NCBI RefSeq assembly: GCF_019646055.1
Contig: NZ_JAESFE010000001.1
Coordinates: 512,466 to 576,465, forward strand
Direction: 5' to 3'
DNA length: 64,000 nt
DNA from: Sodalis sp. CWE
Lineage (GTDB): Bacteria > Pseudomonadota > Gammaproteobacteria > Enterobacterales > Enterobacteriaceae
The notes beneath the pieces were generated by a model. The model was not told the origin of the DNA, did not search any database, and worked only from the letters and a program-made list of their open reading frames with translations. The position numbers and the translations under genes are program-made. Numbering within the stretch: position 1 is the stretch's first letter; each line of letters begins with the position of its first letter. Shown in pieces: positions 1-64,000 of this stretch.

Positions 1-732
1 AAAAACCTACAAGGAATAAAACTTTCAAAACCAAAACAAATCCACTTACAAGTAGTTGGTATTTTGAATTTGAATGGACAATTGGATCACCATCTTGTAT
101 TAATGCCTTTATCAGATGCTCAACAATATTTACAAGAAAATAAAAACGTATGTGGAATAGCTATCAAAGTTAACAATGTCTTTAACGCCAACAAGTTAGT
201 AGATCAAGCAGGAAGGGTAACTAATACTTATGTTAAGATTCGAAGTTGGATTGGCACATATGGTTATATATATAATGATATTCAGATGATTCGTAAAATT
301 ATGTATCTATCTATGATGCTGATAGTTGGAATTTCTTGTTTCGGGATTATTTCTGTTTTGGCAATGGTTGTGAAAGAAAAAAATATGGATATCGCAATAT
401 TGCGAACGTTAGGAGCCAGAAATAAACTGATCCACTTTATCTTTGTTTGGTATGGATTCTTGTTAGGGTTAGCAGGTAGTTTAATTGGAATTGTAATGAC
501 TTTAATGACTATCATAAATTTACCTCTGATAGTAAGGGAATTAGAAAAATTCTATGGTCATAAACTATTATCTAGCGGTATCTATTTTATCAACTTTCTA
601 CCTATTGAATTATCTTGGAAAGATATAGTTAATACAGTAATAATAGTATTATTAATTAGCGTACTAACAAGTTGGTATCCAGCTCAGCGCGCGAGTCATA
701 TCAATCCAATTAAAATATTAACTGGTCGATAA
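1..732 (+). CDS. lolE: LolE, lipoprotein-releasing ABC transporter permease (5' end outside window)
   Basis: This is the C-terminal part, about 243 residues, of an inner-membrane permease of the LolCDE complex, which extracts outer-membrane lipoproteins from the inner membrane and hands them to LolA. The frame is open from base 1, so the gene begins upstream of the window; the apparent start at 64 is only an internal TTG. The stretches SWIGTYGY, DIQMIRKIMYL and WYPAQRASHINP match E. coli LolE more closely than LolC. At least three hydrophobic segments of the FtsX-like permease domain are visible, around bases 300-365, 425-515 and 625-665. The C-terminus is complete. In E. coli nagK and cobB follow lolE; here only a possible cobB remnant follows. 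Confidence 0.93.
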   Translation, partial: KNLQGIKLSKPKQIHLQVVGILNLNGQLDHHLVLMPLSDAQQYLQENKNVCGIAIKVNNVFNANKLVDQAGRVTNTYVKIRSWIGTYGYIYNDIQMIRKIMYLSMMLIVGISCFGIISVLAMVVKEKNMDIAILRTLGARNKLIHFIFVWYGFLLGLAGSLIGIVMTLMTIINLPLIVRELEKFYGHKLLSSGIYFINFLPIELSWKDIVNTVIIVLLISVLTSWYPAQRASHINPIKILTGR

Positions 733-768
733 TTAATTTTTTTTGTGTTTCGTGAGGAATATTCCAAT

Positions 769-894
769 ATGGAAATGCTGAATTGTCATGATTTAGTTAG
801 ATTTCAAAAGAAAAAAAGATTTAAACAACAGCGACAACGTGCAAATATTTTTCGTTTAAATGGATCTCAGTGTGTTCTAAAAATTCCATTTTAG
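769..894 (+). pseudogene. cobB: Relic ORF resembling the N-terminal extension of CobB deacylase
   Basis: A 41-codon ORF begins 36 bases after the lolE stop, with an AGGA ribosome-binding site about ten bases upstream. Its segment HDLVRFQKKKR...IF aligns without gaps to the basic N-terminal extension of enteric CobB (HRLSRFRKNKR...IF), with about 11 of 23 positions identical as recalled. In E. coli cobB lies just beyond nagK downstream of lolE, so the position fits. The NAD-binding sirtuin domain is absent: the frame stops at 892-894 and nothing downstream resembles the GAGISAESGI motif. It is either a decayed gene or a retained small peptide. The identification rests on remembered homologues and a short basic stretch. 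Confidence 0.45.
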
Positions 895-1282
895 TGATTT
901 CTTCAATCTCCAAGAAGGAAGGATTAATGCTAAGCAATCACCGCTATGTAAAATCTTCCACTTAGATAGATGGTAAAAACTTTACAAAAGGTGAAAAGAT
1001 TTCAGTAATAAAAAGAAACATTAAGAAAAACAGTAAGAACGAAGTTATCTATGGAAGATAACTATTTTATTTTTCAGTAAATACTCTCTAGAGAGCTATT
1101 TTTTTCTTTTGATTAATATGGAGAAAATAGTATTATTTTAATAAATTTAAAAACGGATAAATGAAAAATTAAAATTAATAGCAAAACTACTTGATAAGTA
1201 TCATCATAGGTAGGAAAATTTTTACATTTAACAAATAAAGATTGTCTTTTTATTTAAAAAATTACCAAACGAAAAAATAGTT
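895..1282. other. Spacer lolE/cobB relic to purB
   Basis: Apart from the terminator-like hairpins at 1044 and 1084, no coding stretch can be recognised here. In E. coli this interval would hold potABCD, pepT, phoPQ and others; no trace of PhoP or PhoQ motifs was seen. Confidence 0.6.
1044..1075 (+). terminator. Probable Rho-independent terminator downstream of lolE
   Basis: A 7-bp stem (GTTATCT at 1044-1050 with AGATAAC at 1056-1062) has a five-base loop and is followed by TATTTTATTTTT. A second weak palindrome at 1084-1095 is also followed by a T-rich run. Both would end plus-strand transcripts coming from lolE. Confidence 0.5.
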
Positions 1283-3048
<1,766 letters not shown>

Positions 3049-4158
3049 TTAATAAGCTAATGGACAGCGGCTTTTAATTATTCCACCGCCTAAGCAAAAT
3101 TCTTTTAGGTAAAATACCGCCGACTGACCTGGTGTAACAGCATACACAGGCTGTGAAAAAATAACCTGTAAATGTCCATTTATCTCTGGTTTTATTAAAC
3201 AATGGACATCAGGTTGTTGGTAACGAGTTTTTACCGTGCAATACAATTCTTTTTCAAGGGGATTTCTTTCTACCCAGTGAAGTTGGTTAGCAATAAGTCC
3301 AGTAGACATCAACCGTGGATGAAAACGTCCCTGGGCGACAACTAATTGATTACGATCGATATCTTTATCTACCACATACCTAGGATCTGTTCCATTACCA
3401 CGAATTCCACCAATTCTTAATCCTTTTCGTTGTCCTAAAGTGTGATACATCAAACCTTGATGAATACCTATTTGCTGACCATCGACGGATATAATAAGTC
3501 CTGGATTTGCAGGTAAATATTGACTGATAAAATCACGAAAATTTTTTTTTCCAATAAAGCAAATTCCAGTAGAATCTTTTTTATTTGCTGTTACTAAGCC
3601 GAGTCTAGCGGCAAGACGGCGAACTTCTAGTTTTTTCATTTTTCCTATTGGAAACAAACAGTAGGAAAGCTGTTTATGACTCAACGTATACAAGAAATAA
3701 CTTTGATCTTTATTTTCATCTAAACCGCGTAACAACCTGCTTTTTCCATTGAAATTAGCACGTTGTACGTAGTGCCCAGTTGCAATATAGTCAGCATATA
3801 AGTCTTCAATAGCAAATTTTAAAAAAGCTTTGAATTTTATTTCTTTGTTACATAAAACATCCGGGTTAGGAGTTCTTCCTGCTCTATATTCAGAAATAAC
3901 ATGTAAAAAAACATTATCCCAGTATTCTGCAGAAAAATTGATGGTATGTAACTTGATACCTAGTGCATTGCAAACAGATTTAGCGTCGGCAAGATCATTT
4001 TCTGCAGCGCAATACTTTTCATCATCATCTTCTTCCCAATTTTTCATAAATAACCCTTCTACCTGGTAATTTTGCTGTTGCAAAATCCAAGCTGAAACAG
4101 AAGAGTCAACTCCACCTGACATGCCAATAATTACTTTTTTTCGTATATTTTTTGGCAT
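3049..4158 (-). CDS. mnmA: tRNA-uridine 2-sulfurtransferase
   Basis: MnmA adenylates and thiolates U34 of the tRNAs for Lys, Glu and Gln to give the s2U part of mnm5s2U. The protein has 369 residues (E. coli 368). The ATP pyrophosphatase P-loop is GMSGGVDSS at about residues 12-20. Both catalytic cysteines are present: one in [12 protein letters not shown] near residue 103 and the second in STGICFIGK near residue 200. The start has AGAGGT five bases upstream. A substrate, tRNA-Lys(UUU), is encoded at 59254. A run of nine A residues in the coding strand (plus-strand T 3542-3550) sits just after the second catalytic cysteine. Confidence 0.97.
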
Positions 4159-5909
4159 AAAACCTCTGAAATGAATAGAAATCCTTGATTGTTACAATGT
4201 AAATAAAATTACACTACTATAATTTTTTATGACTTTATCATTAGTTCTTTCTTAGTTGATCATTATTACAAATGAAGCAAGCTCATGTCTGTAACAATTT
4301 TTCAAAAAATCAAACATCTAAACATTGAGAAATTCTTTTTTAGAAAAAAATTATAGACATATAAAAAATATACTGAATACAACTGCAAGTATCCCTATTT
4401 AAGATCAAAAATTAAAGTTATAATCCAAAAATTATCGATAATTATCATTTCTTCAATGGAGAATTTTAATATTTTTTATGTTAGAGATTGCATAACTTAT
4501 TCTTTGAGATAAAGTAACTGATATAACTATTGTGTTATCTTTTCATGATCTGCAGTTATTCAAAATATTTTTTTTTCGAACAACAGAGAGATTTTTAATT
4601 TATTTACAGATTTTTATTTTTGAAAATTAATAAAACGCTCAACATATTTATTGTTGTACTTGTAGTAAAAGATAAGAAAAATAATTTCGATATTTTTGAA
4701 TTTTCACATTTTAATCTCTATTAAAAATATCTTCTAAGAATTGGAAATAATCTTCGTGAGAATTTTCAAACGTAAATAGTGGAATATAATAAATAATTTT
4801 TTATTTCTTTTTTTATTTAGTTTTTTTAAAACTAGCCGATCTTTATTTGAAAACTTCCTAACCATGTGTTTATTTAAAATATTGAATTTTTCAAAATTTA
4901 TTAATCATTTCAAAATGAAAATCTAGAATGTTTTCTCTTTTGATTTTCTAATGATTCAGAATCCAATAATTTAATTTTTTTAAAAAATGTTCTATTTTTA
5001 ACATTTAATCGATATTGTGAATTGCTTTCTTAAGTATTGTATTGTAATTGTCGAAAATTAAGAAATTTATTATGAGTGCTGAAGATATTTTCCAGTTTCG
5101 AATTTAAACTAAAAAAGTTCTTAGAACATTTAATTTTTTGATCTTTTTATATAAAAAGATGGTTCAATATGTATAAAATATTACTTTTTATAGAGATAAG
5201 TTATATGCATAAAAAGATATCCAATTTTTGGACTTTTTAAAAAACGAAATATGTTTTCATAAATTTATTTATTTTTTTTTATTTGAATCAATCCAAATAA
5301 ATTAGATTACTAATGAACTTGTTATAAGTGATTATGACATGTGTGTCCATATATTCTAACATGAATACATATTCAATACTTTTCGTGTAGATTAAATTAA
5401 ATTTTACTTTTAGTAAAGAAAAATAATTAATGGTAGAAATTTTCGTTACAGGTTTTTATCACTATCGAACCTAATATTTAGGGTAACAAAATATGCCATA
5501 TTTACTATTTAAATAGTTCTAAATTTTTAGATAAAATTTCTGTTTCAAAAAATCTTAAAATTAAATTTAAAATTTTTACTTATCTTTCTGAAAAAGAAAG
5601 GGGTAACTCTAGATGTCTACTTAAAACATTTTTTATCTCTCTTTTTAAGAGAGATTTCAAAAAAATTAATGTTAGGTTAATTTTAATTAATTAAGGATTT
5701 TTTTCTTAAAATTTGCATATTTTTAAGTTAAAAAATATATTTTGATTCCTCATCGAAAAAATAAAAGTAAACTTTAAGCTATCATAAATCAAACATAATC
5801 TTTATTAATTATCATATTAATTGATGATAATAAAATCTTACTCTTAAGTAGTAAATTTACATTATTAAACATCACAAATTTCCATAAAATAAAAGGAATT
5901 TTTTCTATT
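4159..5909. other. 1.75-kb AT-rich spacer between divergent mnmA and metG
   Basis: No coding region is recognised. mnmA and metG are far apart in E. coli, so this is a synteny junction. It contains two short hairpins: 5584-5600 (6 bp, CTTTCT/AGAAAG) and 5635-5655 (9 bp, three-base loop). Neither is followed by a T tract. An inverted repeat TTATCAT...ATGATAA near 5810-5832 lies about 80 bases before metG. Confidence 0.6.
5635..5655. repeat. Purine/pyrimidine hairpin (9-bp stem)
   Basis: Arms ATCTCTCTT at 5635-5643 and AAGAGAGAT at 5647-5655 are perfectly complementary with a TTT loop. It lies about 255 bases before metG and lacks a terminator T tract on either strand. Confidence 0.65.
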
Positions 5910-7571
5910 ATGTCTTATCAAACCAAAAAGAAAATGCTAGTAACTTGTGCATTACCATACGCTAATGGTCCAATCCATCTTGGGCATATGTTAGAACATA
6001 TACAAGCAGATATCTGGGTTCGTTATCAACGAATGCAAGGTCATCAAGTTTATTTTATCTGTGCTGATGATGCTCATGGCACTCCAATTATGCTTAAAGC
6101 ACAACAGTTAGGTATTTCCCCAGAAAAGATGATCCATAAGATCAATATAGAACATCAAAAAGATTTTTCTGGGTTTAATATTAGTTATGACAACTATTGT
6201 TCGACTCATAGTGAGGAAAATAGAGCTCTTGTAATGAAAATTTATCAACGCCTGAAGAAAAATGGACTGATTAAATTACGGACAATTTCTCAGTTATTTG
6301 ACCAGAAAAAAAAGATATTTTTACCAGACCGATTTGTAAAAGGCAACTGCTTCAAGTGTTTCTCGCCTGACCAATACGGGGATCATTGTGAAGCTTGCGG
6401 AGCAAGTTACAACCCAACTGATCTTATTAATCCAAGATCTGTAATCTCAGGATCTAAACCTGTTTTGCGAGAATCAGAGCATATTTTTTTAAATTTACCG
6501 GCTGTTGGTGAACAGTTATATTCTTGGATATGTTCTGGTTCATTGCAAAAAAAAACAGCTAATAAGCTGTTAGAATGGTTTAAATCAGGATTAAAACAGT
6601 GGGATATTTGCCGAGATGCGCCCTATTTTGGTTTTAAGATTCCAGATATGCCTGGAAAATTTTTCTATGTTTGGATGGATGCTCCAATCGGATATATGGC
6701 AGCATTTCAAGACTTATGCAAGAAAAGAAATGATATTTGTTTTGATGAATTCTGGAATATAAACTCTAAAACCGAGTTATATCATTTTATTGGGAAAGAT
6801 ATTATCTATTTTCATTGCTTATTTTGGCCGGCTATCTTAGAAGGTAGTCAATTTCGTAAACCGACTAATCTATTTGTGCATGGATACGTCACTATAAATG
6901 GAGCTAGAATGTCTAAATCACGCGGTACTTTTATTAAGGCTAGTACATATTTAGCTCATTTAGATGCAGACTGTCTTCGTTATTATTACGCTACTAAATC
7001 ATCTACGTGTATTAGTGATATCGATTTAAATTTGAAAGATTTTGTTCAGCGATTTAACGTTGATATTGTAAACAAAATTATCAATTTAGCCGCACGAAGT
7101 GCTAGTTTTATTAATAAACGATTTAATAATCGACTGTCAGATGTAATTTGTGATGATAATCTTTATGCGACTTTTATTAATGCCGAAACTTCAATAGGTA
7201 AATCCTTCCATGATCGAGAAACTAGTCGCGCAACTCGTGAAATTATAACTCTAGCAGATTTAGCTAATCGCTACATTGATAAGCAAGCTCCTTGGATGAT
7301 AGCGAAACAAAAAAATTCTGAAATAAACTTACATAATGTTTGCTCAATGGGAATCCAATTGTTTCGGATATTGATGATCTATTTAAAACCAATTCTTCCA
7401 GCTTTAGCAAAGCGATCTGAACTATTTCTTTCTACTTCTCTTTCTTGGGATCTCCTTTCAAAACCTTTACTATCACATAAAATTTGTTCATTCGAAATAT
7501 TGTTTAGCCGTATTAAAGAAGAACAAATCATGGAAATAATCAAACAATCGCTAATTAAAAAAAATATCTAA
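5910..7571 (+). CDS. metG: Methionyl-tRNA synthetase, short form without the C-terminal domain
   Basis: This class I synthetase charges tRNA-Met. The 553 residues cover the Rossmann catalytic core and the helical anticodon-binding domain. The HIGH motif is HLGH near residue 22. Zinc-knuckle cysteines fall at about 145, 148, 158 and 161, the E. coli positions. The KMSKS loop is RMSKSR near residues 332-337. E. coli MetG has 677 residues; the missing C-terminal part is the EMAP-like tRNA-binding and dimerisation domain. The ORF ends cleanly and no remnant of that domain follows, so the enzyme is probably monomeric. Shortened MetG is known in other insect endosymbionts. The ribosome-binding site AAGGAA lies about 12 bases upstream. 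A run of nine A lies at 6547-6555. Confidence 0.96.
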
Positions 7572-7621
7572 TGAATTGATAGGATTATTTGAGAAATTTT
7601 TGTTAATTAACTCTCCAAAAC

Positions 7622-7665
7622 TGCTACTTAAAATAGCAAAAAATTTTTAAAAACTTTTTTCTAAA
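7622..7665 (+). terminator. Possible terminator of metG
   Basis: A short stem TGCTA/TAGCA (7622-7626 with 7634-7638) lies about 50 bases after the metG stop and is followed by alternating A and T runs ending in CTTTTTT. The stem is weak. Confidence 0.35.
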
Positions 7666-8098
7666 AAAAGGAATAATAATTATTGGCTAATTGATTCTTT
7701 TATTTTTTAATTAGAAGCATTAATTAAAAATTAATTAAAATGTTTCTAATTAATATAGAACACTAAACTAGTATGTCTACTTGATTATGAATAGTTAAAA
7801 ATATTGTTTATTAGTAATAATTACTATTAGCAACATAACCTATGCGCACTAATTTTACTAAATTTAATAGTAAAATGCCTAAAAAGATCTTCTAATAACT
7901 ATATTATAATCTTTTCTCTAAAATAGAAATACATTATTAGAAATGTACGTTTATTTTAGATCCATGGATGCACTGTTCTCTCTTCTATAGAAGAGAATGT
8001 TATACCGTATTTTAGAATAAAAATTAGTTACAAAAAAAACTATTTTAAATAGCATTACTTATTTTTTTATTTGCAAATAATATTATATCTTTATTTTA

Positions 8099-8135
8099 AA
8101 TATCGCTTTCTTCTAGGCCAGAAGAAAGCGATATT
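8099..8135. repeat. 16-bp perfect hairpin in the metG-pitA spacer
   Basis: The left arm at 8099-8114 and right arm at 8120-8135 are fully complementary around the loop AGGCC. The stem contains CGCTTTCTTCT and is far more stable than its surroundings. Neither strand shows a proper T tract after it. It may be a decayed terminator or a structured RNA element. Confidence 0.7.
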
Positions 8136-8789
8136 CTTTATATTGATTATTAAGAATATATAGTATTAATTTCGTTGAAATTTCTCGTTTATTATTAATT
8201 TAATATTTGTAAAATACAGCATGTTATTTTGAATAAAAAGACATTTGTCCTATAACTACTTTTATAACGAATAAAAAAAAGCATAATAATTAAAATTTTT
8301 TTATTTAAAAGTAATTTATGATAGACTCAATAAACGATGTTAAAGTTATTTAAATAAATTGTGTTTAGTTAATTTTTTATTATTGAAATGATCTTCTTTC
8401 TCTTTTTAATTAAAAATTTTTTATAGAAATATTCTATTTTTGAGATAAATCGGTAATTGATCTTTCTTTGAAAGAAAGAACAAACAATACTATTGCTTCG
8501 TAACGCATAACTATAAAATGCTGATAATATTTGCTGTGTTAAAAGTGATAGGGAAAGCTTCCTACCTCTTTTAATTAATTTGTTCCTTTTTAACAACTTC
8601 AAAAACTAGACATATCCCTTTAATTAAGAAGTTTACTGATACAAGTTCTTTAGTAAAAGAAAATAAAATGTATCTATACTTACTACCGACGATTGATTTA
8701 TCAAAAAAAGATTACTTTTTTCTTTTCTGCTATCCTTCTTATTACAGATAATATGATTTGTTCACTTATAAATAATGGCGCAACTATCT

Positions 8790-10337
8790 ATGCCACATCT
8801 ATTCACCAATATAGGAGAATATCCTACTGGTTTAATGTTAGTGTTCGCATTAGTTTTTGTTTTAATTTATGAGGCCATCAATGGTTTTCATGATACAGCT
8901 AATGCTGTTGCCATTGTGATTTATACTCGTACTTTGTGCTCCAAATTAGCAGTTATTATGTCCGGAGTGTTTAATTTTTTTGGAGTATTAACGGGTGGAT
9001 TGAGTGTGGCTTATACTATCATTCATTTATTTCCAACTGAACTTTTACTCAATATTAGCTCAATTTGTGGTTTGGCGATGATGTTTTCTATGTTATTAGC
9101 AGCTATTTTGTGGAATATAGGAACATGGTATTTTGGATTACCTACATCTAGTTCGCATACTCTTATTGGTTCAATCATTGGAATTGGTTTAACTAATGCT
9201 TTAATAAGTAACACTTCCATGATCCAGGCATTAAATGTATCAAAACTGATCGAAGTTTGCCTATCTCTTATCATTTCACCGATTGTTGGTTTAGTTCCAG
9301 CTGGAGCGATAGTGTTTTGTTTTCGTCATTATTGTAATGATAAAAAAACATATTTTCGTATTAATCTAACCCCAACAGAAAGAGAAAAAAAAGACGGAAA
9401 GCAAAAACCACCTTTCTGGACTCGTATTGCTTTAATCCTTTCGGCTGCCGGTGTGAGTTTTTCCCATGGTTCTAATGATGGACAAAAAGGCATAGGGCTT
9501 ATTATGTTAATGTTGATAGGTATAATGCCGGCAAAATTTGTAGTCAATATGAATGCCAACGACTATGATATCAGTCGTACTTACGACGCAGTGAGTCGTT
9601 TAGAACGGTACTATATGCAACATTATTCAAATGAATTGATTTCAAATCCTATTATTATATATTCGACCAATAAAAATGTACTAACAGTTTTCAATAGTCA
9701 GACATTGAATCAAATAAATCATCATGTATGCTCTCAAGCTAAAACGAATAATTGTGGTACACCTGAAAGAGTTCTATGTGCAATCAATTATTTATTATTG
9801 TTATTAAATAACTTGGATAATTATGAAACACTTAATGCTGATCAGCGTTCCAGTGTGCGATACTTGCTGATATACATTGCTGATATCGCTGATAATATGG
9901 CATTACTACCTGAAATGCCAACTGTAGATAAACGTCTATTACTAAATTTACGTAAAGATTTACTTAATACTATTGAGTACGCTCCAACTTGGGTTATTTT
10001 TGCCGTAGCGCTTTCACTCTCTATAGGAACTACAGTAGGGTGGCGTCGTGTGGTTACGACTGTTGGAGAAAAAATTGGAAAAAAAAATATGACTTACGCT
10101 CAGGGGCTTTCTGCACAATTGACAGCAGCAATATCTATTGGAATTGCCAGCTATACTGGAATGCCAGTTTCTACTACTCACGTAGTATCATCAGCAGTAA
10201 CCGGCTCCATGTTAATCGATGGAGGGGGATTACAAATTACAACTATAAAAAATATTCTTTTAGCCTGGATACTGACCCTTCCGGTAACAATCATTCTTGC
10301 CGGAAGTTTATATTGGACATTGTTTTGTTTAATCTAA
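8790..10337 (+). CDS. pitA: Low-affinity inorganic phosphate transporter
   Basis: PitA is an inner-membrane phosphate/metal symporter of the PiT family driven by the proton gradient. From the ATG at 8790 it has 515 residues (E. coli 499). The duplicated family motif is visible twice: [14 protein letters not shown] near the N-terminus, and [12 protein letters not shown] in the middle with a later [14 protein letters not shown]. There are about ten hydrophobic segments and a hydrophilic central loop (about bases 9540-9960) that diverges most from E. coli. The in-frame ATG at 8775 is possible, but MPHLF at 8790 aligns with E. coli MLHLF. Neither start has a clear ribosome-binding site. As the only phosphate importer in view it probably serves basic phosphate supply. 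Confidence 0.94.
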
Positions 10338-11321
10338 AAAAATTGGCAACTAGGATTATTCTAAATAAAGCCTTTTACAACACCAACAATCAGCTGTGAG
10401 ATCTCTAGATCATTTTTTAGTTTTTTTATTAAATAGAGTGAAGTTTATTAAATATTCAACCATAATAAAAATTAATAATATTTATTCGCTCTAATAAATA
10501 TCTTCTAAAAAGTCTAAATAACTTTTTTAAAACAATTTTATTTAGGAAATTTTTTGAACGTATTGTAACGAATTCCATGAAATACGATCAAACAGAAATT
10601 ATTTAGGCTGCTTTTTATAAAAAAATCACTAAAAGTACCCTTTAGACGTTAAAACTAAAATTGAAAAAAAATAATAATTCTATTCGTCACAAGATACCGC
10701 GTTTAGAGATACATATTAGCAATGTTGTTTTTCATCAAAAATAATCTTCTATATTAGAATTTTCTTGATCAAAAGAAAAAAACGGTTTATTCAAACTAAT
10801 TTAAATGTAATTGTTCTGAATGAATTCTCGAGTTAATTTTTAATCGAATAAAAATTGAAAAAATATTATAGATCAATCTTAAAATTATTTCATAACATCT
10901 CTAGTTTACTTCTTTTATTGATTTATTATATATACTCTAAATCACTAGAAATGAGTTCTATTTAAAATCAAAACAAACACTTCAATATTTAATATTCTTA
11001 ATTATATTAAGATTTCTAATTTAGAATTAGATATTTGTTAAATACATGTGCATTACTAACTTTTTAAAAAAGTCCCATCTTTGTAAGAGAGATAAAAAAA
11101 CCTTTTTAAAAAATCATCGTGATATGTATTTCGTATTGATTAATTAATTATCAAAACCGCTCGTTGCTAACATTCACGCTGAACGGCTCTCATAGGTAAT
11201 TTTAATGAAAATATCTGTGGTTTAGAATATGACCCCTTTTATTATCATTAAATAATGACATTAATTTGCTTCAAGAGTTTAAATATCCAATGAATTATAA
11301 GTATATCTTGAATGCTGATTT
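10338..11321. other. 1-kb spacer between convergent pitA and prlC
   Basis: E. coli has uspB, uspA, dtpB and rsmJ between pitA and prlC. Here the interval is AT-rich, except for 11155-11225, which has more G and C. That stretch lies directly downstream of prlC on the same strand, where rsmJ would be, and may be its remnant (see findings). Nothing else is recognised. Confidence 0.5.
10396..10432 (+). terminator. Possible terminator of pitA
   Basis: A small palindrome around AGATCTCTAGATC is followed by ATTTTTTAGTTTTTTTATT, about 60 bases after the pitA stop. The stem is short and the loop tight. Confidence 0.35.
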
Positions 11322-13364
11322 TTATTCTTGAAAACCATAATGACGAAGCATAGTCTGTAATTTCGGTTTACGTCCACGAAATCGAGAAAAAAGCACAATC
11401 GGATCTTCAGATCCTCCGCGTGAGAGTATTGTTTCGAGAAACAATTTACCAACGCTTCTATTAAAAATTCCTTCTTCTTCAAATCGAGACCAAACATCTA
11501 CTGCTAGTACATCTGCCCATAAATAACTATAATATCCTGCCGCATAACCACCAGAAAAAATATGGTTAAATGCATGTGGAAATCGCCCCCATGGCACACT
11601 AGGAATTACCGATACCTGTCTTTTTACTTCTATTAGTGTATTTAAAATACATGAATCATATTCCGGAGCAAACTGGCAGTGAATAAGAAAGTCGAATAAA
11701 CTAAGTTCTAGTTGACGAAGCATAAATAGCGCCACTTGATAGTTTTTTAGCTTTAAAATTTGTATTAATAACTTATTAGGAATTGGTTCATTGGTTTCAT
11801 AGTGGCCAGAAATGAGTGCAATTGATTCAGACTTCCAACAGTAATTTTCCATAAACTGACTTGGCAACTCAACAGCATCCCAAGGAACACCATTAATGCC
11901 AGCTACTCCAGGTGTATCAACACAAGTAAGAATATGATGCAACCCATGACCAAATTCGTGAAATAAAGTTACTACTTCACTATGTGTCAGTAAAGCGGGT
12001 CTATTCCCCATTGGACAACTAAAGTTGCAAGTGAGATAAGCTATCGGTTTTTGCAGTTCCCCATTTTTTTTACGTAATAAACTAACATATTCTTCCATCC
12101 AAGCGCCACTGCGTTTATTATCACGCGTATATAAATCTAAATAAAAACTACCACAGAGCTCTCCATTTTCATTAAATAAGTCAAAAAAACGAACATCAGG
12201 ATGCCATGTATCTATGTTAGTGCGTTCTTTAGTGGAAATGCCATAAATACGTTTAATGACTTCAAATAAGCCGTTAATAACACGCGCAACTGGAAAATAA
12301 GGACGAAGTTCTTCTTCGTTAATTGAGAAAAAATATTGTTTTTGTTTTTCTCCATAGTAGGAAATATCCCACGGATGTAATGTATCGCAATGAAAATAAT
12401 GTGCTGAAAATGAACGTAATTTCGCTAATTCCTTTTTTCCATAAGGGCGAACAAGCTTTATTAAATCCATAAGGAAATCTAATACTTTCTGTGGATTTTT
12501 TGCCATTTTTGTGACTAAAGATTTTTCAGCATAATTGTTAAAACCTAGCAATTTCGCTAATTCATAACGCAATGCAAGAATTTCTTTCATAACAGGACTA
12601 TTATCCCATTTACCAGCATTTGGTCCCTGATCGGAAGCTCGAGTATTATAAGCATGATAAATTTCTTCTCGTAGAATTGCATTGTCACAATAAGTAAGTA
12701 CAGAAAGATAACATGGAGCATCAAGAGTTAATAACCATCCTTCTTTCGCTTGATCCTTTGCACGAGCACGTGCAAAAGAAACCGTACTTTCGGGAATTCC
12801 AGTCAATTCCTTTTTATTGGTAATCAACTTACTCCATCCCATGGTTGCGTCTAAAACGTTATTACTATAAGTTGATCCCAATGCAGATAATCTAGAAACT
12901 ATTTGCCTGTATCTTTGCTGGTCTTCTTTCGATAGGTTAATACCAGATAACTCAAAATCACGCAATGCGTTATCTATTGCTTTTTTCTTTGGAAGATCCA
13001 TTGTTTTATAGCATTTACTTTCGCGAAGAGTTTGATAAGCTTCATATAAATTCTTGTTTTGTCCTATCCAAGAACTATAATCAGATAGCAATAAAAGACT
13101 TTTTTCGTAAGCTTCACGTAATTCTTTACTATTTTTTACTGCATTTAAATGATTAATTGGTCCCCAGATCCTACTTAAATTATTATCTGCTTCTGCTATA
13201 GGCTGACAAAGGTTTTCCCAAGTAAAAGGACCAGATTGTGCTATGACTTTTTCAACTGTATTACGACAGTGTTTAAGAGCGCTTGTTACTGCCGGTACAA
13301 CATATTCAGGAATAATGGAAGAAAATGGAGGCAAAAAAAACGACTTTAATAAAGGGTTAATCAT
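11322..13364 (-). CDS. prlC: Oligopeptidase A
   Basis: PrlC is a cytoplasmic M3-family zinc metallopeptidase that degrades short peptides, including cleaved signal peptides. Starting at 13364 the protein has 680 residues, exactly the E. coli length. This start has AGGA six bases upstream and aligns with E. coli MTNPLL, so nine further upstream codons were left out. The zinc-binding HEFGHGLHH motif lies near residues 469-477. The C-terminal HIFSGGYAAGYYSYLWADVLA segment, which contributes substrate-binding residues, is intact. In E. coli rsmJ follows on the same strand; here it is lost. Confidence 0.97.
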   Translation of the reverse strand: MINPLLKSFFLPPFSSIIPEYVVPAVTSALKHCRNTVEKVIAQSGPFTWENLCQPIAEADNNLSRIWGPINHLNAVKNSKELREAYEKSLLLLSDYSSWIGQNKNLYEAYQTLRESKCYKTMDLPKKKAIDNALRDFELSGINLSKEDQQRYRQIVSRLSALGSTYSNNVLDATMGWSKLITNKKELTGIPESTVSFARARAKDQAKEGWLLTLDAPCYLSVLTYCDNAILREEIYHAYNTRASDQGPNAGKWDNSPVMKEILALRYELAKLLGFNNYAEKSLVTKMAKNPQKVLDFLMDLIKLVRPYGKKELAKLRSFSAHYFHCDTLHPWDISYYGEKQKQYFFSINEEELRPYFPVARVINGLFEVIKRIYGISTKERTNIDTWHPDVRFFDLFNENGELCGSFYLDLYTRDNKRSGAWMEEYVSLLRKKNGELQKPIAYLTCNFSCPMGNRPALLTHSEVVTLFHEFGHGLHHILTCVDTPGVAGINGVPWDAVELPSQFMENYCWKSESIALISGHYETNEPIPNKLLIQILKLKNYQVALFMLRQLELSLFDFLIHCQFAPEYDSCILNTLIEVKRQVSVIPSVPWGRFPHAFNHIFSGGYAAGYYSYLWADVLAVDVWSRFEEEGIFNRSVGKLFLETILSRGGSEDPIVLFSRFRGRKPKLQTMLRHYGFQE

Positions 13365-14514
13365 ATGAAGTCCTGCTTCCTTAACTGACAAATGAACGAT
13401 AAATGTATAATCTGTTTTGCTTTTTTTTAAAGAAGAAAAGAAAAAGTATAATAATTTAAATGATTCATAAAGGAAATACCATTTTTTTTAAAAAAATTCA
13501 TTTGTGAATTAAAAAATATATTTAATAAATAAAGGTTTATGTTTATTGTTTGTTGAAAACAATAACCGCAATTAGGATTTTTTTTGATCATAAATTAATA
13601 GCTTATGCTATTAATTTATGATCAAAAAAATCAAAAAAAAATAATATTTTCTTAATTTCCCTATATTTGGTTAACTTTATATGTACTATTAATACTAATA
13701 ATCTACTTGAGCAGGAAGTGCATAAATGAAATAGGTGTCCTATTTGTTCGATTTTAATCATCTTGATTTATAAGATTATTTATTCTACTCAATTACCAGT
13801 AGAATATTTTAACTACATTTATAAGCAAAATTATTATCAATATAGTACGATTTTGCAAACAATACGTAAAAATTAATTAAATTTATCAATTTTTAAAAAC
13901 TCCCATTTATGGTTAAAAAAATAGTTGAGCAAATTCTTTCTACATAGATAGAAAGACCTACGTCTTATTAAAATTATTAAATCATTGAGCACATTCTAAA
14001 TTTTGAATAACTAACAGCTTATTTAAATATTAAAATTTCCTAAATATATCATTTAAACATTAATAAACATCGTACATTAAAAATTTTATGTTAACCTTGA
14101 GAGCATATGTTTTAATCAACATAAATACTTCTCTAATATATTTTTGGTTATACATTGCATAGTTACATATAAAAAACGTAAAAATTGGTTAGTTCAAAAG
14201 TTAAATTTTCAATTATATGTTTTTGTCAAAATTGGAAATAATTACTATGTAATAGCGCTTTGTAACAGCTAGAATAAATTGCTGAATTTCTTTTTAAGAG
14301 AAAGCTCGCTTTTATTTACTAGTTTTTTCTAGATTGACAAGCCCAAGCAGAATGATCAGATTCAATTTTTCATTTTGAATACTAAAAACTGTATAGAAAA
14401 TCTTTTTGTTTGTAAATGCCAATCAGGCTATCTCTAAGTAAATGGTCCGTCTTATAAAACCATAAAAATTGAAAAATTCAGCTCGTGGAGATAATGGGAA
14501 GGAGGCTATTAAGT
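13365..14514. other. 1.15-kb spacer between divergent prlC and marC
   Basis: No gene is recognised; rlmJ, the E. coli neighbour of prlC here, is absent. The spacer holds the 24-bp inverted repeat at 13579-13630, an 8-bp hairpin TCTTTCTA/TAGAAAGA at 13935-13956 and a weaker hairpin at 14287-14303. Confidence 0.6.
13579..13630. repeat. 24-bp perfect inverted repeat with 4-base loop
   Basis: The left arm 13579-13602 and right arm 13607-13630 are complementary over all 24 positions around the loop TTAT. The arms consist of seven T or A at the outside plus GATCATAAATTAATAGC and its complement. On both strands the T run precedes and the A run follows the hairpin, the reverse of a Rho-independent terminator. 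It lies about 215 bases upstream of prlC, at a synteny break between prlC and marC. Confidence 0.85.
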
Positions 14515-15183
14515 ATGTTTGAACTTTTTAAAGAAGTTGGTTTAGGCCTAATAATGCTGCTTCCTTTAGTAAATCCACTTGCTACCATAGTATTATTTCT
14601 TAGTCTTAGTGAAGGAATGAGTGTAGCAGAACGAAATAAACAGGCCCTTCTAACTTCGGTATGCGTTTTTACTACTATGGTGATTACTTTTTATGCTGGA
14701 ACGTTGATTATGAATGTTTTTGGTATTTCTATGTCAGGTTTACGAATTGCTGGAGGTGTTATTGTATTTTTTATCGGTTTTCATATGTTATTCCCAAAGG
14801 AAATTGATAGTGATTTAGATTATTTTAAATTTGATATACAAAAAAATCATAAAAAAACTACCACTAGTATTGCTTTCGTACCGTTAACTATGCCAAGTAC
14901 GGTAGGTCCGGGGGCTATTTCAATGATTATTAGTTGGGTTTCAACCTTTAATAAAACTCTTTATTTTTCCTATTTAGTTGTTTTATTTGCGCCGATATTA
15001 GTTTTTTTATCTATTAGCTTTCTTGTTTGGATAGGGTTACGTGGCTCATGTGTCATCATGAATTTGATTGGTGCAACTGGAATTAAGGCAATTTCGAGAA
15101 TAATGGGATTTATTTTAGTATGCATGGGGGTCCAATTTATCATTAACGGTATATTAGAAATCATTACTAACTGTCATCTTTAA
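14515..15183 (+). CDS. marC: MarC family inner-membrane protein
   Basis: This is a 222-residue polytopic membrane protein of unknown function in the MarC (UPF0056) family. It matches E. coli MarC (221 residues) better than the paralogue YhgN: LFKEVGLGLIMLLPLVNPL, GLRIAGG and the C-terminal RIMGFILVCMGVQFIINGI are close to identical. Six hydrophobic segments are visible, with a charged loop near residues 100-120. The start at 14515 is chosen because a strong site, GGAAGGAGG at 497-505 of the 14-kb block, lies nine bases upstream; an upstream in-frame GTG at 14485 has no such support. In E. coli marC lies beside marRAB, which is absent here. Confidence 0.9.
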   Translation: MFELFKEVGLGLIMLLPLVNPLATIVLFLSLSEGMSVAERNKQALLTSVCVFTTMVITFYAGTLIMNVFGISMSGLRIAGGVIVFFIGFHMLFPKEIDSDLDYFKFDIQKNHKKTTTSIAFVPLTMPSTVGPGAISMIISWVSTFNKTLYFSYLVVLFAPILVFLSISFLVWIGLRGSCVIMNLIGATGIKAISRIMGFILVCMGVQFIINGILEIITNCHL

Positions 15184-15290
15184 TTCTACTTTAAGTTTCG
15201 AAATCAAACACATTGATTCTAGTTAAAAATTAAAAGTGATAACTGCACAAATAGAAAACTGATGCTGTTTTAGCATAGTGAAAAACAATA

Positions 15291-15310
15291 TTTTCTTCTT
15301 TAGAAGAGAA
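15291..15310 (-). terminator. Possible terminator between convergent marC and gyrA
   Basis: The arms TTTTCTTCT (15291-15299) and AGAAGAGAA (15302-15310) pair with one G-U. On the minus strand the hairpin is followed by ATATTGTTTTT, so it could end the gyrA transcript, 59 bases after its stop. Confidence 0.4.
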
Positions 15311-15368
15311 TAATTAAACGATTAGAATACTTTAAAAAAGTAACATATACTAAAATTCTACTTTAAAT

Positions 15369-17888
15369 TTAATTAACATGAAATTTCATTTCAGCAATGC
15401 GTTGTAGTCCTACTACACGTTCGTTTTCTGTAGTACGAATCAGTGCTACACCTTGAGTATTGCGACCTATGATGCTTACCTCAGAAACTCTGGTACGAAC
15501 TAAAGTTCCTACATCTGTAATCATCATAATTTGATTGTGATCATCTACTTGTACAGCACCAATTACCTTACCATTTCGTTTATTTACTTTAATAGAGATA
15601 ACGCCTCGTGTAGCACGAGACTTAATCGGGTATTCAGTTTGAGTAGTGCGCTTTCCATAACCATTTTGTGTTACTGTTAAGATAGTTCCAGAACCACGTG
15701 GAATTATAAGAGACACCACCTTATCACCCTCAATTAATTTAATCCCGCGAACACCAGCTGCAGCGCGTCCCATACTTCTTACTTGATTCTCTGAAAATCG
15801 AACTACCTTTCCATAAGCAGAAAACAACATTATATCATGGCTTCCATCTGTCAGATCTACACCAATTAACTCATCTCCATTATTTAAGTTAACAGCGATA
15901 ATTCCAGCGCTACGAGGACGACTAAAGCTAGCAAGAGGAGTTTTTTTAACAATACCACTAGCGGTTGCCATAAAGACATGAAGATGATTTGCATATTCAC
16001 GAATTGGTAAAGGCAAAATAGCAGTAATTCGTTCTTTTGGCTCTAAAGGAATTAAATTGGCTATTGGACGACCTCTAGCACCATGACTAGCTTCCGGTAA
16101 TTGATAAACTTTCATCCAATACATTCGACCAAAACTAGAAAATAGCAAAATTATATCATGTGTATTTGCTACCAATAATCTTTCGATAAAATCTTCCTCT
16201 TTAATACTAGCTGCGGATTTTCCTTTTCCACCACGACGTTGCGCTTCGTAATCAGTTAAAGGCTGATACTTTACATATCCTTGGTGAGATAGAGTAACAA
16301 CAATATCTTCTTGATTAATTAAATCTTCGGTGTTGATATCTAATCTCCTAATTGTAATCTCTGTACGACGCGGATCTTTATATTGTTCTTGTATGATTAA
16401 AAGTTCTTTGCGAATAACTTTTATTAATTGATTAGGATCATTTAGGATTTTGGTCAGATCAGCGATTTGAACTAATAATTTTTTATATTCGTCCAAAACT
16501 TTTTTGTGTTCTAAGCTCGTTAATTTTTGTAGACGTAAATCTAAAATTGTCTGAGCATGTTCTTCTGTTAAGAAATAATGACTTTTATGAATGCTACTTT
16601 CTGTTTCTAACTCCTTTCCAATTTCTGTGATGAGACCAGAAGACCATGGACGGGCAATCAAAGCATTCTTTGCTTCCATTGGCGTTGATGCTTGACAAAT
16701 TAATTCAATTATTGGATTAATGTTTGTCAACGCTACTGCAAGTGCTTCTAAAATATGAATACGCTCATGAGCCTTTCGTAATTCAAAGATTGTGCGTCTC
16801 GTCACTACTTCACGACGATGACTTATAAAAGCAGATAAAATTTCCCTTAAAGAGAGGGTTTTTGGTAATCCATAATGTAGCGCAACCATATTGATACTAA
16901 ATAAAACCTGCATCTGAGTCAGAGAATAGAGATTATTTAACACTACTTTTCCTACGGAATCTCTTTTAATTTCTATGACAATACGCATACCATCTTTATC
17001 AGATTCATCTCGTAATCCTCTAATACCTCTGATACGCTTTTCTTTTACCAGTTCAGCAATCTTTTCAAGAAGACGTGCTTTGTTTACTTGATAAGGAATC
17101 TCATTTACGACGATAACTTCTCGTCCAGATTTATTATCTGTTTTTACTTCTGCGCGTGCACGAATATAAACTTTTCCTCTTCCAGTACGGTAAGCTTCTT
17201 TAATACCACATTGGCCATTAATAATGGCAGCTGTCGGAAAATCAGGACCAGGAATATACTTCATTAACTTTTCTGTACTGATATTTTCATTATCAATATA
17301 AGCTAAACATCCATTAATAACCTCTGAAAGGTTATGAGGTGGTATGTTAGTAGCCATGCCAACTGCAATACCGGAAGATCCGTTGATTAACAAATTAGGC
17401 ACTCTCGTTGGGAGAATACTTGGAATTTTTTCTGTTCCATCGTAATTAGGAACAAAATCAATTGTTTCTTTTTCCAAGTCAGCTAGAAGTTCATGGGCTA
17501 TTTTTGCCATTCGTACTTCTGTGTAGCGCATTGCCGCAGCAGTATCGCCGTCAACAGACCCAAAGTTGCCTTGACCGTCAATTAACATATAGCGTAATGA
17601 AAAAGGCTGCGCCATCCGTACAATTGTGTCATAAACTGCAGAATCTCCATGAGGATGATATTTTCCAATAACATCCCCTACAATACGTGCAGATTTTTTG
17701 TAAGGCTTATTCCAATCATTACCAAGTACATTCATTGCAAATAATACACGACGATGTACGGGTTTAAGTCCATCACGTACATCGGGTAAGGCACGTCCAA
17801 CAATAACAGACATAGCATAGTCTAGATAGGAACGTTTTAATTCTTCTTCAATATTAACTGACGTAATTTCTTTGGCAAACTCGTTCAT
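15369..17888 (-). CDS. gyrA: DNA gyrase subunit A, lacking the acidic C-terminal tail
   Basis: GyrA forms the A2B2 gyrase that introduces negative supercoils. The protein has 839 residues (E. coli 875). The breakage-reunion domain has catalytic Tyr122 in [10 protein letters not shown]. Ser83 and Asp87 of the quinolone region ([12 protein letters not shown]) are the sensitive residues. The C-terminal beta-pinwheel includes the GyrA box QRRGGKG, needed for DNA wrapping. The protein ends at [15 protein letters not shown]; the roughly 35-residue acidic tail of E. coli GyrA, which modulates supercoiling, is absent. The start matches E. coli in register. gyrA is divergent from ubiG, as in E. coli. 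Confidence 0.97.
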
Positions 17889-18206
17889 GAAACTGCTATC
17901 TCTCTACGTATTAGATGATAAGATTGTTTATTTCTTGCTCAGCTTTAACTGAACCCTATAAAAGACACATCATTCTTATTTTGCAAGATAGAATAAAGCT
18001 AATCGATTAGATTAGATCTAGCAAATTTCTCTTCATTAGAAGAAAAGAAAATATACTTCAATCATAATTTATGGTGGCATAGTGAATAAAATTAAATTAT
18101 ATACTTTGTTTTTTAAAAAAATTCAGCTTTATATTTTTACTGCCCTTATGATTTATTAGAATATGTTACTCTCTACCATTTACATGTCAAATAATAGAAG
18201 ATATTT
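17889..18206. other. Divergent promoter region of gyrA and ubiG
   Basis: This 318-base spacer must carry promoters for both genes. No confident -35/-10 pair was picked. A short hairpin CTTC-ATTA-GAAG lies near 18032-18043. Confidence 0.5.
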
Positions 18207-18965
18207 ATGATTAAAAAAATCGCTGATAAACGAATAAATAATAAAAAACAGTTTACTGATAAAAAAAATTTTGATCCAAAAGAAATTGCTAAATTTGATG
18301 ATGAAGATGAAATTTGGTGGGATCCTAATGGAAAATTTAAATTATTACATCGTATAAATTCATTGCGTATGGATTATGTGTTAAAACATACTAATAATGG
18401 ACTTTTTGGTAAGGACGTATTAGATGTTGGCTGCGGTGGAGGTATTTTATCGGAAAGCATGACACGAGAAGGAGCAAAAGTTACAGGATTGGACGTTAGT
18501 ATTAAATCGCTACAGTCAGCTCGCTTGCATGCACTCAAAAATGATTTAAATTTAAATTATCAACAACAAACAGCCGAAGAGCACGCTAAAGAAAATCCTA
18601 ACGCTTATGATGTTGTAACTTGTATGGAAGTATTAGAACATGTACCTAATCCATCTTCAGTTGTTTTTGCCTGTGCTAATTTAGTAAAACCTGGTGGAGA
18701 AGTTTTTTTCTCAACAATAAATCGTAATTTAAAATCTTGGTTAGCAGTTGTTCTTGGAGCTGAGTATATACTTCGTATGTTGCCAATAGGCACTCATAAC
18801 ATAACAAAATTTATCCAACCATCTGAGTTGTTAACTTGGATAGATAATACTTCATTATGTGAATATCATATTGTTGGTTTACATTACAATCTATTACTAG
18901 ATCGCTTTTATCTTGATAATAATGTTGATATTAACTATATACTATATACCCGTCGGGAGAGATGA
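18207..18965 (+). CDS. ubiG: Ubiquinone biosynthesis O-methyltransferase
   Basis: UbiG carries out both O-methylation steps of ubiquinone synthesis with S-adenosylmethionine. The protein has 252 residues (E. coli 240). The SAM-binding motif I is [15 protein letters not shown] near residues 72-86. [12 protein letters not shown] and [12 protein letters not shown] match the family, as does the membrane-association segment [19 protein letters not shown]. The N-terminus carries extra lysine-rich residues before EIAKFD, so the true start could lie further in; no strong ribosome-binding site decides it. It links functionally with UbiX (43897-44469) and with the quinone-reducing complex I operon. Confidence 0.95.
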
Positions 18966-19379
18966 ATCATAAATTTCTCTAATGTCAATTTTAATATTAA
19001 AACAATTGCTTTTAAAAAAATTTTATATCTAAAAAAATTATTCTTGAGTAAGGTGCTTATTTTTGCATAAAGTTTATGTATATTGATTCTTTTCGCTCTA
19101 TGAGCTTTTTCTAAAGACTAAGTTTATTCTAAAATCTCTCGTGATCGACAACATGAGGTATTCTCAAACAAAAATCATTCATTTTTAATGACTTACTGTT
19201 AACAAAAAATTGTCTGAAAAACAACTGAACAACTGATTACTTACGTTGTATAAACTGTATCACTTTTTTGTAAAACTAATAACAGATTCCATATAGACGT
19301 CGATTCTTAATAAATTAATCTCAAAGAATTAAAAAAGAGAACGATATTTTTGGATCATCTAGGCAGGTGTGATGTACAC
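18966..19379. other. Leader region upstream of nrdA
   Basis: The 414 bases hold no gene. TTGTAT followed 17 bases later by TGTAAA (about 19247-19275) could be a promoter, but the -10 is poor. No convincing pair of NrdR or DnaA boxes was seen. Confidence 0.4.
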
Positions 19380-21653
19380 ATGAACCAAGGTTTTTTCGTT
19401 ACAAAACGTAATGGGCGCAAAGAAATTATCAATCTTAATAAGATTCATCGAATTATTGATTTGGCAGCAGATGGGTTAGAAAACGTTTCCACTGCTCAAG
19501 TTGAATGGAAATCTCGTATGCAATTTTATAACGGCATTAAAACTACTGATATTCATGAAACAATTATTAAGGTTGCAGCAGATTTAATTTCCTATGAAAT
19601 ACCAGATTACCAATATCTTGCTGCCAGACTAGCTATTTTTTATTTACGTAAAAAAGCTTACGGAAAATTTGAACCACCAAAATTGTATGATCATGTATTT
19701 AAATTGGTTACTATGGGCAAATATGATAAACATCTTTTAATAGATTATTCTGCTGAAGAGTTTGGGCAAATGGACAGATTTATCGATCATTATCGAGATA
19801 TGAATTTCTCCTATGCTGCAGTTAAACAGCTAGAAGGAAAATATTTAGTCCAAAATAGGGTTACTGGTGAAATTTATGAAAGTGCTCAGATTTTATATAT
19901 GTTGGTTTCGGCTTGTTTGTTTTCTAGTTATCCACGCGGATCTCGACTAGACTATGTTAAACGTTTTTATAATGCTGTATCAACATTTAAAATCTCGCTT
20001 CCAACCCCGATTATGTCTGGGGTACGCACACCAACTCGTCAATTTAGTTCTTGTGTATTAATAGAGTGTGGAGATAGTCTTAATTCTATTAATGCCTCTT
20101 CTAATGCAATTGTAAAATACATATCTCAACGTGCTGGAATAGGAATCAATGCTGGTCGTATTCGTGCATTAGGAAGTCCAATTCGTGGAGGAGAAGCTCT
20201 CCATACTGGTTGTATTCCTTTCTATAAACACTTTCAGACTGCAGTTAAATCTTGTTCTCAAGGTGGAGTACGAGGTGGAGCCGCTACGTTATTTTATCCT
20301 ATTTGGCATCTCGAAGTAGAAAGTTTACTAATCTTAAAAAACAATCGAGGAATAGAAGATAACAGAGTTCGTCATATGGATTACGGTGTGCAACTCAATA
20401 GATTAATGTACCAACGATTAGTTAAAGGGGATAATATTACACTATTTAGTCCTTCAGACGTTCCAAAATTATATGATACTTTTTTTTCAGATCAAGATGA
20501 ATTTGAATATCTTTATATTAAGTACGAACAGAAAAAAAATATTCGTCAACGTCGTGTTAAAGCAATAGATCTTTTTTCTTTAATGATGCAAGAACGAACT
20601 TCTACAGGGAGAATTTATATTCAAAATGTAGACCATTGCAATACTCACAGTTCCTTTGATGCGTCTGTAGCACCAATTCGTCAATCAAATTTATGTTTGG
20701 AAATTACTCTTCCCACTAAACCATTAGAAGATGTTAATAGCGAAATTGCATTATGTACTTTATCTGCTTTTAATCTTGGAGCTATAGATAATCTTGACGA
20801 TTTAAAAGAACTTGCTATATTAGTTGTACGTGCATTGGATTCATTGCTTGATTATCAAGAATATCCAATTCATGCTGCAAGAAATGGCGCCATGGGTCGT
20901 AGAACCCTTGGAATTGGTGTAATTAATTTTGCTTACTATTTGGCTAAATATAATATGCGCTATTCTGATGGAAGCGCTATTAATTTAACCCATCGTACGT
21001 TCGAAGCCATTCAGTATTACCTTTTGAAAGCTTCCAACGATCTTGCTCGTGAACGCGGAGCTTGCCCTCGATTTCATGAAACCACTTATTCGCATGGTAT
21101 TCTACCGATCGATACATATAAAAAGGATCTTGATAACATTGTTACTGAAACATTACATTATGATTGGGAAGCGCTACGAGCGGATATTAAAAAACATGGT
21201 TTACGTAATTCTACTTTATCAGCATTAATGCCATCAGAAACATCTTCGCAGATTTGTAATGCTACCAATGGTATTGAACCGCCTCGTGGCCTAGTGAGCA
21301 TTAAAGTTTCCAAAGATGGAATTTTACGCCAAGTGGTACCAGAGGCTACCCGCCTTCAAAAGGCGTATGAACTGTTATGGGATATGCCAAATAACAATGG
21401 TTATTTACACTTAGTTAGTGTAATGCAGAAATTTATTGATCAGTCTATTTCTACTAATACAAACTATGATCCCTCTCGATTTCCAAATGGAAAGATTCCG
21501 ATGAAACAATTATTAAAGGACTTACTAACTGCGTATAAACTTGGAGTAAAGACTTTGTATTATCAAAATACACGGGATGGTGCGAGCGATTCACAGGAGG
21601 ATATACAAATAACTCAACAGGATGATTGCAAAAGCGATGCTTGTAAAATCTAA
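19380..21653 (+). CDS. nrdA: Class Ia ribonucleotide reductase, alpha subunit
   Basis: NrdA reduces ribonucleoside diphosphates to deoxy forms using a radical delivered by NrdB. From the ATG at 19380 it has 757 residues (E. coli 761); that start aligns MNQGFFVTKRNG with E. coli MNQNLLVTKRDG, so ten earlier codons are excluded. The N-terminal ATP-cone is present. Active-site cysteines lie in SSCVLIECGD, SNLCLEI and ALCTLSAFN, and the C-terminal redox pair is in CKSDACKI. The radical-transfer tyrosines lie in KTLYYQNTRDG. Overall activity control by ATP/dATP should therefore be retained. nrdB follows after 63 bases and yfaE directly after that. Confidence 0.97.
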   Translation: MNQGFFVTKRNGRKEIINLNKIHRIIDLAADGLENVSTAQVEWKSRMQFYNGIKTTDIHETIIKVAADLISYEIPDYQYLAARLAIFYLRKKAYGKFEPPKLYDHVFKLVTMGKYDKHLLIDYSAEEFGQMDRFIDHYRDMNFSYAAVKQLEGKYLVQNRVTGEIYESAQILYMLVSACLFSSYPRGSRLDYVKRFYNAVSTFKISLPTPIMSGVRTPTRQFSSCVLIECGDSLNSINASSNAIVKYISQRAGIGINAGRIRALGSPIRGGEALHTGCIPFYKHFQTAVKSCSQGGVRGGAATLFYPIWHLEVESLLILKNNRGIEDNRVRHMDYGVQLNRLMYQRLVKGDNITLFSPSDVPKLYDTFFSDQDEFEYLYIKYEQKKNIRQRRVKAIDLFSLMMQERTSTGRIYIQNVDHCNTHSSFDASVAPIRQSNLCLEITLPTKPLEDVNSEIALCTLSAFNLGAIDNLDDLKELAILVVRALDSLLDYQEYPIHAARNGAMGRRTLGIGVINFAYYLAKYNMRYSDGSAINLTHRTFEAIQYYLLKASNDLARERGACPRFHETTYSHGILPIDTYKKDLDNIVTETLHYDWEALRADIKKHGLRNSTLSALMPSETSSQICNATNGIEPPRGLVSIKVSKDGILRQVVPEATRLQKAYELLWDMPNNNGYLHLVSVMQKFIDQSISTNTNYDPSRFPNGKIPMKQLLKDLLTAYKLGVKTLYYQNTRDGASDSQEDIQITQQDDCKSDACKI

Positions 21654-21716
21654 GTTAATGAAACTAAACTAGATATAAGCAAGAAACAGTAGTTGTGTAA
21701 AAATAGCGGAGCGCCA

Positions 21717-22847
21717 ATGACTTACACCACTTTTTCACGAACCAAAAATGATCAACTTTTAGAACCAATGTTTTTCGGTCAATCAGTTAATATTGCACGG
21801 TTTGATCAACAAAAATTTAATGTGTTTGAAAAATTAATTGAAAAACAACTATCTTTCTTCTGGCGTCCAGAAGAGATTGATATTTCTTATGATCGAATCA
21901 ACTATCAAATGCTGCATGAACATGAGAAACATATCTTTATAAGTAATCTTAAGTACCAAACATTATTGGATTCTATTCAAGGACGTAGCCCTAATATCGC
22001 ACTACTACCCTTAATTTCAATTCCAGAGCTAGAAACTTGGGTAGAAACTTGGTCGTTCTTTGAAACTATTCACTCACGTTCATATACTTATATTATTCGT
22101 AATATTACTAACGATCCAGCTTCTATTTTTGATAGTATCATCACAAATGAAGAAATCTTAAAGCGGGCTCAAGACATCTCTAAATATTATGATGAACTTA
22201 TTGAATTAACTAATTATTACCACTTATTAGGTACAGGCATCCATCAAGTTAATAATAAGACAATCATTGTTAATCTTCGAGAACTGAAGAAAAAGCTTTA
22301 TCTTTGTTTGATTAGCGTCAATGTGCTAGAAGCAATTCGTTTTTATGTTAGCTTTTCTTGTTCCTTTGCTTTTGCTGAACGTAAATTAATGGAAGGTAAT
22401 GCGAAAATTATTCGTTTTATCGCCCGTGATGAGGCGTTGCATTTAACTGGAACTCAGCATATATTAAATCTAATGCGTTCAGGCGAAGATGATCCAGAAA
22501 TGGCTGAAATATCTCGTGAATGTCAGAAAGAAAGCTATGATTTGTTTTTATCAGCAGCCCAGCAAGAAAAGGATTGGGCAAATTATTTATTTCGAGATGG
22601 TTCTATGGTTGGTTTGAATAAAGATATTTTATGCAAATACATCGAGTATATTACAAATATCCGAATGCAGGCGGTTGGATTACATCTACCATTTGTCGTT
22701 CGATCCAACCCCATTCCATGGATCAATTCTTGGCTAGTATCGGAAAACGTACAAATGGCTCCACAAGAAGTAGAAGTTAGCTCTTATTTAGTTGGCCAAA
22801 TTGACGCTAAGGTTGATGATGATGATCTTAGAGATTTTCATCTATAG
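21717..22847 (+). CDS. nrdB: Class Ia ribonucleotide reductase, beta subunit
   Basis: NrdB houses the di-iron tyrosyl radical cofactor. Starting at 21717 it has 376 residues, the E. coli length. This start has GGAG five bases upstream and aligns with E. coli MAYTTFSQTKNDQL. The radical tyrosine lies in IHSRSYTYI. Iron ligands are carried by [15 protein letters not shown], the later [10 protein letters not shown], and [14 protein letters not shown]. The C-terminal tail DDLRDFHL corresponds to the peptide that docks onto NrdA. It is followed five bases later by yfaE, the ferredoxin used for cofactor maintenance. Confidence 0.97.
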
Positions 22848-22852
22848 AGATA

Positions 22853-23128
22853 ATGGCAAATACGCATCCTATTGTATATCTACGTTGCAGGGGGATTTCT
22901 TTTCCTTACGAAGGAGGGGTGCGTTCTTCCCTACTTGAATTACTACTAGCGCACCAAATAGCAGTAGAGTTTCAATGTCTGTCCGGATTTTGTGGAAGTT
23001 GTCGTCTGCGACTGAACGCAGGTAGCGGTCAAGTAAAATACTATAAAGAACCACTAGCTTTTGTTAATCGCAAAGAAATATTACCATGTTGTTGTTTCCC
23101 ACTCGATGATATTGAATTAGAATTATAA
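22853..23128 (+). CDS. yfaE: 2Fe-2S ferredoxin for NrdB cofactor maintenance
   Basis: This is a 91-residue plant-type ferredoxin (E. coli YfaE 84). Four cysteine ligands are visible: CLSGFCGSC supplies three and ILPCCC the fourth. YfaE delivers electrons to restore the di-iron tyrosyl cofactor of NrdB. The gene starts five bases after the nrdB stop, in the same operon as in E. coli. Retaining it shows that the class Ia enzyme is still serviced in this reduced genome. Confidence 0.93.
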   Translation: MANTHPIVYLRCRGISFPYEGGVRSSLLELLLAHQIAVEFQCLSGFCGSCRLRLNAGSGQVKYYKEPLAFVNRKEILPCCCFPLDDIELEL

Positions 23129-23196
23129 TTTTAATATCTCCATATAGTTTCAAAAACTTTTTGCCAAAAAACTAATAGACAATTAATGATTTCAAC

Positions 23197-23216
23197 TTTT
23201 ACTTACCAAAGTAAAA
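23197..23216. terminator. Hairpin between convergent yfaE and nuoN
   Basis: The arms TTTTACTT (23197-23204) and AAGTAAAA (23209-23216) pair perfectly around ACCA. It sits between two convergent operons, where a bidirectional terminator is expected, but no clear T tract follows on either strand. Confidence 0.35.
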
Positions 23217-23339
23217 ATGATTAAGTTTTCAGTTTACAAAAAGAAAATTAATTACTGATCTCTTTTAAGTTATCTTTTTAAGATTTTTTCAACTAAAAAA
23301 ATTAAAGAATAATTTAATTTAAAAATTAAAAACTTTTAA

Positions 23340-24833
23340 TTAGCTATCTAATGTCACTGATCTTACTAATGAAATAAGAGTTGTAGGATATAAACCAAAT
23401 AACAACAATAGCGAAGAAGAGAAAACTACAACTATTTTAGTTAATCCGTCACTCAATGTTTCACTAGATGAAACGTTATCATATCGAGTTTTTTTCGATA
23501 ATGGCAGAAACATATTAATTATAATGCGCATATAGTAAAATAGTCCAATAGTGTTAGATATAATTATTATACTAGTTAATAAAAAGAAATGATCCTTTAC
23601 TTTTTCACCTAAAGCAAGAATATAGCACTTACCAATAAAACCAAGGGTCATAGGTATTCCTGCCAAGGAAGAAAACATTATTGTCAGAACAAAGGTTAAA
23701 AATGGATGATGCCAAAATAAACCACGGTAAGAATATAATGAATCCTTTTCATTTTGATAAAAATTGGATTTTAAGTTTATTATGGTAAATATTCCAAGAC
23801 TAGCAAAAAGATATCCAATTAAGCAAATACCAATAGCTTCCAATGAAAATATATGATTAGTTTGCATTGTAATCAATCCAACTAGTAAATAACCAAAATG
23901 AGAAACAGAAGAATAACCCATGATCCGTTTGATGTTATCCTGATTTATAGCCATCAAGTTTCCAAATAACATGGAAGCGCATGCAATAACTATCAATGTT
24001 AGTTGAATTGAATGACTATTCATAATTACTGTAGACAAAAAAAGACGGGTGACAATTGTAAATATTGCAATTTTGCTAGAAGTGGATAGTAAAGCTGATA
24101 CTAAAACTGGAGCGCCCTGATAAACATCGGGAGTCCATAAGTGGAAAGGTACTAACGATAATTTAAAACCAATGCTAACTATCATCAATCCTAAACCCAC
24201 CAAAAGTACTGGTTGTGTTAAGTATGTTGTGCTGTTATCATATATTTTCTCACAAAAGGAAGAAAAAGATAACTGACCTGTTTGGACATATACTAAAGCT
24301 ATACCAAAAAGTAAAAAAGCTGATGAAACTGAAGATAGAAGCATATATTTAATACTAGCCTCCAATGAGGATCTTTGCTGAATTATATAACCGATCATTC
24401 CAAAAAATGGCAGCGAAGTTAGTTCAATACCAATAAAAAAAGTTATTAAATGTTTAGTGTTAATTAACAAAATACATCCCATAAGAGAAATTAACATCAG
24501 TAAATAGAATTCATCTCGATTTCCTGAATATTCATCCAACCAAGCATATACTTGCATGCTAATTATTAGACTAGCTATTAATATCAATCCAGTATAAAAC
24601 AAGGAATACTTATCGACTCGTATCAATGAAGTCACATCTATTGATGGTGGATTGTTTTGAACAATAAACCAAAGTGACGCTAGAGCTAGTATTTGACCAA
24701 AAATTGTTAGAATAAAGCTAATAAAGTGATTGCGCTTCCACGCAGTGCATAACACTGCAACCATGACTGTTGATCCAATAATTAAAAGCGGCAATAATGC
24801 GATTAATTGTTGATGCAATAAGTTTATTTCCAT
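23340..24833 (-). CDS. nuoN: NADH-quinone oxidoreductase subunit N
   Basis: NuoN is one of the three antiporter-like proton-pumping membrane subunits of complex I. It has 497 residues (E. coli 485) with about 14 hydrophobic segments. Conserved stretches include FIGIELTSLPFFG with its glutamate, SLEASIKYMLLSSVSS, KLSLVPFHLWTPDVYQGAP and IKRIMGYSSVSHFGYL. It is the last gene of the operon, and its start overlaps the nuoM stop by ten bases, suggesting translational coupling. Confidence 0.96.
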   Translation of the reverse strand: MEINLLHQQLIALLPLLIIGSTVMVAVLCTAWKRNHFISFILTIFGQILALASLWFIVQNNPPSIDVTSLIRVDKYSLFYTGLILIASLIISMQVYAWLDEYSGNRDEFYLLMLISLMGCILLINTKHLITFFIGIELTSLPFFGMIGYIIQQRSSLEASIKYMLLSSVSSAFLLFGIALVYVQTGQLSFSSFCEKIYDNSTTYLTQPVLLVGLGLMIVSIGFKLSLVPFHLWTPDVYQGAPVLVSALLSTSSKIAIFTIVTRLFLSTVIMNSHSIQLTLIVIACASMLFGNLMAINQDNIKRIMGYSSVSHFGYLLVGLITMQTNHIFSLEAIGICLIGYLFASLGIFTIINLKSNFYQNEKDSLYSYRGLFWHHPFLTFVLTIMFSSLAGIPMTLGFIGKCYILALGEKVKDHFFLLTSIIIISNTIGLFYYMRIIINMFLPLSKKTRYDNVSSSETLSDGLTKIVVVFSSSLLLLFGLYPTTLISLVRSVTLDS

Positions 24834-26386
24834 AAGGTAGAGTCATCTTCCTGTTTATGGTGAAAAGATAAAGCAAATTCAGACAATAAATTAGGATCTA
24901 AAATTTGCTTTATGGTGCTAAAAGAAACATCCATAATCAGATATGGAAAAAATCCAAAAAGTATTATTAATACTGCCAGTGACAAAACAATCAATTTTTC
25001 ACGTAACGTTGAATCTGAAAGTGAGTTCAAAGATCTCTCTGGCCCGTTATAAACAGAATAGATTATCATAAGCGAACAAATCGATACAAACACCAAACCA
25101 AACGTAGCAGTCACTGCAATCATTGGATCAATTTGAAAATTACCGAACAGAGTGATAATCTCACCAACAAAATTGATAGTCCCAGGGATTCCTAATGTAG
25201 CAATTGTAAAAAATAAAAATGATGTAGGAATAAAATTTAATCGTTTGCATAATCGACCTATGCTCTGTATATCACGTTTTTGCGAACGTTCATATATTTG
25301 TCCACAAACAATAAACATTCCAGACGCGGACAATCCATGAGCAATCATTTGTATTACGGCACCCTGACAGGCAAGTTGATTACCACTGTAAATCGCAATT
25401 AATACAAGACCCATGTGAGATATTCCGATGTATGCAATAAGGCGCTTAATATCTGTTTGTAACAAAGCTACCAAAGCACCGTAAAAAATGTTAATTAAAC
25501 CTAACCACATAGCAATCGGTGCAAAATGATATGAAGCATGAGGAAACAAAGGTAAAATAAAACGTAATATTCCATAAGCCGCTGTTTTGAGTAACACTCC
25601 TGCTAAATCAACTGATCCAGCAGTTGGTGTATAACTATGAACATCCGGCAACCAACCATGTAATGGGACTATCGGAAATTTAATTGCGAAAGATAAAAAG
25701 AAGCCTAACATAAGTAATAGTTCTTTCTGATGTGACATTGGAGTATTTTTTAAATGTTCATAATCGAATGTCCAAAATCCAGTTGCGCTGTAATGTGTCA
25801 TTACTAAGCCAAAAATAGATACTAACATTACTAAGCCACTTATTTGGGTATAAATACAAAATTTCATTGCAACAGAAACCTTATCTTTATAGTCGGTTTT
25901 GCTATTACTTCGCCCCCATAGTACAATGAGAAAAAACATCGGCAAAAGCATCATTTCCCAAAATAAAAAGAAAAGAAACATATCAATTGCCAAGAATACA
26001 CCAATTACGCTAGTAAAAATCCACAGAAGATTGAAGTAAAATAATCCTCGATGATTTTGTACTTCACGCCATGAACAAAGAACAGCTAGAATTCCGAAAA
26101 ACCCCGTCAAGGACACCATTAATATCGATAAACCATCTAGAGCAAGATGAATGTTTATGTTAAAACGAGGAATCCATGGATATAGAAACTCTATCTTCCA
26201 TTTTGTTAACTTAAGCTTCCCTTGATCTAGATTGTCCAACTGCCATAAAAATAATGATAAAGTTAACGTGAAAACCATGGTAATTAAAGCTATCCAGCAA
26301 GGTGTTTTTTTGTTTTCCAAACGTTCACATGACCAACATAGTAGACCTCCAATAAAAGGAATAAGAACTAGACAAGGTAACAACAT
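24824..26386 (-). CDS. nuoM: NADH-quinone oxidoreductase subunit M
   Basis: NuoM is an antiporter-like proton-pumping subunit of complex I. It has 520 residues (E. coli 509). The key glutamate of the fifth helix is in FWEMMLLPMFFLIVLWG, the mid-membrane lysine in SFAIKFPIVPLHGWLPDVHS, and a further conserved run is DIKRLIAYIGISHMGL. GGAAA lies upstream of the start. The spacer to nuoL is 100 bases, longer than in E. coli. Confidence 0.96.
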   Translation of the reverse strand: MLLPCLVLIPFIGGLLCWSCERLENKKTPCWIALITMVFTLTLSLFLWQLDNLDQGKLKLTKWKIEFLYPWIPRFNINIHLALDGLSILMVSLTGFFGILAVLCSWREVQNHRGLFYFNLLWIFTSVIGVFLAIDMFLFFLFWEMMLLPMFFLIVLWGRSNSKTDYKDKVSVAMKFCIYTQISGLVMLVSIFGLVMTHYSATGFWTFDYEHLKNTPMSHQKELLLMLGFFLSFAIKFPIVPLHGWLPDVHSYTPTAGSVDLAGVLLKTAAYGILRFILPLFPHASYHFAPIAMWLGLINIFYGALVALLQTDIKRLIAYIGISHMGLVLIAIYSGNQLACQGAVIQMIAHGLSASGMFIVCGQIYERSQKRDIQSIGRLCKRLNFIPTSFLFFTIATLGIPGTINFVGEIITLFGNFQIDPMIAVTATFGLVFVSICSLMIIYSVYNGPERSLNSLSDSTLREKLIVLSLAVLIILFGFFPYLIMDVSFSTIKQILDPNLLSEFALSFHHKQEDDSTLWK

Positions 26387-26486
26387 AACGTGTTTATTTC
26401 CTAAATTTTATAATAATGTTTGAAACAATAAATATTATAAATTCTCACAATTTCTAACTAAAAACAATTGCGAGGATTATTTGATT

Positions 26487-28361
26487 TTAAATGAATATTA
26501 AAAACGATAATAACACAAATATTGCACCAAGACCTATTGATGCTATGTACCATCTTATCTGTCCATTTTCACTCATCGTTAAAATTCGCCTAATCCACAG
26601 TATTAATAAAGCAGTTACATTATCTATTATTTTTTTAACTGGGTCATATGTTATTGTTCTTGCAATGGTAACGTAGGGTTCAACAAAGATTTTTTTGTAA
26701 ATCCAATCAAATCCCCAAGCATGAAACCATAAAATCGTTAAAAAACGTCCTAATTTATTATCCGTTATAATTTTTATGAAATGGCACTTAGAAATCCAAA
26801 CAACTGCTGCTAATAAAATACCAGCAAAACAAGTTGCGCTCGATACGATTTCTAGTATTAGTTTTTGATTATAATTGCAATGATATTGTTGATCGATTGG
26901 AAAGAATCCGGATAACGGAAGCATCATGGCCATCCAAGCTCCAAAAAAAGTTGATAACGTTAAGAAGGTTAGAAATGAAAGATAGTAGTTGATTGTATGG
27001 TAGCGAGTATGAATTTTAATTTTTTCATTTCCATGAAAAATCAAAAAAATCATGCGAAAAGTATAAGTGGAAGTAATAAACGATCCTAACAATCCAACAA
27101 TGACCAAAATCGAATGCCCATTAGCCATAGCATGCCACAGAATGTCTTCTTTAGAGAAAAATCCTGCCGTAAACAGCGGAAATGCAGACAGCGAAGATCC
27201 TCCAATTAAAAAAGAAATATACATAAGTGGCATTGATTTTCTTAATCCCCCCATTCTAAAAATATTTTGTTCTTGACGACAGGCCAATATAACTGAACCA
27301 GCTGCTAAAAATAACAGTGATTTAAAAAAAGAATGGGTCACTAAATGGAAAATAGCAGCTTCCCATGCTTGAATACCTAATGCTAAAAACATATAGCCTA
27401 CTTGCCCCATTGTGGAGTAAGCTAAAATTCGTTTAATATCAGTTTGTACCAAAGCAGTAAATCCAGCCAGCACTAAAGTTATTGCTCCTATAATTCCAAC
27501 AAGATGCAGTACATTAGTAGCCATTAAAAATAAGTGATGAGTTCTAGCAATTAGATATACACCAGCGGTTACCATGGTAGCAGCATGAATTAACGCCGAG
27601 GCTGGAGTAGGTCCAGTCATAGCATCCGCTAACCATCCTTGCAGGGGAAATTGTGCTGACTTTCCAACTGCTCCACCCAATAGTAATAGAGTTATTAAAG
27701 TAATTGTTAGAGAATTTTTTGTTATTTTTTGAGGTATTAGTGTGATTATCTCTTGAAGATTGAGGGTCCCAAATTTATTGTATAGCATAAAAAGTGCAAA
27801 AACTAATAATACATCTCCGAACCTGGTAATAATGAATGCTTTCATAGCTGCCATACCATTTTTTGGTTCAGGATAGAATCCAATAAGTAAATAACTACAA
27901 AGACCAACACCTTCCCATCCAAGATAAATCAATAATAAATTATCTGCTAATGTTAGCAGTATCATATTGGCAATAAATAAATCAGTATAAGCAAAGAAAC
28001 GAACATAATTATCTGTCTCATTCATGTACCAAGAAGCATAGAGTTGAATAAAAAATCCAACTCCAGTAACAACACAGACCATTGTTAGTGATAAACAGTT
28101 AAGATTGAACACAATTGAAATATGAAAATCATCCAATACTATCCAGTTCCATAATGTTTGAATATATTCCAAAGTGCCATTAGTGGTATTTCCATATGTA
28201 CTAGAAAAATCTAGTGCTATAAAAAAGGTGATTAATGCTGCTACTCCAATACTTCCAACACCAATTATTGTAGAAACAGTTTCGCTCCAACGACCCTGTG
28301 AAAATGTAAGTAATAGAAATCCACAAAAAGGAAATAATGGAACTAAATAAACCAAATTCAT
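26487..28361 (-). CDS. nuoL: NADH-quinone oxidoreductase subunit L
   Basis: NuoL is the distal proton-pumping subunit of complex I. It has 624 residues (E. coli 613). Conserved features are [17 protein letters not shown] with the key glutamate, [21 protein letters not shown] with the lysine, and [17 protein letters not shown]. The C-terminal part keeps the hydrophobic region that forms the long lateral helix lying along NuoM and NuoN. Its start overlaps the nuoK stop by four bases (ATGA), indicating coupling. Confidence 0.96.
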
Positions 28362-28660
28362 TCTCGTAGCTCGTTTATGCGATCAATATCTAGGGTTCCA
28401 TTGCTTCGATAAAGCAACAATAGCATTGCTAGTCCAATGCTGGCTTCTGCAGCAGCTAAGGTTACTATTAAGATATACATAACCTGTCCATCTGCATGAA
28501 TCCAATAACTACCTCCTACTACGCAAGCTAATGCTGAAGCATTCATCATAATTTCCAATCCTAATAAAATAAAAAATAAATTTCGACGGACGATCATACC
28601 TGTTAATCCTAATATAAAAAGGATTCCTGCTAGGATAAGACCGTGTGACAATGGGACCAT
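28358..28660 (-). CDS. nuoK: NADH-quinone oxidoreductase subunit K
   Basis: NuoK is a small three-helix membrane subunit in the proton pathway. From 28660 it has 100 residues, the E. coli length; the start aligns [10 protein letters not shown] with MIPLQHGLIL and has GGAGA about nine bases upstream. An in-frame ATG seven codons earlier was not used because the Shine-Dalgarno sequence lies between the two. Both conserved membrane glutamates are present, in [10 protein letters not shown] and [10 protein letters not shown]. Confidence 0.95.
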
Positions 28661-28725
28661 ATTTTGTTTCTCTCCATTCATAAACCAGTATTTTCTCTGA
28701 TTGAATAAAATTAATAATGTGCCAA

Positions 28726-29217
28726 TTATTTATCATGACCAAAATGATAAGCTACTATTAATCCTGCCAATAGTAGCATAGACACTATTTCAACTACTAA
28801 GATGTAAGAACTAAACAGTGCAATTCCAACAGTTTTTGTTGATATTAAATTCCCAGTAATATGCTCTTCACCATAATCATTTATAAAATAAATTAATATT
28901 ATTAGAAATAGCAGTGAAATCATTGATGACCCAATCCAATTGGCAATTTTTCTTATCCATGAATGTTTTTTTTTATTTTCATTGTTTTTTACATTTAGAA
29001 CCATGATTACAAATACGAATAAAACCATAATAGCGGCAGCATAAATGATAATTTCTAATGCTCCGGCAAAATGCGCTCCTAAAGAAAAGAAAACACAAGA
29101 AATAGATAAAAATGAAAAAATAAGATACAATAATGAATATACTGGCTGAGTGTGAGTGATAACACGAAACGTTGATAAAATTGCTAGAAGTCCAGAGAAA
29201 TAGAATATTAGATGCAT
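28726..29217 (-). CDS. nuoJ: NADH-quinone oxidoreductase subunit J
   Basis: NuoJ is a five-helix membrane subunit next to the quinone chamber. From 29217 it has 163 residues (E. coli 184). AAGGA lies seven bases before this start, and [14 protein letters not shown] aligns with the E. coli N-terminus. [21 protein letters not shown] matches the conserved third helix. The C-terminus ends at VAYHFGHDK and lacks about 20 hydrophilic residues of E. coli NuoJ. A run of nine A occurs in the coding strand (T 28966-28974), encoding lysines. A 65-base gap separates it from nuoK. Confidence 0.94.
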
Positions 29218-29279
29218 GTCTTTTCCTTGAAAGAGCATTGATTAATTTTCTTTGTGTTATAAAGCTATTTGGTCAAGAT

Positions 29280-29822
29280 TTAGGGTAATAAGTTTTTTAC
29301 GTCAATAGGCTTGTTCTCGTTTTTTGCTTCGCCTTTTCTTTTTCCAGAAATTTCTGTTCCAGAAATGCGATAAAAATCATAATCTGGGTATTTTCCTGGT
29401 CCTGAAATTAGTAAATCTGTTTTTTCATATACTAAATCCTGTCTTTTGTACTCGCTCATTTCAAAATCTGGTATAAGTTGAATACAAGCAGTTGGGCAAG
29501 CTTCTTCGCAAAAACCGCAGAAAATACAACGAGAAAAATTAATACGAAAAAATTCTGGATACCATCGACCATCTTTAGTCTCCGCTTTTTGCAGAGAAAT
29601 ACAGTCAACTGGACAAACGACAGCACATAAGTTACATGCTACACATCGTTCGTTTCCGTTCGAATCACGTGTTAAAACAATTCTACCTCGAAAGCGAGGA
29701 GATAGATTTACTGGCACTTCAGGATACATACGCGTTTCACGTTTGCTAAATGCCTGCATACCAATTATCAAAATACTTCTTAAAATCGTTCCAAATCCAA
29801 TTATTAAATCTTTTATTGTCAT
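29280..29822 (-). CDS. nuoI: NADH-quinone oxidoreductase subunit I
   Basis: NuoI carries the two 4Fe-4S clusters N6a and N6b, which pass electrons towards the quinone-site cluster N2. It has 180 residues, the E. coli length. The two ferredoxin motifs are [15 protein letters not shown] and [15 protein letters not shown]. It lies 62 bases before nuoJ and 14 bases after the nuoH stop. Confidence 0.96.
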
Positions 29823-29836
29823 AATCTACGCACTAC

Positions 29837-30769
29837 TTAATGTAGGTTGTATAAGATAAAAGAAGCAGTCATTAACATATTTAATAGCGCTATAGGTAAA
29901 CAAATTTTCCAACCAAAAGCCATCATTTGATCGTAACGTGGACGCGGCAATGCGGCACGAATCAAAACGAATAATATCAAAAAAAAAGCGGTTTTCACTA
30001 CGAACCAAAATAATGGTGGTAACCATGGTCCATGCCACCCACCAAGGAACACCGTTACTGCTAGTCCTGAAACGGTCACAACATTAATATACTCCCCAAT
30101 GAAAAATAAGCCGAATTTCATTCCTGAATATTCTACGTGGTATCCATCGGCCAACTCTTGTTCTGCTTCAGGTTGGTCAAAGGGATGACGATGACATACT
30201 GCTATAGCAGCTAACATAAAAGTAATAAAACCAAAAAACTGAGGAACTATATTCCATAAATATTCTTGTGCGTCAACAATCTTACTAAGATTGAATGAAT
30301 CAGTTTGGATCACTACACCCATTAATGATAATCCTAGAAATACTTCATAACTTAATGTTTGCGCTGCAGCTCTTATGGCTCCAAGAAGAGCATATTTATT
30401 ATTGCTTGACCATCCGGCAAATAATAAAGCATACACAGTTAATCCAGACATCATCAGAAAAAATAATATTCCGATATTTAAATCAATAATCACTAAAGAA
30501 GGAGTTATCGGAATTACAGAAAAAGTAACTAACGGCAATAAAAAAGAAGCAGCCGGAGACAACACAAAAATACCTCGATCAGAAAACGATGGAACCCAAT
30601 CTTCTTTAAACATCATTTTTAAAATATCGGCAAGTATTTGCAACGACCCTCCCCAACCAACGCGATTTGGACCATACCGATTTTGAAACAAGCCTAAAAG
30701 GCGTCGTTCAATAAAAACCATATAAGAACTAAAAAAAACTACCATAAGTAAAATCAGAATTACTTTCAT
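29837..30769 (-). CDS. nuoH: NADH-quinone oxidoreductase subunit H
   Basis: NuoH forms the quinone-binding chamber and the junction between the peripheral and membrane arms. It has 310 residues; E. coli has 325. The difference is at the N-terminus, where about 15 residues of the first helix are missing; no in-frame start upstream would restore them. Conserved stretches are [50 protein letters not shown] with its acidic residues, and [14 protein letters not shown] site lies just before the ATG. Confidence 0.94.
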
Positions 30770-30795
30770 CGATTCACCAAAGTATCGCTTACAAT

Positions 30796-33540
30796 TTAAA
30801 TAACTTGAGTTTTAACTTTTTGTAAGTTTTTAATATAATGGCCTGACAGAATTGGTGGAATACCTGGCAAACCTAGAGGAAGTCCAATTTGTCCGGTACT
30901 TAAATAGCGACTAACTCGTGCCGGCAAGCACATGTTTATTCCCATACAATTAAATGAAAATAATGCAGTATTATTGTCAATATTTAGTTTTTTAGCATCA
31001 GACTGACTTATTACTATATATAGTTTCGGCATTTTATTTTGGATGGCTGAGGAACGTTGAGATGTTTCCTCACTGCCAAATAAATGCCAATAAGGTGCTA
31101 CATACCACTCATTATCTTTAGATGGCAAAAGTGCAATTGGAACATTACTAAAATAATCTAAGTTGCTTGTTTTTAACTCCAACAAACGTACTCCAGGATC
31201 ACCGTATTTTAAATGTCCTCCAACTGTATCTTGAAATTTATTCCATGCTTGCGAAGAGTTCCAGCCTGGCGTCCAAGCAAAAGTTATTTGCTGATTCGGT
31301 GCTTGGAAAGCGATGCTTCCTTCCATTGAGAAAGTAAACATAGTATCGTGATCGTATGGAACACGAGGTTCATGAATATTGATATTGGCATTCATTGAAG
31401 TACGGCCGCTATATCGATTTGGTCCTCGAGCTATCTTCTGTCCTTGAATGCGAAAACTAGCGTCTGGCGCAGCTTTCTTGATATCAGCTAAGTGCGGCAA
31501 TGCTTCAATGAGATGATCAATAACATGATCAAGTTTCGTCCAATTTGTTTTTTTATATGTATGCATTGAATGAATTGAGTAAAGCCAACGCCAGCTAGCT
31601 AATATTATCGACTGATCATCATAATATGCGGGATCATATACTTGAAAAAACCGCTGCGCGCGACCTTCTTGATTAATAAGAGTACCACTACTTTCGGTAA
31701 AGTTAGCTGCCGATAGAATCAAATTAGCTTTTTCTTGTAAAGAAGAATGTAGATGATCCAGAACGATAAAATAACTTATTTTATCCAAAGCAGCATTAAC
31801 GCGAGTCTCTGATGCATGACGATAAAGATCATTTTCCAAAACAATTAAACTATCTGCAGCTCCCTGTTCTAGCATATCCAAAGCTTCGTCTATGCTTTTT
31901 CCGCCTATCATTGTAATTCCCATACTGTTAGCTTCGGAAAGGATAAAACTAATTCCAACGTTTTTGCCTTGTTTTTTCAAGGCAAGAGCAATGTTAGTGG
32001 CCCCAGCAATTAATTCCTTGCTTCCAGCACCGCTACCTGAAATGATAAGTGGTTTTTTTGCGTTAGCTAATGTTTTTGCGATTAAATCAATCTTACTTTG
32101 TAAGGCTGTATCCAAATCATTCACTGTTGGTGCTGTTTTGTCCAGTGAATGAGCAATAGCAAAGCTTAAACGGGCTTGATCACTTACAGACGCGTAATAA
32201 TTCCAAGCAGCAATATCATCTAAACGAGTTTTATCAACACTAGTAATAAACAAAGGATATCTAGAATTTTGCCCAACGTTTATTATGGCGGCTGCATGCC
32301 AGTTGGCAATTTTTTGTTGTGCAGCTATTTCACGTACCTTTCCTTTAATTGCTTGACGAATTGCTAATGCAATACGTGCACCTGTCTGGGTTACATCTTC
32401 TCCTAATATCAAAATAGCATCATAATTTTCTATTTCACAGAGTGAAGGTGTATGAATCCCAGAATTTTGCAAAATACTAAGCATTAACAATAATTCCTCT
32501 TTTTCGCTATGAGAAACTCCAATATAGAAATTATTCATTCCTACTAATTTAAGTAAAGCGAAATTACTTTCCATGCTAGCTCGTGCTGAACCAATACCAA
32601 TTAACTTATGTGCGTGACGTAGTATTTTAGATGCTTCTTGCACAGCTTCATTAGCATTTAGCATAACCCATCTATTTCCACGACGAATCATTGGATGCCG
32701 AGGACGATCTTTAAGATTAACATAATCGTATCCAAAACGACCACGATCACATAAAAAATAACCATTAATACATCCGTTGTAACGGTTTTCAATACGTCGT
32801 AATTTTCCATAACGCTCTTCTAAAATAATATTGCAACCAATGCTACATTGATGACAAATGCTTGGTGAAAACTGCATGTCCCATTTACGACTATATCTTT
32901 TAGAAAAAGTTTTATCAATGAGTGCACCAGTTGGGCAAATTTCTACTAAATTTCCAGAAAATTCGCTGTCTAATTCTCCTTCTTGGTAGCGACCAAAATA
33001 AATGTTATCACGAGCTCCATATACACCAAAATCGTTACCATCAGCATAGTCTTTATAATATCGTACACAACGATAACAAGAAATACATCGATTCATATCA
33101 TGGGAAATAAACGGTCCTAAATACTGATTAAAATGGGTACGTTTACTAAATCGATAACGACGAGAAATGTGACCAGACATCATCGTCATGTCTTGAAGAT
33201 GACAACTCCCCCCTTCTTCACAAACTGGACAGTCGTGCGGATGATTGATCATTAACCATTCTATTACACTGCGGCGAAACTCTCTTGCTTCATGGTCTTT
33301 GATGGAAATCCACAAACCATTTTTAACTGGCGTCATACAAGACATAACTATTTGACCCAAATTGTTTTTATTATTTTGATATTGTTTAACTGCACACTGT
33401 CGACAAATGCCGACACTACCTAATGCCGGATGCCAGCAAAAATAAGGAATATCAATGCCTAAAGTTAGACACGCCTCTAAAAGGTTGCTGGATTCGTTAA
33501 CCACTTTATATTCTTTTCCATCTATATTAATAGTGATCAT
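30796..33540 (-). CDS. nuoG: NADH-quinone oxidoreductase subunit G
   Basis: NuoG is the large iron-sulfur subunit of the peripheral arm. From the ATG at 33540 it has 914 residues (E. coli 908); an upstream in-frame TTG at 33555 was not used. Cluster ligands are visible in order: the 2Fe-2S set in [18 protein letters not shown] and [21 protein letters not shown], the pair CISCYRC with EICPTGA, and the enterobacterial N7 set in CHQCSIGCN with FLCDRG. A degenerate molybdopterin-type domain fills the C-terminal half. All clusters found in E. coli NuoG appear to be kept. Confidence 0.95.
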
Positions 33541-33641
33541 ATAATTACCAATCAAAATAGTAAGATAAACATATATTCTACTTCTTTTTTAAAACATAGA
33601 ATTAATCTGAAAAACGTTTATTAACATGATTCAGTGAGTTT

Positions 33642-34967
33642 TTACTGTACATTTTTAATAGTGTATTTATTGTCTAAATATTTAATGTTTACACCTTTTT
33701 CAAATTCGGAACGAAAATACTTAATTGCACTTTTCAGTGGTCCTATTGCTCCTAGTGCATGAGCACAGAAAGTTTTTCCTGGACCGAGAAACTGGCATAA
33801 TTGCTCCAAAATCTTAATATCTTCAGGTTGTCCTTGGCCATTTTCTAATGCATATAATAAACGAACGCCCCATGGAAGACCATCACGACAAGGGGTACAA
33901 AGCCCACAAGATTCACGGGAAAAAAACTCTTCAAGATTACGGATTAATGATACCATGTTGATTTCATTGTCAACTGCTATAGCCAACGCAGTACCAAGAC
34001 GGCTTCCAGCTTTAGAGATACCTTCAAAATCCATAGGAAAATCTAAGTGATCTGGGATAAGAAAATCAGTTCCAGCACCACCCGGCTGCCAAGCTTTTAA
34101 TTTCAAACGACGCTGCATACCGCCAGCATAATCTTCGAAGATTTCACGAGCAGTAATACCGAATGGTAACTCCCATACCCCAGGATTTTTTACACGACCA
34201 GAGAAACCCATCATTTTAGTACCAGTGTCTTTACTTTTCCCTGCTGCAATATTACGATACCAATTAACCCCTCTCTCTAGAATTGCTGGTATGTTACATA
34301 AAGTTTCAACATTATTGATACAGGTCGGTTTTCCCCATGCTCCTACTTCAGCAGGAAAAGGAGGCTTTGCGCGTGGATTAGGTCGACGTCCTTCAAGTGA
34401 ATTAATTAATGCAGTTTCTTCACCGCATATGTAACGACCAGCTCCTGTATGAAGAATTAGTTCAAAAGAAAAATTACTTCCTAAAATATTTCTACCAAGA
34501 AAACCAGTTTCATTTGCTTCAAATATTGCGCGACGAAGATTAATTTCAGCCTTAACATATTCACTACGCAAGAAAATGTAACCGCGATAACTTTTTAGTG
34601 CAAAAGCAGAAATTAACATTCCTTCTATTAAAAGATGTGGTAGTTGTTCCATTAATAAACGATCCTTATATGTACCTGGTTCCATTTCATCTGCATTACA
34701 TATTAAATATCGTATTTTCTCAGAACAATTTTTAGACATGAGGCTCCATTTTAATCCAGTAGAAAAACCAGCTCCGCCTCGCCCTTTTAATCCGGAATCT
34801 AGTACGAGTTTGATGATATCATCATGACTCATTTCTCTTATCGCTTTACGTGCACCAGAATAACCATTTTTTTTTTGATATTCGGTGATCCATATCGGTT
34901 GACCATCTTCACGTAATCGCCATGTTAATGGATGTGTTTCTTCCAATCGAAGAATGACTCTATTCAT
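33642..34967 (-). CDS. nuoF: NADH-quinone oxidoreductase subunit F
   Basis: NuoF binds NADH and FMN and holds cluster N3, the electron entry point of complex I. It has 441 residues (E. coli 445). The nucleotide/flavin motif is [16 protein letters not shown], and [14 protein letters not shown] lines the flavin. The N3 ligands are in [11 protein letters not shown] and the later FCAHALGAI. The start overlaps the nuoE stop by four bases. A run of ten A in the coding strand (T 34867-34876) encodes the lysines near residue 31 and leaves the frame intact. Confidence 0.96.
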
Positions 34968-35452
34968 TTATATTTCTCTAGTAATAAAAAGACATCTTCT
35001 GATGTTACATGTGCGTAAGTATCATCATCTATCATTATGGTTGGAGCATGATCACAATTGCCTAAACAGCACGTAGGAAGTAAGGTAAAGTGTGCATCAT
35101 TGGTTGTTTGCCCAGATTTGATGTTTAATAACCGTTCTAGTTCTTTAAGAACTTTCTGATAACCGGTAATATAACAAACCACACTATCGCAATATCGAAT
35201 AATATGTCTGCCTACTGGCTGACGAAAGATTTGACTGTAAAAAGTAGCTACTTCTTCAACATCGCTACTTGGAATATTCAATATCTCTGCGATAGCAGAT
35301 ACAGCTTCATCTGGAACCCAATGTCGATATTTTTGTACAACCTTGAGCGCCTCAATTAGAGCTCCTCGTGGGTGTTCATAATGATATTTGTGATGCTCAA
35401 TAGCTACGCGTTCCTCATGACTTAATTCGAATGCTTTGATTAAAGTCTTCAT
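34964..35452 (-). CDS. nuoE: NADH-quinone oxidoreductase subunit E
   Basis: NuoE is the thioredoxin-like 2Fe-2S subunit holding cluster N1a, beside the flavin in NuoF. It has 162 residues (E. coli 166). The four cysteine ligands lie in CDSVVC and [10 protein letters not shown]. The gene overlaps nuoF by four bases and follows nuoCD after 15 bases. No clear ribosome-binding site precedes its ATG, so coupling to nuoCD is likely. Confidence 0.96.
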
Positions 35453-35467
35453 TGTTATTAATGTTGA

Positions 35468-37270
35468 TTAACGATCTACGTCTGACATAACAAAATCGAT
35501 GCTTCCAAGATATACAATTAAATCTGATATGAGACTACCTTGTATCACTGATGGAATTTGCTGTAAATGAGGAAAGCTGGGTGTTCGGATGCGTGTTCGA
35601 TAACTCATTGTTCCACCATCGCTAATAAGATAATAGCTATTTATCCCTTTAGTAGCTTCTATCATTTGAAATGATTCATTGGCTGGTATAATTGGACCCC
35701 AAGAAACTTGTAAGAAGTGTGTGATAAGAGTTTCGATATGCTTCAAAGTACGCTCTTTTGGAGGAGGAGTAGTTAGTGGATGATCAGCCTTAAACGGTCC
35801 TGTTGGCATGTTATTTAAACATTGTTTAAGAATTCGAAGACTTTGTAATATTTCTTCTATCTTTAGCATAACTCGACTATAACAGTCACTAATTCCACTA
35901 CCTATCGGTACTTCAAAATCAAAATTTTCATAGCCGGAATATGGACGCCACTTACGTACATCAAATCCAATGCCAGTAGCACGCAACGCGGCTCCTGTTA
36001 CTCCCCAATCTAAAGCTTCTTTTGCTCCATAAGCAGCTATGCCCTCCGCACGGGCGCGAAGTATACTATTTTTTAGTGCTACTTTAATATAAGTATTTAA
36101 TCTTTTTGGTAACCAATTAAGGAACTCACGTAATAAGTTCTCCCATCCACGTGGTAAATCTTGTGCAACGCCGCCAATACGAAACCAAGCTGGATGCATG
36201 CGGGCACCAGTAATGGCTTCAATAATATCATAAATCTTCTGACGATCAGTAAATGCTAGAAAAATGGTAGTCATTCCACCTATATCTTGTATATAAGTGC
36301 TAACGTATAATAAGTGACTATTAATGCGAAACAATTCTGATAGCATAATTCGAATTACATTAACGCGATCTGGTACTATAATACCAGCTAACTTTTCTAC
36401 TGCTAGTACATAAGGCATTTCATTAATACAGCCACCGAGATATTCAATGCGATCAGTATAAGGAATAAATCCATGCCAAGACTGACGTTCTCCCATCTTT
36501 TCAGCACCACGGTGGTGGTAACCAATATCAGGAACACAATCAATAATTTCTTCACCGTCCAACTGGAGTACAATACGAAACGCGCCATGTACGGAAGGAT
36601 GATTAGGTCCTAAATTAAGAAACATGAAACTTTCATTACCTGTTCCACGTTTCATACCCCATTCTTCTGGTTTAAAAGTCAAGTCATCCATTTCTAAATC
36701 TTCCTTTTGTTTTGTAAGAAAAAAAGGATTAAATTCTGTCGCTCGAGCGGGATAATCTTTACGCAATGGATACCCCTTCCAGGTTTTAGGCATTAAAATA
36801 CGCGTCAAATTTGGATGTTCGTCAAAAATTACGCCAAACATTTCCCAAGTTTCTCGTTCATACCAATTAGCATTAAGAAAAATACTAGTACAACTAGGTA
36901 AATGTAGATCGTATTCTGATAAAGCAACCTTCAATATAACATCACGATTACGATCAATAGAAATTAAGTGATAAAAAATAGTAAAATCTTTTGTAGGAAG
37001 ATTGTTTTTGCAAGAGCGAAGACGTTCATCTATCCCATGTAGATCATAGAGCATTAGATATGGTTTTGGCAGATTCTTCAAAAATTTAAGAACTTCAAGG
37101 AGTTGTTCACGTTTTATCCAAATAATTGGAATATCGGTATAAGCTAACTGAACGTTAAAAACGTCTGATGCAAAATGATTACCTAATTCATTAATAATCG
37201 TATCATCTTCTAGATAAATCGATTTTTTCCAGAAATGAGGATAGTCCGTACACCGTGTCAACTCTTTCAT
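35468..37270 (-). CDS. nuoC: NADH-quinone oxidoreductase fused subunit C/D
   Basis: This is the enterobacterial fusion of NuoC and NuoD (often called nuoCD), 600 residues as in E. coli. The NuoC part (about residues 1-190) contains [22 protein letters not shown]. The NuoD part contains [20 protein letters not shown] and [17 protein letters not shown], whose histidine lies at the quinone head-group site, and ends in [16 protein letters not shown] precedes the start. The fusion itself supports an enterobacterial origin. Confidence 0.97.
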
Positions 37271-37332
37271 AACCTCTGCACTGCTTTAAAACATATTAAG
37301 CTACGTTATTATTCAACAACCAGGGATCTTAG

Positions 37333-38037
37333 TTAAGAGGGATTGTTTTCTTTTACCAAACAAGTTTCATCTGGAGAATATAAATTGGTAACTGCAATAC
37401 GATGGTCATGCTTGCGCTTTCGTTCTGGTTCTAAATTAGCACGATAAACACCTTGATCACCCATTATCCAAGAAAGTGGACGGCGCTCTTTACTGATGGT
37501 TTTTTTCAACAAAAGCAGTGATTGAATATAGGCTTCAGGTCTAGGGGGACAACCAGGAATATAAATATCTACTGGTAGAAATTTATCAACACCTTGTACA
37601 ACCGAATAGATATCGTACATCCCACCAGAATTAGCGCAAGCTCCCATAGAAATAACCCATTTTGGTTCTAACATTTGATCATAAAGACGCTGTATAACGG
37701 GAGCCATTTTAATAAATGGTGTTCCAGCTATTACCATAAAATCTGATTGACGTGGTGAGGCGCGTATAACTTCTGCTCCAAATCTTGATACATCATGGAC
37801 AGAAGTAAAAGCAGTAGCCATTTCAACGTAACAACAAGACAATCCAAAATTATATGGCCAAAGTGAATTACCCCTTCCCCAATTTACCATATCATGAATT
37901 GCTTTTTTAAGTTTGCCAAAGCAGACATGATTTTTTAGATACATTTTTAATGGATCAGGCACAACCTTTTTCTTTTGTAAGGGATATCGTTCGCTTCTAT
38001 CAGAATCTAGGTTAGGACGAGTAAGAGTATAATCCAT
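37333..38037 (-). CDS. nuoB: NADH-quinone oxidoreductase subunit B
   Basis: NuoB carries cluster N2, the direct electron donor to quinone. From 38037 it has 234 residues (E. coli 220); the start aligns MDYTLTR, and the ATG follows the nuoA stop by two bases. An in-frame ATG twelve codons upstream lies inside nuoA and was rejected. The N2 ligands are in LSCCYVEM (two adjacent cysteines), [11 protein letters not shown] and [10 protein letters not shown]. The N-terminal region is slightly longer than in E. coli around [18 protein letters not shown]. Confidence 0.95.
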
Positions 38038-38039
38038 TT

Positions 38040-38438
38040 TTACTTCATTATCAGTTTTTTTCTTAGCGCCCACTCGAATGCTCCAATGCGATCTAGATAA
38101 AATAAATCTATGAATAACATAGTAATAAAGATACTTATTTCAATAAAACCCATCCAACCTGCTTCACGTATAGTGATAGCCCAAACGTAAAGATATAAAG
38201 CTTCAGCATCAAAAATTACAAAAAACATTGCTATTAAATAAAATTTGGCCGAAAAACATGTCCTGGCAGTACTAACTGAGTCAATTCCAGATTCAAACGG
38301 AGTATGTTTTGCTCTAGCTACTGCGCGACCACCTAATAAAAAACCACAAACAAGCATAAAGACGCAAAGACTTAGCGCACCTAACAAAAATAAAGAAAAA
38401 GTCCAATAATCAGCTTCAAAATTAGTGGTCATTAACAT
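38040..38438 (-). CDS. nuoA: NADH-quinone oxidoreductase subunit A
   Basis: NuoA is a three-helix membrane subunit beside NuoH and the first gene of the nuo operon. It has 132 residues (E. coli 147); the C-terminal hydrophilic tail is shorter. The conserved loop PFESGIDSV and the acidic membrane motif [12 protein letters not shown] are intact. No Shine-Dalgarno sequence is visible before either possible start (ATG at 38438 or two codons later). A palindromic stem CTTCTTCAGAAGAAG at 38479-38493 lies about 40 bases upstream, in the presumed leader. Confidence 0.93.
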
Positions 38439-38478
38439 TTTAATACTAATTAAATGAAAAATTATTCTAATCTACATT

Positions 38479-38493
38479 CTTCTTCAGAAGAAG
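38479..38493 (-). promoter_or_regulatory. Hairpin in the presumed nuo operon leader
   Basis: CTTCTT and AAGAAG pair around a three-base loop, 41 bases upstream of nuoA. It may be part of the leader RNA or just one of the recurrent purine/pyrimidine palindromes of this genome. Confidence 0.35.
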
Positions 38494-40305
38494 TATATTT
38501 TGTGTACTAACATGTCTCATGCTGTAAGGTTAAACTACATGTTGCTTTGTAAAAGCACAACCTATGTTTATATTTTTGATAATTTTAATATAAATAACAG
38601 AAATTTACTTGATTTTGCTAACTTTACATGTTTTTTATTCGTAGATACTAAGTAAATAACCATTTCTGATAGCGAAACTAGAGTTAAAATATTGTATTAG
38701 TAACTGTCATCAGGATTGTATAATATTTTATTTCTTCTAAAAAGAAGATGAAAAGCTCATTTTATTAAAAAAAACAATCAATAGCAACGAATACTTTTCA
38801 TTTAAAAAATTTTTCATAGTAAACGGCAGTTACATATTCAAATTTAGAACGAAAAACTTTTTGAATTGAAATATGAAAAGATCAATTTCTTACGAAATTA
38901 CGCTATTCTTTCTGATTTCTAAATATTTAATTTTTAAACCTTTGATTTACGTAAGAATTGTTCGGAAAAACTTCCATATATTCTCGCGTGCTAAGCATAA
39001 GATGTTTATCAAGGAGATGACGTCGATTTATGAATAAAAATCTAATTTTAGAAAAATCAAAAGCAGTTACTTTAAAAACTGATTTCGATTTTAATTATTG
39101 AATAGTACTAAGATCTTCTTAGTTAAGAACCAAAAATAAATATCATTAAATTAACGGATTTAAAATTAAAACTTTTTTGCTAAAAAACTATTATAGAGTG
39201 CCCTTCTTCTTACCTGACTACAATAGGAAGAGCTTACAATTTCGTACAATAGAAGGTAACTCCTTAAAAAGGAGGATATAATTTCTATATTTCAAATATG
39301 CTAAACTTTTAAAAAAAACTTTGTAGGTTTTTGAAAAATTAGGCTTTTAATCTTCATAAATTAAAAAATTTAATGCTATGCAAAATTCTTTTGCTAAGGT
39401 ACATATAGCACGTTTTTAATATACTTATTCTTTTTTCCATGCAAGAATTAAAACATCGATAAATTATTATACTTTAATAAATTTTTTTACTTTAAAATTA
39501 AACTTTATAAAAGAATAAACAATTTTTTTTAAAAAACTTATAAGAACGATTTTTTTAAAAATAGAGAAATGGATCAATAGTTTTGACTAGGCAAAATTCT
39601 AATTTTAAAAGAAAACTTACGGAGGTAATTATGATTTTTATAAACTCCAATATTTGGAAAACAGTTAGTTATTTATAATGCAAAACTTATTGAAATGTAA
39701 GCAGTAAAGACTGTAATACTTTAGTAAGATAATATAAAATTTTCTACGTTTGAAGCATGTTTTTTTGAAAAAAGTTTAAATTGTTCACATTCTAAAATTT
39801 TATTTAGTCAGTTAAGTTTAATTTTTGAAAACCCAAAAAACCTAAAATAAATTAAGTATACTAACATTTACTAAAAAGTATTACCAATGCTTCAAATAAT
39901 AAATAAATTTGTCCTGTAAGTGTATTTGTTTGTTAGAATATTTAATTCTGAATTGTATGGTAAAAGGCAACTATTTTAACGATTATTAATTATTGCTTTA
40001 ACATCAATAAATTGGATTATTTTTAATAAAAGTTTTTTCTTTCAAAGAAAGGAGTTATTTCTTTTAGATAAAGAAAAGAATCAGAATCCTCTAAATTTCT
40101 TTTAAAGAACTAAGTTTTTAAACGTTAATTGAATTTAAATAAAATCTATAATTTCATCAATTGAAAATTATGTGAATTCTTAATGGAGTTATTACATAAT
40201 TTTCAAAAAAAAGAGATAAAAGAAAAGATAGTTAAATGATAAATTGTCTGAGAAGCTAGTACTTTAAAATACGCTATTGATTAAAATTATTCGGAAAATT
40301 AATAA

Positions 40306-40326
40306 TGTATATTACAGCGATATACA
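40306..40326 (+). promoter_or_regulatory. Inverted repeat in the ackA leader
   Basis: TGTATAT (40306-40312) and ATATACA (40320-40326) form a 7-bp inverted repeat ending 23 bases before the ackA ATG. It could be a protein-binding site or an RNA stem close to the ribosome-binding site (TAGGT). Confidence 0.4.
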
Positions 40327-40349
40327 CACAATGTAAAAAGTAGGTTTCT

Positions 40350-41561
40350 ATGTCAAGAAAGCCAGTACTAGTCCTTAACTGTGGTAGTTCATCTCTGAAG
40401 TTTGCTGTCATTGATGCTGTTGGTGGTAAAGAATGTATTTCCGGCTTTGCTGAATACCTAAATTCACCGGACGCACATATCGAGTGGAAGATAAATAATG
40501 TTAAGAAGCAAATAACGTTAGGTGTTAACAGTTCATATAGCAAAGTTATGCACTGTATTTTTAATACAATTCTTACAGAAAAACCAGAATTATTAAAGCA
40601 ACTAATCGCTATTGGACACAGAATTGTCCATGGTGGTAGTCGTTTTATTCAATCTACTATTATTGACGACAATGTAATAAAAGGTATTGAAGATTCCATT
40701 CCATTTGCACCTCTTCATAATCCTGCTCATCTTATAGGAATTCGCGAATCATTAAGAAATTTTTTACAATTAGAAAAAAAAAATGTAGCAGTTTTCGACA
40801 CTGCTTTTCATCAAACAATGCCAGAAGAATCGTATCTCTACGCTTTGCCTTATTCTCTATATAAAAATCATGCTATCCGTCGTTATGGTGCGCATGGTAT
40901 TAGTCATTTTTATGTCAGCCGTATAGCAGCTAAACTGCTTGACACGCCTGTAAATCGTTTAAATGTCATTACATGTCACCTAGGAAACGGAAGTTCTGTT
41001 TGTGCTATTCAAAATGGAAAATGTGTAGATACCTCTATGGGCATGACGCCATTAGAAGGACTTGTTATGGGAACCAGAAGTGGCGACATTGATCCAGCTA
41101 TTATTTTCTATTTGCATGAAACTTTAGGAATGCCAATTACTAAAATTAATACGTTATTGACAAGAAAATCAGGACTACTTGGATTAAGCGGAATAACAAG
41201 CGACTGTCGTTATATTGAAGATCATTATCACGAAAAAAATAGCAACTCTAGGCGCGCTATAGATATATATTGTCATCGACTTGCTAAATATATTGGTGCT
41301 TATAGTACTCTAATGGAAGGCAGACTAGACGCTATTATCTTTACTGGTGGTATTGGTGAGAATGCTGCGATAGTACGCGAGTTATCACTCAAAAAGTTAG
41401 GATTACTAAAATTCAAGGTAGACCATGACCGTAATTTAGCAACTCGTTTTGGCCGTATTGGAATAATAACTACTGAAACTAGCCTTCCAGCCATTGTCAT
41501 TCCGACTAATGAGGAATTAGTTATTGCTCAAGATGCTGCTCGCCTAATCGAATCACAATGA
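40350..41561 (+). CDS. ackA: Acetate kinase
   Basis: AckA interconverts acetyl phosphate plus ADP and acetate plus ATP. It has 403 residues (E. coli 400). All ASKHA-fold motifs are present: NCGSSSLKF at the N-terminus, [34 protein letters not shown] and [10 protein letters not shown] run of ten A at 40774-40783 encodes Glu-Lys-Lys-Asn just before the DTAFH motif, with the frame intact. pta follows after 71 bases as in E. coli, giving the complete acetate overflow/assimilation pathway. Confidence 0.97.
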
Positions 41562-41632
41562 TATTATATTTTCTGACAGAATTCTAAAAAGGTATTTTTA
41601 ATTGAAAAAATCGTTAAACAAAGAGGTTTAAT

Positions 41633-43780
41633 GTGTCACGTACAATCATGTTAATACCGACTGGTATTAATGTCGGTTTGACCAGTATTACTCTTGGTAT
41701 CATACAAGCTATAAAGCAAAAAGGAATAAAAATCAACATATTCAAACCTATTGCACAGCCGCGATCCAGTATGGATTCTCTTGATGCTACCATACATATA
41801 GTTCGTACTAATTTAAATATATCTTCTTCTATAGAACCATTAGCTATAAGCTATGTTGAATCGATGATTAACTGTAATCAAAAAGATATCCTAATGGAGA
41901 AAATCCTCGCCATTTATTATGCTAATAAGCTTAAAGAAGAAATAGTTTTGGTAGAAGGCTTAACTCTAAGCGATAGATATCAATTTATTACTGCATTAAA
42001 TTATGAAATTGCTAGTATACTAAACGCCGAAATAATTTTTGTTTCATCACCAAACAGTGATTCTTATTTAAATCAATTAAAAAATTACATTAAATCAGTT
42101 CGTTCAAATTTCAATAGAAATGTTACCGGCGTTATCATTAATAAGTTAAATGCTCCAGTCAACAAAAAGGGTTGCATAGAATCAAATTTTTCGGATATTT
42201 TTAACAACCTTATTGGAGAGGCTAATACCTCTCAAATTAATCTAAATCAACTGATTCAAGATGATTCTTTTCCAATATTAGGCTGTATTCCCTGGAATTC
42301 TGATCTTATCGCTGTACGTACTATTGATATAGCACGCTATTTAAATGCTACGATTATAAATGAAGGAGAAATTAGAACTCGTCGAGTAAAATCTGTTATA
42401 TTTTGCTCTAGTGGTCTATCAAGCATAATAGAGTGCTTTCGTACTGGATTGTTATTAGTGACTCCGATTGATCGACCAGAAATATTGATTTCTGCTTGTC
42501 TGTCTGCAGTGAATGGAGTGAAAATTAGCGCAGTTTTATTAACAGGAGGTAATAATGTAAATCAAAAAATTTATCGATTATGTAAACAAGCTTTCGTTGA
42601 TACAGGATTGCCAATTTTTATTGTAAATATTAACTTACAGCAGGTTTTTCTCAGCTTACAAAAATTTAACTTAGAAATTCCTTTTGATGATCACATTCGA
42701 GTAGAAAATTTAAAGCATTATATTGCAACTCATATTGATAAAGCGTGGGTTGAGTCTTTATTATCTGTGAGATCTAAATATCCAAGACGTTTAACGCCTC
42801 CCTTGTTTCGTTATCAGTTAACTGAATTAGCTCGTCAATCTAGAAGAAGCATTATCTTGCCAGAGGGCAGTGAACCTCGAATTATTAAAGCAGCGTCTAT
42901 TTGTACTAAACGAGAAATTGCGCACTGTGTTTTGCTTGGTAACTCCAATGAAATTAATAAAATAGCTTCTTTAGAAGGCATACTTCTGAGTGAGAATATC
43001 AAAATTATTGATCCAAAAATTGTACGGGAAAAGTATATTAGCCGTTTAGTTGAACTTCGAAAAAATAAAGGATTAACAGAAGAAGAAGCGAAATCTCAAC
43101 TAGAGGACAATATAACATTAGGTACGTTAATGTTAGAGCGAGGGGAAGTAGATGGATTAGTATCAGGAGTAACACATACTACCGCAAACACTATTCGTCC
43201 ATCATTGCAGCTTATAAAAATGGCACCTGGTAATTCGCTAGTATCATCTATATTTTTTATGCTACTTCCCGAACAGGTATTGGTATATGGAGACTGCGCA
43301 ATTAATCCTAACCCAACTGTAGAGCAATTGGCAGAAATCGCTATTCAGTCAGCTAATTCTGCTGCTAGTTTTGGCATTGAACCACGCGTAGCAATGATTT
43401 CCTATTCGACAGGTCATTCAGGGATTGGTAAAGATGTTGAAAAAGTACGTAAAGCCACTCGATTAGTAAAGGAGAAGTGTCCGAAATTACTAATTGACGG
43501 TCCATTACAATATGATGCTGCTATCATGGCCGATGTTGCACAATCAAAAGCGCCTAATTCTCCAGTAGCCGGACAAGCAACAGTATTCATCTTTCCAGAC
43601 TTAAATACTGGAAATACAACATACAAAGCAGTGCAACGTTCAGCAAATCTGATTTCCATTGGTCCTATGTTACAAGGAATGCGTAAACCAGTTAATGATC
43701 TTTCACGAGGTGCATTGGTAGACGATATTGTATACACTATCGCTTTGACTGCAATTCAATCGAAAGAAATAAAAAATTGA
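41633..43780 (+). CDS. pta: Phosphate acetyltransferase, long form
   Basis: Pta interconverts acetyl-CoA and acetyl phosphate. It has 715 residues (E. coli 714), so the full three-domain form is kept: an N-terminal P-loop-like domain beginning [13 protein letters not shown], a central DRTGG domain and the C-terminal catalytic domain (from about residue 390, [14 protein letters not shown] to [18 protein letters not shown]). The start is GTG at 41633 with AGAGGT upstream, the same unusual start codon used in E. coli. An ATG two bases earlier is out of frame. Confidence 0.97.
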
Positions 43781-43896
43781 TTTTTGTATTATTGGTTTAA
43801 TCAATAAATTATTTCTAGTTGATATATACATGTCTAGATGTTAGTGCTTAAAAAGATCAATTTTTATGGATTAGGATTTACAATGAAAGTATTTTA

Positions 43897-44469
43897 TTAA
43901 GATACTCCTTGCCAACGTGGAAAAAGATCTTTCGGCAAAAATAAACTAAATTGATCCAATATTCTGTTTATTGTTTGATCAATAATATCGTTTATTTGAG
44001 TGGGACGATTGTAAAAAGATGGTACTGGGGGCATGATAATCGCGCCTAGTTCGGCAGCCGAAGCCATTAAACGTAAATGACCTAAATGCAATGGAGTTTC
44101 CCTTACTCCTAAAACTAGTTTACGACGCTCTTTTAGAATAACATCTGCAGCTCGTTCCAATAGTCCGTCACTATAACTATGTACAATTCCAGACAGCGCT
44201 TTCATCGAACAAGGTAAAATTACCATTCCAAGAGTTTGAAATGAACCGGAGCTAATATTTGCGGCTATATTACGGGAATCATGTACAAAGTTTGCTAATT
44301 TCTGTACGTCATGTATACTATATGTAGTCTCAATTTTTAATGTTTGATAAGCGGCTAAACTAATTACTAAATGAGTTTCTATTGTTGGCAGCATTGTTAA
44401 TGCCTGCAATAAACGGATACCGTAAATAGTTCCACTGGCGCCGCTGATACCGATAATCAGACGTTTCAT
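43897..44469 (-). CDS. ubiX: Flavin prenyltransferase
   Basis: UbiX attaches a dimethylallyl group to FMN to make the prenylated flavin used by the UbiD decarboxylase in ubiquinone synthesis. It has 190 residues (E. coli 189). The flavin-binding GISGASGTIYGIRLL at the N-terminus and the later ILPCSMKALSGI and RRKLVLGVRETPLHLGHL are conserved. UbiD is not in this window. With UbiG it shows that the quinone used by complex I is made in the cell. In E. coli purF and cvpA precede it; both are absent. Confidence 0.96.
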   Translation of the reverse strand: MKRLIIGISGASGTIYGIRLLQALTMLPTIETHLVISLAAYQTLKIETTYSIHDVQKLANFVHDSRNIAANISSGSFQTLGMVILPCSMKALSGIVHSYSDGLLERAADVILKERRKLVLGVRETPLHLGHLRLMASAAELGAIIMPPVPSFYNRPTQINDIIDQTINRILDQFSLFLPKDLFPRWQGVS

Positions 44470-45408
44470 TTTATATTTTATTTATTATTTTAACTTTTCG
44501 ACCTAAAGAAGCCAGTCTAACTCCATTAGCAAATTAGAAGTGATTTATTAGTGAGAAGAATCTTTCTTAAATTCTAAAAGAGAAGGTCACTTTTATAAAA
44601 AAGTCAACTTTGATGATATTTCAATTTTCTTTATAAAAGAAGAAATTTACTTCTATTAAAAAACAGCCCTACCAAAAAGTTTAATTTAAATTACAGAATC
44701 GCGAGGATAATATTTCATTTAAATAAAAACCCAAATATCTTAGATAATATCTATCTATTTCCCATCCTTAAGTTTTTATTCAGAATGATAATTTTGTGAT
44801 AGTCTAGATTCTCTTATGGATGGTAAGTAACTGCTTTTTCCTTTGCTATTTTTTACACCAAATCAAAAAATGTATAAACTAAGAAAAGTCCTAAATATTT
44901 ATCAAAAAAGTTAGAAATACAGTTACACTTATGATTAAATAATCATATTTCAATCAATAGAACAGCCATATTCCATTAGTGTTTTTTCAAATTCATTAAA
45001 ATTGATAACTAAAATCATTAACTATTTATCTTTTAATTAGTTTTTAGTTGAAAAAACTGACTTTTAGTTTATCTTTAATCGTTCCTATCTTCTCAGAAGA
45101 GACTGCTCTCTTAAAGAGAGTTAATGAATAAATTAATTTCACTAAATAGAATGAAATTACGATATTTTTTAATTAGCAGATTCAATTTTTAACATTATTT
45201 TACATTGAATTTTTTCTAAATAAAAGATAATTAAACACTAATCTGATAAGTCAATTAACTTATTTACAGTTACTTTTCTTTCAGATCAGAAGATAAAGGC
45301 ATATGATAAGACCATTGTTTCGGTCAATACAAAAAGGTTGCGATATTAATTTAAAATTTAATTAACTTTAGCTAAGTTTATTATCTGAAATAAACAATAA
45401 TATTTTCG
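44470..45408. other. 0.94-kb spacer between folC and ubiX
   Basis: dedD, cvpA and purF occupy this place in E. coli and none is recognisable. Two adjacent hairpins, TCTTCTCAGAAGA at 45088-45100 and CTCTCTTAAAGAGAG at 45106-45120, lie about 300 bases after the folC stop without T tracts. Confidence 0.55.
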
Positions 45409-46656
45409 TTAATCGTTCATAACTGAGGAAACAGTATAAAAAGATCCAAACACCAATATACAATCGTTCAATGCAGCTTCTTTTACTGCTTGACGCCAAG
45501 CATCTTTTACGCTCTTAAATTTTTTTGCATTCCCATCAAGAAATATGGCTAATTGTTCAGCGCTAGCAGAACGGGGACCTTTAAGCGAAGCACAATACCA
45601 AACATCGACTTGTTCACGTAAACATATAAGTGTTCCAGGAATGTCTTTATCTAACAACATACCTACTACTGCTCGAATTTTTCCAGTGCAAGAAAGCGTT
45701 GTTAAATACTTAGATAAATAACTTGCAGCGTGAGGGTTATGCGCTACGTCTAAAATGGTTAGTGGAGCTAAATTAAAATGTTGCAAGCGACCAGGAAGGA
45801 TAGCTTCTCGAAGGCCTTGACGTACTGCTAATTCTGATGTCAAAAAAGGAAGACAGGCAACTGTAGCTAATGCTGTCGCTGCATTTTCCAATGGAATAGA
45901 TGGTAATGTTAATGCTGTAAGATTATGAAAACTATCCCACCAATGCCAGTGATGACCATCAATTCTCCACCACCAATCACGATTGCAAGCATACAATTTC
46001 GCACCACAACTAACAATTTCTTTATCTAACGTTTCCGGTCGGTCAGGTTCGCCTATTACAGCTGGCTTTCCATGTCGGAAAATGCCGGCTTTTTCTTTTG
46101 CGATACTGTTACGATCTGGTCCAAGCCAATTTGTATGATCAAGAGCAATAGAAGTAATTACAGCAACGTCAGCATGTACGACATTTGTTGCGTCTAATCG
46201 TCCTCCGAGTCCCACTTCGAGAATCACCACGTCTAGTATTGCTTTCCGAAAAAGCTGCAGTGCCGCTAAAGTTCCAAACTCAAAATAACTTAACGATATG
46301 GCGCCACGTCCAGCTTCGATAAACATTAGCGCTTCACTGTGAGCAGATTCTGGTAATTCTTTACCATGAATTCTTACTCGCTCAGTATAGCGAAGTAAGT
46401 GCGGTGAACTATATAAACCAACTCGCATTTTATTAGCTAGTAAAATAGCTTCCAACAGACGACAAGTAGTACCTTTACCATTAGTTCCGCCAACAGTAAT
46501 AATCCAACGTGCTGGATGAAAAAGATTTAATCTACTAGCCACGCATTGGACTCGATCTAGACCTAAGTCAATTGGCTTATCGTGTAAATGTTCAAGATAA
46601 TAAAGCCATGAAGATAACGAAGATGTAGCTTGAGGTTTAGAAGATATATTCTCCAT
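45409..46656 (-). CDS. folC: Dihydrofolate synthase / folylpolyglutamate synthase
   Basis: FolC adds glutamate to dihydropteroate and extends the polyglutamate tail of folates. It has 415 residues (E. coli 422). The ATP-binding P-loop is VGGTNGKGTTCRLLEA near residues 55-70. YSSPHLLRYTERVRI, EVGLGGRLDATN and ITSIALDHTNWLG are the conserved Mur-ligase-like stretches. The C-terminal domain contains LDVAHNPHAA. It lies 94 bases downstream of accD's side of the operon, in the E. coli order accD-folC reversed on this strand (accD transcribed first). Confidence 0.95.
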   Translation of the reverse strand: MENISSKPQATSSLSSWLYYLEHLHDKPIDLGLDRVQCVASRLNLFHPARWIITVGGTNGKGTTCRLLEAILLANKMRVGLYSSPHLLRYTERVRIHGKELPESAHSEALMFIEAGRGAISLSYFEFGTLAALQLFRKAILDVVILEVGLGGRLDATNVVHADVAVITSIALDHTNWLGPDRNSIAKEKAGIFRHGKPAVIGEPDRPETLDKEIVSCGAKLYACNRDWWWRIDGHHWHWWDSFHNLTALTLPSIPLENAATALATVACLPFLTSELAVRQGLREAILPGRLQHFNLAPLTILDVAHNPHAASYLSKYLTTLSCTGKIRAVVGMLLDKDIPGTLICLREQVDVWYCASLKGPRSASAEQLAIFLDGNAKKFKSVKDAWRQAVKEAALNDCILVFGSFYTVSSVMND

Positions 46657-46766
46657 TATAGGTACTCACTTAAAACGACATTCATATTAATTTTTAAAAA
46701 ATATATTGCACTAAATAAATTTAGTAATTATTCTTTGGCAAACTGGGTCAGGTATATTATCTCTTT

Positions 46767-47672
46767 TTAAGATTTTGTAGATTGGTCCTGAAATGAAGTT
46801 AATGGTAGTGCTTCTTTTGGAAGTGGTTGATGAGTTAGTTTTGCTAACAAACTACCTAATCGAAAACGCATTTCTGGACGTCTTATGATAAGATCAATGG
46901 ATCCTTTTTCTAACAGAAATTCACTTCGTTGAAATTCAGCTGGCAATACTTCACGTACTGTCTGTTCTATTACTCTTGGACCAGCAAAACCAATCAGTGC
47001 TTTTGGTTCAGCAATATTTAGATCGCCTAACATAGCTAGGCTAGCAGATACTCCTCCCATAGTAGGATCAGTTAACACTGAGATATATGGTAAACAATTT
47101 TTACGAAGTCGTACTAATGCAGCGCTGGTTTTAGCCATTTGCATTAATGATATTAAGGCTTCCTGAACGCGGGCACCTCCGCTAACAGAAAAACATATCA
47201 AAGGACAGTTATCTTTTAAAGCTTGCTCTACTGCAAGAACGAAACGTGCACCAACTACTGAAGACATTGAACCACCAATAAAGGCAAACTCAAAAGAAGC
47301 TACTACAACTGGCATATTATATAATTTACCTTTCATTACTATTAAAGCATCCTTTTCACCAGTCACTTTTTGAGCTATGGCTAGGCGATCTTTATATTTT
47401 TTCAAATCTTTAAAATTTAAGATATCTTTTGGTGTTAAATCGCTTCCAAGTTCAGATTCACTATTTTTATCTAAAAAAGCAAGTAAACGTATGCGTGCAC
47501 CTATTCGCATATGATGATCGCATTTTGGACAAACGTTCAAATTACGTTCTAATTCTATTCGATATAATATTTGACCACAGCTACTACACTTAGTCCATAT
47601 TCCTTCTGGAATATGGACTTTTTTTGAAGGACCGACAGTTTTTTTATAAAAAATTCGTTCAATCCAACTCAT
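46767..47672 (-). CDS. accD: Acetyl-CoA carboxylase carboxyltransferase subunit beta
   Basis: AccD with AccA transfers CO2 from biotin to acetyl-CoA to give malonyl-CoA for fatty acid synthesis. It has 301 residues (E. coli 304). A four-cysteine zinc ribbon is at residues 29, 32, 48 and 51. The crotonase-like core contains [31 protein letters not shown] and [16 protein letters not shown]. accA is not in the window. folC is 110 bases downstream on the same strand, as in E. coli. Confidence 0.97.
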
Positions 47673-47742
47673 CGATAATCTTCGCTAATCATAAGCGCCT
47701 CTATATGTTTTAGGTATAATCATTATGTATTAATTACAATAC

Positions 47743-47762
47743 AATTTCCTGTGAAGGAAATT
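47743..47762. repeat. 8-bp hairpin between truA and accD
   Basis: AATTTCCT (47743-47750) and AGGAAATT (47755-47762) pair around GTGA. It sits between two same-strand genes; a T-rich run follows only on the plus strand, where no gene would use it. Confidence 0.5.
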
Positions 47763-47807
47763 TTCTTTTTCCTATTGGATTACTATTCGTTAATAAAATT
47801 AAACATG

Positions 47808-48596
47808 TCAAGTCTTAAGAAACAAAGGACCTATTTTAGACTGTGGTAAAGAAAAATAAAAAGGGTAGTTTACTTCTACCAAGTATAGTCCTTTTGCTGG
47901 TGCAGTGCACCCAGCCTTTGTTCTATCTCGACATGCCAATAATTCAATAAACCACTCCTTTGATCGGTTGCCACAACCTACCTCTAACAAACTGCCTACA
48001 ATATTGCGAACCATCTTTTGAACAAAAGAGTTCGCTTTAATATCGATTATTACATAATTCTTTTGACGTGTAACATACAAATGATACACATTTCGCCATG
48101 GACTTTTTGAAAAACACTTTAAAGCACGAAAAGATGAAAAATCATTTTCCCCTATCAAGCATTGGCCAGCTTGTTGCATTATTGAAACATTGAGAGGATA
48201 ACGATAATGAGTTAATCCAAAATGTAAAAGTGCCGGACGAAGATGATGATTATAAATAAGATAACGATAGCGTCGAGTAATCGCGCTGAAGCGTGCATGA
48301 AAGTGATTCGGAACTGGAACCATCCACTGTATTGCGATATCGGGCGGTAGGCAAGAATTAACTCCGATTGTCCAGGCAGCATCTGGTCTTTGCGACTTAG
48401 TGCTAAAATGAACAATTTGTCCTGTAGCGTGCACTCCAGCATCGGTACGACCGGCACAAATAACCGTAATGGTTTCATTAGCAATTATTGATATGGCATT
48501 CTCAAGACATTTTTGTACAGTATTCATTTTATGTTGACTTTGCCATCCAGCATACGCGCTACCGTTATACTCAATTCCTAATGCTAATTTTTTCAT
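47808..48596 (-). CDS. truA: tRNA pseudouridine(38-40) synthase
   Basis: TruA isomerises uridines 38, 39 and 40 in the anticodon arm of many tRNAs. It has 262 residues (E. coli 270). The catalytic aspartate is residue 52 in [28 protein letters not shown] and [18 protein letters not shown] are conserved. No ribosome-binding site is evident. dedA, which lies between truA and accD in E. coli, is missing, and so is usg upstream. Confidence 0.96.
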
Positions 48597-49230
48597 TTTC
48601 TATATTTTAAGTGGAAATTATTTGAAATTTTGAAAGAGACCATTTCCATAAATGGAATAGAGTACTTCATAAGTAAGTTCATATATGATTATATAAATAA
48701 ATATTTAAAGAAATTTTTATGGAGATCTGTTTAATTACATACATTGAACTAATTAATAAACGAAATTACATTCAAGTTAAAACATAATATTGTAGCCTTG
48801 AATTATTAAATTTTAAATTTTTCTGGTCAAAGTTATTAGTAGCAAGTTAGTTAAATCATCGAATTAAATTTGTTTACTTGCAGAAACTATGCCGTATATC
48901 TTTATTAATTTTTAATTCGAAGATCCCTATGGGGTGCATTATGTAAATATAGTAAATATCTGATATGCAATCTTATTCTTAATAACTCTTATTAAGAATA
49001 AAGTTTCATAATTATATGGATGAAAAATTCGACTTCTTTATAGGAAATTAATAACATTTATATTTAATTAATAATTCCTATCAAGGAGAGCTAATTTTAT
49101 GATAAAATTGAACTGCGTTGGATGGCTTTCAATATAGTTATTTTAGTATTGAGAAAAATCAATTTCTATGAATTAATAATTATCGTTTTACTTTATCATT
49201 CATAAGAATTTATGAGATTATTCGGTTTTT
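48597..49230. other. 0.63-kb spacer between pdxB and truA (usg missing)
   Basis: Nothing identifiable as usg remains. A 13-bp perfect hairpin lies at 48973-49001, and an AAGGAG site at 49083 precedes a 12-codon plus-strand ORF (49099-49137). Confidence 0.55.
48973..49001. repeat. 13-bp perfect hairpin in the pdxB-truA spacer
   Basis: Arms TTATTCTTAATAA (48973-48985) and TTATTAAGAATAA (48989-49001) pair around CTC. No T tract follows on either strand, so it is not a standard terminator. Confidence 0.7.
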
Positions 49231-50370
49231 TTAATTGCAAGTACGGTAATTAGCCCTAAACCCTATATTCTGTAATATAGAACATCCAACATAATCCTCG
49301 ATTTCTACTACAATCGACGACCATTCTCTGCGTGGATGGTAATTTTTTCGCAAGCGATCAAAAACATCTGGTATTGTCATTGAACGCCTTAGATGCATAT
49401 CGTCTTTTCGTATGTCATAAATTAAATTAGCTAACAATCGCAATATTTCTTCGTCAACTCCATTGCTTAAATGGATGTATCTTATTGTTGGGGGAGGTAA
49501 CAAATCTTGCAGATTTGTACGTATTTCGCTTCCAACGTGAGCGCTATAAGAATTGAACACTTGTGCTGTCCCACGTGCTTTACCTTCTAAGCTGTAACCA
49601 GCAATATGAGGTGTTCCTATATCAATGTGAGACAGCAAATCCAGTGAAATACAAGGCTCCAACTCCCACACGTCCAATACAACGTTTAAATTTTTTCCGC
49701 TTTTTAATGCTTGAAGCAAAGCAACATTATCTATCACTGCACCTCTGCAAGTATTTATTATAATACGACCATCAGGAAGTGCTGCTAGCACAGAATCATC
49801 GACTAAATGCCAAGTAGAATGTCGACCAGTATATGTAAGAGGCGTATGAAAAGTTAATATATCAGCATTATTTACCAATGTTTCTAGTGACTGCCAGTTT
49901 TCGTCGTAGATACCCGCCTCCGCCAATGGCGGATCACATAGCAAAGTTCGTATTCCAAATATATTAAGCCGTTTTTGCAATTCTCTTCCGATATGACCAA
50001 CACCAATAATACCAACAACCTTATCATGTAGTGAGAAACCATCCCGCTGCGAAAGATATAAAAGCGCTGAAAGAACATACTCTACTACGGCAATTGCATT
50101 GCAACCTAAAGCTGCTGAAAAGCTAATCCCTGCTTGTTGTAACCATTCTTTATCAACATGATCAGTACCAGAAGTAGCGCTGCCAACAAATTTTACTTGA
50201 CTTCCATCGAGTAAAGCTTTATTAACCTTAGTTACAGAACGTACTATTAATGCACTGACTTGCTTCGGTATAGGTGCAAAAATCTCTCTACCAGGCAAAC
50301 TTTTCACCTCACCAAAACACTGAAAAAGTTTATTGGCATAAAGCACGTTTTCATCTATAAGAAATTTCAT
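49231..50370 (-). CDS. pdxB: Erythronate-4-phosphate dehydrogenase
   Basis: PdxB oxidises 4-phosphoerythronate in the DXP-dependent route to pyridoxal 5'-phosphate. It has 379 residues (E. coli 378). The NAD-binding fold contains GIIGVGHIGRELQKRL. The catalytic arginine, glutamate and histidine of the D-2-hydroxyacid dehydrogenase family lie in INTCRGAVIDN, DVWELEP and TPHIAGYSLEGK. A strong GGAGGA ribosome-binding site precedes the ATG. It keeps its E. coli position between fabB and truA. Confidence 0.96.
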   Translation of the reverse strand: MKFLIDENVLYANKLFQCFGEVKSLPGREIFAPIPKQVSALIVRSVTKVNKALLDGSQVKFVGSATSGTDHVDKEWLQQAGISFSAALGCNAIAVVEYVLSALLYLSQRDGFSLHDKVVGIIGVGHIGRELQKRLNIFGIRTLLCDPPLAEAGIYDENWQSLETLVNNADILTFHTPLTYTGRHSTWHLVDDSVLAALPDGRIIINTCRGAVIDNVALLQALKSGKNLNVVLDVWELEPCISLDLLSHIDIGTPHIAGYSLEGKARGTAQVFNSYSAHVGSEIRTNLQDLLPPPTIRYIHLSNGVDEEILRLLANLIYDIRKDDMHLRRSMTIPDVFDRLRKNYHPRREWSSIVVEIEDYVGCSILQNIGFRANYRTCN

Positions 50371-50591
50371 GTAATTTCCTCCAGCTAATTAAAGATATAA
50401 CCTCCTACAGTTACTTATGAGTATTTCGCTTGAATAAAACCCATTACATTTCAATTTATTGTTCTATTTAAATTATAAGAATTGTCGAATTTTTTATGTA
50501 GCATTTTCATATATGTCAAAAAATTTTTCTCTATTATTTGTGAGTAATTTTGATCTTTATAAAATCTTATAGAGGTTAGATATATGAAAAG

Positions 50592-51803
50592 CTAATAATA
50601 TTTGCGCATGACAAGTGTTGCGTTTGTTCCACCAAAACCAAAACTGTTACTCATAACAGTCTTTAAATCTGATTGTGTTGGTTTGGTAATTACATTCATA
50701 CCTTCTGCATGTGGATCAAGTTGGTCAATATTAATACTTGGAGCAATGAATGCATATTCAAGCATAAGAAGAGTAAAAATTGTTTCATGAACACCAGCAG
50801 CACCCAATGAATGACCTGTCATGGCTTTGGTTGAGGAAAGTGCAGGATGTTGATTTCCGAACGTCTCACGGATTGCCCATAACTCTTTTATATCTCCGAT
50901 CGGAGTTGAAGTACCATGAACATTCAGATAATCTACCGGAGTATCAACATTCTTTAGAGCCATCTTCATACAACGAACCGCTCCTTCTCCAGAAGGAGAA
51001 ACCATATCTACACCGTCAGAAGTGGCGCCATATCCAATAATTTCAGCATAAATATGGGCTCCACGAGATAAAGCATGCTCTAATTCTTCTACTACTACGA
51101 TGCCTCCACCGCCAGAAATAACAAAACCATCACGATTGACGTCGTAAGTACGAGAAGCTTTTGTTGGTGTTTTATTATAGTGAGTAGATAGTGCGCCCAT
51201 AGCATCAAACTCGCAAGCCATTTCCCAGCATAGTTCTTCACCACCACCAGCAAAAACTATATCTTGCTTTCCAAATTGGATCATTTCCAATGCGTTTCCA
51301 ATACAATGTGCAGAAGTAGAACATGCAGAGCTAATAGAATAATTAACGCCACGAATTTTAAAGGAAATAGCAAGACATGCTGATACACCAGAGGCCATTG
51401 CTTTAGTAACCATGTATGGACCAACTCCACGAAGACCACTAGCACGCATTCCGTCGGATCCAGCAACTTGATTACGAGGCGACCCACCACCAGAACCAAC
51501 AATAAGACCAGTTCGGTCATTAGATACCATATTAGGCGTTAATCCAGAGTCGGCAATTGCTTGTTCCATAGATAAACAAGCATAAATGGAAGCATCGCTC
51601 ATGAAGCGAGCTACCTTGCGATTAATTAGACCAGTTGTATCAAGTTTAACATTCCCCCAAACATGACTTCGCATACCAGAATCTTTTAATTCTTGAGAAA
51701 AAGTAATTCCAGAACGACCCTCTTGCAGCGAAGTTAAAACTTCTTTCGGGTTGTTACCGATGCTTGATAAAATTCCTAGACCGGTAATCACCGCACGTTT
51801 CAT
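50592..51803 (-). CDS. fabB: 3-oxoacyl-[acyl-carrier-protein] synthase I
   Basis: FabB is the elongating ketoacyl-ACP synthase required for unsaturated fatty acid synthesis. From the ATG at 51803 it has 403 residues (E. coli 406). This start aligns [18 protein letters not shown] and has AGAGG about seven bases upstream; 23 upstream codons, hydrophobic by chance, were excluded. The catalytic cysteine is in [15 protein letters not shown] and the two histidines in [11 protein letters not shown] and [22 protein letters not shown] near the C-terminus is the glycine-rich loop. Confidence 0.97.
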
Positions 51804-52819
51804 CTGAAACCTCTTTATAATCTTTATATAGTGTGTGAGCATAAAAGCCATTACTAAAAAATTAAATGGCAATTTAGCTTACAGCTGTAAGTTAAACAAG
51901 CCCTTGATTAAAAGATCTTAACAAAATTTACGTTAGAAATCCTATGTGATTAAATCGTTCTATAATGTTATATCTTCTTGAAAAAAGAAGAGAGGTACAA
52001 TATGCAAGTTAAGCATGCGTACCTCTCAATAATAGTATAAATACTTAATCTGCTTTTTTTTAGAGAGAATCAGACTATTAGCGTCAATTTCAATAACTTT
52101 CTTATTTAAGAACCATATCTTAATAAGAAAATTAAATTGAATTAAAATTTGTTGATTTCTGCTTATTCTATATTTTCTTAATATATCTTACTCAACTAAA
52201 GTGAGTTCTACTATTTTTAACGATTAGTGATATATAGGAATATATTTTGAGTTTTTAAAAAACTAGTTTTACATTTAAATTAAATAACTTTTTTATTTCT
52301 CATAAATAATTGAATCTTAAGTTTAAGATAAAAAATTATACTGATTGTAAGATAAACACCGACGAACAAGTATCTAAAGAAATTAAGAATTCAGATGCTA
52401 CATTATTGTGGTAACTAATCTTTTGTCATACACTATTTTCAACATAATTTTAAAGTCAAAGTTTTTATTAGTTTATAATAAACTAACCGATGCTTCTTAA
52501 GCAGAAGCTTAATCATTGTAGTGCTTTTGTTTTTTAACAAAATCTTCTTTTTTAGGTATACAAAATTTCGTACATTGCATACGTATAATATGTTTCTGAA
52601 AAATTAACTAATTTATAAAACCCTATGAAAAAGTGTATTATAGTCTATAATTTTTGTGTCTACGAGAACAATACTCACTATGTAGCTTTTAATTCACGTT
52701 AAAAACTTTAAAGCGAATACTATCTCTTCTTAAGGTTTTCGTGAATCACTGTATATTTAATACTAATTGAGTAGTTCATTATATTACTTAATCTGCAATG
52801 CAGCTTACCTGTTTATTGG
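51804..52819. other. 1-kb spacer between aroC and fabB
   Basis: E. coli has mnmC, yfcL, epmC and mepA here. None is recognised. A less AT-rich stretch at 52322-52411 is open on both strands but matches nothing known. The terminator at 51980-52027 is the clearest element. Confidence 0.55.
51980..52027 (-). terminator. Rho-independent terminator, orphaned between aroC and fabB
   Basis: GAGAGGTAC (51990-51998) pairs with GTACCTCTC (52019-52027), with an inner ATGC/GCAT stem. On the minus strand it is followed directly by TTCTTTTTTC. It lies about 790 bases after the aroC stop and 180 bases before fabB, so it probably served a minus-strand gene that has been lost, or ends a very long aroC transcript. 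Confidence 0.6.
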
Positions 52820-53893
52820 TTATAATGGAGCGACATCTGCGCATTGCGCGCGATGACATAAAAAATGATCCATTAATACAATAGCCGTCATTGCTTCAGC
52901 GATCGGTACTGCTCGAATTCCAATACAAGGATCGTGTCGACCAAAGACTTTTATTTCTATTTGGTCACCGTTGTGATTTATTGTCCGGCCAGGAACCATA
53001 ACGCTAGAAGTTGGTTTTATAGCAAGATGAATAATAATCGATTGTCCACTACTAATTCCACCAAGAATACCACCAGCATGATTACTTTGAAAACCCTCTG
53101 CAGTAATTTCGTCACGATGCTCGCTGCCACGTTGATTAATAACCGCAAAACCATCGCCTATTTCTACTCCTTTTACTGCATTTATACCCATTAAAGCATG
53201 TGCTAAGTCAGCATCAAGACGATCAAATACTGGTGATCCTAGTCCAATTGGAAGATTTTTTGCTACAACTGTTACTTTAGATCCAATGGAATCACCGATT
53301 TCCTGTAAATGTCGTATCATTGAACTTAATGCATCCAATTGATCAACATCAGGACAGAAAAAATGATTCTTTTCTATTTGTGTCCAATCTTTAAGATCGC
53401 ACTGAATATTACCCATTTGTGCTAAAAAAGCACGTATCCATATTCCATTCTTTTGTGCCAAGTACTTCTTGGCAATTGCGCCAGCTGCAACGCGAATGGC
53501 TGTTTCACGTGCTGACGCTCTACCTCCTCCGCGATAATCGCGTCTACCGTACTTTTTTGAATAGGTGTAATCAGCGTGTCCAGGTCGGTATAGATCTTTA
53601 AGGAAATCATATTCTTTTGGACGTTGATCGGTATTCTCAATGAGAAGTCCAATACTAGTACCAGTTGTAAAGCCTTCAAATACACCGGAGAGTATTTGTA
53701 TACGATCCATCTCGCGTCGTTGTGTAGTATATGAAGATAAACTTGGTTTCCTACGATCAAGATCTTTTTGAATATCTTCTTCGCAAAGAGCAATTCCAGG
53801 AGGCACGCCATCAACGATTCCTCCCAATGCTATTCCATGAGACTCACCGAAAGTAGTCAAACGAAAAATTTTTCCTATACTATTCCCTGCCAT
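52820..53893 (-). CDS. aroC: Chorismate synthase
   Basis: AroC converts EPSP to chorismate, the branch point to aromatic amino acids and other aromatics, using reduced FMN. It has 357 residues (E. coli 361). Conserved stretches are [14 protein letters not shown] at the N-terminus, [35 protein letters not shown] and [18 protein letters not shown] lies six bases before the ATG. A hairpin AATCATC/GATGATT at 53908-53925 lies just upstream in the leader. Confidence 0.97.
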
Positions 53894-53907
53894 TTTAACT
53901 CCTTATA

Positions 53908-53925
53908 AATCATCAAAAGATGATT
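53908..53925 (-). promoter_or_regulatory. Hairpin in the aroC leader
   Basis: A 7-bp stem with an AAAA (TTTT in RNA) loop ends 15 bases upstream of the aroC start, just outside the ribosome-binding site. It could affect translation initiation. Confidence 0.35.
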
Positions 53926-54808
53926 CTAGCTTTATCAAATGCACTAATAGATCTACGATGATCGTTTAATAAAATAAAAATTTTTTATAAAGAATAAGAA
54001 TCATTTACGTGAGGTATTCTGTATAAAAAATTTTGGCTATTTTTGTAGTATCTTACTATTTTCTAATTTTTACATTTTTTGTAAAACAATAGATCATAAT
54101 AATTTTTATATCTCTGTACTATACAAAAATATAAATCTATTCAAGATAAAGATTTATTGAATGAATTTTAAATTAATTAATTAATCGAAGTTTATCTTTT
54201 AATAAAAAAAAATCAGTTTTAAAATGAATACTATTTATTAAAATAATAATTTTTGTTTTTTTATGTAAAAACAATTTACATTTTAAGACTAAAAAATAAA
54301 TTTTTAATTAATTATCAACATCCAACTATAAAAAAATATAAATAAACTTTCATTACACAGGTAAATTTCTTTTAAAGAAACTTTTAATTTCATTAAAAAA
54401 TTCTTTTAGATTACTATGATTTATTAAAAGGATATACACAGAGACCTGTCCTGTTAATATAGTTCAATGTTATTTTTATAGTTAATAAACATTAAAAAAT
54501 TATATAGAAATGAAGCACTAAATGAATTTATTTAACGAACAATGAAAACAGTTAACTTTAGTTACTAACTATAGAAAATTTTCAAAAGTTTAGCTTGAAT
54601 TATATTCTTCGCAGTTACTTCTTGAAGAAGAAAATAATTTTTCTTATTTGCTCTTCTTAGAGTTTACGAAAAATATTTCATTTATATCAAAATATTTAAT
54701 CTGAAGTTTACTTTTCATAAGTAATACTCATAGATGTAGATTACAATGCTTTTGAATTAGCTAATTAAATGTAATGTATCGTAATGCGTGATAATGTATT
54801 ATTTATAT

Positions 54809-54846
54809 TTTTTCCTATAAAAGGAAAAATTTCTTTTTCTTCTTCT
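54809..54846 (+). terminator. Terminator-like hairpin with no upstream gene
   Basis: An 8-bp stem TTTTTCCT/AGGAAAAA (arms 54809-54816 and 54822-54829) is followed by a pyrimidine run rich in T on the plus strand. No plus-strand gene lies nearby upstream. A second stem TCTTATA/TATAAGA follows at 54844-54860. Confidence 0.4.
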
Positions 54847-55450
54847 TATAGAATATAAGACAGAATTTTTTATGAAAATTAGAAAAATTATATCTTTAAT
54901 ATTACTAACTCTCTCCAAGAGAGTTTCAGTTTATACAATGAAATCTATTTTCAATTTATGTAAAAATTAATCATTAAAATTGATTCTAAATATAGAATAT
55001 GTAAATTTTACATTTCTTAATTTATTTAAGAATAAAAAGCTGCTTAACAAGCAAGCAAGTATATATTCAAATGATTATAAATGATAGAAATAAACAGGAT
55101 TTTAAATCTTCAATTTATTTTAAATTTTAAATAAAGAAATTTTTTGTACATGAATCTGTATAATTATACATAATTATATTATTATTAATGATAATTTTTA
55201 TTTAGGTTTTATGTTTTACTAAATTTTTTATTTTCTTATTTGAAAGATTTTTTAATTAAAAAAATAAACGCTTTTCAAAAAGCTGAATGCAATTTCAATT
55301 GCTAATCATTGGAAGTAAATAATTAGTTTAGTTTTAAAAGAACTGATTTTTTCTTTTACTTTTTTAATTTAAATTATATGATCGAAACATAATAATTATG
55401 AAGTGAAAAAAACAATCAATCTTTAAAAGATTCATTTATTTAGTAAACGT

Positions 55451-55476
55451 TTGTATTAAAAATGGACAAATATAAT
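55451..55476 (+). promoter_or_regulatory. Possible promoter of tRNA-Arg
   Basis: TATAAT at 55471-55476 lies 18 bases before the mature tRNA 5' end. The best upstream hexamer, TTGTAT at 55451, is only 14 bases away, so the -35 assignment is weak. Confidence 0.4.
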
Positions 55477-55494
55477 GTAGAAACTGATTTATAT

Positions 55495-55567
55495 GTCTCT
55501 GTAGTTAAAATGGACATAACAATCCCCTCCTAAGGGCTAGTTACAGGTTCGACTCCTGTCAGAGACG
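55495..55567 (+). tRNA. argW: tRNA-Arg (anticodon CCU, reads AGG)
   Basis: The 73-base cloverleaf has acceptor arms GTCTCTG (55495-55501) and CAGAGAC (55560-55566) and discriminator G. The T arm has loop TTCGACT, and the anticodon loop CTCCTAA gives CCU. It matches E. coli argW closely and lies at the matching map position between aroC and gltX. CCA is not encoded. The second pair of the anticodon stem appears to be a T-C mismatch (ATCCC with GGGCT), where E. coli has G-C. Confidence 0.95.
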
Positions 55568-57380
55568 TTTTTCTTGCTCATTGCAGACATTCATATACTG
55601 AGAATATTTCTAAAAATTTTTAATAAAAAAAATCAGTTATATGTCTTATATGTAAGTTTTTTAAAAAAATTCAAAGAAAGTAAGTCATTTATAAGTTAAT
55701 TGAGTAAAACATAACCTAATTGAAAAATAGAAATTCTTTAAAACTATCTAAATATAGAGTTTCTCATTTAGAATTAACAATTATCTATCTATTTTAGATA
55801 CAATACATATAAATCAAATCATAATTTCTTATGGAGGTTTGATTGTTGAGGTAATGATTCAATTTTCTAAATAAATTAGCTTATTATTTAATTATTGAGA
55901 CCATTTGATTTTTTAGAAAAAATTTAAAGAATTATTTAATTTTAAAAAAAGGTAAACCTTATTTAAAGTTTTTATTGGGATCGATAAAGATAATTTATAA
56001 TGGAAAGATTATTATAAATAAATAGCTTTTTAATTATTGTTTGGATTGAATTATTTACATAGATATTTTTGTTTTTTTTAAAAAAATTATAAACGATAGT
56101 CGTATTTAATAACGAAATGACTTAAGAAATAATTTTTATTGTTTACTATTTAGTTATATGACAAAATCAACTTTTCATTATTTAATAACAATTCTTCTAA
56201 AAAGTTTTCAAGAAAATAAAACTATTTAGAATAGCAATCTCTTCTTAAAAAGAAATTCTTAATGAAGAAACGCTTTGATGAAGATTTGCTTAATTCTAAA
56301 AAAAACCAAGTTTATTTAAACTACTCAATTTATCTGAACTACTGCTTTTGACTAATAAAGGAAATAACTTTTTAGAAAATAAGCAGAAAGTAGTCGGTTT
56401 CGTTTTTTTAGGCAATCATCTCTGATCATAACTATTTCAATGTTGATAAGTATCTTAAGCGTATCTTATACCTTTCCTCTTTTTTTTCGTATTATCAGAA
56501 TTACGCAATCTAAAACAAATAAAAAAAACAAACTAGAGTCATTTAAATGACATTTAACTTTCTAAAATTTAGTCAACTAGAAAATTTTATTATTTATAGA
56601 AATAAACTTGAAACAAGTTCTGATTCTTAAAAATGTCTCTTTTATCGCAATAAAAGATCGATAGAATTTATATCTTTCATGAGCTCTTACATAATTATAT
56701 TGTTATGATAATATATTTTTATACCTTTAATTTTAAATAAATTACTCTTACCTACTTCTTCTAAACTCAGATTTGTCGATAAAAAAGAGGATCCATAATT
56801 TTTTTAATGTATAAAAAACGATTTGCTCCCAATGCTTATTAAGCATATTCTCATGCTTTCTTAAAGCAACAGTAAAAATTTTGCAGTGATGATTATTGGC
56901 TTCTGATTTGTTGAAGCTTTACTTATTGTTATTAAGTGTGTTAGTTCTCACAGTATTCTTGGAATCTATATTTTGCTTAAAAAATAGAAAGACGATCAAT
57001 AAAATTTTAAAAATCATAAAATTAATAGTATTTTAGTTATCAAATTAATATTAAATGAGCTATTACTTTGATTGGATTACATAATAAAATAAAGAAATTA
57101 TTTTCACGTTTAAAAAATTTTGACAACATTTTAATATCATTTTTTAATTCATTTTCTATTGGAATTTTTTTAAAAATTGTTAAAGACTTCAATAATCATA
57201 AAAGAAAAGTAGTTTTTACTTTTCCTTAAATTGGTCTGAAATATTGTTCTGATTCTTGTGTTGAACTTCGTTCTGGCTAAATTAGTAATTTAAAATATCT
57301 ATTGCACAAAGCGACTATTTTATTGGTCTATAAAAAGGAGTGCGTCATTATTGATAATGGCAACTCTTAATGTTTTTTGA
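55568..57380. other. 1.8-kb AT-rich spacer between tRNA-Arg and tRNA-Ala
   Basis: No gene is recognised. Two short hairpins, ATGCTT-ATT-AAGCAT and TGCTTT-CTT-AAAGCA, lie near 56832-56867. A GGAGGT at about 55833 is followed only by stop codons. A 31-codon open stretch near 56412-56510 matches nothing known. Confidence 0.55.
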
Positions 57381-57453
57381 TGGAGCTAAGCGGAATCGAA
57401 CCGCTGACCTCTTGCATGCCATGCAAGTGCTCTTCCAACTGAGCTACAGCCCC
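57381..57453 (-). tRNA. alaW: tRNA-Ala (anticodon GGC)
   Basis: On the minus strand the 73-base cloverleaf begins GGGGCTG and ends TAGCTCC plus discriminator A. The third pair is G3-U70, the identity element of alanine tRNAs. The anticodon arm CTTGCATGGCATGCAAG gives GGC. It lies 56 bases downstream of the gltX stop on the same strand and may be cotranscribed, matching E. coli alaWX next to gltX. Only one copy is present, and CCA is not encoded. Confidence 0.96.
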
Positions 57454-57509
57454 AGTATCTAATTGGTTCATAAAAAGCTAAAAATCAATTTTTTTAAAAT
57501 TTTCGAAAT

Positions 57510-58934
57510 TTATAAACAAAAATCACCCTTCTTCGATTGGATCAGTTTAATAAACCTATTAATCCGAGATAAACAACGTGATTGACCTATAGCATGCATA
57601 GTAACATCAAGGGAAGGAGAACAACATCCTCCAGTGATAGCAATACGTATCGGCATACCAATTTTCCCTATATTAACTTGTAGCTCTTTAGAGATATTTT
57701 CAATAACTACGTGAATGTTGTCCGGCATCCATTCTTTAATTTCTTTTATCCTAGCATAGACTGTTTTTAAAATTGAAAGAGATTCAAAACATAAGTGTTT
57801 TTTGATCGCGTCAGAATCAAATTTATTAAGATCTTCTATATAGAAATAGTAACCGTTAGTTACTATTTCTTTTAAAGTTTTGCAACGACTACCCAATAAT
57901 TTTACTAAATCTGTTAATTGAGGTCCATTTTGGATATTAATTTCTTGTTTCTTTATTTGTAAAGCTAAATTCTTTACTACATAATCGATTGGCAGATGAT
58001 TAATATAATAATGGTTGAGCCATAGTAATTTTTTGATGCTAAAAGTACTTGCTGATCTACTAATAGAATTGAAGTTAAATAGTTGCTTCATTTCTTCGAT
58101 ATTAAAAATTTCTTGATTGCCATGAGACCATCCAAGTCGTACTAGACAGTTTAATAATGCTTCCGGGAGAAAGCCGTTATTACGATATTGCATAATATCT
58201 ATTGCACCATGGCGTTTTGAAATCTTTTTTCCACTATTATCAAGAATAAATGGTACATGAGCATATTTTGGAATCGACAATCCTAATGCTCTAAAAATAT
58301 TAATTTGGCGAGGAGTATTATTAATATGCTCTTCTCCCCGGATTACATGGGATATTTTCATATCAGAGTCATCGACTACTGAACAAAAGTTATAAGTAGG
58401 AGTTCCATCAGAACGACGAATGATAAAATCATCTAACTCTTGATTACTGAATTTGATAGGTCCGTAAATTAAATCATTAAATATTACTACTCCGTCTCTT
58501 GGATTACGGAATCTTACTACAAAAGGTGTATCATCAGAATAATTTTTATGCTTATTACGACAACAACCATCGTAACGTGGTTTTTTTCCTTGGGCTATCA
58601 ACTCTGTCCGAAGTAATTGCAATCTTTTTTTTGAACAGTAACATAGATAGGCTGTACCTTTTAATAACATCTCATTAATTATGAAATTATATCTTTGAAG
58701 ACGCCGAGTTTGAAAATAGGGACCTTCGTCCCAATCTAGAGTAAGCCATATCATATCATTCATAATAGATTTAATTGCTGGTTGTATGGAACGCTTAGCA
58801 TCAGTATCTTCTATGCGCAATATAAACTTACCTCCATAGTGGCGAGCAAACAGCCATGAGTAGAGGGCGGTTCGTGCATTTCCAATATGCAAACAACCAG
58901 TTGGGCTTGGTGCAAAACGAGTTCTAATGTTCAT
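57510..58934 (-). CDS. gltX: Glutamyl-tRNA synthetase
   Basis: GltX charges tRNA-Glu. It has 474 residues (E. coli 471). The class I motif HIGH is HIGN in [14 protein letters not shown], and the KMSKS-type loop is KISKRHGA. The zinc-binding insertion keeps cysteines 98, 100 and 125 (LCYCS and GCCRN), but the position of E. coli His127 is asparagine here, with a histidine two residues further on. The anticodon-binding C-terminal domain is complete through [19 protein letters not shown]. No Shine-Dalgarno sequence is visible. The flanking tRNA genes match the E. coli order. Confidence 0.96.
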
Positions 58935-59116
58935 TGATCATAGTCATTAAAAAATAAAAATTTCGACAAAGTTTTTCTAAATTAGAAAACTAACTTTTTA
59001 GTTAGAAATAAACATTATTATTCTATCTAATTTTTTTAGCTCGATTAATCTTTCTTAAGAAAATAAAGTGAAAAAAACTGCCTTCCATAAAGAAAAATAT
59101 TCTAAATAGAAAATTA

Positions 59117-59146
59117 TTGACTTATTTTATTGTTTTCCTGTAGCAT
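59117..59146 (+). promoter_or_regulatory. Promoter of the tRNA-Val/tRNA-Lys operon
   Basis: TTGACT (59117-59122) and TAGCAT (59141-59146) are separated by 18 bases, and the predicted start lies about 13 bases before tRNA-Val. It is the best sigma70-type promoter seen in the window. Confidence 0.6.
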
Positions 59147-59165
59147 TACGAAAAGTGTCACAGTT

Positions 59166-59241
59166 GGGTGATTAGCTCAGCTGGGAGAGCACCTCCCTTA
59201 CAAGGAGGGGGTCGGCGGTTCAATTCCGTCATCACCCACCA
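59166..59241 (+). tRNA. valU: tRNA-Val (anticodon UAC), CCA encoded
   Basis: The acceptor arms GGGTGAT and ATCACCC pair fully. The anticodon arm CTCCCTTACAAGGAGG gives UAC, and the sequence is nearly identical to E. coli valU. The genome encodes the 3' CCA at 59239-59241. E. coli has three valine genes in this operon; one remains here. Confidence 0.97.
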
Positions 59242-59253
59242 TTTTTCCTTTGT

Positions 59254-59326
59254 GGGTCGTTAGCTCAGTTGGTAGAGCAGTTGACTTTTAATCAATTGGT
59301 CGCAGGTTCGAATCCTGCACGACCCA
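59254..59326 (+). tRNA. lysV: tRNA-Lys (anticodon UUU)
   Basis: The acceptor arms GGGTCGT and ACGACCC pair fully, and the anticodon loop CTTTTAA gives UUU. By eye it is identical to E. coli lysV except that CCA is not encoded. It lies 12 bases after tRNA-Val and shares its promoter. It is a substrate for MnmA. Confidence 0.97.
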
Positions 59327-59604
59327 AAATTTATCTTTTCAAGAATCTCTTCATCATTATTATTTACAAACGTAGATAGGAGTCTTAAACGTTGTTTTTA
59401 TGTCTATAAAATTCTCTATTTCAAAGAAATAGTAACATATCTCAATACTTTGAGAATTTAGTTGATAGGTCAATTTTTTACTATTATAGTTAATGAAATT
59501 ATAATATGAGAAGGCTTTCTTGATGTTTCAAGTGAATTAATGTCTTTAAAAAAGTTTTATAATGATTAAAAATTACAACAAATAATGATATTAATTTTAG
59601 ATTG

Positions 59605-63065
<3,461 letters not shown>

Positions 63066-63323
63066 ATGTACTGGAAAGAAGTTACGATTACTGCTTTTAA
63101 TGGTCTTCACACTCGTCCTGCTGTTCAATTCGTCAAGGAAGCTAAAAGATTTAGTTCCGAGATTACTGTAACCTCTAATGGGAAAGAGGCTAGCGCTAAA
63201 AGTTTATTTAAACTCCAAACTTTGGAGTTAGCAAAAGGAACTGCTGTTGTTATTACTGCCGATGGCGAAGACGAGAAAAGAGCAGTAGAATGTTTAGCTA
63301 AATTAATAACAGAGCTTGAATAA
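63066..63323 (+). CDS. ptsH: Phosphocarrier protein HPr
   Basis: HPr relays phosphate from enzyme I to the sugar-specific PTS enzymes. It has 85 residues, the E. coli length, and matches over nearly its whole sequence. The active-site His15 is in NGLHTRPA and Ser46 in [15 protein letters not shown] precedes the ATG. ptsI follows after 82 bases. Retention of the general PTS implies sugar uptake from the host. Confidence 0.97.
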
Positions 63324-63405
63324 TATAATTTTATTCCTGTTTAGTTAATCAATAGGTTCTATCTCATCTAGTAATTAGCTTGCGTTGTAAACAAAAGGTG
63401 GAGTC

Positions 63406-64000
63406 ATGATTTCTGGCATTTTAGTATCACCTGGCATTGCTTTTGGAAAAGCGTTGCTACTGAAAGAAGATGAAATTGTCATCAACCAAAAAAAGATTAC
63501 TACAGATCAAATTGAACAAGAAATTAAACGTTTTCTTGTTGGACGAAAAAAATCTTCTGCACAGCTAGAGGCAATCAAAAATAAAGCGGGTAAAATCCTC
63601 GGTGAGGAAAAAGAAGCTATTTTTGCAGGACACATTATGTTGTTAGAAGATGAAGAATTTGAACAAGACGTTATCTCTCTTATAAAAGAAAAGCATATCA
63701 GTGCAGATGCTGCAGTTCATTCTGTAATTGAAACCCAGGCCAAAGCTTTAGAAGAACTTGACGATGAATATCTTAAGGAACGAGCTATTGATGTGCGTGA
63801 CATCGGTAAACGTTTACTACATAATATTCTAGTAATGCCAATCATTGATTTAAGCGCTATTAATGAAGAGGCTATAGTGGTAGCAGTAAGCTTAACACCA
63901 TCAGAAACTGCACAATTAAATTTAGACAAGGTACTAGGTTTTGTTACTGATAGTGGCGGACAAACTTCACACACATCTATCATGGCTCGATCACTTGAAT
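63406..64000 (+). CDS. ptsI: PTS enzyme I (3' end outside window)
   Basis: Enzyme I takes phosphate from phosphoenolpyruvate and passes it to HPr. The first 198 residues are present, starting [26 protein letters not shown] with AGGTGGAG upstream. The HPr-binding helical domain (about residues 25-145) is complete. The phosphorylated histidine, His189 in E. coli, is visible in [13 protein letters not shown] close to the window end. The window stops within the codon after SLE. Confidence 0.97.

Follow-up and report, generated by a model that had tools for sequence, protein, structure and literature searches.

The N-terminal extension of the sirtuin CobB probably persists as a separate small gene in a reduced symbiont genome with no recognisable sirtuin

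The genome of Sodalis sp. CWE carries, within the 64,000-nucleotide stretch of DNA analysed here (hereafter the window), a 41-codon open reading frame (ORF) at 769-894 on the plus strand which, judging from the agreement of its sequence with its genomic place, is a homologue of the N-terminal extension of CobB. This extension has probably turned into a separate small gene, putatively translated and kept for a function that would be independent of deacetylation. An ancestor with the gene order lolE-cobB would have lost the sirtuin domain after about codon 40, where the frame now closes, and the shortened ORF would still be translated in the window and be kept there for a role without deacetylation. 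The CobB of free-living enterics would then combine two functions in a single polypeptide.

The window opens with the 3' part of lolE (1-732, plus strand), which leaves 243 codons in an open frame with at most 62% identity to LolE of relatives. The lolE stop codon ends at 732 and the ATG of the ORF follows 36 bases downstream, at 769; the frame is intact and runs to a TAG stop at 892-894, as the first-pass annotation had described it. A GTG start at 745 would give 49 codons instead of 41, and in alignments with Sodalis-type relatives it is an ATG at 775 that corresponds to the start of cobB. The ORF had also been credited with a ribosome-binding site of its own; a possible site, TGAGGA, can be read from the sequence at 753-758, but its GAGG (754-757) ends 11 bases before the ATG at 769, which is rather far for a ribosome-binding site. 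The 388 bases on the 3' side of the ORF (895-1282), which mark the place of the lost sirtuin domain, contain no ORF longer than 38 codons. They are followed by a convergent 459-codon ORF on the minus strand (1283-2662), presumably purB. The purB counterparts located beside lolE in eight reduced relatives show 60-69% identity to it.

The likeness to CobB is concentrated in a conserved core with the pattern L-V-R-F...A-N-I-F (793-852, 20 codons), in which a gap-free alignment over LVRFQKKKRFKQQRQRANIF gives 13 of 20 identical residues against the CobB of both G004 and G026, two large-genome relatives; the gap-free match of the HDLVRFQKKKR type to enteric CobB that had been proposed earlier therefore holds. 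Counted from the ATG at 775, there are 14 identities in 28 positions against four of six Sodalis-type sequences, while the remaining two give 13 and 15. A profile built from 13 CobB N-termini (A1), leaving out the window, Buchnera, G013, G103 and every other orphan, finds the window ORF at E = 3.7e-5 and nothing else at E ≤1 in that genome, and none of 5000 composition-preserving shuffles of the window peptide reaches its 26.3 bits, the best scoring 16.0. The same test on seven peptides gave 0/5000 in each case, so that alignment with CobB N-termini, suggested as a check at the outset, returned significant similarity. Among NCBIfam models, the only match of the ORF is the CobB model NF001755 (E 0.014, far below the cut-off for the whole protein). 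The ORF thus belongs with the CobB N-terminal extension by its similarity to the first ~33 residues of long CobB and by its place after lolE. Of 60 relatives searched with the window peptide alone, 17 gave a match at E 1, mostly by chance. No Pfam family scored above its cut-off with the ORF peptide, the sole match being an implausible one to Kinase-like below the cut-off; the only PDB match, to mitoribosomal S31 at E 1.4, is a chance hit, and tblastn against plasmids returned no match.

No sirtuin was detected alongside the extension. The window genome, assembled as two contigs totalling 797 kb, gives no match to SIR2 (Pfam PF02146) at E ≤1, in a search whose control was positive in 10 of 14 known genomes. 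At E 0.01, only 2 of 41 chosen genomes match (G075 and G118), and none is found in the window genome, G013, G103 or any of the 11 Buchnera. Frameshift-tolerant alignment of 883-1290 likewise detected no sirtuin remnant between the ORF and purB: the score of 28 (29 on the minus strand) compares with a shuffle mean of 25.3 and is reached by 18 of 100 shuffles. A likeness seen by eye just past the stop, ISKKEGL against ISAESGI, was discarded as 54 of 300 shuffles were equally good. The ORF is thus not a CobB/SIR2 sirtuin, its catalytic domain being absent; that domain was either deleted or has decayed past recognition, whereas the frame is preserved over the first 40 codons. This bears out the earlier proposal that the sirtuin was lost and a basic N-terminal piece survived at the place of cobB, with no SIR2 in the genome and the ORF following lolE.

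In the large-genome relatives nearest by LolE, cobB lies directly 3' of lolE (276 codons in G004), an arrangement shared by the more distant G024 and G035, while ~1 kb separates the two genes in other relatives. The first-pass annotation had cited the E. coli arrangement, with cobB just downstream of lolE-nagK; the nearest large-genome relatives have lolE-cobB directly rather than lolE-nagK-cobB. Profile A1 matched 282 of 392 genomes of the family sample at E ≤1, and the open frames among the matches listed had 190-390 codons, mostly cobB-sized. In an order-wide sample of 295 genomes, profile A3 gave 20 matches at E 0.001, of which 19 came from the window's own family; the remaining one, in a 492-codon frame of G660 (E 9.1e-4), seems fortuitous. 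Scanning further genome contigs for LolE yielded one locus, L021 of Candidatus Gillettellia cooleyia, with no CobB match in its 10.7 kb.

Loss of cobB at this place is also seen in Sodalis-type neighbours, where it has left different remains. In G026 (4.5 Mb; L027, 2234-2800), the cobB frame is broken after 188 codons, with the extension and the first part of the domain open, and by its sequence this cobB is probably inactive, although its extension is intact. In G075 (2.2 Mb), frameshifts run through both the extension and the rest of cobB. G075 thus keeps frameshifted pieces of the whole gene with a broken extension, and G026 the extension with most of the domain, while the window keeps only an open extension. 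The arrangement of lolE followed by convergent purB recurs in eight reduced relatives besides the window (L026 of G112, L056, L067, L071, L073, L074, L079 and L080); many symbionts no longer have what lay between the two genes, and its loss may have happened more than once.

An intact standalone extension in a genome without sirtuin was found in the window genome, in G013, in G103 and in all 11 Buchnera. With profile A1, the standalone frames of G103 (59 codons open, E 3.8e-11) and G013 (56 codons open, E 3.4e-8) were recovered together with that of the window (53 codons open), and in these three genomes the extension lies directly after lolE. The ORF of G103 (L085, L064) has ~58 codons, probably starts with GTG and has a phoP-like gene downstream of it on the opposite strand. 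Among 30 reduced genomes with lolE, an extension (E 0.01, at most 700 bases after lolE) was present only in G103, G013 and G118, leaving 27 of 30 without one, so that many symbionts can do without the extension. Profile A2, built with five Buchnera peptides and with G013, G118 and G103 among its members, matched 11 of 71 small genomes at E ≤0.3, but strongly only these last three. The 191-codon frame of G118 (L128, 1069-1641) encodes a CobB extension followed by a sirtuin domain of ~31% identity, in which the NAD-binding GAG motif is changed and the SIR2 match is weak and below the cut-off; to judge from the sequence, the sirtuin is probably no longer functional, although its extension can still be recognised. 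A LolE tree intended for counting independent losses suffered from base-composition and long-branch trouble, with 13 of 28 inner branches open; it does not draw the window together with G103, G013 or Buchnera.

The strongest case for retention comes from Buchnera, in which CobB is lacking according to the available text of PMC3571970. Across 23 chosen, mostly small genomes, A1 detected five Buchnera standalone frames of 38 to 61 codons (E 5.4e-5 to 3.3e-3), and with A2 the ORF was found in all 11 Buchnera genomes examined, in each case open from an ATG and 37-56 codons long. Over the first 37 codons, pooled pS was 0.505 and pN 0.135, a ratio of 0.27, and all 55 pairs had a pN/pS of 0.50 or less, where pairs share ancestry and are not independent of each other. 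The Buchnera orphan ORF is under purifying selection. In the nine Buchnera with adjacent lolE, mean pN was 0.105 for the ORF versus 0.197 for lolE, and the ORF had the lower value in 32 of 36 pairs; pS was similar (0.484 for the ORF and 0.433 for lolE). The lolE frames are open in these nine genomes (403-419 codons), but Buchnera lolE may be under relaxed constraint and hence a weaker yardstick for the ORF, since lolE of two Buchnera strains is classed as a pseudogene in the text available for PMC3246468. Nor is the better survival of the extension in Buchnera simply inherited slowness, because elsewhere the extension is less constrained than the sirtuin domain: 91 pairs among 14 other relatives gave a pN of 0.119 for the extension versus 0.066 for the first 100 sirtuin-domain codons. 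The sequence comparisons suggest that in Buchnera the CobB extension survives as a small, presumably translated protein that would need no deacetylase.

For the window itself, the genus sample consisted of one genome and selection was judged against an outgroup only. Identity of the core to G004 cobB was 21, 16 and 10 of 28 at codon positions 1, 2 and 3, and of 11 columns that do not vary among nine relatives whose extension is intact, the window ORF keeps 9 and has two changed. When neutral decay to the same divergence was simulated, an open frame with as many kept residues occurred in a fraction of 0.0001 of 20000 runs; this rejects neutral decay over the whole divergence, and does not reject it over the last part, as after a recent loss. 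The pI of the window peptide is the lowest of six peptides compared.

These data bear on the possibility that the ORF is a fresh relic, that is, that cobB was cut recently in the window lineage, its 5' piece being open by chance and bound to decay, with the Buchnera gene a separate story. Such an account fits the single sequence available for the lineage and several observations in other genomes: G112, whose LolE is the closest among the reduced genomes (62%), has the same lolE-purB junction and no ORF, there was no match after lolE in it or in 26 others of the 30 reduced genomes, cobB of G075 decays as a whole, and G026 represents an early stage in which the sirtuin frame is broken after 188 codons behind an intact extension. 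Against it stands the contrast within the window locus, where the sirtuin part has no trace above shuffles while the extension keeps its codon structure and the 9 invariant columns, and the fact that the extension is retained in Buchnera, G013 and G103; I therefore regard a fresh relic as possible but rather unlikely. Absence of the ORF from close relatives, named beforehand as grounds for refutation, does occur in G112, but the other such ground, a lack of similarity to CobB, did not materialise. Where the first-pass annotation had left the choice between a fresh relic and a retained small peptide undecided, the other genomes, through selection in Buchnera and retention in G013 and G103, favour the retained peptide; the case is firm for Buchnera and moderate for the window.

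A different reason for retention would be that the peptide is an accessory or regulatory part of the lolCDE operon, kept through translation with lolE, and the position of the ORF after lolE in the window, G013, G103 and 9 of 11 Buchnera would agree with this. However, two Buchnera genomes, G068 and G349 (L148, L149), have no LolE match genome-wide (searched with window LolE, E 1e-5) or near the ORF (searched with Buchnera LolE); the Baizongia strain of Buchnera has no Lol genes in a table of PMC3246468, as far as that source was available. The orphan ORF precedes gapA in both G068 and G349, and lies between mfd and gapA in G068. Since these genomes keep the ORF without lolE, the peptide is not kept for the sake of lolE. 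Moreover, the 27 of 30 reduced genomes that have lolE and no extension after it, and the many relatives in which cobB lies ~1 kb further on, also speak against a lolCDE peptide, which makes this role quite improbable.

Selection might also act on a conserved RNA or DNA element instead of a peptide, as the stretch is short and located behind an operon, but substitutions in Buchnera fall mainly on synonymous sites, with pN far below pS, and an Rfam scan of 400-1500 gave only a sub-threshold match to RT-9 (21.7 versus 46.1 bits, E 0.93), so that I consider such an element very improbable. In the Buchnera small-RNA literature searched, gapA, lolE, lolD and mfd did not occur. Finally, a chance likeness of basic peptides, which Arg/Lys-rich sequences readily produce as spurious matches, is practically negligible given that no shuffle of the same composition attained the score and that the ORF sits after lolE, where relatives have cobB.

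The window peptide resembles the ~37-residue extension of CobB-L, the long enterobacterial sirtuin isoform, in sequence, in place after lolE and in frame start, but differs in that no sirtuin follows, while the published roles of the extension, in the texts available, all act on the attached enzyme. These roles comprise oligomerisation and Zn2+ binding (available text of PMC10965786) as well as c-di-GMP binding and N-terminal acetylation by YiaC (available text of PMC8556138). No GGDEF match was found in the window genome, G013 or any of the 11 Buchnera, whereas G103 and G004 have one, and c-di-GMP control of CobB is therefore an unlikely reason for retention in the genomes without GGDEF. The standalone Buchnera ORF, behind lolE or its lost place and before gapA, has the same pattern R[FY]-K-KR...QR-R..IF as the window ORF and likewise lacks a sirtuin; it differs in being more basic, in its length of 37-56 codons and in a Buchnera-specific tail. 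Among titles and abstracts of the open-licence PMC matches listed, none described a standalone CobB N-terminal ORF.

The orphan peptides have a pI of about 11-12 with 10-15 Lys/Arg in 35-41 residues (12 of 58 in G103). Because the peptide is very basic and has conserved R/K positions together with an I-F pair, binding to RNA, the ribosome or another polyanion is tentatively put forward as its likeliest activity, though this is somewhat less likely than not to be the true one. AlphaFold folded the peptide on its own into two short helices and two strands, but at a mean pLDDT of 67.7 the model was too weak to use.

On balance, I incline to the view that the CobB extension is an independent module hidden in a sirtuin gene and unmasked by genome reduction, in that several symbiont lineages, Buchnera above all, would have kept a ~37-residue basic peptide without deacetylase, for a role (perhaps at RNA or the ribosome) unrelated to deacetylation or c-di-GMP. 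Buchnera-like symbionts keep little beyond essentials, and a small protein that outlives its enzyme suggests that the N-terminus of CobB also has a function in E. coli and Salmonella that has gone unrecognised. For these bacteria the literature, in the parts available, discusses the extension solely in terms of how it modifies the deacetylase. If this is true, the phenotypes of cobB deletions may mix two functions.

Two further observations concern the window at large. Its composition at 24001-36000 is unlike that of most of the window, with an AT skew of up to +0.146 (24001-28000) and a GC skew down to -0.116 (32001-36000). Four ordinary tRNA genes, Arg-CCT, Ala-GGC, Val-TAC and Lys-TTT, are located at 55494-59327.
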